Source: Onchidella celtica (Eukaryota; Mollusca; Gastropoda; Systellommatophora; Onchidiidae). From it: a stretch of DNA of 64,000 bases. The stretch's first letter is position 1, and every line of letters begins with the position of its first letter. Both the position numbers and the translations under genes were made by a program. A model generated the notes under the pieces. That model ran no database searches, was not told where the DNA came from, and saw only the letters and a list, made by a program, of their open reading frames with translations. The stretch is taken from the NCBI GenBank assembly GCA_963931925.1, contig OZ007570.1, positions 60,782,432 through 60,846,431 of the forward strand, given 5' to 3'. Shown here one piece after another: positions 1 to 64,000 of this stretch.

Positions 1-1320
1 TTCTCAGTAACCACTATAAAAACGTCCATTTTTTACCGCCAGAAATACACATACTTTGGAATATTTTTTTCTCATAATTTTTTTGTTTATGGTCCAATTG
101 CTTCAAAACAGCTCCTGTAGGTACCTTATCCATTTCTGAGCACATTAAGCATAAGATTATGTTAAAAAGTATCTGTGGTTTCCTTTGTAATGCATTTCAC
201 CGAACCCATTGAAAAGAAGAGCACCTTTTGGCAACTGACCATATATGTAACAGCTGTAATAGTTTCGTTTTCTAAAGGGTTGTAGTTAGATCAACTAACT
301 CCCCCCTCCCACTATAACGTGCTAGAACAACCTGAGCAGTTACAATATTGATCATTTATTATTAAGCCGGGTTCCCTCTGAATCGATTTAAGTGCACAAA
401 TGACAGCTTTACATACATCATAAATTCCTCTTAATCTGAATTACGAGCATTCTAGCTAAACAGCATGCAAAGTAAAAACGATGTTTCAAAAGCTAGATCT
501 ATATCTACATCAATTATAATGTGTGTGTATTATGTGAAAAATGCGTCTGTTCTTTAGTTAAGCCTGTGGGGCAATCCGCTAGTTCAATAATATTGAACCC
601 TTGAGTCTGAAACATGGCTGACGATTCTGTCAATATTATCTAAGTTTTTGTTGTTTTTTATTAGATCTAATCTGACATTTTGAGGGGGCTAATAATTATG
701 TACATGTTTTTTGTTTTTTTTTAAATGAACCTTCATTATGAACATTTCGACAACATGGCTGCGTTGATTTAATGAAACGGTTATCTCGACAAATACAGAA
801 GACTGAAGAAAACTGTGAACAGAGGAGAGTAGCACAGTTATCAGATCCTTAGCGTTAAACAGCGTCTGATCGATGGCATAAAGGTTAATACATAATGGCA
901 CCCTCGCCTGTCAAGGAAGAGACCGCCTGTTGACTTCACGCCAGCAAAGAACATCAATACATTTTTTTATTTATGCATAAAGTGCGTTTTCTCTAGCCGC
1001 GCTCACTGCTTGGTTAAGAATCCATCACGTCAATATGGGAGAAAAAACGATCGTTGTTCAGTTGCTTCCTTTATTTATTCTGGTATGGCGAACGGGACAG
1101 TTACTAAATGATTAACAGTTTTAAAAATAGGGAGAACACAGAAACAAATTTATAGTCGCAGTGGGTGGGCTTGGTACTAAATTAAGCTGTAGCAAAAAGA
1201 AGAGAAGAACTGACTGGGATGTACTTTCTAAAGTCCGACGTCCACAAGAAATAACGAGAAAAATATATCAAATTTTTTTTAAAATGTTAAAAATAAAATT
1301 TGATCAGCTTTCGGTCAGGA
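1..1320. other. Unassigned AT-rich DNA
   Basis: No coding stretch, RNA gene or repeat family was recognised here. Open frames are short and lack family motifs. The segment ends at the CT satellite. Confidence 0.5.
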
Positions 1321-1325
1321 ACTAC

Positions 1326-1327
1326 AG

Positions 1328-1359
<32 letters not shown>

Positions 1360-1535
1360 CTCTCTGTCTCTCTCTTTCTCTCCCTCCCTGTTTCTCGGTC
1401 TGTCTCTTCCCGTCCATCTGGCACTGTATTCTATCTCTCTCTCTTTCTCTCTGCGCGTATCTCTCTTTCTCACTCCATCCCTTTCTGTCTTCCTGACTGT
1501 CTGTCTATCTGTCTGTCTGTCTCCCTGTTTCTCTG

Positions 1536-1566
<31 letters not shown>

Positions 1567-1591
1567 GTCTCTCTGTCTCTCTCTCTTTCTT

Positions 1592-1623
<32 letters not shown>

Positions 1624-1640
1624 TCTCTCTCTCGTTCTAG
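1326..1640. repeat. CT (GA) microsatellite with GTCT variants
   Basis: About 315 bases of almost pure CT dinucleotide repeat with interspersed TCTG, TTCT and GTCTGTCTATCTGTCT variants. Long open frames on both strands across it encode only Ser/Leu or Arg/Glu alternations and are by-products of the dinucleotide repeat. Confidence 0.95.
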
Positions 1641-1889
1641 TCACAATTTAGCATCAAGACGGAAATTGTTATTTGCTATGATCAATGCGACCTCGCATAA
1701 TTATCCTAACTTTCAGGATTGGATCAGCAGTTTTAAGCAGAGCCTAGGGATTTCTCAACAAACACGATTGAACCGTTTGCGGCTTTTTGATTCGGTGTTA
1801 TTGTTATTGAATACTGTGTACATGTTGATTCACCGTTCTCTTGAGAATGCGAATGTCGATCTGAAAAACACCTCTTAAGGTTTGAATTT

Positions 1890-2200
1890 TGAGTTAAGAT
1901 TTTACGGCGCGTCGGCACGATCACGGCCACTTTGCGCCCTTCACGGTCTGTTTGTGTACATTTTCTTTCTCTATGATTCATATTCAGAGCTGTTAAGTTT
2001 AACATGGAATTAAATACATTCATATAATTTTAACACATTGGTAAAATTCTTTTAAAAAAAATTGTTTTGAATAGATCTGTAAACCGTATTGTAAACGAGT
2101 ATAACAGTTATTAAATCAAGTTGTAGATCTTAGCCTCTCTCAGAAAGGACAGGATTCTTTCATGAATCCGCACGTGGGTCTGAACACAACTGTTGACATC
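1890..2200. repeat. Diverged repeat related to the 39.3-39.96 kb segment
   Basis: Two blocks are shared in the same order with the later locus. One runs from GCGCGTCGGCACGATCACGG to TATTCAGAGCT. The other begins TAGCCTCTCTCAGAAAGGAC and contains TGAATCCGC. The copy here lacks most of the middle of the later copy, including its THAP-like open frame, so it could be a deletion derivative. No terminal repeats were identified. Confidence 0.4.
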
Positions 2201-2235
2201 TGAACAGAGCTCTCACTTGCAAAATGGATCTGTGA

Positions 2236-2440
2236 TAGAGAAGGGAGGGAGAAAGAGAGAGAGAGAGAGAAGGGAGAGAAAGAGAGTGGGGACAGAGAGG
2301 GAGAGAGAGAGAGAAGAAGAAGAAGGTAAAGAGAAAAAAAGAGGGAGGGGGAGCCGGACAGAAAGAAAGAAAGGTAGAGAAGGAGAGAAATAAGGAGAAG
2401 AAGAAGAGGCAGAGAGAGAGAAAGAGAGAGGGGAAGAGAT
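2236..2440. repeat. GA-rich purine tract
   Basis: About 200 bases of GAGA/GGGA/AAGAAG purine repeat on the plus strand, compositionally the complement of the CT tract 0.6 kb upstream. It contains no recognisable gene. Confidence 0.9.
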
Positions 2441-3135
2441 AATTGTGTTAATCACGTAAAATATGTATTGTTGTGTCCCTGGCGTTTTTTTTAATTGTTG
2501 TTGTCGTTGGTGGTGTTGTTGTTTTGCACGAGCAGCCAAACTTCTCCCTTCTGAGATTAATAATTTGAAAAAAGATTCTGAAAGATTCCGATAGTGATAG
2601 TCTAGCAAATCACAGCCCTACACAAAAGAATAATGAACAAATCAGCTAAATGAAAAATCGCTCGTGCACTTGACGTCTCTTGATTGCGTGTTTTCTGTTT
2701 TTAATCTACCCGAGTTTCATCACCTGCAGAAACAGCACAGACATGCGGTAATTTTTAGCTGCAGAGAGACAGTCACTAGGCCTGGGCCTGGGTGGCACCA
2801 GCACTGTTTTCAGTGTCGCGAGTCCCCACGCCGACACCACTCCGACTCCGACTTTTGTTCGGGTAACGATAATTATAGTTACTCAGACATGCCAATTAAT
2901 CATTACTGCGTATCTAATTCACTCATTGTCATAATAATATGACTCATTCTCAAAAGGTGGTCCCCACTTTGTTGCACCAAGTCCATATTTCCAAAACACC
3001 TTAATGTTCATTAAATCAATGGATATCGTATTCATAGGCATTCACGGTTCACAATTTCTGAACGAAAGGATAACTTTGATCCCCTCTTTGTCAAAATTCG
3101 ATAATAACAAAAGCGGCATCTGGTAACTGGGGCGT
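2441..3135. other. Unassigned DNA
   Basis: Nothing recognised in this stretch beyond short homopolymers. Confidence 0.4.
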
Positions 3136-3139
3136 CACT

Positions 3140-3420
3140 GATCGCGGGTGGTATTGATTACAGACGTAAGTCACTTTTGGCCATTTTTCAGGAAGTGAAA
3201 AAAACCGCATTTACTCATTTTCGATTTAATCGCTTCCAGCTATTGTGTGAATGTGACAATCAGTGTTGCGTGTCACTGCAGCTTGCTCGTTTTATGCTGG
3301 AACCACCTGTTTTCCTCAGCGAGGACTTACGTCACTTGCAAATTAGAAAAGAGTTTTTGATTACAGGTGTAAGTTTACTTACGACCCAGTTATGCCTGAA
3401 GCTAGACATTGATCACAGAT
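3140..3420. repeat. Repeat with GATTA..CGTAAGT boxes, related to 8.16-8.58 kb
   Basis: The block CGGGTGGTATTGATTACAG, continuing into GACGTAAGT, recurs in inverted orientation near 8.55-8.57 kb. A second box (TTTTTGATTACAGGTGTAAGT) lies near 3354. These look like terminal or internal repeats of a DNA element, but no clean TIR pair or target duplication was established. Confidence 0.4.
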
Positions 3421-3489
3421 GTTGCATTGCCATATTTAATCGGCTTTGGTGTCCTTTCGAGGACATACAGCTAAAGTACAACTCTACCA

Positions 3490-4371
3490 TTTAAAAACAC
3501 CTCTGGGTTTCCTTCATCTTTGACTTTTCAATTTGAAAGGGACTGGGTCCAATCAATATAGTAACAATGTCAAGAGGTAATGGCATATTAGCAAACAATA
3601 TAATGTAAGTAACAAATTGGGAAAGGGTTGGGGGGGGGGGGGGGCTGTCAGACTCCATTCGCTCTTCCTTCTAATTTGTACTATCATTCACACATTCATT
3701 CACATGCAGGACATGACGTCATCATCCACCCTCTCAGTCTCCCTAAAGAGCAGAAGCTGCAACTGACACATGAGGACACACTTTCACAATACGTAATAAC
3801 TATTACATTATTCCATTTCAAGTTTTAATACGAACTTTAATTTCGTGCATATTGGACGAAACTGCATGAATGTATCATACCATCACTGCCAACTGGCGCC
3901 ATTCAGTACTTACTTTTTACAACGCATCACATAACATACGAACATCCAAAGGATATCTGCATGTAGTATGAGGATTCTTCCTATCCGCCCATACAGTGCT
4001 TAACTGGTGTGGTGGAAACGTTACGCCATTGTTTAACCCGGGCAGATTGGCAGCAGGCTAAATTTGTGCACAAATACGAAGTAGCAATAGTGTGCAGATG
4101 TTTACATCGGAAAAACATAATAATATTTTCAAAATGCTGTCGTCCTTCCTGACTGAAAATTTTTTTAAAAAAATACTAGCGATCTTATCCTCTTCCTCTC
4201 ACTTTCTCTCCCTCTCTTCTCTTTCCCATTTTATTGACATGCTCACACGAGCACATAAGATTAAAAACTGACATTAAGTGTTAAATTCTATGCTTTCATA
4301 CACTTTCAGTGCAGTAACTGTATGCAGCTGTTCGGTCAAGAAAAACGGACACTTTGAGCTAATGCAGAGAC
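3490..4371. other. Unassigned DNA with a poly-G tract and a CRE-like palindrome
   Basis: A G run lies at about 3630-3644 and a TGACGTCA palindrome at 3713-3720. No coding sequence was recognised. The right part is the 3' flank of the minus-strand gene that starts at 4372. Confidence 0.4.
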
Positions 4372-7150
4372 TTAAAATATTCGTTGCTTTTCGCAGAGAA
4401 TATCAAGATCTCTTAACTTTTCTTCCTCAAGAGTAATGTATTCTTGACGAACGGGTTTTAAATTAATTTCTCTTGCGCCTAACAAATATTTTTTTCTACC
4501 CTTTTGTTCAAGGTTAAGTTGGACCCAGCTGTTTTCTTCGTAATCGTATGATATATCGATTAGGTTGGGCGCTTCTCGTTTGATTCTTATTCTTTTGATT
4601 TTCAGGAAATTAACTTTCTCTCTGTTGGTATCCACTTCAAAATTCTTTATTTGCTTAGATATTTCCTTGATATCTAAGAAGTCAGTAAGATCTAGTTCGT
4701 TTACTTCATATTGTGGAGGTTTTTTTCTGGCTGTTCTCATGCAGGCGGCCCACTGTGGGGTTGTGTATACATTGATATTACGACACGATTGTTCTATACG
4801 GGAATGAATCCCGTCCACTTCATTCTGACTGTGGCCGCTCACAAAAAAAGTGTGCCTTATTTCTGTTAAATCATATTTCGTCCTCACCCACCACAATAGT
4901 GATAGAATATGTCTATTCCTGTTTTGGCCTCCACATGCATCAGAATAGAAGGAAAAGATTTTGTTCCCTTTCTCTATTTGACTTAAGATATATTTATACA
5001 GGCAGGATCCAATTTCATTGGATCCACGCTGTGCAATCCTTTCGTTCCAAATATTATTTATACCCAAGTCCATGCCATAATCATGAATTGACAAGTTATA
5101 AGTATTCAATCGTCTCCTGTGGTAAAATCCCTTGGCGTTGCCTTTCGGGGTGGGCAAAACATCTTATAAATCAAATGTGCACGATGAGAATTGGGCATCT
5201 GTTTTGGCTCTCTGTTTATCAGTGTCCTTCAACTGTCTTACACGATCTTTCATGTAGTGGTGGTCTAGATATTCCTTTTTCATGTCTTCTTTATTGACAC
5301 TATTTTCGTATGCTGTACAGAAATCACATCGGTCCTTAGATCTCTTAAAGAAGCCTAAATTATATTCTGTGTAGAAAATCTGCTTGTACGTCGACAAGCT
5401 CACTGGACTTGCGTTTTGCTGCTTCCTTTCCTCTTCGTACATAGCATATATTTTTAGTAAGCTCAAATCACTACTCAAATAGAATCGACGAGTTTCCTTC
5501 CTACAGTAATGGCTTTCAGTTCGCGGAAAACTGTCTATGTGCTTCCGAGCGTATTCTTTCTCATTGCCCTTTTCATTAGGGCGCACTGCTAGTTTCCCCC
5601 TTTTTTCTGGGTTTGCAACTCCTAAAATGTTTCTGTTTTTCAGTGCAGTGTAAACCATCTTTTCACTCACGTTTAATGTGTCGAGGAAAAATTTTTTGCA
5701 GACCTCAACCTCAACTGAGTTTACCTCGAACTTCCATTTTAATGTACGCTTCCTACGTGAATCTTCTGTGGCTTTCACCAGTTTTTTATCCACTTCTTTA
5801 ACGTTCTGACTGATGAAGTCACGTTGCCTTCTAAGGCAACCCAGCTGCCAGAAACCATGGAAAATCTCTTCCCTCTGACTTGCACTTACATTGTGTTTGC
5901 ATCTGTACCTACATCGCTCACCACATCCTGTCTTCATCTCTCTTGCCTTAACAGTTTTTCCACGTCTTGAAATATACTCCTCTCCACAATTCCTCTTTCG
6001 CTTGATTATATTAAAGACCCAGTTGTCTGGGTTTCTCTGTCTCCTCCTTCCTCGAACAGGACCTGGTTCATTTGAGTCGCAACGCACAGGCTCTTGTCTA
6101 TTATGCGATGATGGACTGACAGAAGCTATTCCACTGAGCTGGTTGTCTGGAAGTGGGGTGGAGGAAAGAACCAAAGGTGGAACCCTTTTTCCAACACGTT
6201 TTTTCTTTGGAGTAGGAAGGACATAGCTGTCGTCATCCCCACCTTCCGAATCAGATATGTGGCCAAAGTCATGAGAAATAGACGGTTCGTCTTCCAACAA
6301 GAAAAGTTCTTTCAGTTTCCTCTTTGCTCTATGTTTGCTGCATCGTTGCACAGGAGACTCCTCTGCGGCTCTCAGGCCATGCTCCTTTTCTCGACTTTGC
6401 CCTCGCTGTTGTCTGTTACGTTGTTTTTCCACCTGATCCTTTAACGTTTTTAAATGTCCGAGAGGGATGTTTTCACAATCACTGTCAGCAAGGTCCAATT
6501 CTTGGCATAGCAGCAGACTATCGCCTTCATCGTTAACTTCATGGAATGGACCAGTGTCAGCCTGTGAAGGGCACTTAATATTCACCGATGTTAATTCGAA
6601 CAGGTCACCAGTATGAAGTGAATCCACTAAATCCTTAAAGAACAACTCGACGTCGTTGTAGGAATGAACAGTCAATGTTGCCTTCCCATCTGGTGCTGAC
6701 ATTCCCATCTCATTTCTGGCATGGGAATCAAAGACGTATATTCTGTCTTCAGACTTTATCAGTCCACATGAGTAGGCAGGTGTGCTGGAGCCGATGGTTA
6801 GAATACTGAACCTGTCACACTTTCTAATTGCTTCTAAAAAAGAAATGAAAGGAGCCTCAGTTGTTGACAGTGTTCCATAAAAAGAATCCAAAATCTCCAC
6901 CTCGTACTGTTTACCTTCTATCCAAAATAGTTTCGCTAGATCGGTAACTAATGGGTAGTTTCCGCTGATGCAAGAATTAGCACATATCCAGTCTCCGTTC
7001 TTCAAAATTTTGTTTAGAACCTCTGTATTCCAGTTCGTGACTACAACTGTCTGGTGCATCATAAAACTGGCCACTGCATTGAACGTACATTGTCGACCTG
7101 GTGCTTTGAAAGAGAGTGACCCCTGGTGCGTGCTGGCTTGAATGGAAAAC
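4372..7150 (-). pseudogene. C76-like cysteine peptidase joined to Cys-rich, DUF7869-type transposase-like protein; one in-frame stop
   Basis: A single minus-strand frame runs from about 7150 to 4372, interrupted only by a TAA at 5164-5166; the same frame resumes directly. The N-terminal part resembles the herpesvirus tegument deubiquitinase fold (peptidase C76). It has a GRQC box with the putative nucleophile Cys at 7087-7089 and a downstream Asp-Ser-His (codons 6729-6721) fitting the family's Asp-x-His. A basic stretch containing PKKKRV could be a nuclear signal. Next comes a Cys cluster (GCGERCRYRC), then a region with SDACGGQNRN, a GHSQNEVDGIHSRIE-type box and AQRGSNE, typical of uncharacterised invertebrate transposase-like proteins that I know as DUF7869 (name from memory). 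The frame stays open upstream of the first in-frame GTG (7072-7074) to a TTTCAG acceptor at 7151, so an earlier exon is likely missing. The C-terminus looks slightly short. It may be a DNA element gene or a recently broken domesticated copy; no TIRs were found. Confidence 0.65.
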
Positions 7151-7194
7151 CTGAAACAATGGAAACATTCCTGTATATATCATTAAGATTTGTG

Positions 7195-7280
7195 CTTTGT
7201 GTGTGTGTGTGTGTGTGAGGGGGGGGGGGAGAGGGGGAGGAGTAGATGTAAGAGAGAAAGCGGGAGTGAGATACAGGCAG
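7195..7280. repeat. GT microsatellite plus G/GA tract
   Basis: A (GT)n run is followed by a G run and GAGGGGGAGG-type purine sequence, just upstream (minus strand) of the peptidase-like exon. Confidence 0.85.
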
Positions 7281-8160
7281 AGCGAGTGACAGATGGAACT
7301 CGAGTTATGCAACACGAAACCATTCATGCCAATTTAATTAATTATTATATTATGGAGTACATTTACGATGTGCTCATCTCCACATATAAAGCTCTAAATG
7401 CTCCCACATTTTTTTCATCAGCAGGCCATAATCACTTTATTATAATCTTGGCTCACTAGGGAGCATACAAGGCTCTGAACACTAACATTGGACAATGTCC
7501 CACAACGCCCATCATTTGCATCTGAGTCCTGTAGGGACAGCGAGAATACAGTGTCTTTCTTAAGGACTTAACGGTACAGACAGCCTACAGATGAAATGAA
7601 CCTTTATGCGGCCTTCAATGTAACAGGCGTTTGCCTCATGAGAGCAGCTCACTGACCACTCTCCTACACTGCCTCTAAAGAGCAAGGATCTGAATAACAT
7701 GACAGGCACTGCTGGATTAATTTTCCACTGAAACTACTCTAGCATTCTCTAACCCCTTCTCTTTCTCACTCTCTCTCTCTCTCTCTGCCAGTGTGTGTAT
7801 GTGTTCCTCATTCTCTCCTTCTGTCTGTCTGTCTCTCTTTCTCCCTCTATAGAACACCTCTCCCCTTTGTCCAAACGCCGTAGGCAGGTAAAGGCAGTTT
7901 GACCACAGTTAGCGGCAGATACCCTCGGTATCGTTGACCTATCCAACCCTTGAATTTTTCATTATGTCAGGTTGGAACTTTCTACTTTCTACTAAACACA
8001 GAGTAATCAAAGAGTACAACAGAAATCTTGCTCATATTTTGCATGTAAATTGTAGACACACAAATAGTTAACAAACTTACCTCTCATTAGAAATCTCCAT
8101 CATCGTAAAAGACAAAGCGCTGACAAAATCTCAAGTGCGTCGTACTAACACAGGTAATAA
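7281..8160. other. Unassigned DNA with a short CT tract
   Basis: A CT-rich microsatellite lies near 7755-7850. No coding sequence was recognised. Confidence 0.4.
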
Positions 8161-8580
8161 ATCATGCACGTTTGGGAGCTTTTCTCGGAAATATGACAAC
8201 TCCAGCCTTGACCTTCATTTGAGCATAGACGTACGTGACACTCACTGTATGAAGGGATGGTGTACTTTGCGGCACTAGACAGTTTTTGATTAGTGTCGTA
8301 AGCAACCATACGACTGTGTGAATGCCTATTCTGGTTGCGCTTCGAGAGAAAAGCAATTGATTAGAGCCGTAAGTACTCATACGACTGTAATCAAAGATTA
8401 TCTTAAGGCATATAAACATACGACCATTGAATAAACTGAAATAACTTCGCAAGTAAAAGGGCTAGAGGTACCGCTATCAGGTAAAAAAATGCGGGAAAGC
8501 CTGGTCCTCAATAATATGAAAAAACCCGGGAAAGCCAAATTTTGGACTTACGTCCCTAATCAATACCACCCGCGTGATGA
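8160..8580. repeat. Repeat with paired CGTAAG / CATACG boxes
   Basis: Two internal boxes combine TTGATTAG and CGTAAG with a nearby CATACGACTG (about 8285-8320 and 8357-8400). Each can pair CGTAAG/GTATG with CATACG as a short hairpin. The right end matches, inverted, the start of the 3.14-kb repeat. Probably a non-autonomous DNA element remnant. The minus-strand open frame across it has no family motif. Confidence 0.4.
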
Positions 8581-10014
8581 CACAGTAATGAGTTAGTAAT
8601 ATCGGACAATGTTAAAAGACGCGGGCGACTCATGGATGAATAGACTAAAAATACTTTTTGTGTATTACCGTGTTTAGCACGCTGTATAAATCAATAGTGC
8701 GAGGCGTTACACGTTTTCTGCAAGTCTCACCTTTACTAACTGAATGTCATTTACTTTGTAAAATTCTGGTACTAACTACTGGGAAATGCTGAATTATGAT
8801 GAAACTAGCTGAGGTTCCCGACGCAGCGGGTTTATTTGTTGTTATCATGTGTTCGTTTAGAAACGCCATTCTGCACCCCTTCTTGCGCGTTCGTGCCCTA
8901 AGCACCCCGCCATCATCTTGTGTGAAGGGAAGAGGGCCGGGGAACGGTGGGCGTCTACTCAGTGTTGAAGTGGCCACGTGTATGGTTAACCAACATATGA
9001 CTGGCAAAGCCATGATTGTGTTCGTGGAAAAGACAGGATCGGGGTGGGATGGGGTGGGGGAGGAGGCGAAATTAGCAACACCAAGTAAACCCACCATTTC
9101 AAGTCTCCAAATCTAAAAAAGAACCTTCCGCAAGTCAACAAGAAAGCACCTGTACTGTACAATTTCAGGTAAATTCAAACCGGCTGAGCGGCGGCAGGTC
9201 TTGTTAAAAATTCCGCGAGTTTTTTCAGTAGATAAGATAAAATACAGCGAATGATGTTGATGTGTGCGACACTGCTCGCTGGTTCTATCATTCACACTGT
9301 GTAGGTGTGTTAGTACACCTGCAAAAAACAATAATCTTTTTAGACAAATATTCTTTGAGCTTCTTGAAGGAATTTTAGTTTTCTATTGATTGACGAGGAA
9401 TGCAATATCTCAAATATTTATTTAAGTACGTGTACAACTGAAAATGTATTAAAGATAAGGAATATAAGTATTAGAAGTAACCGCTGCTTTTCCCCTCTTT
9501 CCTGTAAATTTAAGTCCTCTGCACTTCGTGCAGTGACATGATAGGGCCAATGTTTTGATACATAATTATATCTAACTAGAAGGGACAACCTCATGTTTAA
9601 AGCCGCTTTCCATGAAGTGTATTCTGTTTACCTGCGTTTTTCTCTTGTTGTTGTTTTCAGGCATGCATCTTGCGAAACTCGTTGTTCCTTTTTATTTCCA
9701 TGATGCGCTTTTCTACACACTCCATGAAAATGCCCAAGAATGAAATTGTATGGTGCGTAGTTTAAAACTGCGCACGTCTTCTGCATTAGCAATCCCGGTT
9801 CGTAATACATGCCTGAAATGCATTTTAAAAAATATTTAAAAAATAATGAGAAAAGTACTGAACACGGTTAGGGTCCTCTACTCAGATGCATTTAATGATA
9901 GCGAGACTTTGGTGAGGAAAGGGTTAACCCGAAAACTGTATTAGACCTTGAACTGTGGCTGGCGTGTCTTTTATCCGGTTCACACTGACTTGTCCTCCAT
10001 GGCAACTGGAAAAA
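8581..10014. other. Unassigned DNA, partly 3' flank of the 10.0-kb exon
   Basis: Open frames of up to about 115 codons near 8.75-9.1 kb overlap on both strands and show no recognisable motif. A minus-strand AATAAA (complement near 9690) could serve the exon that ends at 10015. Confidence 0.35.
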
Positions 10015-10174
10015 CTACAATCCATCCATAACATCAGCGTACTGTCTCAATTTGGACTCATCAAAGTCATAGTCCCCTCTGCAGATGGTGGTAGAGATGC
10101 AACAGAGAGGGTAGATGGCTGATTCGTCAAATGTCAAGTAACACCTGTCCGATTGGAGAGCGTAGGATCCACAA
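10015..10174 (-). CDS. Putative last exon of a small cysteine-rich protein (SVWC-like)
   Basis: On the minus strand a pyrimidine-rich acceptor (TTGTCTTCCCAG, AG at the complement of 10175-10176) is followed by 52 sense codons and a TAG at 10015-10017. The encoded stretch has five cysteines, including a YPLCC box followed by an Ile/Ser/Thr-rich spacer and another Cys, and ends in an acidic, aromatic tail. The Cys-Cys box resembles the end of single von Willebrand C domain proteins, which are secreted defence or stress peptides in arthropods and molluscs; this link is inference. Upstream exons and a signal peptide were not found. Codon usage is balanced and there is no repeat character, which supports a host gene. 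Confidence 0.42.
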
Positions 10175-10179
10175 CTGGG

Positions 10180-11890
10180 AAGACAAGACAAATACACAAA
10201 ATTAATATGAAAGGTTGAATTTACTGTCGGTCACTTTTGTGGCCATTAAGAAATAATTCAAACGACCCTCCCGTCAGGCACAGGAAGCGAGCCATTAAAT
10301 TAGAGACAAAATGAAATAGTGATGTTCTAATGCAGCGAAAAAGAACGGCGGAGGAGGGAGAGGGTGTGGGGAGGGAAGAGGAAGAGGAGGAAAATGTCGT
10401 CGCTGCAGGATTCTAACCGGCTAACTCGGTTTTTGTAAATTTTACAGGAGAGTGAAAAAACTGAAAAGCAAAGGCTGTTATACACATTTAGGTGCTGGGA
10501 ATCGGTACTGATACTAAAAATGTTTCCCATTACATGTCAGTACTGAAACAGCATTGTTGGTAACTCTTGACTGCTCTGCCAGTTACAGATTTTGTTTCTC
10601 CATGTCTAGCTTTTAAAGACAGATCAATGGCCTGTTGAAGAATCGTCTCTGAAATAACTGAAATAAGTGGATGTCAATATAAACTGCATTTGAGAAAATA
10701 TAGCTTTCACGTCATCAGTAATGAAAGGGTTAACACAATCATTACTAAGTGGATCTGACGGTCTCACGGGTACCATACAATTCAGGCAAAGGCTGTGAAC
10801 AGGTGGAGAGAAAGAAACAGAAACTGATGACATACTCATCAAACTAGACACTTTAGCGCACAAGTTTGTTTGAGATCTGTTTCGAGTCGGTGCCCAACGT
10901 CTCTGTTTCCGTCGGGTCATCCAGGACAGTAAAGTTTTGACTTGCTACAACTGGTGAGGCAGTCTTGTTTCTGTTGTGTTGCTAGTTTTGTGCATCCGTT
11001 CAATCACAATTCACGGGATTCGAAGACTTGGTAGTACAGACCAGATTACTTCCACGTTTATCCTTGAGGTCCTTTGTTTCTCTCTGTTTCCCCATACTTC
11101 CACGTTTATCCTACATGCAGACCAGTACAGGGATAGGAACATGTACAATCTCACTGGTGAAGAACATATATATAACCAGTTACAAATATTGTCAAATATC
11201 AACATCACAACGTCCCAGCACACGGACATGCACATGCAACTCATCCGTAACCAATAACCATCCTGCAGAAGACACACATACGTCATCAACCCAAACACAC
11301 AATTACATTATCAGCACTTTCAGACAAGGGAAACAACTACAGGGGGAAACACTCATGCCATGTCCCATAACATTTTCAACCAGTCACCCCCATTGTGCCA
11401 ACTCCCGTTTAACTCAGTAGTTCACACCTCACAATGAAACCTGGACAAAACAGTCACAGGCTCACTGGGCCACCAGCCGTACGTGGGCAGTCTTGGTTAC
11501 AGATACCTGCAATGTGGCACCACCTTAAATGTTGCATAGATCCCTTGTATTCCCTTAGAGTTTGTCATAAGGCTGCTGTTACTTGTACGTACGTACTCCA
11601 AGCGTTTTTTGCGCGGGGAACGCATACGTGTACATACCTATCCCTAACCTAGTCCTTATCCTCAATCCTAAATCTCATTGAATCCCTAATCCTGCCCCTT
11701 ACCCTTTCACTTTCAACCAAAAATCAGGAGGAAAACAAAAAAGAAAATCTATAAAGAATAATCAACCAAGGCTGTTGTTAGGGCTATTTCGGGGGGGGGG
11801 GGGGTTGGGGGGTTTGGGGGGGGGGGGGCTCTTTGCCTCTGGAGTCACAAGAGGCCTTAAAATACGCACCCCTAACTAAAAACACTATAA
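10180..11890. other. Unassigned DNA with a G-run cluster
   Basis: No gene recognised. At about 11789-11830 three G runs (about 14, 6 and 13 bases) separated by short T-containing spacers make a strong potential G-quadruplex. Confidence 0.4.
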
Positions 11891-12032
11891 AGAGATGCCA
11901 CTTAAGCACTTTCTGCCATTTAATGTTAATGGGGCCTTTTCGAGAAACTTTATAAGATGGTAGAATAACCAAATCTCTGGCTATGAATATGACAATGAAA
12001 ACTGGCCGCTCAAATTATATTTTAAAAAATGG
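11891..12032. repeat. Internal fragment of the hAT-type MITE family
   Basis: About 142 bases nearly identical to 16374-16515 (AGAGATGCCACTTAAGCAC through TATTTTAAAAAATGG) and to the inverted copy near 54000-54155. No terminal sequence is attached, so this is an internal fragment. Confidence 0.85.
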
Positions 12033-12610
12033 GGAAAGAAAAAGGAAAAAGGGAGGGTACTTGCACAAAGGGCGAAGGTTGCATCAGTCCATACAGTGGC
12101 TATTTTATTTAAGGCCCCGCGCGCACTATTAATTATTAAAATTAACCACCCGTTCAATGCAAGCAATCTTTCGCATGGCGTGCAGCACGGTAAACTCTTT
12201 GCCAAGCAAGTAAAAATCTGCGTTTGCACGCCGTGCAGCAGGCTAAACGGGATAGTGCGAGCGGCCCATTAACGAAAACACATAACTGGTTCAATACTGA
12301 GCTCCATACAGAACAAACCCGTTCGGTCATTTCGTGAAAAGTCCGCAGTTCAATTCTCGCTCTTGGCGGTGTCCAGCCTAACTAATCTAACAAAGAGTTT
12401 TTCACACATTATCACGTGTCAACAGGTCTGAAGGGATCGAAACCTCCATTTGGAAAAAGCTTTAGCATGCTGAAAAAGACGACCCCCTTCCTCCACCCCC
12501 TATACACACAAATACCACATCCTGTTTACATACAAATATCTCCTTTATAGATGTATGGCTGTCTATAGACTCGTGGCAGAACAGTTTACGTTTTTAGGTG
12601 TCCCCTTGCT
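12033..12610. other. Unassigned DNA
   Basis: No gene or repeat recognised between the hAT fragment and the complete copy that starts at 12619. Confidence 0.35.
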
Positions 12611-12618
12611 GTGGGTGT
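12611..12618. repeat. Target site duplication of the hAT MITE, left
   Basis: GTGGGTGT, identical to 16767-16774. Confidence 0.9.
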
Positions 12619-13488
12619 CAGGGGCGAGGCTTCCTCATAATCAAATAATCAGTGATTACCCTTCGAATATTAATTCTAGAATTACTTTGCTTTCCAGATC
12701 GAGCCCAACTCCAAGCCCATTTAGTCAGTTCAGCATTCAATTCTACCTCGATATTTGCGTTTTATATAGTCCAACACTCCTCACCGAAAAGCATCTTTAT
12801 AGGGACCTACACCTTATGAACTGGTCCATAATAGTGATTAACAAAGACGAAAAAAGACTTGACTACACCCAGAAGCTATCTTGAGCATATTATCCTGTAT
12901 TCGTCGACGCGGCCCCGTACACAGCAGAATAGAGGGGGGGGGGGGGAGGGGGGGGGGGAATAGGATCACAATCAAAGTTGGACCTGATTTTACCTATGCA
13001 TGTTTTTCACTATGCGGTCGTTTTCGTCCTAATCGAAAGATAAAGAGTAGGGTGAAAGAGTTTATATGGATTTTTTTGTTTGTTTGAGATAATCCAAGAA
13101 TAATTTACTCTACGCACAGCAAGAGTTATCAAAGCATAATAATAATAGTCTAGATCTAGATCTAGATATAACTGTGGTCAAAATCAGTCGAACGTATCAA
13201 GAACATCACTTCACTTGATAGGTCGAGCGAACCTATACCGCAACGGCAGATAGCCACTTCTTCTTCTTCTTCCTTAAAACTGGTATTCTCAGATTTGAGT
13301 ATCTCACCAGTACGCATTAATAATCGACTCGGCCCGTGTCCTTGGGAGTTAAAAATTTATATACATATAAGGGTGTAAGAAGGGGGAGTCGATTAGATTT
13401 ATAAAAACTTATAAAAACACTTGATTGTGGCCATGAGCAGATCACTCAATCTTATCACTGGGTTTATAAGTATATCTATGCAGCCTGT

Positions 13489-15250
13489 TCAGTAGCTAGC
13501 TCTCAACGTGTGCTTTTCTAATTTTGTCTTAAAAGAGTCTAGGCTACTGCACAATTTTAGGTCCACCGGCAAAGAGTTCCACAGCCTCAACGTGCTCGGA
13601 TAAAAAGAATATAAGTGGCCGTCAACACTGGACGATGGTATGGCATAGGTCTGGCTATTCCGCCCAGTCTTACTAAAATTAATCCCAATGTGTTCCATGG
13701 GTATATCCATCAGACCGCATCTACCCTTAAAAAAGCTGGTAATATTAATTCTTGCCCGCCTCTCCTCTAAAGGCATCCAGCCAAGTTTTTGCATATTAAT
13801 CTTGGTGTTACCCTCCTCAAATTTATAGTTGTTTGTCACGAATCTGGCTGCTCTTTTCTGTATCTTTTCTAGATAATCTATGTGAGTTCTACAATGGGGG
13901 TCCCAGATGCTACATCCATATTCGAGTATTGGTCTAACAAGGGTCTTATAACATTTATCTTTAACATCCATGGGACAGTCTGAAATATTTCACCTTAAAA
14001 AAGCAATTACTCCATTTGCCTTACGACTAATTGTGCTATACTGTTGTTTCCATCTAAGTTTACTATCAATAACTATGCCAAGATAAGTAGCTGTTTCTGT
14101 TTCCTCTAATTTTAGGTTGTGGATAGTATAATCAAAACTGATGGTGTTAATTTTGTTTGTCACTCGAAGTACTTGACATTTCTTAGGATGGAATTCCATC
14201 TTCCACTTTTGTTCCCACTGTTGGAGTCTATTCAGGTCATTTTGTAACATTTCTGCATCTCTTACACTTCTGATGTTTCTATACAGTAGACTGCCATCGT
14301 CGAACAGCCTGATCGACGTACCATTGGACAGATCTTTGGATATATCATTTATATAAATTAGGAAAAAAAGAGGTCCTAAGACAGTACCTTGAGGGACTCC
14401 TGATACACAACAGGTTTAGGTGATGATTCGCTCCCATCAACAATTACTTTTTGCTGGCGGTTGATCAAAAAAGATCTTATCCAGTCTAGTAAAGAATTCC
14501 TAATTCCGAGGTGTTTCAATTTCAAAAGCAGTCCCAGATGATCTACCTTATCAAATGCCTTCGAAAAGTCTAGAAGTATGGCATCTATCTGTCCCCTGGA
14601 ATTTAAACATTCGCTAAGGTCATTTAATGTTGTTATCAGTTGCGTTTCGCAGCTTCTTTTTTGTCGAAAACCATGTTGAGAATCATCTAAAACTTCATAT
14701 TTCTGTAAATGGTCCATGATGTTACTGTGGACAATAATTATGCTCTAACAGCTTACATGAAACTGACGTCAACGAAATTGGTCTATAATTTTCAGCCTTT
14801 GCCTTATCGCCTTTCTTAAACAGCGGAACTATGATGGCACTTTTCCAATCATTTGGCACAGATCCCTGGTCTAAGGATGCCTGGAAAAGCAATGCATAAA
14901 CGCTCGCTAATTCCTGGGCGCAAATTTTCAAAATTCTTCTTGGAATGCAGTCAGGTCCAGTGGCTTTATTTTCCTTAATGTTAATCAAGAGTTTCAAAAC
15001 ACCTGCTCTGTTCACTTTTATTTTGTTCATTTCATTAAAAAGTCTGTTGTTATTAAAAAAATTGTCTTCTATCTTTGGTTCTGGGATGGAAAAGACAACA
15101 AAACTGCTCATTCAGGAGATCTGCTTTAGCTGTGGGGTCCTGAACTAAGATATTCTTATGATTTCTGAGGTCTGAAATTCCACAACTGTCTTGGTTTTTG
15201 TGTCTAATATAGGACCAGAGTTTTTTATTATCTTTGTCTTCTTCTATCAT
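13489..15250 (-). pseudogene. LINE reverse transcriptase and C-terminal region, several frameshifts
   Basis: Successive minus-strand frames carry the RT blocks: KATGPDCIPRRILK, the SAIIVPLFKKGD and YRPISLTS boxes (about 14.75-15.1 kb), QHGFRQKRS and LLDFSKAFDKVDH (about 14.4-14.7 kb), GVPQGTVLGPL near 14.38 kb, then LRWKQQ and a C-terminal LVRPILEYGCSIWDP / KIQKRAARFV region (13.49-13.97 kb). The catalytic box reads FDDG (14293-14304) instead of the usual F/Y-A-D-D, apparently lacking the Ala codon. There are at least four frame breaks, so this copy cannot make an active RT. Family function is reverse transcription of the element RNA at the nicked target. Confidence 0.85.
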
Positions 15251-15832
15251 TGATTTAACAAAGGTGGTATGCGCTTTTCTACATTCTCTCTGTGAAGTCC
15301 TTTTTATTTCTTTATATTTCTTCCAGGCCCTTTCTGAATTACAAGATCTTGCTTTGCTATACCATCTATGTTTCTTGCGTATATGACGCTTGTTAGAGTC
15401 GAAATCCAGGGCTGGTGATTTTTAGTTGAAGTTAATTTTGTTGGCACATTGTCGTCCATTATGGTGACCAAGTTTGTTTTAATGCACTCCCAAAGTTTGT
15501 TTACATCATCTTTCACACTATGGTATTTCAGAAAAGATTTAGAAAAATTGTACGCATCTCTCCTAAGAGTCTAGATCTGTGCAGTTCCAAAGCTGTATTT
15601 TCCGCTTTATGGGTTTCTTTCTAAAGGGTTTCAGATTGGTTTCCACAAAAACTGCGTCATGGTCGCCCAAGCCAGGAGCAGGTGTACATTTTTCAATAAG
15701 TCCAGGATTATTTGTAAAAAATAAGTCTAAAAGGGCAGATCCACGGGTTGAAAAATCTACTATTTGTTTCAGGTCAAGGTCTTGAATGGTATCTAAGAAT
15801 TTTGAATTGATATCTTTCCGATTCTGGTGTCC

Positions 15833-16337
15833 TTAAATTTCTTCTTTCTCCCAGAAGATATCTGGGAGATTAAAGTCCCCTCCAAGCCAAAACACAGCTT
15901 TCTTGTTCTTATCCAGAACATCAAAGATGTCTTTACAAATTTCACTACAGTTGTTAAGATCCGAATCTGGAGGTCTATAAACAGAACCAATGACCAAGGG
16001 CTTTTTGCCTTTTACATTTATTCTACAAAAAATGGATTCACTTAATTTTCCAACGTGTACTTGTTCGCTGGTGAAATATTTCCTTATGCCAATCAGAACA
16101 CCTCCTCCCGTCTTGCCAATTCGGTCTCTTCTATGAAGGTCAAAATCGTCTAATAATAGTTCACTGTTTTTAACATCCGATCCTAGCCAGGTCTCTGTGC
16201 CAATGATAATATCAGGCTTTAGCTCGTCAGTGACGCTGCTAAATACTTCTTTCTTCTTTAAAAAGCTTTGAAAATTAATAACAATACATTTCAAGTTGTT
16301 TCTCTGCTGGGAATTTAAGTTCTTCTTCTTCCTAGGG
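15833..16337 (-). pseudogene. LINE endonuclease domain, N-terminal part
   Basis: An APE-like endonuclease frame with an INFQSF start block, KPDIIIGTETWL (metal-binding Glu context), a basic HRRDR box, GSVYRPP and a GGDFNLP box. These are the standard blocks of LINE endonucleases that nick the target for target-primed reverse transcription. The reading frame shifts near 15.83 kb and the C-terminal part (SDH region) is scattered over other frames. The first Met of the open frame (16358-16360) lies in the host MITE, not in the LINE. Confidence 0.8.
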
Positions 16338-16774
16338 TCACTTCTCCGAAATCGCTGCACATCGTTGTGTCACAGAGATGCCACTTAAGCACTTTCTGCC
16401 ATTTAATGTTAATGGGGCCTTTTCGAGAAACTTTATAAGATGGTAGAATAACAAAATCTCTGGCTATGAGTATGACAATGAAAACTGGCCGTTCAAATTA
16501 TATTTTAAAAAATGGATGAAAAATTAAGTCTCTTAGTATGAATGAATGGTATTTTCAGATTAGTTTGGCTTGTAAATTGCTGCATTTCTGTCCTGTTGAC
16601 AAGAATAGTCCGCCCTTCAGATTTTTGCAGTGCCTAGCAACCGTTTCATTGTTTTAGTCGCTGCATTTATAATTATGTAAATATGATGTAGCGATACGTC
16701 TTATTATAAGGATCTTACTAGCTTAAATTCTGATTATCCTCTGCAGAGGGCCAGGCTTCGCCCCTGGTGGGTGT

Positions 16775-16991
16775 ACACCTAAATTCCACTTGAGGTCAAA
16801 TCAGTGTCATACGGTATCTTGTTTTTTGTTTTTTTTTTGCATTGGAATACCCGAATGTACTTGGCCCCGCCTCGCGCCCTACCCCTGCTGAATGGAAACA
16901 CGCAATGGTGACCTACTTGGAATGACTTATCAGTTGAATCCAAATGTAGCACTGAATCTAATTCAAACAGATTAGAAGTGAAGCTTTAGGC
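16775..16991. repeat. Segment duplicated at about 17.91-18.03 kb
   Basis: From about 16868 the sequence (CCCTACCCCTGCTGAATGG, then GTGACCTACTTGG, then GAAGTGAAGCT) recurs about 1.04 kb downstream with scattered differences. Each copy leads into a CAGTG(G/C)TTCTCAA hAT-like end. Confidence 0.6.
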
Positions 16992-17436
16992 CAGTGCTTC
17001 TCAAACTGGGCGATATCCCCCCCCCCCGATTTTGATTGCGAGGGGGGGGGGGGAGCGAAAACAAAGAAAAGGGCGAATAAGTCAGTAGCTGCCTCAGATT
17101 GTTGTACATTGAAAGGAGCGATTGGGGGGGGGGGGGGTCGCAAATCTGGGTCAGCTACTGTCTTATTCAACAGCACGCACATTATTATGTGGGTTTTATC
17201 AATATAAAGGGCTGACATTTCAGTGCGCTAGATAGAGAATGCGTTCTATTATATAATGAATCATCAACATACCTATTGTAATTAATACAGCTTTGAAAAA
17301 CCTAACATCATAATTTGTGTGAAGTCTGTCTTCTTGTGAAATTTATCCGGTGGGTTTGAATAAGGTGGGGGGGGGGGGCAGACAGAAAATTTGGAGCCTA
17401 AGGAGGCGATTGCCTGAAAAGGGCCGAGAACCACTT
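16992..17436. mobile_element. hAT-like MITE remnant with poly-G/C tracts
   Basis: It begins CAGTGCTTCTCAAACTGGGC and ends GGCCGAGAACCACT, whose complement AGTGGTTCTCGGCC mirrors the left end. Possible degraded 8-bp duplications are CTTTAGGC and CTTTAAGT. The interior holds four C or G runs of about 9-13 bases. No coding capacity. Confidence 0.55.
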
Positions 17437-17502
17437 TAAGTCGGCCTTAAAATCATATTAGAAGCCAAATTCTTCCAGGAAGGGCAACACAGGTGATGAC
17501 CC

Positions 17503-17724
17503 TTAACTCTTCTTATCACGATCAGGATTGGGACACACCAAGGTCACAGTCAGGTCGTGTTGTTCTGGGGCCGTGGGTGCAGCTGGACCTGTATGTGGGT
17601 CTGTGTCACAGATCTCGGCGTTGACCTTGATCATCCTTAGTTGATATTGCATGACAACAACAACACTAACAATGGCACTAACAACTATCATTAGAACAGA
17701 GACATTAAACAACACTTGGATTAA
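17503..17724 (-). CDS. Putative last exon of an unidentified membrane protein
   Basis: On the minus strand a CTTTTCTTGCCCAG acceptor (AG at the complement of 17725-17726) is followed by 73 sense codons and a TAA. The exon opens with a hydrophobic stretch of about 22 residues rich in Val/Ile/Ser, fitting one membrane helix. It then has a short basic segment and a hydrophilic Pro/Thr/Asp-rich tail ending in Lys-Lys-Ser. I do not recognise the protein. It sits between two hAT-like remnants, so it could also belong to an element or be a chance frame. No upstream exon was identified. Confidence 0.33.
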   Translation of the reverse strand, partial: LIQVLFNVSVLMIVVSAIVSVVVVMQYQLRMIKVNAEICDTDPHTGPAAPTAPEQHDLTVTLVCPNPDRDKKS

Positions 17725-17799
17725 CTGGGCAAGAAAAGCCTGGCTTTACAAAGAGGCATCCCATCCCTCGTTTTCATAAGGCGTAATCACATATTATGT

Positions 17800-18110
17800 G
17801 CGGAATGTTTTGTATCTTTTTGAAGAAGTGTTCTAAATTGTCCGGTGTGGTATTATATTTGGATCCCCCATGATCATGGCCCAAAAACTGAACTTTGCCC
17901 CGCGCCTACATTCTTTGGCCCTACCCCTGCTGAATGGAAATATATGCAATCGTGACCCACTTGAGTGGCTTGTCCAAATGCAGCATTGACTGATTGAGTC
18001 TAATGCAAACAGAAGTGAAGCTAGGGGCCAGTGGTTCTCAACGTGAGCGATAGCCCTCCCCCCCCCCCCCTCCAGATACTGTCCACTGCTTGAATGATCT
18101 CCTCTCTCAA
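17800..18110. repeat. Second copy of the 16.87-kb segment with a hAT-like left end
   Basis: Contains the same CCCTACCCCTGCTGAATGG block and ends with CAGTGGTTCTCAACGTGAGC followed by a C run at about 18056-18070. The right end was not found, so the copy is truncated or rearranged. Confidence 0.55.
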
Positions 18111-18154
18111 AGCTTCAGCGGGCGATTAGTGTGGGGCTTCTAGTAGGGTCTAGT

Positions 18155-18218
18155 AGGCGAGACGATAACCATAACATAACAGAACGATTTCTGTTATGTT
18201 ATGGTTATCGTCTCGCCT
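18155..18218. repeat. Perfect inverted repeat (28-bp arms, 8-bp loop) followed by T run
   Basis: The left arm 18155-18182 (AGGCGAGACGATAACCATAA onward) is exactly complementary to 18191-18218. The loop is AACGATTT. The right arm runs directly into about a dozen Ts. No second copy was seen in the window. Confidence 0.9.
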
Positions 18219-18219
18219 T

Positions 18220-18890
18220 TTTTTTTTTTTGTTCAAGTAGAATGTGGCCGTTGTCGCGTTCACGTGCTTGCTCCAAACTCAAATTTCAAACTTCAAACTG
18301 GCAAAACTTCAGGCATGTTGGTAGTGTGCCTTTGTTTGCGTTTATATATATGCGCCGAGCTATTTTTAGATCTCTCGGCTCGGCGCATTAGTCTGTGGCT
18401 CGGCGGTCTGAGGTGCTCGAATTGCACCGTCTTGTTATTGGACAATACTATCATCCCGTTATAACATCTGCTTTGGGTTTTGTGTTCATTGAGCACTGAG
18501 CGTCCGTTCATGAGTGATGGCACGTGGTCTCGGATGCACACCGAGAGAGCAAAACACCACCCACTGTCTCACTGGCAGCTCCCGCCCCCTCCCCCCCCCC
18601 CACCCCTCCGCCCTCCCCGTCTCCCGCCCTGCACCTCACGGGAGGCCCGGCTCACATAGGAAGAAACGCGAAACACCTCACACCACACGTCACCTGAGCA
18701 CATAGGCTTAATCATGCTCTCACGTAGGCCAGTTGACAAAATGGATTCCCCAGATAAGACACATTGATTGCATTAGTGTTATTGAGACAGATAAGAAAAA
18801 GGAGAAAGCTCAGCATTTGGTGCCTTGAGCATTTTATGTTAAGGAGTACAAGAGGAGAATTTCAAATAACATTCTGCTCATTGATGGAGC
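18220..18890. other. Unassigned DNA with C-run
   Basis: Contains a C-rich stretch near 18585-18625. No gene recognised. This is the 5' flank of the gypsy insertion. Confidence 0.4.
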
Positions 18891-18895
18891 GTAAG

Positions 18896-19108
18896 TGTTC
18901 TGGTATCATATTAAATACATTGTTTAGGATTTTAGACTTACTCTAGATTATTATTAATATGACTGTCTGTGACTTCATTGTAAAAGAGCGACAGAAGAGG
19001 ATACAGGAAGTTATGAAATGGCTACACGTGGAGTCTGTTGTGTTGAATTAACATTGTCTTGTACCTGATGGTCTGGTTCACTAAATCAATACAATACGAA
19101 CCCAAACA
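18896..19108 (+). repeat. 5' LTR of the gypsy element
   Basis: 213 bases starting TGTTCTGGTATC and ending ACCCAAACA. It presumably carries promoter and polyadenylation signals, though no strong TATA box was picked out. Confidence 0.97.
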
Positions 19109-19125
19109 TGGTGTCAGAAGTGGGA
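19109..19125 (+). other. Primer binding site, tRNA-Leu type
   Basis: TGGTGTCAGAAGTGGGA directly follows the 5' LTR and is complementary to a tRNA-Leu 3' end (TCCCACTTCTGACA plus CCA). It would prime minus-strand DNA synthesis. Confidence 0.85.
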
Positions 19126-19362
19126 TCTGACAAACATGTTGTCAGTTAAAGTAGCTGGCATTACCAGATCTAGAATCTAGACGTATCTGAAAAAAAAAAA
19201 AAAAAAAAAAGGCCCCTAAGCCAAGCCCATGAACCAAGACCTATTATCGATAGAGCAGAGTCTATGAGATCAGACCTGACAGCAAGAATAGATCGACACA
19301 GTGCAGAGTCTATGAGTTCAGACCTGAGCCAAATCTACTAGATCTACACCACAGAGTCCATC

Positions 19363-22300
19363 ATGAATCTCCCACCGTATGAACAATTCGATTGCCACAC
19401 TGAAGGTGCCGCAGTTCGATGGCCTAGATGGGTCCGCAGGCTGGAGCACATCTTTGATGGATACGAGATAGCTAGCAGCAAACGAAGATACGCTCTTACC
19501 CTCACTTATGGTGGTCCAGATCTAAATGATATTGCAGAATCATTACCCACTATCAATACCATACAAGCCTCAGATGAATCTTATAAGGACCTCATTAAAG
19601 CTCTAACAGATCATTTTAATCCAAGATCAAATTTGGAGATCCTGAAATATGAATTCAGACACAAGCGGCAGAAAGAATTTCAACGAATTGACGATTTTTA
19701 CTCCGAACTCCGCCAACTTGCGTCTCAGTGCAATTTTCCGAATGCGGAGGATGAAATAAAATCGCAACTCATATCAGGTTGCTCATCGAAGAAAGTGAGA
19801 GAAAAAGGACTCACTACATCAACGCTTGACGTAGCAGGATTGTTACAGTTCGCGAGAAGTCTGGAAATGACTGAAGAATTCTTAAAAAAGCTGACAAATA
19901 ACACAGCACAGCCACAGCAAACTCAGATGAGTAGAGTAAAATCAGGTGGATTTAAAAAGAATGAAAAGCATTACAAAGGGGCAACAGCACCACAACAAGG
20001 TCACAAACCACATAAGAAACCTTATAATCATAATCATCACAGACCTACCAGTGTTCAGTATCAAAATTGTCGCAGGTGTGGGAAAGGTCACCCACGTGAC
20101 CAATGCCCAGCAAAAGGGAGAACCTGCCACAAGTGTCATAAAGCAAATCATTTTGCCAAAATGTGCAGGTCAAACATTAGAGAGGTGACTGAAGAATTTG
20201 AACAAACATTTTCAATAGATACAGTCATTTCAGACAAATCTCCACCATGGAGCACGATGCTCAACATTCAGAATACAAATGTTCCTTTCAAAGTGGACAC
20301 AGGAGCTGACATTACTTGTATTACTCAGAAAACATTTCAAAGGTTGAGAACCAAACCGACATTGCATCAATGTAAACTGAATCTAACCTCACCAGGAGGA
20401 AATATTCAAGTGAAAGGAGAGTTCACAGCGAAGACAAAGAGAAAGGAAAAGACCTTTGAATTCAGAGTTGTGGTCTTAAACAACAAAGAAGGTAGCAATT
20501 TACTCAGCAGAAATGTGGCCGAAGCTCTAGGCTTAATCAGGCACATAGAAGACATAGAACGCACAGAAAAATTAAAACCTGAACTAAGAAAACAAGTTTT
20601 TGGTGCTGCCGGACTGTTGAAAACTGAACCAGTAAAAATAACATTAAACAAAGATGCTGAACCATATAATGTTGCAACAGCAAGAAGAGTACCATTCCCT
20701 TTAGAAAGTAAAGTAAAAGAAGAACTGGAAAGGATGGAAAGAAATGGGGTAATAAGAAAAGTTAATGAACCTACAGAATGGTGTGCCCCAATGGTCCCAG
20801 TAGTAAAACCAAACAAGCAAGTTCGGATCTGTGTGGATTTCAAGAAGTTAAATCTTTCAGTGAAAAGAAACTACTGCATGCTTCCAAACTTAGAGGATAT
20901 CGCTCCCAAATTCAATGGCGCAACAGTCTTTTCTACACTAGACGCAACCTCTGGTTTCTTCCAAATTCCCCTCGAGGAAGACAGCAGCATGCTCACAACT
21001 TTCATCACACCGTTTGGAAAATACTGTTTCCAGAGAGTACCCATGGGAATATCATTAGGTCCTGAAGTATTCCAATCAAAAATGAAAGAGACTTTAAAAG
21101 GCCTGCCAGGTTGTGAAGTCATTATGGATGATACCATCATCTATGGGAAAGACATAGAGGATCACGACAGAAAACTAGAAGCTGTTTTGGAGAGAATAGA
21201 ACAATCAGGACTGAAATTAAATAAAGAAAAATGTTGTTTCAGACAGAAAGAGGTGAAATACTTTGGACATCTCATAAACAAGGAGGGAATAAAACCAAAT
21301 CCTGAAAAGGTGGAGGCCATACAGAAACTACAGCCGCCAACATCATTGACAGAGCTACGCACTGTGTGTGGGTTACTCAATTACATGAGTAAATTTGTTC
21401 CATCACTAGCTACAATTTTGAAACCTTTGACTGATTTGATGAAAAAGTCAGAAAAATATCAGTGGGGAGCAGAGCAGAAAAATGCATTCAACCTTGCAAA
21501 GAAGAAAATAGCAGAAGCTACAACCTTGGGATTCTTTGACATTAACTGTGAAACAATTGTCAGTGCAGACAGCAGCAGTTTTGGGTTGGGAGCAGTGTTA
21601 ATACAGATGAAAGGAAGCAAACTTCAGCCCATAGCATTTGCATCTAGAACATTGACAGAAACAGAAAAAGGTTATGCCCAAATAGAGAAAGAATGTTTGG
21701 CTTCGGTCTATGCATGTGAAAAATTTGGAAAATACCTAATTGGTCTTGATAACTTTGAATTACAAACAGACCATAAACCATTGGTTCCATTGATGAAGAA
21801 AAAAGATTTAGATAAATGCCCTGCCAGATGCCAAAGACTACTGATGAGACTTTTAAGATTCAACTACAATGTCATTCATGTGCCAGGGAAAGAGCTCGTC
21901 ATTGCTGATGCTCTCTCTAGAAGTCCAATGAATTACCATACAACTCAAGATAAAGAAACAGGACAGAATGTAGAGGCTTATGTGGAATCTCTGGAAAGCT
22001 TTTGGCCCGTCACTGCTTCACGATTAGAAAATCTGAGGGAAGAAAGCAAGAAAGATACAGACATACAGAAAGTGATGCATTTTGTGATGGATGGCTGGCC
22101 AAAAGAGGTACCTAAAACACTACAAAATTTTCAACAAGTGCAAGGAGAACTGTCTATTGTGAATGGATTGTTAGTTTTCAACAACCGAATAGTAGTCCCT
22201 CATTCTCAAAGAGATTACATTCTCTCTAAACTACATGAGACTCACCAAGGAATCGAAAAGTGCAGACAGAATGCTGACGCATCCGTGTGGTGGCCCGGCA

Positions 22301-23349
22301 TCACGAGAGATATCAAGAACATGATTCAGAACTGTCTCTCCTGCAGAGAAAATAGACCCTCTCAGCGGAATGAACCATTAATACCAACTGACCTACCTGA
22401 GAGGCCATGGCAGAAAATTGCAGTAGATCTCGCTACACATGGGAAAAATGAATACTTAGTCGTAGTCGATTACTACTCAAAATGGATCGAAGTAGTAAAA
22501 CTGAATTCTACAACATCTCAAGCTATCATCCAGAAGCTAACAAACATTTTTGCAACTCACGGAATTTGTGAAACTCTGGCTAGTGACAATGGACCACAAT
22601 TTCAGTGCAGAGAATTCAAACTCTTTGCTAAAGACTTTGACTTTCAACATGTGACCAGTAGTCCACACTTTCCTCAGTCCAACGGACAAGCCGAAAGTGC
22701 TGTGAAGGTTGCAAAGAAACTTTTGAAACAGAATTCATTAGAGGTAGCTCTGATGAACTACAGAAACACAATTCTCTCAACGACTGGAGTGAGCCCAGCA
22801 GTCGCCCTGATGGGACGACAACTGAGAACAAAAGTTCCCACATTGCCGAGGAACCTTTACCCTCGACAAGTCAACAACCAAGACATCCAAGACAGAGCAA
22901 AAGAAACGAAAACAAGATACAAAAGGAATTACGACAACAGACATGGCGCAAGACAACTGAAACAACTGGAGTCTGGACAGAAAGTTCTTCTCAAGACAGA
23001 TGAAGAAAACAAGTGGACCGGACCAGGAACTGTCATTGCAACAAATCCAGATCACCGAACATATTTGGTGAAAACACCTGACCGGGTGCTGCGCAGAAAC
23101 CGGAAACACCTTCAAGCAGTACCGTCTTCGTTTCCTGATCAAGATCCAAGCCCAGATCCTCCAGATGATGTGCTGCAAGATAACGAACAAACCCAAGATA
23201 TTCCTGCAACACCTAGTTCAAATTCTAGAGTCGTCAAATCCCCTCCAGAAACAGTGTCTACAAATAGACCTGTCACTCGTATGGCTCGAGGCTATGTTGC
23301 TAACAAGCCAGCCAGATTCAGGGAGGAAGAGATGAGAAGGTCGAACTAG
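19363..23349 (+). CDS. Gag-Pol polyprotein, Ty3/gypsy
   Basis: One open frame of 1,328 codons. The N-terminal third is Gag-like, with two zinc knuckles from about residue 236 (CRRCGKGHPRDQC then CHKCHKANHFAKMC). The aspartic protease has VDTGAD with catalytic Asp312. RT has the FSTLDATSGF box (Asp527) and IMDDTIIYG (Asp589/590). RNase H follows with Asp736 (SADSSSFGLG). Integrase has a His-His-Cys-Cys zinc domain (His958 to Cys991/Cys994) and a DDE core at Asp1022, Asp1075 and Glu1111, then a basic tail. Gag and Pol are fused in one frame with no frameshift or stop. All catalytic residues are present, so the protein looks functional. The ATG lies 254 bases after the 5' LTR. Confidence 0.95.
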   Translation: MNLPPYEQFDCHTEGAAVRWPRWVRRLEHIFDGYEIASSKRRYALTLTYGGPDLNDIAESLPTINTIQASDESYKDLIKALTDHFNPRSNLEILKYEFRHKRQKEFQRIDDFYSELRQLASQCNFPNAEDEIKSQLISGCSSKKVREKGLTTSTLDVAGLLQFARSLEMTEEFLKKLTNNTAQPQQTQMSRVKSGGFKKNEKHYKGATAPQQGHKPHKKPYNHNHHRPTSVQYQNCRRCGKGHPRDQCPAKGRTCHKCHKANHFAKMCRSNIREVTEEFEQTFSIDTVISDKSPPWSTMLNIQNTNVPFKVDTGADITCITQKTFQRLRTKPTLHQCKLNLTSPGGNIQVKGEFTAKTKRKEKTFEFRVVVLNNKEGSNLLSRNVAEALGLIRHIEDIERTEKLKPELRKQVFGAAGLLKTEPVKITLNKDAEPYNVATARRVPFPLESKVKEELERMERNGVIRKVNEPTEWCAPMVPVVKPNKQVRICVDFKKLNLSVKRNYCMLPNLEDIAPKFNGATVFSTLDATSGFFQIPLEEDSSMLTTFITPFGKYCFQRVPMGISLGPEVFQSKMKETLKGLPGCEVIMDDTIIYGKDIEDHDRKLEAVLERIEQSGLKLNKEKCCFRQKEVKYFGHLINKEGIKPNPEKVEAIQKLQPPTSLTELRTVCGLLNYMSKFVPSLATILKPLTDLMKKSEKYQWGAEQKNAFNLAKKKIAEATTLGFFDINCETIVSADSSSFGLGAVLIQMKGSKLQPIAFASRTLTETEKGYAQIEKECLASVYACEKFGKYLIGLDNFELQTDHKPLVPLMKKKDLDKCPARCQRLLMRLLRFNYNVIHVPGKELVIADALSRSPMNYHTTQDKETGQNVEAYVESLESFWPVTASRLENLREESKKDTDIQKVMHFVMDGWPKEVPKTLQNFQQVQGELSIVNGLLVFNNRIVVPHSQRDYILSKLHETHQGIEKCRQNADASVWWPGITRDIKNMIQNCLSCRENRPSQRNEPLIPTDLPERPWQKIAVDLATHGKNEYLVVVDYYSKWIEVVKLNSTTSQAIIQKLTNIFATHGICETLASDNGPQFQCREFKLFAKDFDFQHVTSSPHFPQSNGQAESAVKVAKKLLKQNSLEVALMNYRNTILSTTGVSPAVALMGRQLRTKVPTLPRNLYPRQVNNQDIQDRAKETKTRYKRNYDNRHGARQLKQLESGQKVLLKTDEENKWTGPGTVIATNPDHRTYLVKTPDRVLRRNRKHLQAVPSSFPDQDPSPDPPDDVLQDNEQTQDIPATPSSNSRVVKSPPETVSTNRPVTRMARGYVANKPARFREEEMRRSN

Positions 23350-23902
23350 TCATCTTCCATCTTCAATCCAAGCTAGAAGTGTTGTGTAATAGTAATCATG
23401 GGATAAAGCAAGGGTCATAATAATACCCTCCCATGATGTAGAGGCAGGAAGTCTCTACCTTATTCATACAGTAGTTCATACTTACTTAGTTTAAGTTACT
23501 GTTCATTTTAGTTTTAAGTTCAGTTAACATGTCAAGTGTTCGAACAATTTACTGTTGATATTTAACGACATAATAATTAAATCACTAATTTCAAGCAACT
23601 ATCCATTGTGATATGGCATGACATATCCAGAAATCAAGGACAATTAAGTTGATCATGACTTTTAGTACTTTTACATTAACTTAATTGTTAGTTCATAAAT
23701 TAGTTAATGGAACGAAAGTGTGTGTGTATGGAATATTACATTAGTAGATAGTTTTTACTTCCAGAACAAAAACAATATTTATGGACTTACCCGAAAATTT
23801 ACAAAACTAAAATTCACCCCAAAGAACGTTGATGGAAACATAAGTTGGACTATTACAACATAAGTTGAAAGGACACTTTAATTTAAAATCTTTTAAATCT
23901 CT

Positions 23903-23915
23903 AAAAGAAGGGAGA
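23903..23915 (+). other. Polypurine tract
   Basis: AAAAGAAGGGAGA abuts the 3' LTR and is the expected plus-strand primer site. Confidence 0.88.
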
Positions 23916-24128
23916 TGTTCTGGTATCATATTAAATACATTGTTTAGGATTTTAGACTTACTCTAGATTATTATTAATATGACTGTCTGTGACTTCATTG
24001 TAAAAGAGCGACAGAAGAGGATACAGGAAGTTATGAAATGGCTACACGTGGAGTCTGTTGTGTTGAATTAACATTGTCTTGTACCTGATGGTCTGGTTCA
24101 CTAAATCAATACAATACGAACCCAAACA
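23916..24128 (+). repeat. 3' LTR of the gypsy element
   Basis: 213 bases, read as identical to 18896-19108. Followed by the GTAAG target duplication at 24129-24133. Confidence 0.97.
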
Positions 24129-24133
24129 GTAAG

Positions 24134-25680
24134 GACAAGACATTGTTCTTTAATTACTTAAGAATGTCATACCAAACCTATAACGAACTCAAGTCACGGG
24201 TGCTGCCACGTCTACAACCTGTAGGTTGTAACTGGCGGGAACCAATATCAGCCGAAGAAAAACTAGTCTTGGCTCTCAGGTGAGTAAAAAAAGTGGCTAA
24301 AATAAACCTATCATCATCATCAACAACAACAACGACAACAACTGCAACAACAACAACAGGAAGAAGAAGAAGAAGTAGAAGAAGAACAACAACAACAGCA
24401 GCAGCAGCAGGAAGAGGAAGAAGAACAACAACCCAGTAGCAGAACGCAGTTGCCTCCTTACGCCAACACACGCGTATCTGGCGTGTCGTTACCTCCTAGA
24501 CATGTGCACATTGCCGTTTAAATCATTGGTACCACTTTTGTCCTCACGCATGAGGCGTTTCCTGTTTCACGTGTCTTCCTATGTGAGCCGGGCCGGAGAG
24601 TCAGGCGGTCTTGCTTGTCTTCACTGTTCGGCCTCAATACGAATACCTCATACTCATGGTGAAAGTCAAGGGGGGGGGGGTGGGTTGAGAGCGAGAGAGA
24701 GAGAGAGGAGGGGGGGGGGGGAGAGAAAATCTGGAATAATTTTGTTATCAGCGACGGCAATAAAACGGCAGTCGCTGCTTTATGTCTGTATGGCTGAGGG
24801 AGGGATGGAGCGGGCTGGGGGCTGTAAGGTGAGAACAGCTGCTGCTTCAGTAAGAAAAAAAAAAAAAGACGTAATACAATAAAACTGCTGACAGACGCCA
24901 GATACCCTCTCCCCCCCCCCCCGCCCCACACACACACACACACACACACAGATTTTCTGCCGACTTCCAACGGCTTCTGTCTCGTTATGGGAGATGTCCC
25001 ATTGAGGGTTCAGTATCAAATCTTGTATGATATGAAAAACTCTTGTTTACATAAAATATTTGGTGCTTTTACCCACACGTGCGCAATTTAAACGTGAAGT
25101 GTGCACGTGTTACAGCACGTCTTTACAGCTGCACACCATAGATCGTGGACTACCACTTACCGTATTCCACGATCTATGTGCACCATGGAGGTACTAATAA
25201 CATGTTATTAATAGCTCCATGATGTGCACACTTTAGTTGTGTAAAAGACTGCTCGCCAGTTAACACGGGCAAGTGAAAATAGGCCGATGAAACCTTGGCT
25301 GCTGGCCAATTATTATGGAGGGTGGGCCAGGCCAGCGTGCGCCGTCGGGTCGTGGACATAATTCTATGGTCGTGGGACACAATACGGGGGAGGGGTGAAC
25401 TGGTCTGGTGTGTTTCCTGTTCTCTGTCTGGAGCAATGTTTTTTTTTCTTAAGGTGTTTTCACGAGGCTTCTATTTTTTCAAGTGTAATAAAATTCTTTT
25501 GGATATGGATTATATTTACAGCTGAAAGAAAATGGGACGGAAGGGGGGGGGGGGAGGGGGGATTATTTGTATTATTTTTGTGTGTGAGTTTACTTCCCCT
25601 GCTTTCTCTCTGTCGACCAAATATGGTAAAAAGACGAGGGGCATAATTATCAGGAAATTTTTCTTCGAATGAGTCATGAT
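24134..25680. other. Unassigned DNA with several simple repeats
   Basis: CAA/GAA/GCA trinucleotide repeats lie at about 24317-24432, G and GA runs at 24670-24725, and C plus CA repeats at 24908-24950. A short inverted repeat around 25190-25225 pairs CATGGAGGTACTAATAA with TTATTAATAGCTCCATG. Open frames here are repeat by-products. No gene recognised. Confidence 0.5.
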
Positions 25681-25689
25681 CATATGCCT

Positions 25690-25870
25690 GTCTTCTGTAC
25701 ACGTTGACTTCTCGTTCTTTATGAAAATAAAGATCAGGTATTTATTACATTGCATCTGTACACGTTGACTTGTTTTGTGTGAAAATAAAGATTTTATGTA
25801 TACGTTCACGTATTGTATCTGTACACGTTGATTTGTATTGTGTGGAGATAAAGATGATGTATTTTATTAC
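25690..25870 (+). repeat. Three tandem ~62-bp units each ending in a polyadenylation-like signal
   Basis: CTGTACACGTTGA starts at 25695, 25756 and 25819 (spacing 61 and 63). Each is followed about 25-30 bases later by ATAAAGAT; the first two contain AATAAA (25726-25731 and 25784-25789). A related unit with GAATAAAGATT lies near 26650. It could be an expanded 3' UTR or the tail region of a retroelement. Confidence 0.7.
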
Positions 25871-27650
25871 GTGATGGTATCTGCACAGATGGGCCAGTTG
25901 GGCTCGGTCCAAAAACCGCCATCATCATCACGGTCATCTTTATCACTATCAAAGAGTCACAAAAGTCAAATCGAAGGCTATTTGCCATATTGTTGTATGC
26001 CACATTTTGCCGATTTTGAGATTTTGTCACGAAAGTGGTTCTCTCTCACTTCTATTTTCATTATGTGTAAATGTCATTCCAATCAGTTAAAAACTTTTTG
26101 AGATATGTGTTTGTGATGTAATGTTTTATCCGTTTTTGTGCACTTGCCGACCAAACTTCAATCCTCATTTTCGCGAAAAGCCAAAAATGCCCACACAACA
26201 ATAAGGCAAATGCCCAGCGAAATACTTGTACCATGGGCCCATGATGAAGAATGTCAAACTGTAATACTACGCTTGGCCCTTGGGATTTTTCCCATCATCT
26301 TGAAGTTTTGGGGGTTACCTTGGGATCTTGGCTTTTTTTTTTTATTGGGATCTTGGGATTTTTCATCATTTTACACATTAATCTTTTATTATCTCCTGTA
26401 AAGATAAATAAATCAGAATTTTAAAAAAGTCTCAGAGGTCTCACTCTTTCAATATATAAATTGAGTGGGTCAGAATGAGAGGGGATCTATGTGCATTTTA
26501 ATTATAAACCCCTCAATTATAAATTACATGTAATGTCTTTCACTTTCTAAGCGCCCCGCTTGTGTTTTAGACCTGCCACAGCCAAACATTTCACACTGAT
26601 GTGATATTGTTCATCACGTTGTATCTTTGCATGCTGACACATAATTATTTTGTGTGAATAAAGATTACTGAGATTATTGATGTATCTGAAACGTGACCAG
26701 AACTTGCAGCTGGCAGGGTGACAGCATAGGTGTACTACATTATCTTTTCGAAAGTAAATCCCACACCCCCACCCAACCGTTTCGTTCAATAATTTGAGTT
26801 TACATTTCTACTACATTTCTAAAGCACCCGAGAACTGGGAAATTTGAAAATACTGTGTTTATAATTATCATTTTAAATTTAAACAACAATAATGTTATTT
26901 CAATCATCTAGGAACATGACAATGTAGTGGTAACTTATTCTATACTTCGTTTCTCCGAGTTACACTCTTACTATGGCATTACGGTAATTAAAAAGTATAA
27001 GAATCAGATCGTTAAGTCCAAAACGATAGAACGAAAACCAAGAGAATCTTTTCACAAAATAGCAGACTTCAAATTTTCTTCTAAACTTCAGATTGTTTAA
27101 TCTTTTTCTTTTTTAGTTCTGATTTATTTTTTTAATTAATTACAGTGTAATAGATGAGGTACCCGACATTACCTTCTTCTTATAATAATGAGAGCAGGGG
27201 GTAAACTGTCTGTGACGCTTAAATAGCATTTCATGGCCATTCAAGCTAGACACTTGAAAGTTTGCATACTAGTTACTACCGTTTTTGATACTGCCGAGTT
27301 GCATGGCTGGCTTAGTTTTTGCGTTTGATTCCGCAACCTCTTTACTAGGCGCTAGCAAATCCGATACACAGTATCGAATATGCCATTTGCCCTGAGCGTG
27401 GTCTGCTTGAAAGTAAACAAGACATGTGCGCAGCTTGATGCTGACAATGTTACACAGACAATGTTGTGTATACCCTGACGGGGAGGTCCATTAACATGAC
27501 CTAGATCTAGATCTAGGGTTGGGCTCAAGCCACCTGTGTCCGTGTGTGTTGTGTAGCACACGAAACATGATTGTTGAACGAAACATAAAATGTGTCCAGG
27601 TTGTTTTAAGAAGTTACTGTTGCAGCTTTGTCAAGTCCCCTTAGCTTGGA
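25871..27650. other. Unassigned AT-rich DNA
   Basis: Nothing recognised except the related AATAAAGATT unit near 26650 and a TCTAGATCTAGATCTAGG short repeat near 27500. Open frames are short and without motifs. Confidence 0.4.
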
Positions 27651-27669
27651 AAAACTATGAGCACATCAG

Positions 27670-27760
27670 TCTGGCATTAAAGTATCTGGGAGGGAGAGAG
27701 AGGGAGGGAAGGGCAGATGGACGAGAGGGGTGGGTGTTGAGAACAAAGGGGGAGGGGGGA
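27670..27760 (+). repeat. GGGAGAGA purine leader of the G-run satellite, copied at 33.6 kb
   Basis: GGCATTAAAGTATCTGGGAG, then GAGAGAGAGGGAGGGAAGGG, recurs almost unchanged at 33601-33642. The two copies lie on either side of the satellite-rich 27.7-31.8 kb block. Confidence 0.75.
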
Positions 27761-27794
27761 GACGGGAGATGGGGAGGACAGGGTAACGTGGGGG

Positions 27795-30235
27795 GTGGGG
27801 GGGAGAAAGATGGGCTGGATGAGAGAAATTGGTTTGTCGGAGGGGTAATGGGGGGGGGGGGGAAGATAGGAGAAATTGGTTTGTCGGAGGGGTAATGGGG
27901 GGGGGGGGAAGATAGGAGAAATTGGTTTGTCGGAGGGGTAATGGGGTGGGGGGGGGCAAGATAGGAGAAATTGGTTTGTCGGAGGGGTAATGGGGGGGGG
28001 GGGGGAAGATAGCAGAAATTGGCTTGTCGGAGGGGTAATGGGGGGGGGGGGAGATAGGAGAAATTGGTTTGTCGGAGGGGTAATGGGGGGGGGGAGATAG
28101 GAGAAATTGGTTTGTCGGAGGGGTAATGGGGGGGGGGGGAGATAGGAGAAATTGGTTTGTCGGAGGGGTAATGGGGGGGGGGGGGGAGATAGGAGAAATT
28201 CGTTTGTCGGAGGGGTAATGGGGGGGGGGGGGAGATAGGAGAAATTGGTTTGTCGGAGGGGTAATGGGTGGGGGGGGGAAGATAGGAGAAATTGGTTAGT
28301 CGGAGGGGTAATGGGGGGGGGGAGATGGGAGAAATTGGTTTGTCGGAGGGGTAGTGGGGAGGTGGGGGAGATTGGGGGGGGGGGTAGATAGGAGAAATTG
28401 GTTTGCCGGAGGGGTAATGGGGGGGGGGGGGGGAGATAGGAGAAATTGGTTTGTCGAAGGGGTAATGGGGGGTTGGGGTGGGGGAGATGGGAGAAATTGG
28501 TTTGTCGGAGGGGTAATGTGGGGGGGGGGGGAGATGGGAGAAATTGGTTTGTCGGAAGGGTAATGGGGGGGGGGGAATAGGAGAAATTGGTTTGTCGGAT
28601 GGGTCATTCGGGGGGGGGGGGGGAAGACAGGAGAAATTGATTTGTCGAAGGGGTAATGGGGGGGGGGTGTGGGGGAGATGGGAGAAATTGGTTTGTCGGA
28701 GGGTAGTGGGGGGGGGGTGGAGGGAGGTGGGGGAGATGAGAGAAATTGGTTTGTCGGAGGGGTAATGGGGGGGGGGAGGGAGATGGGAGAAATGGGTTTG
28801 ACGGAGGGGTAATGGGGGGAGGGTGGGGGAGATGGGAGAAATTGTTTTGTCGAAGGGGTAATGGGGGGGGGTGGTGGAGATGGGAGAAATTAGTTTGTCG
28901 CAGGGGTAATGGGGGGGGGAGATGGGAGAAATTGGTTAGTCGAAGGGGTAATGGGGGGGGGGGGGAGATGGGAGAAATTGGTTTGTGGAAGGGGTAATGG
29001 GGGGGGGTGGAAGATGGGAGAAATTGGTAATGGGGGAGGGGGGGGGGAGAAAGATGAAATGCACAGGAGATATTGGTTTGTCGGAGGGGTAACGGGAGGA
29101 GGGGGGGGAGAAAGAGGAAATGTACAGGAGAAATTAGTTTGTCGGAGGGGTAATGGGAGGGGGGGGGGGAGAAAGATGAAATGTACAGGAGATATTGGTT
29201 TGTCGGAGGGGTAATGGGAGGGGGGGGGAGAGAAAGATGAAATGTACAGGAGATATTGGTTTGTCGGAGGGGTAATGGGAGGGGGGGGGAGAAAGAGGAA
29301 ATGTACAGGAGATATTGGTATGTCGGAGGGGTAATGGGAGGGGGGGGGGGAGAAAGATGAAATGTACAGGAGAAATTAGTTTGTCGGAGGGGTAACGGGA
29401 GGGGGGGGGAGAAAGAGGAAATGTACAGGAGAAATTGGTTTGTCGGAGTGGTAACGGGAGGGGCGGGGGGGAGAAAGATGAAATGTACAGAAGAAATTGA
29501 TTTGTTAGAGGGGTAACGAGGGGGGGGGGGGGAGAAAGATGAAATGTAGAGGAGAAATTGGTTTGTTAGAGGGGTAAAGAGGGGGGGGGGCGGAGAAAGA
29601 TGAAATGTACAGGAGAAATTGGTTTGTCAGAGGGGTAACGAGGGGGGAGAGAGAAAGATGAAATGTACAGGAGAAATTGGTTTGTCAGAGGGGTAACGAG
29701 GAGGGAGGGAGAAAGATGAAATGTACAGGAGAAATTGGTTTGTCAGAGGGGTAACGAGGGGGGAGGGAGAAAGATGAAATGTACAGGAGAAATTGGTTGG
29801 TCAGAGGGGTAACGAGGGGGAAGGGAGAAGGATGAAATGTACAGGAGAAATTGGTTTGTCAGAGGGGTAACGAGGGGGGAGGGAGAAAGATGAAATGTAC
29901 AGGAGAAATTGGTTGGTCAGAGGGGTAACGAGGGGGAAGGGAGAAGGATGAAATGTACAGGAGAAATTGGTTTGTCAGAGGGGTAACGAGGGGGGAGGGA
30001 GAAAGATGAAATGTACAGGAGAAATTGGTTTGTCAGAGGGGTAACGAGGGGGGAGGGAGAAAGATGAAATGTACAGGAGAAATTGGTTTGTCAGAGGGGT
30101 AGCCAGGGGGGAGGGAGAAAGATGAAATGTACAGAAGAAATTGGTTTGTTACAGGGGTAACGAGGGGGGGGGGGGGGGAGAAAGATGAAATGTACAGGAG
30201 AAATTGGTTTGTCGGACGGGGGGGGGGGGGGGATT
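27795..30235 (+). repeat. G-run minisatellite, two unit types
   Basis: About 2.4 kb of tandem units. Type 1 (27.8-29.03 kb, roughly 25 units of about 42-55 bases) reads AGGAGAAATTGGTTTGTCGG, then AGGGGTAATG, then a run of 8-14 Gs and AGATA or AGATG. Type 2 (29.04-30.2 kb, about 20 units of about 60 bases) adds GAAAGATGAAATGTACAGGA. Within type 2 the GGTAATGGGAG version gives way to GGTAACGAG. The G run is present in nearly every unit, shrinking to GGGGGGAGGG in the right part. Open frames on both strands (Gly/Trp/Arg-rich or Pro-rich) are by-products. Confidence 0.95.
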
Positions 30236-30330
30236 TGTATTTGTATTTGTATTTGTATAACTCTTTAATCCCATTTGGGAAATTTTGCCTTTGTGCCATT
30301 GCAGCCCAGTTATAACTGGAGCAGGCACGT
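30236..30330 (-). repeat. Retroelement 3' tail with (TTTGTA)n
   Basis: A TTTGTA hexamer repeated about four times abuts TAACTCTTTAATCCCATTTG, the layout of a minus-strand LINE or SINE 3' end with a simple-repeat tail. The rest of the element was not identified. Confidence 0.4.
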
Positions 30331-30430
30331 CGTCGCCACAGTGCAGCGCCGGTCGGCGTTTTTTTTTTTTTGGGGGGGGGGGGAGATGAGGGGGGAGGGG
30401 GAGGGACTGGTAGAGATGAATTTAATTTAA

Positions 30431-30702
30431 TTTTGCCCGGGCAGCGGCCTGTTCGGCCTGCTCTTTACGATTTTCAACTGCCAAGGTATCTTTAACGTGC
30501 GCAACGTGCACACGGGCCCTCCGAATTTTTTCGTCCTTATCCGAGAAGACTAGGTACTCGATCCTACCCCTCAATAGAATCAGGGACACGAAAATATGAG
30601 AAAAATCCCAAACTTCCAACATGCCTGCACGGCCCGGGTTTCGAACCCGGGACCCTTGGCACGAGAGGCGAGCACCTTGCCTCTAGACCACCTTGTCGGG
30701 GA
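30431..30702 (-). mobile_element. tRNA-derived SINE, copy 1
   Basis: The minus strand begins with a tRNA-like head (complement of 30623-30700) containing an A box TGGTCTAGAGG and B box GGTTCGAAACC. It is followed by a body with GCACGTTAAAGATACCTTGG and ends at GCCGCTGCCCGGGC. A second copy with the same order lies at 52279-52597. RNA polymerase III transcription from the A/B boxes is the family mechanism. The 200-base open frame across the body is not a gene. Confidence 0.82.
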
Positions 30703-30734
30703 GGGCGGAGTCTGGTTTATCCCTTGGGGGGGGG

Positions 30735-30790
30735 GGGGACAGAAAGATGGCATGGACAGGAGAAATTGGTTGGGGGAGGGGGTTCGAGAG
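30735..30790 (+). repeat. Stray G-run satellite unit
   Basis: A G run followed by ACAGAAAGATGGCATGGACA and GGAGAAATTGGTT: one diverged type 2 unit about 0.5 kb beyond the main array, on the far side of the SINE. Confidence 0.75.
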
Positions 30791-30879
30791 AGGAAAGGAG
30801 GGCGGAGTCATGTTAATCCCTTGGCAAGGCCTCATAATTATAGACCTCAAAATATGCCCATTGAACCATTCGGGCTACG

Positions 30880-31800
30880 AAAAGCCTGGGAAGCTGCCAA
30901 AAGCCTGGGAAGCCGCCAAAAGCCTGGGGAAACCGCCAAAAGCCTGTGAAAACCGCCAAAAGCCTGGGAAAACCGCCAACAGCCTGGGAAAACCGTCAAA
31001 AGCATGGGAAGCCACCAAAAGCATGGGAAAAGCGCCAAAAGCCTGGGAAGCCGTCAAAAGCATGGGAAGCCGCCAAAAGCCTGGGAAGCCGTCAAAAGCA
31101 TGGGAAGCCGCCAAAAGCCTGGGAAGCCGCCAGAAGCCTGGGAAGCCGCGAAAAGCCTGGGAAGCCGTCAAAAGCATGCGAAGCCGCCAAAAGCATGGGA
31201 AGCCGCCAAAAGCCTGGAAAGCCGCCAAAAGCATGGGAAAATTGCCAAAAGCATGGGAAAACCGCAAAAAGCATGGGAAAACCGGCAAAAGCCTGGGAAG
31301 CCGCAAAAAGCATGGGAAGCTGCCAAAAGCATGGGAACCCGCAAAAAGCTTGGGAAGCCACCAAAAGCATGGGAAAACCGCCAAGAGCATGGGAAAACCG
31401 CCAAAAGCATGGGAAAACCGGCAAAAGGCTGGGAAGCCGCCAAAAGCCTGGGAAGCCGCCAAAAGCATGGGAAGCCGCCAAAAGCCTGGGAAGCCGCCAA
31501 ATGCATGGGAAGCCGCCAAAAGCATGGGAAGCCGCCAAAAGCCTGGGAAGCCGCCAAAAGCATGGGAAGCCGCCAAAAGCGTGGGAAGCTGCCAAAAGCA
31601 TGGGAAGCTGCCAAAAGCATGGGAAGCCGCCAAAAGCCTGGGAAGCCGCCAAAAGCGTGGGAAGCCGCCAAAAGCGTGGGAAGCCGCCAAAAGCGTGGGA
31701 AGCTGCCAAAAGCATGGGAAGCCGCCAAAAGCCTGGGAAGCCGCCAAAAGCATGGGAAGCCGCCAAAAGCGTGGGAAGCCGCCAAAAGCATGGGAAGCTT
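30880..31800. repeat. 19-bp minisatellite, about 48 units, open in all frames
   Basis: The unit AAAAGCCTGGGAAGCCGCC varies mainly at CCTG/CATG/CGTG, GCCGCC/GCTGCC/GCCGTC and GAAGCC/GAAAACC. Because 19 is one more than a multiple of three, the frame rotates each unit and any translation repeats every 19 residues. With no stop in any phase, all three plus frames (a 409-codon frame among them) and the three minus frames stay open across most of the array. No promoter, splice or database evidence for a product is available. Confidence 0.95.
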
Positions 31801-32041
31801 CCAGCCGGAATACGTCCAGCCGGACTCCGCTTCAGAGACAGCCCCTCAAGACGACCCTAACGACATTCCTGTCGAGACTTGGGGAAACCCTTGCTACAGA
31901 CGGACCAAAAGGGCAAAACTAGCTGAACAAGACCGCAAAGCAGCCAATGAAAGCGAAAGGGCAGCACGGAAAATAATATCTAATAGCCAGAGTTATCTGT
32001 GTCCATGGAAACACAGACGGCTGGGTAGTGTCTCGTTGTAG
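31801..32041 (+). other. Coding-like tail downstream of the 19-bp array
   Basis: One plus frame that crosses the array stays open for another 80 codons to a TAG at 32039-32041. Unlike the array, this part is non-repetitive and hydrophilic, with an acidic segment (DDPNDIPVETWGNP) then a basic CYRRTKRAK / KAANESERAARK stretch. It resembles the C-terminal tail of a retroelement polyprotein or a short host exon, but no family was recognised. A second frame is open only to 31922. Confidence 0.3.
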
Positions 32042-32253
32042 TGTGTGTCGCGTATTGACACACCACGCCAGCACCACTCTCAGCAAACATTAAACTGTGA
32101 TCGACTAAAGGGTTTATAAAAATCGATTCAATTGGGTATAAAAAAAACTATTTTAAGTCATTCACAGGCGAAGTGTGCAATATCATGTACACACACGGGG
32201 CGTCCACTTCCCGGGCTTTTATTCCTAACACAATAATTTGTCTTAACAACGAC

Positions 32254-32568
32254 CAGTGGCGTAGCGTGTAGAGGGGTGGGGTGGGGGTGCCACAGGGGTG
32301 GTTACCTTAAGCCCCAAATTCTTAGGGGTGCAAAATTTCAGAAGAAAAAAAGAATGGATTCCCAATAATAAATAACTTTAAAAAATAAAAATATACCCCC
32401 CCCCCCCCCCCCCGACACAGAAAATCTCTCATTGTTCGAACATCGAACACAGTTTTTCAACATGACAGGGCAAATAAACATTGCTACGTGCTGACAGCCC
32501 ACGGGTCGGGGGGGGGGGGGGCAATTCTTGCCTTGCACCGGGCTCTGGCAACCCAGGCTACACCACTG
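32254..32568. mobile_element. Short hAT-like MITE
   Basis: Starts CAGTGGCGTAGCGTG and ends GGCTACACCACTG, so the inverted termini read CAGTGGCGTAG / CAGTGGTGTAG. The flanking octamers ACAACGAC and CTAACGAC match at 6 of 8 positions, fitting an aged hAT target duplication. The interior holds a C run (32396-32413) and a G run (32508-32521) and no coding region. Confidence 0.7.
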
Positions 32569-33890
32569 CTAACGACTACTAACGAGACGGATCTAGAGTT
32601 TGTAAATTAACATGTCCATGTCACAATGCGTTTGATTTAGAAGAGATCATACAGTGAACAATAACGCGGTGGTTACGTCTCAAAAAGGTCAGTGACCTGA
32701 TGCATGGAAATACGGCTTGCGCTTGGCGCGGTCAGCTTGACCTTCCCGACTTTTGCTGCCCGTGCGGCGTGAGCGCTTGCGAGTAAATACCGACAATTGC
32801 CGCCCCATCGCAGGGTGAGGGTTTTAATATCACATTACAGACTCACTTGAATGTAGGGTCAAAGTGTGTCATACCGGCGAAGCATTATGTACATGTAGTT
32901 TGTTCACCGTGGTGTGATCACGGTTTAGTTGGATTTTCTCAGCTATTACGAAATACAGAGTCCTGAATTTTTGCATGCAGTCTTACATTTATCATGACCC
33001 TACAAATCTTGAATTTGAAGTTTGTGCACAGCACCGTTCTTTCAAAGCGGCGAATTCCTTTGATATTTTCTGTTTTCAATTTCATGGGCCCCAAATTTAC
33101 AGATGTTTACAGTATGCGTGTGTTCCGACATGATCTGTCACTTCTCGTTTCCCTGTAGTAAATTCCTAAATATAGTAACAATCGGTGGTGTATTGCAGCG
33201 GTGTAGCATCACGTCACGGACTTGAGGTTTGCTTTACATATGCATTTATTGTTCCTTTCCTGTAAGATAAAGCTCCTACAGATTCATTACTTATCTATTG
33301 AAAACAACCTTCTAGTTATGCTAAACGGTAATATCAAATGAAAGATAAAGTTTGTAAAGTAGCTAGGCTTTCCAATCTGTAATAAGTTGTGAGAAATACA
33401 CACATCGAGGTATGAACACCCTTTCCCCTCTGACTGAGTCCCTGTCATTGCAAGAGCATGGCCTTGTGGGTACAATGATCAGGTTGCGGACTTGGGACAG
33501 ATTAGCCCTAAAAAGGATTTTTATTGCTGTTGCTGTTGTTGTTGTTGTTTCAAAACAGGCAAGAACTTTTTGATGTTTTTTTAAAATGTTTTACCATCTA
33601 GCATTAAAGCATCTGGGAGGGAGAGAGAGAGGGAGGGAAGGGTGGTGCTTCGAATCACGTAAATTAATGTCTGCTTGTACTGAAAAAACCCCGCTCAATG
33701 TCATGTTTGTTGGTGAATACACACAAGAGTCATGAAATACTCAGTGAATACAAGGAGGCATTTTTTGTTATTCTCTCATCCTCCTTCCATTATTATTTTA
33801 TACACACCTTTGTGTACATGTGAATTTTTATGTCTCTTTTTCTGTATAATCTGTCTGATTCTTATTCTGTGTCTTTCTGAGTGTTATATA
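32569..33890. other. Unassigned DNA
   Basis: Nothing recognised apart from the GGGAGAGA repeat copy at 33601-33642 and a short GTTGTT tract near 33530. Confidence 0.4.
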
Positions 33891-34000
33891 TGTCACGCAT
33901 AATGTGTACAGGTGCCTTATGTGTACATTAGGCAGGCCAAGTTGCCTAATGTGTACATTAGGCACGTCCTCTGCCTATTGTTTAACTTAGACAAAATGCT

Positions 34001-34022
34001 TGCCTAATGTGCACATTAGGCA
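34001..34022. repeat. Perfect 22-bp palindrome in the Ginger-like left flank
   Basis: The halves TGCCTAATGTG and CACATTAGGCA are exact complements. Further half-sites with GCCTAATGTG or ATTAGGCA occur on both sides of the integrase gene. Confidence 0.9.
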
Positions 34023-34487
34023 GGGTTTTCAGATTAGGCAAGGGCATTTTGCCTAATGTGAACAGAGACAATGTTTTCAGATTAGGCAAGGCCATTTTGT
34101 CTAATGTGAACAGAGTTATGAAAGTATCAACTCACTTGAGTGAAACTATAAACAACAAGCTTAACCACACAACAATGTGCCTTAGTCAGTGTGTTGCCAG
34201 TGAGTGAAGTGAATTCAGACCTTGGATCACACAACACTATGCCTTAAATCTTAATCAGTGTGTTTCCATACATGACTTGAAATTCAAGAGGTCTACAGAC
34301 GTGTGCACACTGTCTTTTTTTTTATTCCATTTCAATTTTGGTTTGGATTTGATTCTGCAATCTACCACAGAGCGTGATTTGATCGAAGGTAAATATTACT
34401 TATGTGATGTATCTCTCTGTTGTTCCTCTCTGCTATTTTATTGCTGTTGTTGTTGTTGCTGTTGTCGTAATTGTTGTTGTTGTTGTT

Positions 34488-34847
34488 GAACACACGAGAC
34501 GTCACTGTGAATTCAAAACAAGCCGTGGTGATAATCTAAAGACTTAAGGTAATTAGGCCTACGTTATTGTTGTTGTTGAACACACGAGACGTCACTGTGA
34601 ATTCAAAACAAGCCGTGGTGATAATCTAAAGACTTAAGGTAATTAGGCCTACGTTATTGTTGTTGTTGAACACACGAGACGTCACTGTGAATTCAAAACA
34701 AGCCGTGGTGATAATCTAAAGACTTAAGGTAATTAGGCCTACGTTATTGTTGTTGTTGAACACACGAGACGTCACTGTGAATTCAAAACAAGCCGTGGTG
34801 ATAATCTAAAGACTTAAGGTAATTAGGCCTACGTTATTGTTGTTGTT
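34488..34847 (+). repeat. Four perfect 90-bp tandem repeats
   Basis: Units start GAACACACGAGACGTCACTG at 34488, 34578, 34668 and 34758 and appear identical. Each ends with AATTAGGCCTACGTTATTG and GTT repeats. They lie about 80 bases upstream of the integrase start codon, within the element's 5' region, so they could act as promoter or binding repeats. Each unit contains GACGTCAC (CRE-like). Confidence 0.93.
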
Positions 34848-34928
34848 GTTGTTGTTGTTTTTTTGTTCCCGCTGTTGCTGTAGCTAAGTTTTTTTCCTTT
34901 CTATTTTTTCTTTCTTCAGCAACATCAA

Positions 34929-36814
34929 ATGGACCGAACTGCCTTCGAGACTAAGCTGAGGGAAACTCTGGAGGGCAAGGCTTCCAATGTTGTTCTGCAA
35001 TCTACCACAGAGCGTGATCAAGTCATCGAAGAGTTGCTCAGAATCAATTCTGTGGGTGCAAAGACAACTTCTGATTTCAACTGTAAAAGAAGGTTTGAAA
35101 TTTTACGGGTCGGCAATGCGGACAGACTCATTCGCCGAAGGAAAGAGCCAGACGCTGTTAATTTTAAGTTTGTTGCTTCCCTTGAAGAAGTCTTTGACAT
35201 TGTCAAAGTTGCTCACGAGACTATTGGACATGGGGGTGGTAAGAAAGCAATTGCAGAAGTGAAAAAAAGTATTGTAACATCACCCAAGAAGCATGTTATC
35301 TGTACATATCGTTTTGTGAACACTGCCATCAAAAGAAGGCAAGAAAGTTGCCAAAAGGTCTGGTAGTTAAACCCGTGCGCAGTCATCACATTTTTTCCAG
35401 GTGTCAAATTGATCTCATAAATTTTCAAACTTTGCCTGACGGTGATTTCAAATATATCATGACTTATGTGAACCATTTCAGCAAATTTTGCACATTGCGT
35501 CCACTTGCGTCAAAAAGAGCAGAGGAGGTGGCAGCCAATCTTCTTGATATATTTCTGACATTCGGGGCACCTGCCATTTTGCAATCAGACAACGGGCGAG
35601 AATTTGTAAATGCCGTTATTGCGGAGCTATCAACCCTCTGGCCAGAAATGAAATTGGTGACTGGCCGCCCACGGCATCCCCAGAGCCAAGGTGCGGTTGA
35701 GCGCCTGAATGGAGTTATTCAGGATAAACTAGTGATTTGGATGAGAGAAAACAATAGTAAAAAATGGTCAGTGGGTCTCAAATTTGTGCAATGGCAAATA
35801 AACATTAGCCAACACGAAACTACCGGCTTTAGTCCATTTAAAATTACGTTTGACAACGATCCGCAAGTTGGACTGGGGTCGTCTCTCCTGCCAGGTGAAG
35901 CTTTGCGTGAAATATCGACCGAAGAAGATATTGAGGCATTTTTAGAAACCAGAGGGGGAGATGTAAGAGACACAGAGGAAGATAACGACACAGAAACAGC
36001 AGCAATGGGAGAGATAATGACAGAAACAGAAGCAGTCACCGAGATGGTTGCTGTGACTGAAAATGCAGTGAGAGTGGAAGAAGCAGATACGATGACTAGT
36101 GCAATTGTGACAGAAAGTGACGCAGACACAGATGTATTGGCACACGAAGACGTAGAGATGGCAGAGGAAGATGACGACACAGAAACAGCAGCAATGGGAG
36201 AGATAATGACAGAAACACAAGCAGTCACAGAGATGGTTGCTGTGACTGAAGAGGTGGCATCACCCACAGAGGACAATGAAGTGGAAGATGATGAAGCCAC
36301 TACAATGGCAGGAACATCAACATCAGCGGCAGTGGGAGCATCAGACATAGACTATTTCCGGCAAATAAGAAACATCGCCAATGCAGGGCAATCGAAGGCA
36401 GCAGACAGAAAGGCACGTCGCGGGAAACAACTGCTTAGGCCATTACTTGTTGGACAATGTGCAACGCTTCGAGTTCCCGACGTGGATCGAGGCCCAGCAG
36501 ATCCAAAAAATATTCTAGTGGTCGTCATCAAAGAACAGGATGGTCTGTACACAGTTGGTTGCCGCGAGGGAATACTGCATTCCAAATTTACATCAGCTGA
36601 TCTGGATCGTATAGACCACGCTTTAATGACAGTCAATGATGTTCTTGAGGTTTATTTATCATTGAGATCAGCAACAGCAAAGGCAACTGGTGGTCAAGGC
36701 TTTCAGAAATGCCAATGCAAAACAGACTGTACGTCAGGAAGGTGTACCTGCTTAAAAAAACGAATGATGTGCAACTCTCGTTGCCATCCCGGCAGAGCAT
36801 GCAAAAACGTCTGA
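34929..36814 (+). pseudogene. Integrase-like transposase (Ginger/GIN type) with one frameshift
   Basis: The first frame (34929 to 35366) carries an N-terminal region and the histidines of a zinc domain (HETIGHGGGKKA). The matching CEHC cysteines (from 35315) and everything after lie in the other frame, open from 35315 to 36814, so one base appears lost near 35310. The catalytic core has Asp at 35411-35413 (CQIDLINF), Asp at 35588-35590 (SDNGREF) and Glu at 35699-35701 (GAVERLNG); Asp-Glu spacing is 36. An acidic Thr/Glu-rich linker contains an 88-base duplication (35975-36062 and 36164-36251, 63 codons apart). The C-terminus is a cysteine-rich tail (CQCKTDCTSGRCTC then CNSRC). Genomic expression through ribosomal frameshifting is possible but unsupported. 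Confidence 0.72.
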
Positions 36815-37170
36815 AAACTATGTATTATTATGTATTATAAGTGCATTAAATTATGTGATTTTGTCCCTTTGCATATTGGACATTTGATGCTTTATAATTG
36901 TTTCCCAATATTTTTAATAAATGTTCTTCTTTTCAAATTGTTCAATATGACTCAAAGCTATTGTAAACATTGTAAATGTTATGTGTTGTATCCTATTCTA
37001 AAAAGTGAGCGTGACATATAAATTTATTTACCAACTGTACACATTAGGCAATGTTATTCACTTTCTGTTCACATTGGACAAAATGTGCATGCATAATGTG
37101 AACATTAGGCAATTTTCTGCCTAATGTTGACAGCATTCAACATTAGGCAAACCATTTTGCCCAATGTATA

Positions 37171-38010
37171 TAATTCTCTTTTTCTCGATGTCTATTTCTC
37201 TGTCTGTTTTGCTTCCTCCTCCTCCTCCCCCCCCCCTCTCTCTCTCTCTCTCTGAGCTCGTTTGTTTGCCTGCCATCTCTTCCTCCCTATGTCTCCCCCC
37301 CCCCCCCTCCCAACCCTCTATTTGGACATCCTGTGAATGAAAGGTTATTTATAGAATCTAGATCAGCATTATCTGGCGCAAGTGGGGGAAGGAGAGGAGG
37401 GGGGGGGGTGGCAAGACAGATAACGATACTAGGCCTGGTGCATGGGAAATTGTGCAACAGTGTAGCGCTAGCTGATTGGCTCGCAGTTATTGCGGAAGTT
37501 GACCCAAATTTCGGGGAAACTATAGCTTCAACAGAGGAAACTCGAACTAGGCGCCCCAGAACTCGAACCTACTTAAATCGCTTCAATGAAAAAGGTAAAG
37601 ATAATGTCATAATCCCCACATCATAAGATTATGAAGGAACTTAGGCCTCCAATGAATTCATGAAAGGCTTTATAAATTATAGCCGCCGAGCCTAAAATTG
37701 TACAAAATATTATATTATTAGGCATAGAAAGACATAATGATGTACGTGGGCATATTTTAAAAGGCCTTGAAGTTCACTATACATGTATTTTAATACTTTC
37801 GTTGATTTTGAGTCACAGCTGGGATGAAAAGAAGAAAGTGTTCCAACATTTTGAGCAGGAAGAAAAAAAGCTTTTTTTTTTCAATAGAATTAAAAGGTAT
37901 GGCAGAAAATTCCGCCCAGTGCCTTAATTTACACACTGGTGATCAATATTCAACTTTAAAAATCACATCTGTATGTGTTCCACGAGTAAATGGGCCAACT
38001 AGTAATCATA
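37171..38010. other. Unassigned DNA with C/CT tracts
   Basis: CCTCC, C and CT tracts lie at about 37215-37310. A 97-codon plus frame (37333-37626) has an Arg/Thr-rich end but no recognised motif and an upstream G run, so it is not called as a gene. Confidence 0.4.
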
Positions 38011-38017
38011 ATCTGTA

Positions 38018-38557
38018 GCCGTATGCATGAACTGTGCGTAACTGGTTACACGGTGGTATAGGCCTTACACGTCGGTGCAAAACGCTACCCGGTATGCATG
38101 AACTTTGCGTAGGCCTACACCAAAGTGTAAAAGGTTTGTAACTTTACACTTTCTGCGAGGACGACCAAATCAGCTCCGCAGTGCATAACAACCTTGGAAA
38201 AGAGGCGTCCGCTAGAAAAAAAAAAAGAAAGGAGGTAACATAACTAATATTTTATTCCAACCCACGGCGTCACGGGTCAAGGGGAAAAAAATGATTTCTA
38301 TTCTCTTCGATCTCTTAGTTTGTTTGATCGGCGTTGTTTTCTCGTGGCATTGATTGGTCGGCACAAATTCTGTGCAAGCACAATGTCAATTTTTGTTACA
38401 GCAGAAAGCGGCAATTGGTGCGTAGAGAGGCGTGTGTGTAAATTTAGTTCATGCATACCGACTAAATCTGAGTTTACACCAAGGTGGCCCTACGCACTAC
38501 CCAGCCTACACCATGGTGTAAAACAGGCGAATTTACACCAAGTTCATGCATACAGCC
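38018..38557. mobile_element. MITE with nested inverted ATGCATGAACT boxes
   Basis: The left end GCCGTATGCATGAACTG and the right end AAGTTCATGCATACAGCC are inverted copies. An inner pair (CCGGTATGCATGAACTT near 38089 and AGTTCATGCATACCGAC near 38444) repeats the layout, with ACACCA..TGGTGTAAA boxes beside each. No coding region. The target duplication is unclear. Confidence 0.65.
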
Positions 38558-39289
38558 ACTGGTTCACGCGTGACTTGGATTCACATAACGAAGGTCCGTT
38601 ATCTCTGCACTAGCTCTCCTCCCCCCCCCCCTCCCTCATTTTTCGGGGGTAGTCAACTACCTCGTTTCTGCCAATCCAGCAAGGGTGTCCTATAATGACA
38701 ATACAACTGCCAAAGGGATGAGAACATTGGATGACAGTGTGGTGAGACAACAGAAGAACAAAAGTAAACGCAATAGTTTTCCACCTACGGTATTCAAACG
38801 AGTTTTCGAATAGAAGGAAGAGAAATAGCACATGTATATGACTCATCAACAATAACGCATCCTTCCTTCGGTTTCTGTGGTTGTGTGAATCAAAGATACC
38901 ACTAATATTTTCGTAGTAATATCCTTTGATTTTTCTATGGCCTATACAAGGAAGTGAAAATCCTAAATCCTAAACTCTAAATTTTAGGGTCTTCGAAATC
39001 ATATTTTAGGAAATCTGCTATTGTGGTTCTCATATCGGAATTTGTTCATAACGACATTTGCATCGTGCGCGAAATTTGGTGTTTTTCCTACTTGATTTCC
39101 ACTACATGTATTTTTATCCAGATTTCCTCTCCAAGTAGGAAAACTGTCGATTGAGGCTATGTTATAATACCTCAGGTTTGGGTGAGACTGAAAAAACTGG
39201 TTTAAGTCTGTGGAAAAAGTGTCCATTTTTAAAGTATTCTTATCGTGTCCTACGCTGATTTTGTTACTGTTGGTACTGCATTCTGCACT
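38558..39289. other. Unassigned DNA
   Basis: No gene or repeat recognised other than a C run near 38618-38628. Confidence 0.35.
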
Positions 39290-39493
39290 GTCCCTCTGAG
39301 TTTTGACTCAGAGCATCGGCGCGACGACGGTCAGTTTGCACTTTTCACTGTCTTTCTTGTGTACTCTGTTTAACTGGTATTCAGAGCTCCATCAATGTTC
39401 AGTTTCACTTGTAAAAGTAAATCGTTTCATTGAAGCACTGTTACACTGGGAAAAATTCTTAAAAATAGTTTTGTATGGGCGATAGAATGCGCA

Positions 39494-39501
39494 TGACGTC
39501 A
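39494..39501. promoter_or_regulatory. CRE palindrome upstream of the THAP-like frame
   Basis: TGACGTCA, followed 32 bases later by AAGATGGCCGG, the YY1-like start-site context common at animal first exons. Confidence 0.45.
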
Positions 39502-39589
39502 CAGAGTTTTTGTTTTGTACTTCCGCCAAACAAGATGGCCGGTGGATCAGCTGATGAGTGTAACTTCGAGATGTGTCTAAGCAGTTAAA

Positions 39590-39853
39590 ATGACTGCTGG
39601 TTGCATTGCAGTTGACTGTTGTGACAGGGGTGGAAAGGATGGATCCAAACTGGTCCGATTCCCTACCATCCATGTAAACAAGAGAAAGGAAGTGAAAGAG
39701 TTGACCGAACGTCTCCCATGTGCGTATACACACGTGTCATTGTTTACAGTAGTGAACTCGCCGCCGATTGGTTCGCGACGCCTTAAGTGGGTCCGGACAG
39801 ACAAGATGGTGGATATGCGCATTCTACCTATAGGTTTCAAAAGAATTTCGTAA
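39590..39853 (+). CDS. Putative first exon with N-terminal half of a THAP-type zinc finger
   Basis: An ATG opens an 87-codon frame that starts with a Cys-x4-Cys pair (GCIAVDC) followed about 15 residues later by a VRFPTIHVNKRKEV segment. This matches the start of THAP DNA-binding domains (C2CH; Cys-Cys, then an RFP box). The conserved Trp, the second Cys-His pair and the AVPTIF box are missing. Either a splice donor lies shortly after the KELTER segment or the copy is broken. THAP domains occur in host regulators and in P-element and Kolobok transposases. The rest of the frame after about residue 42 is probably not protein. Confidence 0.38.
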   Translation: MTAGCIAVDCCDRGGKDGSKLVRFPTIHVNKRKEVKELTERLPCAYTHVSLFTVVNSPPIGSRRLKWVRTDKMVDMRILPIGFKRIS

Positions 39854-40764
39854 ATGTGTATAAAAGTTTTTAAATCTAGATTCTAGCCTCTTTCAGAAAG
39901 AACAAGGCCCGCTGTGGGTCCACGTCAGAAAATAATTCTGTCATGGATCCGCAGGCATAGTACCTTCTTCGGATATTCATGAAATCTACACATTGTTAAA
40001 GTATGTTTTATTGATAGTTGACAATTGCACTATCCGTACATCAAGCTGAAAAATCGTACAATGCTGATTTTTCACTCCCCATTTCCGCCCGCCTTTCAAC
40101 CTCCACTTTGTATTCAGCGCAGGCGTTTGCAGTTTCATTTCATATGGCGTGTTAAATGCACATGTTTAATCCCTTTTTTTAAAATCCTTTATAGTCTGTG
40201 TTTACTGCACCGAGCACTGTCAATAGAGGGCCTTGCAGTGAAGAAGAAGGTCATTTCTAGCTATCGGCGTCGCTATCTTGAACCGAGAAAATAAAACAAA
40301 CAAACAAAAATACAACTCGGATCCATTCACTCAGGTTCGACCACAGACTAATAAATTAACCAGACTGGAAACACAAGCTTCGGGCTGTGTCGATTTTTAC
40401 GGAAGTTAATGACATGCGGCCTTATAACCAACGTGGCCGCCGCTCGGGAAATTCCGATTCTAGTTCTATCTGCAGTAGAAATTTCTTTTTATTTGTCAAG
40501 ATTGGTTGTACATGTATTAATAATGCCATAACTCGCCTATCATTTCATTTTATTGTCTACAGCTGCCTTTTTTCTATTGTTATTAATGATGACCGTGTGG
40601 ACTTTTAGCGACCGCTGCATTGTAGCTATGCTGAAGCGTCGGTCGCAACCGTAAACCTAATGTGGCGGATGGTTCATGACCTTTCGCTGTTTTGTGACGT
40701 CACACAACGGCCTCATCCAGTCTGGGTATTTTATTAGCCTGTGGGTTCGACTAGATACTTTGTT

Positions 40765-41400
40765 GTACTTTTCAGGACCACTTTGATGTCAAATGCAATA
40801 ATGGATTTTTAATATATTTTTAAAAATCTTTTTGTATAATACATGTTCAAAAATAGTAAGTAGGTCGCTTATTCAATGGATCCGTCCACGGTTGGATCCT
40901 ATGACGTCAAAGGAGATAAAAAAAATAAGAAAAAACGTCTAACAAGGAACATGTTTTTGCTCCTTTTCTTTAAATCCTTCTTCTCAAACCTTTTTTGTCA
41001 GTTAACCGAAACTTGGGCTAAACGTCTTATTGCAATTACAATCGCTTGTTATGAATCTAGCTTATAGCTTTTAGAGCAAAGAAGTTTGTTCTTTTTAGCA
41101 ATGCTAACAAATTACACTCCGAATCTGCTTGACACTTTGACACACAATGGAGAAGGCCTGTAGAACTAGAAGTAGTGCGTTGTATGTAACTCAGTTCAGC
41201 CAAAATGTGGAGATAGAATATTGTCATTCCTTATAAGGGGGCGATTTGTTATCTTCTGTTCATCTCTAATACATTCCATCCAAGCAAGACGGCAAAGTTA
41301 AAAAAACGGTTTGACAGGAAATTGTCCAGATGTTTCAACATCCAAAGCAAACATCGGCGAGTAGAAGACAAATGGATGAATAAACAAACTGAACGGGCGC
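40765..41400 (+). repeat. GGAT-tailed repeat family, copy A
   Basis: Begins around GGACCACTTTGATGTCAAATG and contains GGATCCTATGACGTCAAAGG with AGATAAAAA. It ends with ACAAATGGATGAATAAAC. A diverged copy follows immediately (41.40-42.48 kb) and a third lies at 48.27-48.89 kb. Confidence 0.6.
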
Positions 41401-42480
41401 CTTTCTTAGGTCCACTTTGTCTTCAAATGGAGTGCCGGATTCAAAACTTGTCTTCACTTTTTTTAAAATTCATATAATTATACTCAAAGGGTCTCTTATT
41501 CACTAGATCCGACTCTATTTGGATTCTATGACGTCAAAGGAGATAAAAACGTATAAAAAGAAAATACCGCGTGACAGGTAAAGTGATTTTTGTTGGGCAA
41601 TTGTGGCTTTTTTTTTTTTTTAAATGTCTCTCCATAAAACGTTTTTTTCATTTGAATATCACATAGGCCAACTGGTTTGTATGGCATTTACAATGGCTTG
41701 TTCTGTGAAATACAGACGAAATCACACCTTGTGTCAATACAGGGAATTTATTATACTCTCTTTAGTTTCTGATTTAATAAATTAGTCCATCCCAGCAGTA
41801 GGGCAAAGAAGAATATGAACAGTTTCAAGGAGTATAAAAAAGAAATTGCCCCCAATCCGTAGTAACATCCGTGGATAGATGGGCGAATGGGTGGATGGAT
41901 GGATGGATGGACGGATGGAAGTGTGGGTGTGTGGATGGTTGAATGGATGGACGGATGGATGGATGTGTGGCTGTGGGGGTGGTTGGATGGATGGCTCGAT
42001 TGATGGATGGATGTGTGGATGGTTGAATGGATGGATGTGTGGGTGTGGGGATGGTTGGATGGATGGCTAGATGGATGGATGGATGTGTGGATGGTGGAAT
42101 GGATGGATGTGTGGATGGTGGAATGGATGGATGTGTGGCTGTGGGGGTGGTTGGATGGATGGCTAGATTGATGGATGGATGTGTGGATGGTTGAATGGGT
42201 GGATGTGTGGCTGTGGGGGTGGTTGGATGGATGGCTAGATTGATGGATGGATGTGTGGATGGTTGAATGGATGGATGTGTGGGTGTGGGGATGGTTGGGT
42301 GGATGGCTAGATGGATGGATGGATGTGTGGATGGTGGAATGGATGGATGTGTGGATGGTGGAATGGATGGATGTGTGGATGGTGGAATGGATGGATGTGT
42401 GGCTGGTGGAATGGATGGCTAGATGGATGGACGGATGTGTGGATGGTGGAATGGATGGATAGATGTATGGATGGATGAAA
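41400..42480 (+). repeat. GGAT-tailed repeat family, copy B with 600-bp GGAT/GTGT minisatellite
   Basis: The body (41.40-41.88 kb) shares ATTCTATGACGTCAAAGGAG with copy A and TATCACATAGGCCAA with copy C. From 41880 it runs into GGATGGATGTGTGGATGG-type higher-order repeats. Long His/Pro/Ile-rich minus-strand and Trp/Met/Gly-rich plus-strand frames are by-products of the tetranucleotide. Confidence 0.85.
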
Positions 42481-42792
42481 GCATTTATATAAACATCTAT
42501 CTGTCCACCGCTGTTTATCCCTCCGTGCACCATCTATCCATCCTGCCCCACCTCACGCAAATCTGTCAGCGTCTGCAATCGCAAAAAAAAAAAAAAGCAA
42601 AAAACAAACAACTTGATAACACCCTGAATACAAACACGTAGATCTATTTCCCCCTTGAGCAAATGATCACAAAACACAACAGCTGTTAATTAGTCTATAA
42701 ACGAAACTATCAATTCCTGATAAGTCGTTCATATATAACGCGTCAAATTACGGTAAATTCTATTCCTATTAATAATTAGGCTCTGCCTATGT

Positions 42793-42855
42793 TATGATAA
42801 GATAAGATAAGATAAGATAAATTTTATTCGTCCTTGACTGTGTTTGCCACTAACA
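42793..42855 (-). repeat. LINE-like 3' tail with (GATAA)n
   Basis: GATAAGATAAGATAAGATAA continuing to ATTTTATTCGTCC is the complement of the (TATCT)n tail seen at 62045-62090. It suggests a minus-strand 3' end of a Rex1/L2-like LINE or a derived SINE. Confidence 0.5.
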
Positions 42856-44590
42856 AACCGGATCTAATGTTTTCTTTTTTTCTTTTCAATTTATTTTCAG
42901 GCCAGCTGCATGACGAAATTCTGCTTTGCAGGTAGCAGTCATACTATTTTCCTCATATTGAAAGCGGCTCTATATTATGTGACGTAAATGGAACAGAGAA
43001 TTGAAAAGGACGAACGGCCGATATAGAATATGGGCCCTTAGACTTATGATTTTTAAATACCATGCAGCTACGGTAACATTTTTTCTACATTCACGTTAAT
43101 CTGTTCAGGGCAGAATTGGGTACACATGAAAATCACGTTTGTATTTTTTTAGGACATTTAAAAGACACCTGTAAGATTATTTTTTGTTGTTGCACAAATC
43201 TAGATTAGAAAAAAGGTTCCTTGTGCTTAAAGGTGAAGGTAACATTTTAATTAGACAAGACACAGACGCAGAAGGCTCACCGTGGCCGTTAATACAGATT
43301 CTGTGCATATGACGTGTATATGTGTGGCGTGTACATGATGTATGCTTTATGCAGAACAGATTTCGTCAGAAAATAAGCATAACAATTTTTCTGAGCTGCT
43401 TCATTAGTTTCCTAGCTCTTCCTGCTGTTTGTTTGGGCGAGGTGGGTGAGGTGGGGAGGGGGCGAAGACAATAAGAGGGGGCAGAGAGAGAGAGAGTGAG
43501 AGAGAAAGAGATCGGTAAGAAAATAATCATGAATTCACCAACAAAGCTTAAACCAGTGTGAACAAAAATGTTGTATCTTTACAAGATAACAAATTTTATG
43601 AAGCTCATCAACCCTGTGATACAGAACATAGTCTGCCAACGGCCGAGCTCGGCCGTCTCAGAATATTGTGCAACGATATTGGATCGCTTTCAGGTGTTTA
43701 AACCGCAAAGAAAAATAACAAGGAACTCTGTAAACGTAGTCCTAAGCTTTCTTTGTTTTGTACAAAGCCAGACGAGAGGAACCAACACCTGGAATGAGGA
43801 CCCTGGAGCAGTGGGGTAACTAGGGTAGGGCACTTTCCCACAGATTCACCCTACAGATAAAACCGACACTAGCCACATGATCCACGCAGCCACTCAAAAA
43901 TAAGCAGAATTTTTTTTCTTTTTTATCAGTTTGGAAATTAAGATAAAATTGGTTGAATCATTGGGTTAGGGCAACAGAAATAGTGTAGGTTATATATATT
44001 ATGAATGTGGCTCTTAACCATGGGGAAGATTAGTGGATATAGTGAAACGGAAAAGGGTGAGAATAAGCATTCCGAAAACCTTCCTGAGCTAATAAATCCT
44101 CAACTGATGAACTCCCTAAGCAGCAAAGGCGTTGGATTGGCCACACTGAGGTGCAAACTGAATATCATTTTTTTATACAAACCTGTTCTGTCAGAATTCT
44201 AGGAATTCCAGCAGAGGATGGTTGAAGATGAAACTATCTGTTGTTTTTTTCGGGGGGGGGAGGGGGGGGGGTTGGAAGTGTGAAGACATGAGATGTGCAT
44301 TTCGGTAGAAACAACGTTTAAAGGATTAAGACCCACATGTTCATAATAATGAAACTTAAAAGGCGAAAGCAAGCAAAAAAAAAACAACAAAAAAACTCCA
44401 CAGTCTTCCTCAGCCACTGAAGTTTCACAGTCAAGCTCACCCCTGTAACAGTCTGACTTAACTTCTGCCTTCGATTTTAGGTTACACGAGAAAACGCAAT
44501 TATCTAAAACATTTACCCATGAATTAACTGGGGAGTGTTATACAATAGTGCAACCTATGTTGGTACACGGCAGTACATCGAGGATGTCAC
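42856..44590. other. Unassigned DNA
   Basis: Contains a GA-rich tract at 43440-43512, a CAGTGGGGTAACTAGGG block near 43811 that resembles a hAT left end without a partner, and a G run at 44252-44272. No gene recognised. Confidence 0.4.
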
Positions 44591-44596
44591 AATACA

Positions 44597-45035
44597 TGCA
44601 TTTTGTCAAGATGACGTCGTCTATAAACTTGCATGGCGTCATTTCCACGGTTCACTGCAGATGCCTGGGGAGTCTTTAAAATAAACACAATCAATAAAAA
44701 TGCACTCTATTTATAACTATAGTAGGGGGGCCAACTTGCTCTATCTCTTCAAATAAGCGTTAAACCTTGCACTAAAAAATAATACTCTTTGTTGCATTTT
44801 CATTTAAAGTGATCCCCTGGGCATAAGAAACTGCCGGATATAATTATTTGGCTAAAGGATGGCATTACGTATGTAGACGCGATTTTGTCCCCAATTTTAT
44901 TTAGATAATAATAATAGCATTTTGTCAAGGTGACCTCGACTATATATATAAATTTGCATGGTGTCATGTCCACGGTCGGCTGCAAATGCGTGGGTAGTCT
45001 TAAAATTAAAAATAAAACACAATCCATAAGTCGGC
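44597..45035 (+). repeat. Pair of ~105-bp direct repeats
   Basis: GCATTTTGTCAAG(A/G)TGAC through ACACAATC(A/C)ATAA occurs at about 44600-44700 and 44920-45028 with moderate divergence, just left of the TIR element at 45053. Confidence 0.7.
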
Positions 45036-45052
45036 AGTTAAAAATAATTTTT

Positions 45053-45578
45053 GTGAGTGTGCATGAGAAAACCCACAATATGTCGACAGAGCTGATTTTG
45101 AGAAAAATAGCTTTGAAGTGAAAATATGGGTCCGACACAAACTTCCAACTTGGCTGTTGGTTAGGGGACCGTAGCATGTTACAGGGTAAACTGTAGACGA
45201 ACAGTGAACACTACTCACTATGATCTCTATAAAGGCTTTGTAATTAGACTACGGTCTCCTAACAAGATCCAAAAACTTCCGACTTGGCTGTTGTTTGGGG
45301 GACCGTGGCATGTTACAGGGTAAACTGTAGATGAGCAGTGAACACTACTCAGTATGATCTCTATAACGGCTTAGTTATTAAACTACGGTCTCCTAACAGC
45401 AATCATTCCAATATTAATGGGTCAGTTAGCTATTGCCACTTTTAGGATTAAATGCCGTTTTCTCTGTTTTAGGGGGTCACTGACTTCAATTTATCAGAAA
45501 TGTCTTGTCTTTTATTATATGTACAAACTCAAAATGTCATGTTTGCGACTTATTGTGGGTTTTCTCATGCACACTCAC
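45053..45578. mobile_element. TIR element with exact 27-bp termini enclosing tandem hairpin units
   Basis: GTGAGTGTGCATGAGAAAAC and the next 7 bases (45053-45079) are exactly inverted at 45552-45578. Inside, two units of about 134 bases start at 45141 and 45275. Each has its own inverted ends (TTAGGGGACCGTAG / CTACGGTCTCCTAAC). The target duplication was not resolved. No coding region; probably a MITE. Confidence 0.75.
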
Positions 45579-46830
45579 GTTTATTAATAACCTTATTGCT
45601 CGATAACCAAATAACGCTGGTGTATTAACCAATCAGATAGGCGTCCTACAGGTTCAAGACGTTGGCATACACCCATAACAACGGTCAAGGTCTCAAGGTG
45701 TTGATGACGCAAGTTTTTTTTTTTTTCCCTTGTGGGGTCAGAAAATCACAAGCTGCATTGGCTGACAACCAGGAAGCCACCAATACCACTTTCGTCGGAC
45801 TACGTGGATGGGGAAAAAAAATGAAATGCGTAGAATCATTTATTTAAAAACACCCCAGAGGCTGTTAAACAAATGTGTACCGGTACCCCCAGTAGTGTAT
45901 ATATCTATGACCGGTACTCATGGCCAGATGGTGCATTCGTCGCTAGGTTGAGTTTTTTGTTATGTTAAATAACAGTTAAAAAAAATAAATCTTTGTCCTC
46001 TGAGGTCATTCTCTCCCCCCCCCCCCATTATAATGAGTAATGTTTTAGTGTGATTTATTATAACTGGGCGGCGACCCACCCACCAGTTTGGTGTTCGCAC
46101 CAGCCTTCAGTTGGTCTGGCTGACCCCTAAGACAAGCCCCACACCTATCGTTCATAGTTCGTCGTTCACCGTTCAACGATGAAAAAATAAACTTGTGTCA
46201 ACTAACGGAGCAAGACGCAGTACTCTTTCACCCTTCACCGTGAGCTAACGGAACGAGTGGCATAACTCTTTCGACGTTCACCTTTCAACATCATCTGATC
46301 GTTTATATATGAAATGGGAATGCTTACATTTTTTGGTTGTTCAGTTTCGAAAAATACAAGTACTACCAGGCTAGCTTTTGTTAGTACTTCTTGTCTGCTC
46401 GCATGGGGGCATTTTTGGACAACATAAACCATGGATGAAAGAGAATGAAGGGCAAACTATGAACGATGAATGTCAAGAGCAGATTTAATTCATAAGAGTA
46501 AATTTTTGCGAGAGCAGTAAGTAATTTTTAGAAACGTAATTATTGTACGAGCCAGCATAACTTGGCCTTGAGCTGGTCTCGTAAACAATGTGTTTTGAAC
46601 AGTTTTTTCCCTGATAGATAGACAGAAGGTGGGGAAGGATAGAGGGACAGCGTAGGTGTGCATGACTGAGCACTTTTTACATCTCGTGTTTTGAACAAGG
46701 TTTAGTAAAGAGGGAAGGGGTGAGTAGGAATTAAATGTTATTGAGACGTCTGTTGACGTACAGAAATACCGTGATCCAGAGTAAAAGCTCGGGGTTTTGA
46801 ACATGTTAAGAATTTATTGCTATAAAATTA
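45579..46830. other. Unassigned DNA
   Basis: No gene recognised. Contains a T run near 45714-45727, a C run near 46014-46026, and related ACTAACGGA / CTCTTTC boxes at about 46200-46275. Confidence 0.35.
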
Positions 46831-46833
46831 CAT

Positions 46834-47563
46834 TGTATTGTATGAAGTAATTCGACCTTTGATGTCGACCCAAGGTCGTTGCGTAGGGCTGTTACTTAAA
46901 ATAACTCAGTTCGGCAGCTGAGCTAGAAGTGGTTGCACCAATCACAATCCAGGAATTAGACGGTAAGCTGCAGATGCAGTCCAGTATTTAAGGCCATACA
47001 GAACTTAGTTCTGGGCCGCATGTAGAAAATCCATTTACGAGGTGGACGGCGATAGTCCTCAGCCAGATGAGAGACATAGAGACGCAGTTGAGCAGTCCAT
47101 TGTGAGGGGCCTGATTTAAAGCTCCAGAGCCTAAGCTACTTGGTTTGATATAAACCCACAGCGTTTACATCCAGCGCTCTCACTCCCAGTGAGGGCCGCA
47201 TGGTGAGAGTCTATACTAATTTGTAATGATGAAAGTGAACCGTTCTACTTACTTTTGAAGACAGTTTCAGAGCTACCGCCAGACAACGCATGGTTGTACA
47301 AGCATTCTCCATGGCGTGTCTAGAGGAAATGTCCATATCATAACATGTCTCATTGAATTAATAGAATTTAAACTGTTATATCCGTCGCCACGTGCGCGGA
47401 TTCTATTTGCCATATAACTCATATGACCTGCAAGTAGTTAGATTGAATTCGTTAGTCTTTATAAAAGCTGTAGTTCCATTAGTTAGATTCAGTTGCCTTT
47501 GAATTGATATTTATATTTATAATTATATTTGTTACATTAATTCCTGTAATTAAACTGCCCTAC
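46834..47563 (+). repeat. LTR-like block (possible solo LTR)
   Basis: About 730 bases from TGTATGAAGTAATTCG to AACTGCCCTACA. It contains a TATTTAAGG promoter-like box near 46985 and AATTAAA close to the end, the layout of a retroelement LTR. No flanking duplication matched and no partner LTR is in the window, so this is tentative. Confidence 0.25.
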
Positions 47564-48269
47564 AGTTCTGCTAAAATTGAAAGCAATTGATTTATTTAGT
47601 TTTTAGAGTGCAAGTATTTATTTTTGTGTGTTCGTCGATTGTGGGAGCGGACCTCGAAAGAGTGTCAGTCGAAATATCCCCATGTAACCCACATCGCGAC
47701 AATGAACGACCTGTGTGTTGACTGCCTAATAAGACGAGTTCATGATTTTGTCCATCACTGTCTACCCTGGAAACGCTCTACCCAGATGAAATGCCTCGTG
47801 GTTACAACATGTTACATCTGTATTCAAAGCCTTAGAATGAAACACGTCATCGTGTCATGACGCAGGTTCATTGGGGTGCTTTATATTGTCTGGCCTTGGC
47901 TATAGTATGCGCATCGACGTGGGCCGATGCTTTTGCTAGCGTCGATTCTATTTTCTGCTCGATTAAAATATCAAAACAATTCATATTGCCTTTTAGCCCC
48001 CACCCCCGAAGTGTTAGTTTACCCCCCCCCCCTACTTTTTAAAAATTTAAATTATTTTTGTTTTGGTAGAGAATAGTTGGATTATGGGTGTAGACAAAAC
48101 ACCCAGGTCAGTCGCAGACAGACTGATTTTTCAATTGCAAAGTCGAGAAACTAGTTAGTTAAGCGGTTCCCCTGTTCGAAGCGCACACGGGCGACTCTTT
48201 TAATCTGCTAAGTGAAAAGTAACATTTTGATTTACTAGTAACTATTTAAACAGTTTCTTGGACAAGATG
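47564..48269. other. Unassigned DNA
   Basis: Nothing recognised; short open frames lack motifs. A C run lies near 48021-48032. Confidence 0.35.
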
Positions 48270-48890
48270 ACTAAAAAAAAGTACTTGTGACGGGCAAGCT
48301 GATATGTATTATGTTGGGCAGTTTTTTGGCGTTTCTTTTTTTAAAATCTCTCTTCACAAAACATTCGGTCAGTTGAATATCACATAGGCCAAATGTTTTG
48401 TATTTACAATGGCCTGTATATATTTGAAATACAGACAAAATCACATCTTGTGTCAATCCGGGGAATCTATTATATTCTCTTAAATATTCTCTGACTTCAC
48501 AAATTATTCTATCCCACAAAGATGGCTAAGAATATGAAGAATTTGAAAGAGTATTACAAAGAAATTACCCAGATGTTTATTAATACGATTAATTTTGCCA
48601 ATCCACACAAACATCCGTGGGTAGATGATGGATGGATGGATGGATGGGTGAATAAATGGATGGATGGATAAATGGATGGATGAATGGATGGATGGATCTA
48701 TGAATGGATGGATGAATGGGTGGATGAATGAATGGATGGATGGATGGATGGATAAATGGATGGATGGATGGATGAATGGATGGATGGATGGATGAATAAA
48801 TGGATGAATGGATGGATAAATTGATGATGGATGGATGGATGGTTGGATGGTTGGATAAATGGATGGATGGATGGATGGATGGAGTCCTTA
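48270..48890 (+). repeat. GGAT-tailed repeat family, copy C
   Basis: The body matches copy B (TGTTGGGCA, TATCACATAGGCCAA, AATACAGACAAAATCACA, AACATCCGTGG) and leads at the same point into a GGAT/GAAT array of about 260 bases (48628-48890). Confidence 0.85.
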
Positions 48891-51800
48891 CAAGATTATA
48901 TTTATTATCAGCTTGTAGGCTAATTTCGAAAACTGTGGCTAACGAAAAGGTTGATGTAACCAGTTCACTAAAGCTAATCACAATCATGATCGTCAATCCT
49001 AAAGCTTCCCCTAAAAAGTTCATCGTTCAAGAAAACCCAATAGCTGCAGGGGGCAAACAGTTTTTTTTTTTTTTTTTACTTTCATGGATTAAAAATCTGC
49101 AAATACTTAGCACAGGAGCCACTCGCCATAGTTTTCTGAAGAATCGGCATTAGTCAGACGGCTGCCTGTATCTGGCTATCTACTGCCTGATCAGATACAG
49201 TGACGGGGAGCGGCACTCCCAACGGGTATTTTCATTGTACACGTAATCTATCTGTCGGCGGGGTATCTCTGCCAGACATACAAACATAATTATTTGTCAT
49301 CGCCTTGTGTGCGCAATTCATTTGGCAAATCAGGGGCATCGGCGAAAATTCATTTGGCCAGTCAGAGGCGTCGGCGTTCCATACATTCCCGTGAACTTTA
49401 ACCCATATCCTGGAATGCATTTTTGTGTTGCAATAATAAATATAGGCTGGTAAACATTTGAATACTACAGGGAAAAAGGAAGAAAATTCGGGCAACAAGA
49501 TAAAAAAAAAAAAAGCTCTTGTTATTGACAGCTCATTGCAATGGTGGCAGTAAAGTCATCGCATTAAACGAACATGTGAACTTCCATGTTCAAACTGCAC
49601 CTGGCGTGCCCTTCCGAGGGAGTCACAAATCATATGGCACTTTTGTTCATCAAAGTCAACACTTTGTAAAATCCGAAGTTTTTGTTGTTGTTGTTGTTAT
49701 TGTTGTTGTGGTTGTTACTTATAAAGTAAGTTAGGCTGATGTAATTTTCATAATCTGTATGACTCATAATAAATGTGGGCCAATGAGTTCCCGGGCAAGG
49801 TCGAGCCACACCCGAATTACAGGTGACATCAGCATTCTTAAACTTAAAGGAAAAGTTCAAGTGAACTTCTTAAACTTGTACTGACCTTGTCCCGGGGTAC
49901 ATTATTGAAGGAGTTGGTACACATACACTAGGCCTAAGTACGCTGGACATCCAAAACAAAATGTACTGCCGTGTATAAAGATCAACGAATGCACTGTCTT
50001 CTGTGCAATGCACACTGGTGCAGGGCTGCAATTATTAGGCCAAAGCACCTTGAACGAGCTGAGGCTTTCAGAGTTATCACGTGCGTGAAAAACACTTTGC
50101 TTTTACTCAATATCTCAGTGTTAACCTTTTGAGTGGTTTGGGCACACTGCCGAATTAAAGTCTTCAACTTTCTTCACCATATCCATGAATATTCATGATA
50201 CTTCTTAAAAGTAAAAGATGGATTGTGAAAAATAGAGCAAACCTATATTTTTGCCAGTGGATATTTTCCTTTAAAAAGTGAGGAAACTCTCTATATGTTA
50301 TAATATACATTCTCCAGTAATTTGCCAATTTACAGTTACATTTCATGTTTACAATATGTCTTCACTGCAAAAATCATAGAATTAACAGAATTTAGATATA
50401 TGCAAGCAAAGAGAAACACGTATATCTCGCACAACCTGAAGTTAGGAACTAACAACCAGAAAACTATACAAAAATTCTAAAGAATGAAAATGAAAGAAAT
50501 TAAACAAAGATTTCCGTCACCGTTAAGGACCTTCATCAAGTTTGGAAACAAAACGAAAAAAAAACCCACTAAAATATTGCCGTAATATTATCTTATTATA
50601 AAAGAAAATAGTGGTGGGAGTAATTCATTGTGGTGCAATTTTGGCCCTTTTTTGCTCGACGCTGCAGCCTAAATAACAGTTTCAAACATTATAAACTTAG
50701 TTTTCTTAATTGTCAACTAATCCACCGCAATCGCATTTGTATCGACCAATTGTGTTGATTCAAGTTTCAGGTATGTTTGAATAAAAAGTTGTTAAAATGT
50801 AAAATACAATGATCTTTGTTTTGGCTCCCTGTAGCAAGCCCGCCGCACCGAAAACAATAATATATTTATAGGTGTTCAGTTCCGTTCGCGCAATTTCCTT
50901 GCCAGAAATGAGTGCACAGTAAGACTGTAGAATATGGGAAGCTTTCACGACAAAAACGATGGAGACATAGAACAGTGTGTTCATAGGTTTATCCCGGGTA
51001 ATGCCGGGTAATGCCGGGAACCGCATCTAGTAAAGAAAAAAAAAAAAGGCCGAAACCGGCAACTGAAAGCGAATCACTTACTAAGCTTTTACTGGCCTCT
51101 TTCAGTCTCTCAAACTCCGACCGACTGAAGCGTCAACCGTATAACTGTCATAATTATAATGAATTACTTGTGTTGCACAGCTGTGACACGGTAGGTTGTT
51201 ATTAATAATTAATTTTTTAACCATATAATTTGGCTTTAGATGTAATAGATGCGTAATGCGTATTCAATTACAGTCAGGCGCCAAGCATGTCAGCTTTGGT
51301 GTGACAACACGGTGAACACCTGCTGCAAATCGACAGCGAAGGTAGGGGGGGGGGTGGGTGGTGTCATCCAGTTCCTTTGCTCTTCGGATAAATAAATTTT
51401 CGATGCCGCCCCCGCTTTTGCGCCGGTGTGTGACTGACACTTTCCCATCCACCCAGGTCTCCCGTTTAAGTACCAGCTATGACAGGCTGAACGTCCAGAA
51501 CAAGATAATAGGGAAATATTAATAGTAGGCGCACATAACTAATTTGCGATTATGTTTGTAGTGCAATTGTTTTAAATCCCTAAGCACATGAATGGAGATC
51601 CATGCACATCCAGCACTTGAGTTCCCAATGTCTAATTCTGCGCGTTGCAAGTTGTAACCATGCGGCTTGTGCAACACCTCTGTTCACCTGTTGGCAATCC
51701 CATGCATGTCGCGAGACTGTCCACTCCCCCCCCCCCCCCCTTGATTATCAATTTTATATGTTATATGTCATCTCCAAAGGCTGCTTTAAGGGCTGCATAA

Positions 51801-52270
51801 TAAACAACAACAACAACAACAACAAAAGAGAAAAGAGCAAGGAATACATAATTATGCCATGAAAGGTGACAACAGAAGGCATAAATGTTCTTAAGACAGA
51901 AGCTCGTTAATGAGAAGATCCACCATGAAGAGCTGTCACCATAACGTAGTTTTGTCGTCATTCTATAATGGATTATTTCATAGGAATGCAACTGGTGAAT
52001 ACATCAAACCGAGGCATGTACTGACACTGTTTGACCCAGCAATCTCGGCTGACCTCGATCTACTGCCGCCGCGTCAACAGAATGATCATCATTCTATTCA
52101 GGTCATATCACTGCACTTGCTGTTTAGGTCTTTATCTCAGGAGATTCGCTGCCTTTGGCATTTACACCTCACTTTTCTTGTTTGTTTGTCTTTTAAATAT
52201 TTTTCTTGTTCTTGTTTCTGTGTGTGTGTGTTTGTTTGGGTTTTTTTTTTGTGGCAGGGACTAGATCTAA
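48891..52270. other. Unassigned DNA with minor simple repeats
   Basis: Short GTT (49683-49720), CAA (51807-51825), A, T, C and G runs. No coding sequence, tRNA or known repeat recognised in about 3.4 kb. Confidence 0.35.
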
Positions 52271-52278
52271 TATTTTAG

Positions 52279-52597
52279 AATTTAGCCCGGGCAGCGGCCT
52301 TATTCGGCCTGCTCTTCTCGACTTTTATTAGTTTTAACTGCCAAAGTATCTTTAACGTGCGCAATGTGTACACGAACCCTCCGAATTTGTCGTTCTTATC
52401 GCAGAAGACTATGTGTTCGATCCTTCCTACAATAGGATCTGCGACAGGAGTATTTCCCCCCTACAAAAAAAAAAAATAATTAAAAAAATAATAAAAATCC
52501 AACATGCCTGCACCGACCGTTGATCGAACCCGGTACCTTCGGCATGCCAGGCGAGCACTTTACCTCTAGTCTGAGTCTGACCAGACCACCGTGTCAC
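52279..52597 (-). mobile_element. tRNA-derived SINE, copy 2
   Basis: Same order as the 30.4-kb copy: GCCCGGGCAGCGGCCT, AAAGTATCTTTAACGTGCGC, and a tRNA-like head at the high-coordinate end. It has an A-rich insertion near 52460-52500, and the A box is split by a short GTCTGAGTCTGACCAG duplication. The B box is imperfect, so this copy looks older or inactive. Confidence 0.75.
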
Positions 52598-52639
52598 TGA
52601 CTGCACTTGGTTAACCTGAAGATACTCCATACGACAGCA

Positions 52640-53118
52640 CAGTGGTTTTCAACTTTTTCCGGGCAATGTTCCCCTTAGGCTCTAAAAATTTCCTTTCATC
52701 GCCCTTCTCCCCCCTCCACCCTAAATCCCTATTCAAACCCCAATGGACACATTTCACAAGAAGACAGACTACACACAGATTATGATGTTAAGTTTCTCAG
52801 AGCCTTATTACTGACAATAGGCGTACGGATTATTCATCATCGAACAGAAAGCATTCTTCATCGAAATGCACCAGAAAAAAAAAAAGGCCTTTTCCGTTCA
52901 TAAAAACCCCCAAGTACGCGTGGTGTTAAACTAGACTTAGACAGTGACGCCCATGTATACCTCCCCCCCCCCCCCCGCCCCAATTCGTCTTCTCCTTTCA
53001 TTCCCCCCTTTTCATTCTTTTCGTCCTCTCCCCCCTTCTCCTTCGTTTCCACCCCCCCCTCCCCTATATCAAAATCGCCACCAGGGGGAGACATCGTCCA
53101 TGATAGAGAACCACTGAT
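52640..53118. mobile_element. hAT-like MITE remnant
   Basis: Begins CAGTGGTTTTCAAC and ends TAGAGAACCACTG. The inverted CAGTGGTT termini are typical of hAT elements. The flanking octamers do not match. Contains a C run at about 52963-52976. Confidence 0.6.
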
Positions 53119-53139
53119 CTAGTATCTTTGGTTAACCCA

Positions 53140-53769
53140 TTTGTTCTCAACGTGGGCAGTTTTGATTTTGAGGGGGCTGGGCGAAAACGAAGAAGAGGTC
53201 GACAGGGGGCCGAAAACGAGGACGGGAGGGGGAGCGACGATTTGGGGGCAAATACAGGGCAGCCACTGTCATGTTCAACAGCATCCCCAAGTGGGGTTTA
53301 GGAAGAGAAAATCTTGTATTGTTTTTGGTTTAAAGATCGATTTGTCAGACATGTGTGCTGAATATTCAATACTCCCAAAAAGGGTTTAATAATAATAATA
53401 ATAATAAATAATAAATAGAATTTCTATAGCGCATTTCTAATAAAATTATTACTCAATGCGCTGTACATTGCATCAATGATTCTTGCATACATTTTCCAAA
53501 TCTCATACTCAAACACGCACTCTCATCTATACAAACTTTCAGCCCCACACATAATAGACGCTCTCAATGATATATTATAGCACTAGGTTATATAATCAAT
53601 CATAACAATCATAACATCAAAGTAGTTTGGAAAACAAAACTTAACATTATAAAGTGTGTGTGGTTTGTCTTCCTGCGAAGAATAATTGTTGGTTTTGTGT
53701 AGTGTTTTTTTTTTTGGGGGGGGGGGGTGGCTGAGCTTTGGAGTCTAAAGGGGAGGTTTCCTGAAAAAA
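53140..53769. repeat. Second hAT-like remnant with an AATAAT-tailed insertion
   Basis: Begins TTGTTCTCAACGTGGGCAG, like the left ends at 16992 and 18031. It contains an (AAT)n stretch (53387-53415) followed by a TAGAATTTCTATAGCGCATT-type block reminiscent of a SINE 3' end, and a G run near 53717. Confidence 0.45.
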
Positions 53770-53777
53770 GGTGTGAG
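53770..53777. repeat. Target site duplication of the 53.8-kb hAT MITE, left
   Basis: GGTGTGAG, identical to 58490-58497. Confidence 0.92.
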
Positions 53778-54259
53778 CAGGGGCGAAGCGTGGCCCCCTG
53801 CAGAGGGTAATCAGAATTTCAGCTAGAAAGATCCTCATAATAGGACGTATCGCTACATCATATTTACATAATTATAAATGCAGCCACTAAAACAATGAAA
53901 CGGTTGCTAGGCACTGCAAAAATCTGAAGAGCGGACTATTCTTGTCAACAGGACAGGAATGCAGCGATTTACAAGCCAAACTAATCTGAAAAACTATTCA
54001 TTCATACTAACAGACTTAAAATATAATTTGAACAGCACGTTTTCATTGTCATATTCATAGCCAGAGATTTCGTTATTCTACCATCTCATAAAGTTTCTCG
54101 GAAAGGATTCATTAACATTAAATGGTAGAAAGTGCTTAAATGGCATCTCTGTGACACAACAATGTGTAGCCATTTCGGGGAAGTTGCTATCTGCCGTTGC
54201 GGTTTAGGTTCGAGCGACCTATCAAGTGAATTCATGTTCTTAACCCTCTACCGCATAAT

Positions 54260-54275
54260 GTTGCCTCAGGGCAAC
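54260..54275. repeat. piggyBac subterminal palindrome 1
   Basis: GTTGCCTCAGGGCAAC, joined to the terminal repeat through GCATAAT. Similar sites occur at 54608, 54662 and 57575. Confidence 0.85.
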
Positions 54276-54607
54276 ACACCAAAATTGTGCTTACTAAATT
54301 GAGTTCATCATTGAGTGTGCTACTGGAGTAACTTCCCTTGATTTTTCAAAGCTATGTATACACTATTAGCCCTACCGTTTGATTTTGGCACTACTGCGGA
54401 GGGAAACAGAAGCATCTTTGTCTGACAAGTCTTTGCATTTTGGAACCCAGCTATTCCTACAAAGTTGATTCCCAGCATCGTCCTTATAGGTGAGTAACCA
54501 CTATTCAAAAAATTTTTATTTATATTTGTATGGTTATAAGAAAGTAGAGGCAGCATTACTGTGCACAGGTGAAGTGTCTGGACTTTGTAGTGTGGTGTCA
54601 AGTGTTT

Positions 54608-54623
54608 GTTGCCTGAGAGCAAC
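54608..54623. repeat. piggyBac subterminal palindrome 2
   Basis: GTTGCCTGAGAGCAAC followed by ATTATGCAC, the inverted version of the terminal GCATAAT. Confidence 0.85.
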
Positions 54624-54661
54624 ATTATGCACTTCCTGAGAAACATTCATCCAGAGGGTAT

Positions 54662-54677
54662 GTTGCTTCAAGGCAAC
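54662..54677. repeat. piggyBac subterminal palindrome 3
   Basis: GTTGCTTCAAGGCAAC followed by AGTATGCAG. Confidence 0.85.
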
Positions 54678-54947
54678 AGTATGCAGTTCAGCCTGAACTA
54701 GATGTCATATCATTTATATTCAGTGCATCATTGATTGATGAATATTTATGTAAGTATTATGCAGTAACATCCATAAATGGGGAGGGGGGGGGGGGGGAGA
54801 GCCCGAAGGCCTAGATCTGGCTTCTATGTGGTTTGTTCTAGAATCCTGTATCACGTTTGTATTTGTAGAATATTTTCCCTGTAGAAAGGACTGTACTAAC
54901 TTTTGTGTGTGTGTGTGTGTTTTTACATTTCAGTTTTCAAGATCAGA

Positions 54948-57071
54948 ATGGAACTCGACCCCGTAAGATTCTATGGGAGGCGCCACAGGAATGTCGCTGT
55001 GCGACAAATACCAGACGAATCTGATGACAGTCAGCTTTCGTCATCTGATGACGAGGAAGTCAACATACCAGATCAAGATCACCAAAACACAAATTCTGGT
55101 ACAATATGGCCTTTTTATTTCTCCTGCTGTTGTTTGATTGTGTGTCCGTAGTTGTTTGTGTCATGTGGGCCAAAATGTATATTTCCTCTGTTGCATTGCT
55201 AATGCTGTTTTACACTTTACCATGCACAACAGTATGAATTCTAAATGAAATGAGACAGCTATTATCATTTCAAATAATAGTTCTCCGTTTCAAGTGTCAG
55301 AATGTGTTGTTTAGCTTCATGTAGGCCTATTTGTTTCAACGGCCTCTGGAAACAAGAAGTTTATTTATTATGGCTATTGTGACAACAAATTGGCATCATT
55401 ATATTTTTTGTTTCTTTCCAGGAATTGAATTGCTATATTGAATTTGCAAATTATTTATCCATACTCTGTCCACTGTTCTCAGATTCAAACTCAGAAGACT
55501 CGGACCCAGACGTCCCTGGTCCTTCCAGAAAAAAGAATGGTCCTCGGCGAGTCATCTGGCGGAAAAGAAGGCCTGAGGATGTGCCTGCACAAGAGCTGCC
55601 ATTCACTGGTAGGACCCCTGCTCCTGTCAATGAACTCAAAGATCCCATTCAGTATTTCAAACAGTTCCTAACGGACGACCTACTACTACACATGACAATG
55701 CAGTCAAACCTGTATGCCACCCAGTGCAACCCGAACAAGCCCCTGGAACTTTCTAGGAAGGAGCTGGAGCAGTTCATCGGAATTGTTCTCACGATGAGCT
55801 GTGTGAAAATGCCCAATTCACGCATGTATTGGAGCAAGTCTTATCGTTACAGCCAGATTGCAGATGTAATGACAGTAAATCGATTTGAACAAATCAAAAA
55901 GAATCTGCATTTGAATGACAACACCCAAATGCCCGTCGATAACACTGACAAGCTGTACAAGGTACGCCCTCTCCTGAACGGCCTGTGCATGAAATTCATG
56001 GAAACAATCCCAGCAGAGAAACTTAGCATCGATGAGCAAGTCGTTCCCTTCAAAGGAAGATCCACCTTGAGAACTTACAACCCCAAGAAGCCAAAGAAAT
56101 GGGGTTACAAGATCTACGTCCTTTGTGGAGTTGATGGTCTCATCCACAATTTTCAGTTCTATACAGGGACAATTTACCCAGTGCCTGGACAGCCTGACTT
56201 GAAAGCATCTGGCAACATCGTTCTGCAGCTACTTCAGGCAGTCCCCAGAGGTTTGTGGCATAAGGTCTACTACGACAACTGGTTCACGGGAATCGACCTT
56301 ATGTCCACTCTGTGGAAGCAGCAGATCGCCTGCGTGGGGACAGTTCGGGCAAACCGCTTGATGGGCTGCAAGATGGAGAGTGACACAGAACTGAAGGCTG
56401 AGGGCAGGGGATCAATGGTTCTTTACACGGGGCAAAGTGATGGAGTGGAACTAAACGTGGTAAAGTGGTTCGACAACAAGGCCGTCACTCTCCTGAGCAC
56501 TTTTGTTGCAGCTGAGCCAGTCAACGAAGTTGAGAGGTGGTGCAAGAAGGAGAGAAAGAAAATCACTGTCTCTCAACCAGCTGTCGTTGGAACATACAAC
56601 AAGTTCATGGGGGGAGGAGTTGACTTGCTTGACTCCCTCATTGCATTATACAGAACCCACTTGCGGTCCAGAAAGTGGTACCATCGAGTCATCTTCCACA
56701 TGTGGGATATGACCACCGTGCAGGCCTGGCTTCTCTATAGAAGGGAGGCTGCAGCAAAGGAGATCCCAAAGAAGACTCAGCTCTCCCTTCTGGACTTCAA
56801 ACTACAAGTGTCTGAATCTCTTATGAAGATGAACACAGGCGCTGGGAATGGAGCCAAGCGCGGCCGTCCATCGATGGACATGGAGCTGCAACTGGCTGCG
56901 AAGAAGAAAAGGGGACCAGCAGCTCCCGTCCCGGTTCAGGCTGTGAGGACTGACCAGACAGGTCACTGGCCTGTCTATGGTGAGAATACGCCAAAAATAA
57001 TGTGTGAAAAGTGTAGCGTCCACTTGTGTTTTACGCCAGAGAACAATTGTTTCAGGCTGTTTCATCAGTAG
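54948..57071 (+). CDS. piggyBac transposase (two exons, 579 codons predicted)
   Basis: Exon 1 is 54948-55098 and exon 2 is 55483-57071. The intron 55099-55482 has GT..AG ends and the phase is preserved (G|AT). A TTTACATTTCAG acceptor 14 bases before the ATG suggests a non-coding upstream exon. Exon 1 encodes a short basic then acidic Ser/Asp-rich leader. Exon 2 carries the DDD core: Asp234 in SIDEQ, Asp315 in YYDNWFTG and Asp431 in GGVDLLDS, the positions known for piggyBac Asp268/346/447. The C-terminus has a cysteine-rich finger (CEKCSVHLCF) that binds the element ends in the family. The protein excises and inserts the element at TTAA. An alternative acceptor near 55421 would add about 20 residues. 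Confidence 0.93.
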
Positions 57072-57574
57072 ATACCTTTTGCATTCATTATATATATGTG
57101 TTTAGCACAGCAGAAACTGCCTGTTCTAATTTTAGTTTACTTAGATGTTTGCTATTTTCTTGAGGAGTGAAGTTCCTGTAGTACCTTTGGTTTGAATGTC
57201 TTCAATTTGCTTGTTCCATGTTAGTGCTATGTATTTTAATTACTGTATGTAATCATTTTGTATCCTTTGTCTTTGAAGTTTCACTTTCACTTACCACTAA
57301 TATGATTTTAGCTTTGTATTATTACATATTTCTTGATTTTCCTGCTACAATTTCAATCAGTCACTGTATTTTCTCATTGAAACAATTGACGAAAGTCCAA
57401 GTTTTCCATTTTCATAGTTGTGTTATTTAGGCCTATAATGTAATTGTTCTTGCCAACTGTTATGAAAAGAAAGCTCTTTGAATGAAAAATAAATGGTAAA
57501 GCACCAAAATATTACATGAAAAAGAAAAACACTGTGTTGATCTCTTTATGTATATGTTGTGCAAAAAGCACAAT

Positions 57575-57590
57575 GTTGCTTTCAGGCAAC
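57575..57590. repeat. piggyBac subterminal palindrome 4 (right side)
   Basis: GTTGCTTTCAGGCAAC, about 130 bases inside the right terminus. Confidence 0.85.
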
Positions 57591-58259
57591 AAACCCACCC
57601 TGGGTGCCCATATTGCATAATCAGCAAATTCTTGCAAACACACATTATTTTGTGATGAAAATAGCCTACATTCCAATTTTCATGCTGCAATTACAAAATT
57701 TTCATAAATCATGCAGTAGAGGGTTAATACGTTCGACTGATTTTGATCACAGTTATATCTAGTTCTAGACTATAATAATTATTATTCTTTGATAGCTCTT
57801 GCTGTGCGTAGAGTAAATTATTCTTAGATTACCTCAAACAAAAAAAAACAAAAAGATCCACACAAACTCTTTCACTCTACTCTTTACCTTTCGATTGGGA
57901 TGAAAACGACCGCATAGTGAAAAACCTGCATAAGTACGTAAAATCAGGTCAAACCTTGATTTTAAACCTATTTTTCCCCCCCACTATTTTGCTGTCTGCG
58001 GCGCCGCTTTGAAGGAAACAGGCAATGCTCAAGCTCGCTTCTGTGTGTAGTCAAGTCTTCTTCGTCTTTGTTAATCACTGATTTTGGACCAGTTCATATG
58101 GTGTAAGTCCCTACAAGGATGCTTTTGGGTGAGGGGTGTTAGACTATAACAACAAACCCAAAATAGCAACGTAGAATAGAATGCTGAACTGACTAAATGG
58201 ACTTGGAGTTGGGCTCGATCTGGAAAGCACAGTAATTCTAGAATTAATATTCGAAGGGT

Positions 58260-58439
58260 CATCATCATCATTGCCTTTCTCACCCTGGATCAGGGTATAG
58301 GCCACCAACAAACACTTTCCATCCCTCTCTATCATGGGCCAGCCTCTTTACATTATTCCAAGTCTTTCCGCTTCGTTGCACATCATTTTCTCTGGCTCTT
58401 CTCCACGTTCCGCGCGGCCAGTTACAGAAACACAAGCAA
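58260..58439 (-). mobile_element. 5'-truncated LINE 3' end
   Basis: 180 bases flanked by an exact 11-bp duplication ATTCGAAGGGT (58249-58259 and 58440-58450). On the minus strand it ends in a (GAT)n tail. It reads as a LINE C-terminus (an ERLG..MIERDGK..LVAYTLIQGEK-like stretch with one stop), familiar from RTE/jockey-type polyproteins. Confidence 0.78.
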
Positions 58440-58497
58440 ATTCGAAGGGTAATCACTGATTATTTGATTATGAAGAAGCCTCGCCCCTGGGTGTGAG

Positions 58498-60055
58498 AAC
58501 CCATGGGTTAACCAATCAGACATGACAAAGCATTATCATGTTCTCAGACAACCAGGTGGCTCGCTGCCCGACACACCTTTGCAACGCAGCAAAGTCATTT
58601 CTAGTTCAAGGCCGCATACACATAACATACCGGTATGCTCTTGTTTTCGTAGCTGAATCATCAACTGCTTTCAGTGGCTATAATTGCTGACAGGAGTCGG
58701 GTGATATTCCTTTTGTGCCTAACGTCAGCAAAGATTTTAGCTGATCTACAGTCAAATAAAAAAAGAAAGGGGGGAGGGGTGGGGGGGAGGGAGAGGGAGC
58801 ATTACCTTGTATCGTGCGTTTTCATCTACTTGAAAGATAACCGTATTTCACAGCGTCAAATTCGTTTAATTTGCTGTTTATTATTGATCAGATAAGGGTT
58901 GCCCACTAAGTAGCTAATTAAACGGATATGTAATTTGGTACTGGTCATTAGGAAAGAACACATTTGGAAAGGAACAATATGTTTGAAACATTACCGAATC
59001 GTGTGCTTTTTTTAATTTTCCCTTCAATCTTTGAACCCGCACCCTTATTCTAAGTGCACACACATGAATCGCATCCAAAACACTCGAAGATTTACATTAA
59101 AGACAACATTGATTTCAATTTGCAAAAAAAAAAAAAAAAAGAAGTTCTGCAGTGAAAATGTCATTGATTTACTGACATGCCAAAACTCTTTCGAAACGAT
59201 TAATCAGATTCACCATGCATATCTTTTCTACGCTTTGCCCTTGACCATAATTATGGGGTGTACTCGAGCCATTTACACGATGGACCGCTTTGAGTGAAAA
59301 TGCAGATGGAGGTATTCAGTGAAAGACCAGCCGCCATAATCTCAATGTCCGTCACCCATGTTTTTTTTTCTACGTGAAGGGAGTTTTATTTTCCTAGAAA
59401 GAGTCTTTCTTTACTAGGAATAAATAGACTACTATTAGAGATGACAGTGTTTCTCTCCGGGGAGTGTTTTTTCGCCTCCTACACCGGGCGACCTTGTCGA
59501 ACGCGAAAGCTGAATGGAAAACGGCTGGCTTGATAACGAAACCGCGCCACCTTTTAATACTTTTATCGATTGCGTTGAGGTGTGTGTAGAGGCTATTTGC
59601 CTGCCGTCGATTTTGCACCTCAATCATCGCGCTATCCACTTTGTCTGTCTCTCGCCCCCCCCCCCCCCCGCACACACACAAGAAACACACAGCAACAGCG
59701 ACAGGCTGAAGACATTAGGTATTGTCCAGTGGCCCGTAGCCATCCACAAAGTCAAAATATGGCCAAAAAGGAAATGAAAAAATGATATGTTGCACAAACT
59801 CGCGTTAAAAATAATACAGATTGCAACGATACAAAAAAGCAAAAAAAACCTAAACAAAAACGCTAGGACACTAAAGGACTACTTAAGCTTGAGACCAATG
59901 GACCTCTCTCAATGCCAGGCAACAATTTGCGACCCTATAGATATTTACAGTGGTTTTTAATATTCTGTCAATCTCCAGAAAGTCAGTATCGATTACAGCC
60001 TTCCACTCCAAGATGTTGAATATCGTAAGCGCTTAACGGTGTAAAGCTGTGGTTT
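58498..60055. other. Unassigned DNA
   Basis: Simple G/GA tract near 58770-58800, A run near 59124-59140, C and CA runs near 59656-59680. No gene recognised. Confidence 0.35.
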
Positions 60056-60062
60056 CATGCAC

Positions 60063-60243
60063 TAAAACGCAAACGGCAACGGAAACGTCAGAAACCCTGT
60101 AAGTAGTGAAACAGAAAGAATGTTTTCATGTGTATAGAATACACCGGAAACGCCGTTTCCGTACACGTGGAAAAACGTTCTTTTTACTACGTGATGGATT
60201 TTGACGTTTCTGCTGCCGTTTCCGTTTCCATACATATACAAAA
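60063..60243. mobile_element. Hairpin MITE of about 180 bp
   Basis: The left half AAACGCAAACGGCAACGGAA.. is imperfectly complementary to the right half (GACGTTTCTGCTGCCGTTTC..) along nearly the whole length. Central paired boxes are GTAGTGAAACAGAAAGAATG / ACGTTCTTTTTACTAC, and the centre is GGAAACGCCGTTTCC. No coding region. Confidence 0.7.
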
Positions 60244-60960
60244 ACACGGCCTAAGAAAAGCAAAGTATAACATTATAATTGTAATTATCCATACTTCCAA
60301 TGTTGACCCTAAGCGCGGGTTTCCTTTACCTGGTTTGATCTCTCGTCAATTATAACCTACAGTTATACTTACATTAACTTTTTCCCCACTGTTGTTGTTG
60401 CTTAAGTAGATGGGGTTGGGGTGAGCGGAGGACGCAAGCGGGGAGAGGGGAGGACTAGTGGTGATTTTGGGAAGCGCATATCCGTACAACGCACACAATT
60501 CGATGACGTAGAGCACACACCGGAATACTATATTACTGACCTTGTTAATTTGCATAGTTTTTAAAAATATGAATCGGCTTAGTAGCAAAACAATCCGACT
60601 TCTGCTAGGAGATTGCGTGATCTGCGCTGATAATATACTTGAGTGTACGTCGATCACCAATGGCTATCCCAACCCCTTTTCGCCTGATTAATCAGTCTGA
60701 CTATCACCCATTGATACAAACTGACTAGACCCTCACGCCCCCAGGTCCATCTGACTATTCCATGTGCTGTCACTTTAAATTCGTGAACACCATACCAAGT
60801 TTTGTTTCAGCAAACCTTCACCAGTCGCGCTTTTTGGTAAACATGTTGTACGGATATACACTTCCGTGATTTTATATTAATTGTGAACGTAAACACAGGT
60901 TGCAACCGATTGACATCTGGGGATTATGTCACAGCTTAAGCTATTCCCAACAAAGGAAAG
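60244..60960. other. Unassigned DNA
   Basis: No gene recognised between the hairpin MITE and the LINE relic. Confidence 0.35.
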
Positions 60961-60974
60961 AGTTCCGAAATGAA

Positions 60975-62090
60975 TTACTTAGTCCTGTCGCTCTCACTTC
61001 AGTTTTAATGAAATGTATGGAGAAAATTGAACTGTCTAGGCTGCTGCCCTTTACTAAATCATTCCAAGACCCAGTGCAGTTTGCCTACCGTGAGCAGAGA
61101 GTTGTTGATGATGCCATACCTTACTTTTTATATAATATTTACAAATAATTATGTGTGTGCGCCTAAAGAAAGGTCCCAGTTGTCGGTACAGCTATTTTTG
61201 AGCTAGGGGGTGAAAAGGTAGAAAAAGTCGTGACTAGTCGAAAATCTACTTCTAGCAGAAAACACAAGTTTAAGCATTTCTAAATAGCATATATATGAAA
61301 AGGATTTTGGAATATTTTATGTTTAAATATTATTTTATTAATTATTGGTACAACATGTGACTCTTCAAGAAGTAATATTGAAGTGATTGTTGCTAGGGGA
61401 CCGTGGACTAATTACAAAGCCGTTATAGCGATAATACTGAGTAGAGTTCACTGCTCATCTACAGTTTACCGTGTAACATGCCACGGTCCCCTAAAAACCG
61501 CCAAGTCGGAAGTTTTTTGGATCTTATTAGGAGAGCGCAGTATTTTACATAGAAAGCTAGAGCTGAGCAGTGAACACAACTCAGTAGTTTCCCTATTTGC
61601 CTTTATGATAAAACTACGCTCCCCCAACAATATCCAAAAAGTCTGTCATGGGAGTGAGCTGTTAAAGCTGTTTTTCTCAAAAGTTTGTTTTTGCCCTGTC
61701 TTACAAAATGTGCCATATCTTCAAAACTACTTAAGATATTGTTAAAATTTTAAAAGCAGCGTGTTCAGCATTGAATTTTCTACAAGAATATGCCCTTATC
61801 TCAAAATCCAAAATTTGCGACAACTGGGACCTTTCTCCAGGCACACACATATATTGACTCACCCAACAACTATGAAAGGGCGCTGTTCGTGGATTTTTCA
61901 AGTGCCTTCAATACGATCTAACCTCATTTACTTGTTTCACAACTTTTAAAAATGCGGGTGAACAAAAATCTTGTGGCATGGATTTTAGACTTTCTCATCC
62001 ATCTACCTACAGATGCTGTGACAACAAATTTCCTGGAAACAGGATAATAAAGTCCTATCTTATCTTATCTTGTCTTATCTTATCTTATTC
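60975..62090 (+). pseudogene. Rex1/CR1-like LINE relic, internally deleted and interrupted
   Basis: The first RT piece (60975-61146) reads PVALTSVLMKCMEK and DPVQFAYREQR, the fingers region of RT. After a TIR element (61152-61849) the same frame continues with YIDSPNNYERALFVDFSSAFNTI, its palm start, broken by a TAA, then LLKMRVNKNLVAWILDF. It then jumps directly to the 3' UTR-like end (AACAGGATAATAAAGTCC) and a (TATCT)n tail at about 62050-62090. The catalytic ADD box and downstream are deleted. Non-functional. Confidence 0.8.
61152..61849. mobile_element. TIR element inserted in the LINE, related to the 45-kb hairpin units
   Basis: Termini TGTGTGTGCGCCTAAAGAAA.. and, inverted, TGTGTGTGCCTGGAGAAA.. 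share AAAGGTCCCAGTTGTCG. The LINE frame rejoins across it (..NIYK / YIDS..), consistent with a short TA-type duplication. Its interior (61385-61540) is the inverted equivalent of the 45.27-45.40 kb unit, and a further diverged copy in opposite orientation follows at about 61555-61640. Confidence 0.75.
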
Positions 62091-62784
62091 GACAAAAACA
62101 TGATCAACATCGACCTTGAAAAAACAAAGAAATTGCCCATGGCTTGCGCATCAGTGATGTAGCATAAACATGTTGGTGACACGAGTGAACACACTGCGTC
62201 ATACATGTACACCTCAGATTTACTCAAGTTGTGCTGTGTTTAGATATTCTTCAGCGAAGACAACACAGCCAGACGAGGCCAACACTTAAAAGAGAGATGT
62301 GCGATCATTGTGATGTGCTATGAATGGTACGATGAGTAGCAGCAGGGCGTAGTGACAAGAAGCTTCACTTCGGGCGCTCCCCGTTACTTTAGCACTAGCG
62401 TCAAGAATCACTGAGCTGGAACATTGTCGAAACATGACAAACGCCCCGGTGGGGTCTTATCACTTTTGTTGCTTTTAATCAATGCATCCACCTCTTCCTC
62501 TATGATTAATAAATGTGAATTCAGCTACCATTCTTCGCAATGTTCAAGCAACATAATACATTATGCACAAATTTACTAGCAAGATACACGCTACTTTAAC
62601 TGGGAAAATCAGAGAAAGAAAGAAACAAAGTTGTTTTAGCGGAGCCCTACCAGTTTGACCAGTCACACATGGTAAGACACTTTGCCTTAATCATGCGCTC
62701 GCCAGCCAATCGTATGTCGGCCACCTCGCGCACCCCTTGAGTCACTGCACTTGAACAGTCTAGAAGACAAAACACGCCTGGATG
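62091..62784. other. Unassigned DNA
   Basis: No gene recognised. Confidence 0.35.
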
Positions 62785-63405
62785 CAGGGGCGAGGCTTCC
62801 TCATAATCAAATAATCAGTGATTACCCTTGGAATATCAATTCTAGAATTACTGTGCTTTCCAGATCGAGCCCAACTCTCTCCCATTTAGTCAGTTCAGCA
62901 TTCAAGTCTACCTTGCTATTTGCGTTTGTTTTAAAGTCCAACACCCCTCACCGAAAAGCATCTTTATAGGGACCTACACCTTATGAACTGGTCCATAATA
63001 GTGATTAAAAAAGACGAAGAAGACTTGACTACACCCAGAACCTATCTTGAGCATAGCCTGTATTCGTCGACGCGGCCCCGTAGACAGCAGAATAGTGGGG
63101 GATAAAAATAGGTTTAAAAATCAAAGTTTGGCCTGATTTTTCCGATTTATGCATGGTTTTCACAATGCGGTCGCTTTCATCCTTTTCGAAAGGTAAAGGG
63201 TAGAGTGAAAGAGTTTATGTGGATTTTTTTGTTTGTTTGAGATAATCTAAGAATGATTTACTCCACGCACAGTAAGAGCTATCAAACCATAATAATATAG
63301 TCTTGATAACAACTGTGATAAAAATCAGTCGAACGTAACTATCAAGAACATCACTTCACTTGATAGGTCGAGCGAACCTATACCGCAACGGCAGATAGCC
63401 ACTGG
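62785..63405 (-). mobile_element. hAT-type MITE, truncated third copy
   Basis: Starts CAGGGGCGAGGCTTC and follows the 12619-13256 half nearly base for base, ending at CAACGGCAGATAGCCAC. The other half and terminal repeat are missing, so this is a one-ended copy. Confidence 0.85.
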
Positions 63406-64000
63406 CTCATTTTGCTCAAACACAAAGGGCCGTAATAATATAGGTGGCGCTCCACAAGTGGAGGTGGCGCTTTCAAGCACTTTCGCTTTATCCAACTCGA
63501 TGTTATCAATATGGCGAACGTTGCAAGTAGGATTTATTTAAATCTGTTTGGATTCTTGAGCATGATTAGATCAACATTAGGTGCTGCTATGGTGTTTTCT
63601 TGCCTTATGGTGCAAATTACTGCATACACCGTGCATAGCTTTATTTTAAAAAATGTGTTTATCATGTGATTTTAGGTATCAGCCATTATCTCATTAAATG
63701 AGCTTATGGATCATATTCCCATGCAAAGTGATTTCTTGATTGTAAAGTCGGAGTTGTAGCCCTATGTACCTGAAACTGAAATACTTAAAAAAAAAATAAT
63801 TCTGTTTTATGCTTGCAATTCGCCGATAACCTATCGCCTTTCTATACTCTAATCCTGATTGGCAGTGAAATAAATTATACTCCAGTGAACAGTGGGTGTG
63901 TTTTCTTAGTGTTTACTATATGAAAACTTGTTTTATGTTGTGATTTGTATGATTGATCCGACTTAAACGTTAACCAATTACTTAAAGTGATATTGATATT
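63406..64000. other. Unassigned DNA to window end
   Basis: Nothing recognised beyond a short repeat GGTGGCGCT near 63443 and 63464. Confidence 0.4.

Follow-up and report, generated by a model that had tools for sequence, protein, structure and literature searches.

Gene and termini of the window element

The window, the whole stretch of 64,000 nucleotides of Onchidella celtica DNA that was analysed, contains a minus-strand gene whose protein begins with a viral-tegument-type deubiquitinase domain (VTD), continues through a linker and a Cys cluster, and then has a DUF7869 region with transposase-like D-D-E residues. Exon 2 of this VTD-transposase gene spans 4372-7150. An exon 1 with an ATG ATG start was predicted at 8081-8103, from which the frame runs on into exon 2 over a predicted intron at 7151-8080 (GTAAGT ... 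TTTCAG as read from the sequence). The predicted splice, with a good donor AGAG/GTAAGT at 8081/8080 and acceptor TTTCAG/G at 7151/7150, links the long frame with the ATG ATG at 8103; the full frame so predicted comprises 934 codons, of which 670 and 934 are stops. The first of these, a TAA at 5164-5166 inside exon 2 (codon 670 of 934, two codons past D668 at 5170-5172, the candidate for the first catalytic Asp), breaks the window copy and splits the frame into 671 and 263 amino acids, the phase being unchanged across the stop. Alignment showed the 3' end of the gene to be shorter than in its relatives. With only two stops in the coding frame, the terminal one included, against 28 to 76 in the other five frames of the stretch and a mean of 62 (minimum 39) in shuffled sequence (n = 2000), the open frame is not due to chance.

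A sequence-only reading of this DNA had placed a cysteine peptidase and a transposase-like protein together in one minus-strand frame at 4372-7150. The motifs on which it was based were all found there on the minus strand and in a single phase: GRQC (7098 down), FDSH (6732), PKKKRV (6210), the Cys cluster (5925), SDACGGQN (4947 down) and GHSQNEVDG (4836). The frame is nevertheless interrupted by the TAA, and the extent given covers exon 2 but not the whole feature, which is wider by the predicted exon 1 and the transposon ends at 3143 and 8574. Its domain names, Herpes_teg_N and DUF7869, were both correct according to Pfam.

The VTD, or C76-type deubiquitinase domain, was located at 6580-7146 (minus strand) with Cys29 at 7087-7089, Asp149 at 6727-6729 and His151 at 6721-6723. 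Its match to Pfam Herpes_teg_N (PF04843) had an E-value of 4.6e-5 and 23.6 bits, slightly below the cut-off of 25. Pfam DUF7869 (PF25273) was matched at 4636-5031 (minus strand) with an E-value of 6.3e-12 and 45.9 bits (cut-off 26), and two of the three catalytic candidates lie in this region, D745 (4939-4941) as the second and E794 (4792-4794) as the third. Alignments show a stretch at 5794-6051 on the minus strand, basic and rich in Cys (GRRRQRNPDNW ... CGxxC...C), to be conserved; it is presumably the DNA-binding part. The basic patch PKKKRV at 6193-6210 (minus strand) is a possible nuclear localisation signal; the exact motif was absent from the aligned relatives, though some have basic stretches nearby. 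An NCBIfam scan gave nothing above a cut-off, the best match in a PHROGs scan had an E-value of 0.032, and a PDB search with the window sequences alone returned nothing relevant.

The gene is enclosed by terminal inverted repeats at 3143-3172 (plus strand, the element's 3' end in gene orientation) and 8545-8574 (minus strand, the 5' end), which are complementary at 28 of 30 positions with the first 18 bases identical. This gives the element a length of 5432 bp. It is bordered by a target-site duplication TGAT, read at 3139-3142 and identically at 8575-8578. When up to three mismatches were allowed, the 18-bp end occurred twice in the 64 kb searched (0.03 expected), both times at an element terminus; a 22-base end pattern was found at both termini and once more, with three mismatches, inside a subterminal repeat. 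Subterminal repeats of related sequence were located at 3355, 8284, 8355 and 8395. The first lies within 3352-3385 (plus strand) and has the core TTGATTA....GTAAG, and the others form a three-member cluster (8284+, 8355+, 8395-) at 8281-8395, annotated on the plus strand.

Several other frames of the window were annotated. An apparently uninterrupted 562-aa open frame at 55383-57071 (plus strand) has a full-length DDE_Tnp_1_7 match (E 1.9e-74), and we take it to be a piggyBac-like transposase. At 19342-23349 (plus strand), a 1335-aa frame shows reverse transcriptase, RNase H and integrase above cut-off, with weaker gag and aspartyl protease, and is by these domains a single-frame retrotransposon polyprotein. 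A 523-aa frame at 35243-36814 (plus strand) has an integrase core (rve, E 5.8e-9) followed by acidic repeats and a Cys-rich C-terminus. The stretches 27655-29626 and 30687-32041 are long repeats open in several frames, encoding mainly simple peptide repeats.

Copies of the element in the same genome

A protein search of the 1.14-Gb assembly (43 contigs, with the window on contig C4) gave at least 77 matches (best 49 of 1576 candidates). Thirty-three loci were collected, among them the window copy itself as L001. The longest frame was examined at 27 of them; L001, L002, L007, L031, L032 and L033 are outside that count. At 23 loci the frame was uninterrupted and ran for 917-1021 aa over both halves, the remaining four measuring 781-839 aa. 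In total, 16 distinct frames were present. The fusion of protease and transposase that had been proposed from the window copy is supported by these unbroken frames, and the two halves are not always separate genes.

The Cys motif together with the Asp-x-His, the pair to which the sequence-only reading had assigned catalysis, was kept at 26 of the 27 loci (15 of the 16 frames). In the sole exception, L006, an Asn stands in place of the His, and the frame is also broken in its DDE part. All five family representatives scored above the cut-off for DUF7869 and four of them for Herpes_teg_N (38.6, 29.3, 25.4 and 40.1 bits, cut-off 25), the fifth, L029, reaching 24.4 bits.

Family A (L009-L022) consists of 14 copies of 5247-5253 bp. 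Every one of them has a frame of 1014 aa and is flanked by a 4-bp duplication, and the single copy that was scanned exceeded both Pfam cut-offs. Pairwise difference within the family, with gaps set aside, was 0.061% on average and 0.13% at most, and 22 of the 91 pairs were identical. The left flanks (500 bp) showed no mutual similarity. Near-identical copies in unrelated flanks indicate that Family A transposed very recently. Its 138-bp end is present in at least 40 genome copies (best 40 of 173 candidates), and L032 and L033 are frame-broken near-copies of the family (99.5%) in which the VTD is present.

Both ends were readable in 24 of the 25 copies tested (L024 is without one end). An identical 4-bp duplication was found in all 24, although at L011, L014, L017, L019, L020 and L028 other duplication lengths also match because of A/T repeats. 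The uninterrupted relatives looked for in the wake of the first reading exist in this genome, with ends and duplications. The duplicated bases read ANNT in 19 of 24 cases, the exceptions being the window, L003, L004, L012 and L026. A duplication of 2 bp for Family A was considered and dropped; with the ends set at C...G, 4 bp are obtained at every two-ended site. In L026, L027 and L028 the same frame ends early within the DDE part, although these three copies lie at separate sites and each has a duplication; an intact relative may have mobilised them in trans.

Of the 130-bp 5' end of the window copy, the genome contains at least 30 other near-complete copies, 89-98% identical (41 matches; best 40 of 51 candidates). 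The subfamily of the window element is older than the 14-copy Family A. At C8:27640329-27644435, C7:16483025-16486938, C4:54490104-54494024 and other places, two window-type ends enclose about 4 kb, less than in the window copy; these are possibly internally deleted derivatives.

The two halves of the protein and their relatives

For the protease half a papain-like fold of the VTD type was found, in keeping with the C76-like fold of the sequence-only reading. The best-matching solved structure was 8ADD, zebrafish DrT1, with whose Cys and Asp-x-His those of the window align. Counted in the numbering of PMC9741609, the Cys corresponds to C322, and the Asp is displaced by one residue from D451. 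VTD identity between families goes down to 28% with the Cys and Asp-x-His kept; within families, constraint on the VTD is not visible. The domain is followed by a long linker of low conservation, in which families are 15-40% identical. The VTD of this protein appears to be a deubiquitinase of the herpesvirus kind.

In the transposase half, the D, D and E residues were separated by 74-78 and 47-50 residues in nine out of nine proteins measured, and these residues of the DUF7869 region are putatively catalytic. Just before the E, seven of the nine proteins have DxxH and two (P0003 and P0004) have DxxF. The motif is a candidate homologue of C/DxxH, a signature that passages of PMC9587614 and PMC10045372 describe as common to five superfamilies. 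The predicted secondary structure of P0004 agrees with the order of an RNase H fold once the first strand is passed, but the strand of the first Asp was not seen; the structure model was weak (pTM 0.27), and a Foldseek search gave nothing significant. Among known superfamilies, the target duplications of the Academ lineage AcademX measure 3 or 4 bp (PMC10045372, in part). The 4-bp duplication of the present element fits this, in a comparison by duplication length alone and with a length common to other superfamilies; Academ termini or transposase residues are not described in the passages of the literature examined.

Among relatives found by protein searches, three database proteins contain the protease in one chain with the initial part of the transposase or more, which further supports the fusion. 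In P0002 the joined sequence reaches the first Asp, with nothing found in a Pfam scan, and in P0006 it reaches the Cys cluster in a gene model that begins past the catalytic Cys. P0007, a protein of the sea slug Plakobranchus ocellatus that bears the label 'ATP-dependent DNA helicase', has the protease joined up to the basic region. Herpes_teg_N scored 25.9 bits in P0007 and 13.5 bits in P0006 (cut-off 25). The protease is absent from three predicted transposases of the same type, P0003, P0004 and the leafhopper (Homalodisca) protein P0005. It therefore seems to have been added to the transposase, with the reservation that the contigs of P0003 and P0004 measure 3.7 and 3.0 kb and that their genes could have the protease in another exon. 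No relative was confirmed by tblastn in viral contigs or in prokaryote genomes.

Proposed function and comparison with known systems

With the domains, their fusion, the conserved active site, the ends, the 4-bp duplications and the recent amplification of a sister family established by computation, 3143-8574 is probably best explained as a broken copy of a cut-and-paste DNA transposon (TIR, DDE-type) that encodes a VTD-transposase as a single protein and works as follows. The transposase half, i.e. the Cys-rich region and the DUF7869 core, would cut and join the ends and leave the 4-bp target duplication. The VTD half would most likely deubiquitinate either the transposase or the proteins that are bound together with it at the DNA, and the transposase could then escape proteasomal destruction long enough to work. 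Since the VTD is fused to the transposase, protection in cis is the simplest version. We infer the enzymatic activity, ubiquitin as its substrate, protection of the transposase as its purpose and catalysis by D, D and E in the transposase half, and the editing of ubiquitin marks by the protease half, as put forward in the first reading, has the same standing. The data suggest that such transposons may use ubiquitin removal to aid their own movement.

The target of the VTD could also be a host protein in place of the transposase, either chromatin or repair proteins at the donor or target site, such as ubiquitinated histones or repair factors, or a germ-line silencing factor. We consider this unlikely, though worth weighing: by the domain order, the link to a presumed DNA-binding transposase would put the enzyme on chromatin, and sections of PMC9741609 report domesticated VTDs to be expressed in the male germline and speculate on transposon inheritance. 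The same source states that some VTDs, like the viral ones, favour K48 chains, a better fit to protection from the proteasome, with the qualification that the group of virus and transposon VTDs also cleaves K63 and K11 chains.

Other explanations give the VTD a different role or none. A passenger VTD, already non-catalytic or useless to the element, would agree with the predicted relatives that do without it, with the inactive VTDs of Drosophila (PMC9741609, in part), with the loss of the His in L006 and with the constraint not visible within families. This is quite improbable in view of the Cys and Asp-x-His kept at all loci but one, across families with VTDs as little as 28% identical, and L006 is frame-broken in the DDE part as well. 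Still less credible is a self-processing protease, by which the papain-like domain would free the transposase from the N-terminal part. The domain does lie N-terminal, ahead of the long, poorly conserved linker, as the protease domain does in some polyproteins, but no conserved cleavage motif was seen by eye in that linker. Characterised members of the Asp-x-His VTD group, moreover, cleave ubiquitin (PMC9741609, in part). That the locus is a host gene, a domesticated transposase, could be argued from the long frame with its predicted intron; it is contradicted by the TIRs, the 4-bp duplications at 24 sites, the 14 near-identical copies in unrelated flanks and the in-frame stop of the window copy, and hardly deserves credence.

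The transposon reading makes the idea of transposon survival by ubiquitin removal directly testable, as deubiquitinase and DDE-type transposase occur in one polypeptide, in unbroken frames and in recent near-identical copies. DUF7869, hitherto without an assigned function, gains a concrete role as part of the transposase of a mobile element with 4-bp target duplications. A second transposon class is added to the carriers of the herpesvirus-type deubiquitinase, which bears on the travel of that family. More tentatively, and with some doubt as to the whole, an unnamed DDE superfamily could have DUF7869 as its catalytic core, with one branch that captured a herpesvirus-type deubiquitinase and is moving now or was moving very recently in an animal; DDE transposons, and not only Helitrons, would then have carried VTDs from one animal genome to another, and an enzyme that is attached to the transposase and removes ubiquitin would be a general means of evading host control.

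Helitrons are not known to have TIRs at their ends or to leave a target duplication. A Helitron identity of the window element was rejected, as Pfam scans gave no Rep or helicase domain and TIRs and duplications are present. The VTD family was defined by Erven et al. in 2022. They located the majority of its non-viral members in Helitrons, also those of molluscs, and mention VTD genes of cnidarians in fusion with 'several transposon-associated domains'; neither a DDE transposase nor DUF7869 is named in the abstract, the section on Helitron structure or the first part of the Discussion of that paper (PMC9741609). No report of a VTD in a DDE transposase was found in a literature search without most subscription journals and Repbase, so an earlier description in a repeat library is possible. 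In a paper on D. virilis TEs, a figure legend names a UL36 domain. Like the VTD Helitrons or Helentrons (zebrafish DrT1 and DrT2), the present element has a transposon VTD fused in its main protein, with the same Cys and Asp-x-His, but in contrast to their rolling-circle mode and RepHel protein (sections of PMC9741609) it has a DDE-type partner, inverted repeats and 4-bp duplications.

The N-terminal deubiquitinase of the herpesvirus large tegument protein (C76, PF04843; M48, 2J7Q) shares the domain family and active-site motif, but belongs to a viral, capsid-attached protein, unlike the transposase of a genomic element. A herpesvirus origin of the locus was discarded, as the element has transposon ends and the five other window frames scanned were piggyBac-type, retroelement, integrase or without match. 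Among the DUF7869 proteins (PF25273), the C-terminal half of the element is a member above the curated cut-off; Pfam gives the domain no function, whereas here it occurs in a moved element with evenly spaced D-D-E. Kolobok duplicates TTAA, unlike window-type elements, in which the duplicated 4 bp vary. The Kolobok lineages described in passages of PMC9587614 are similar as DDE transposons with lineage-specific accessory proteins, and differ in that their accessory enzymes are nucleases, an exonuclease and helicases.
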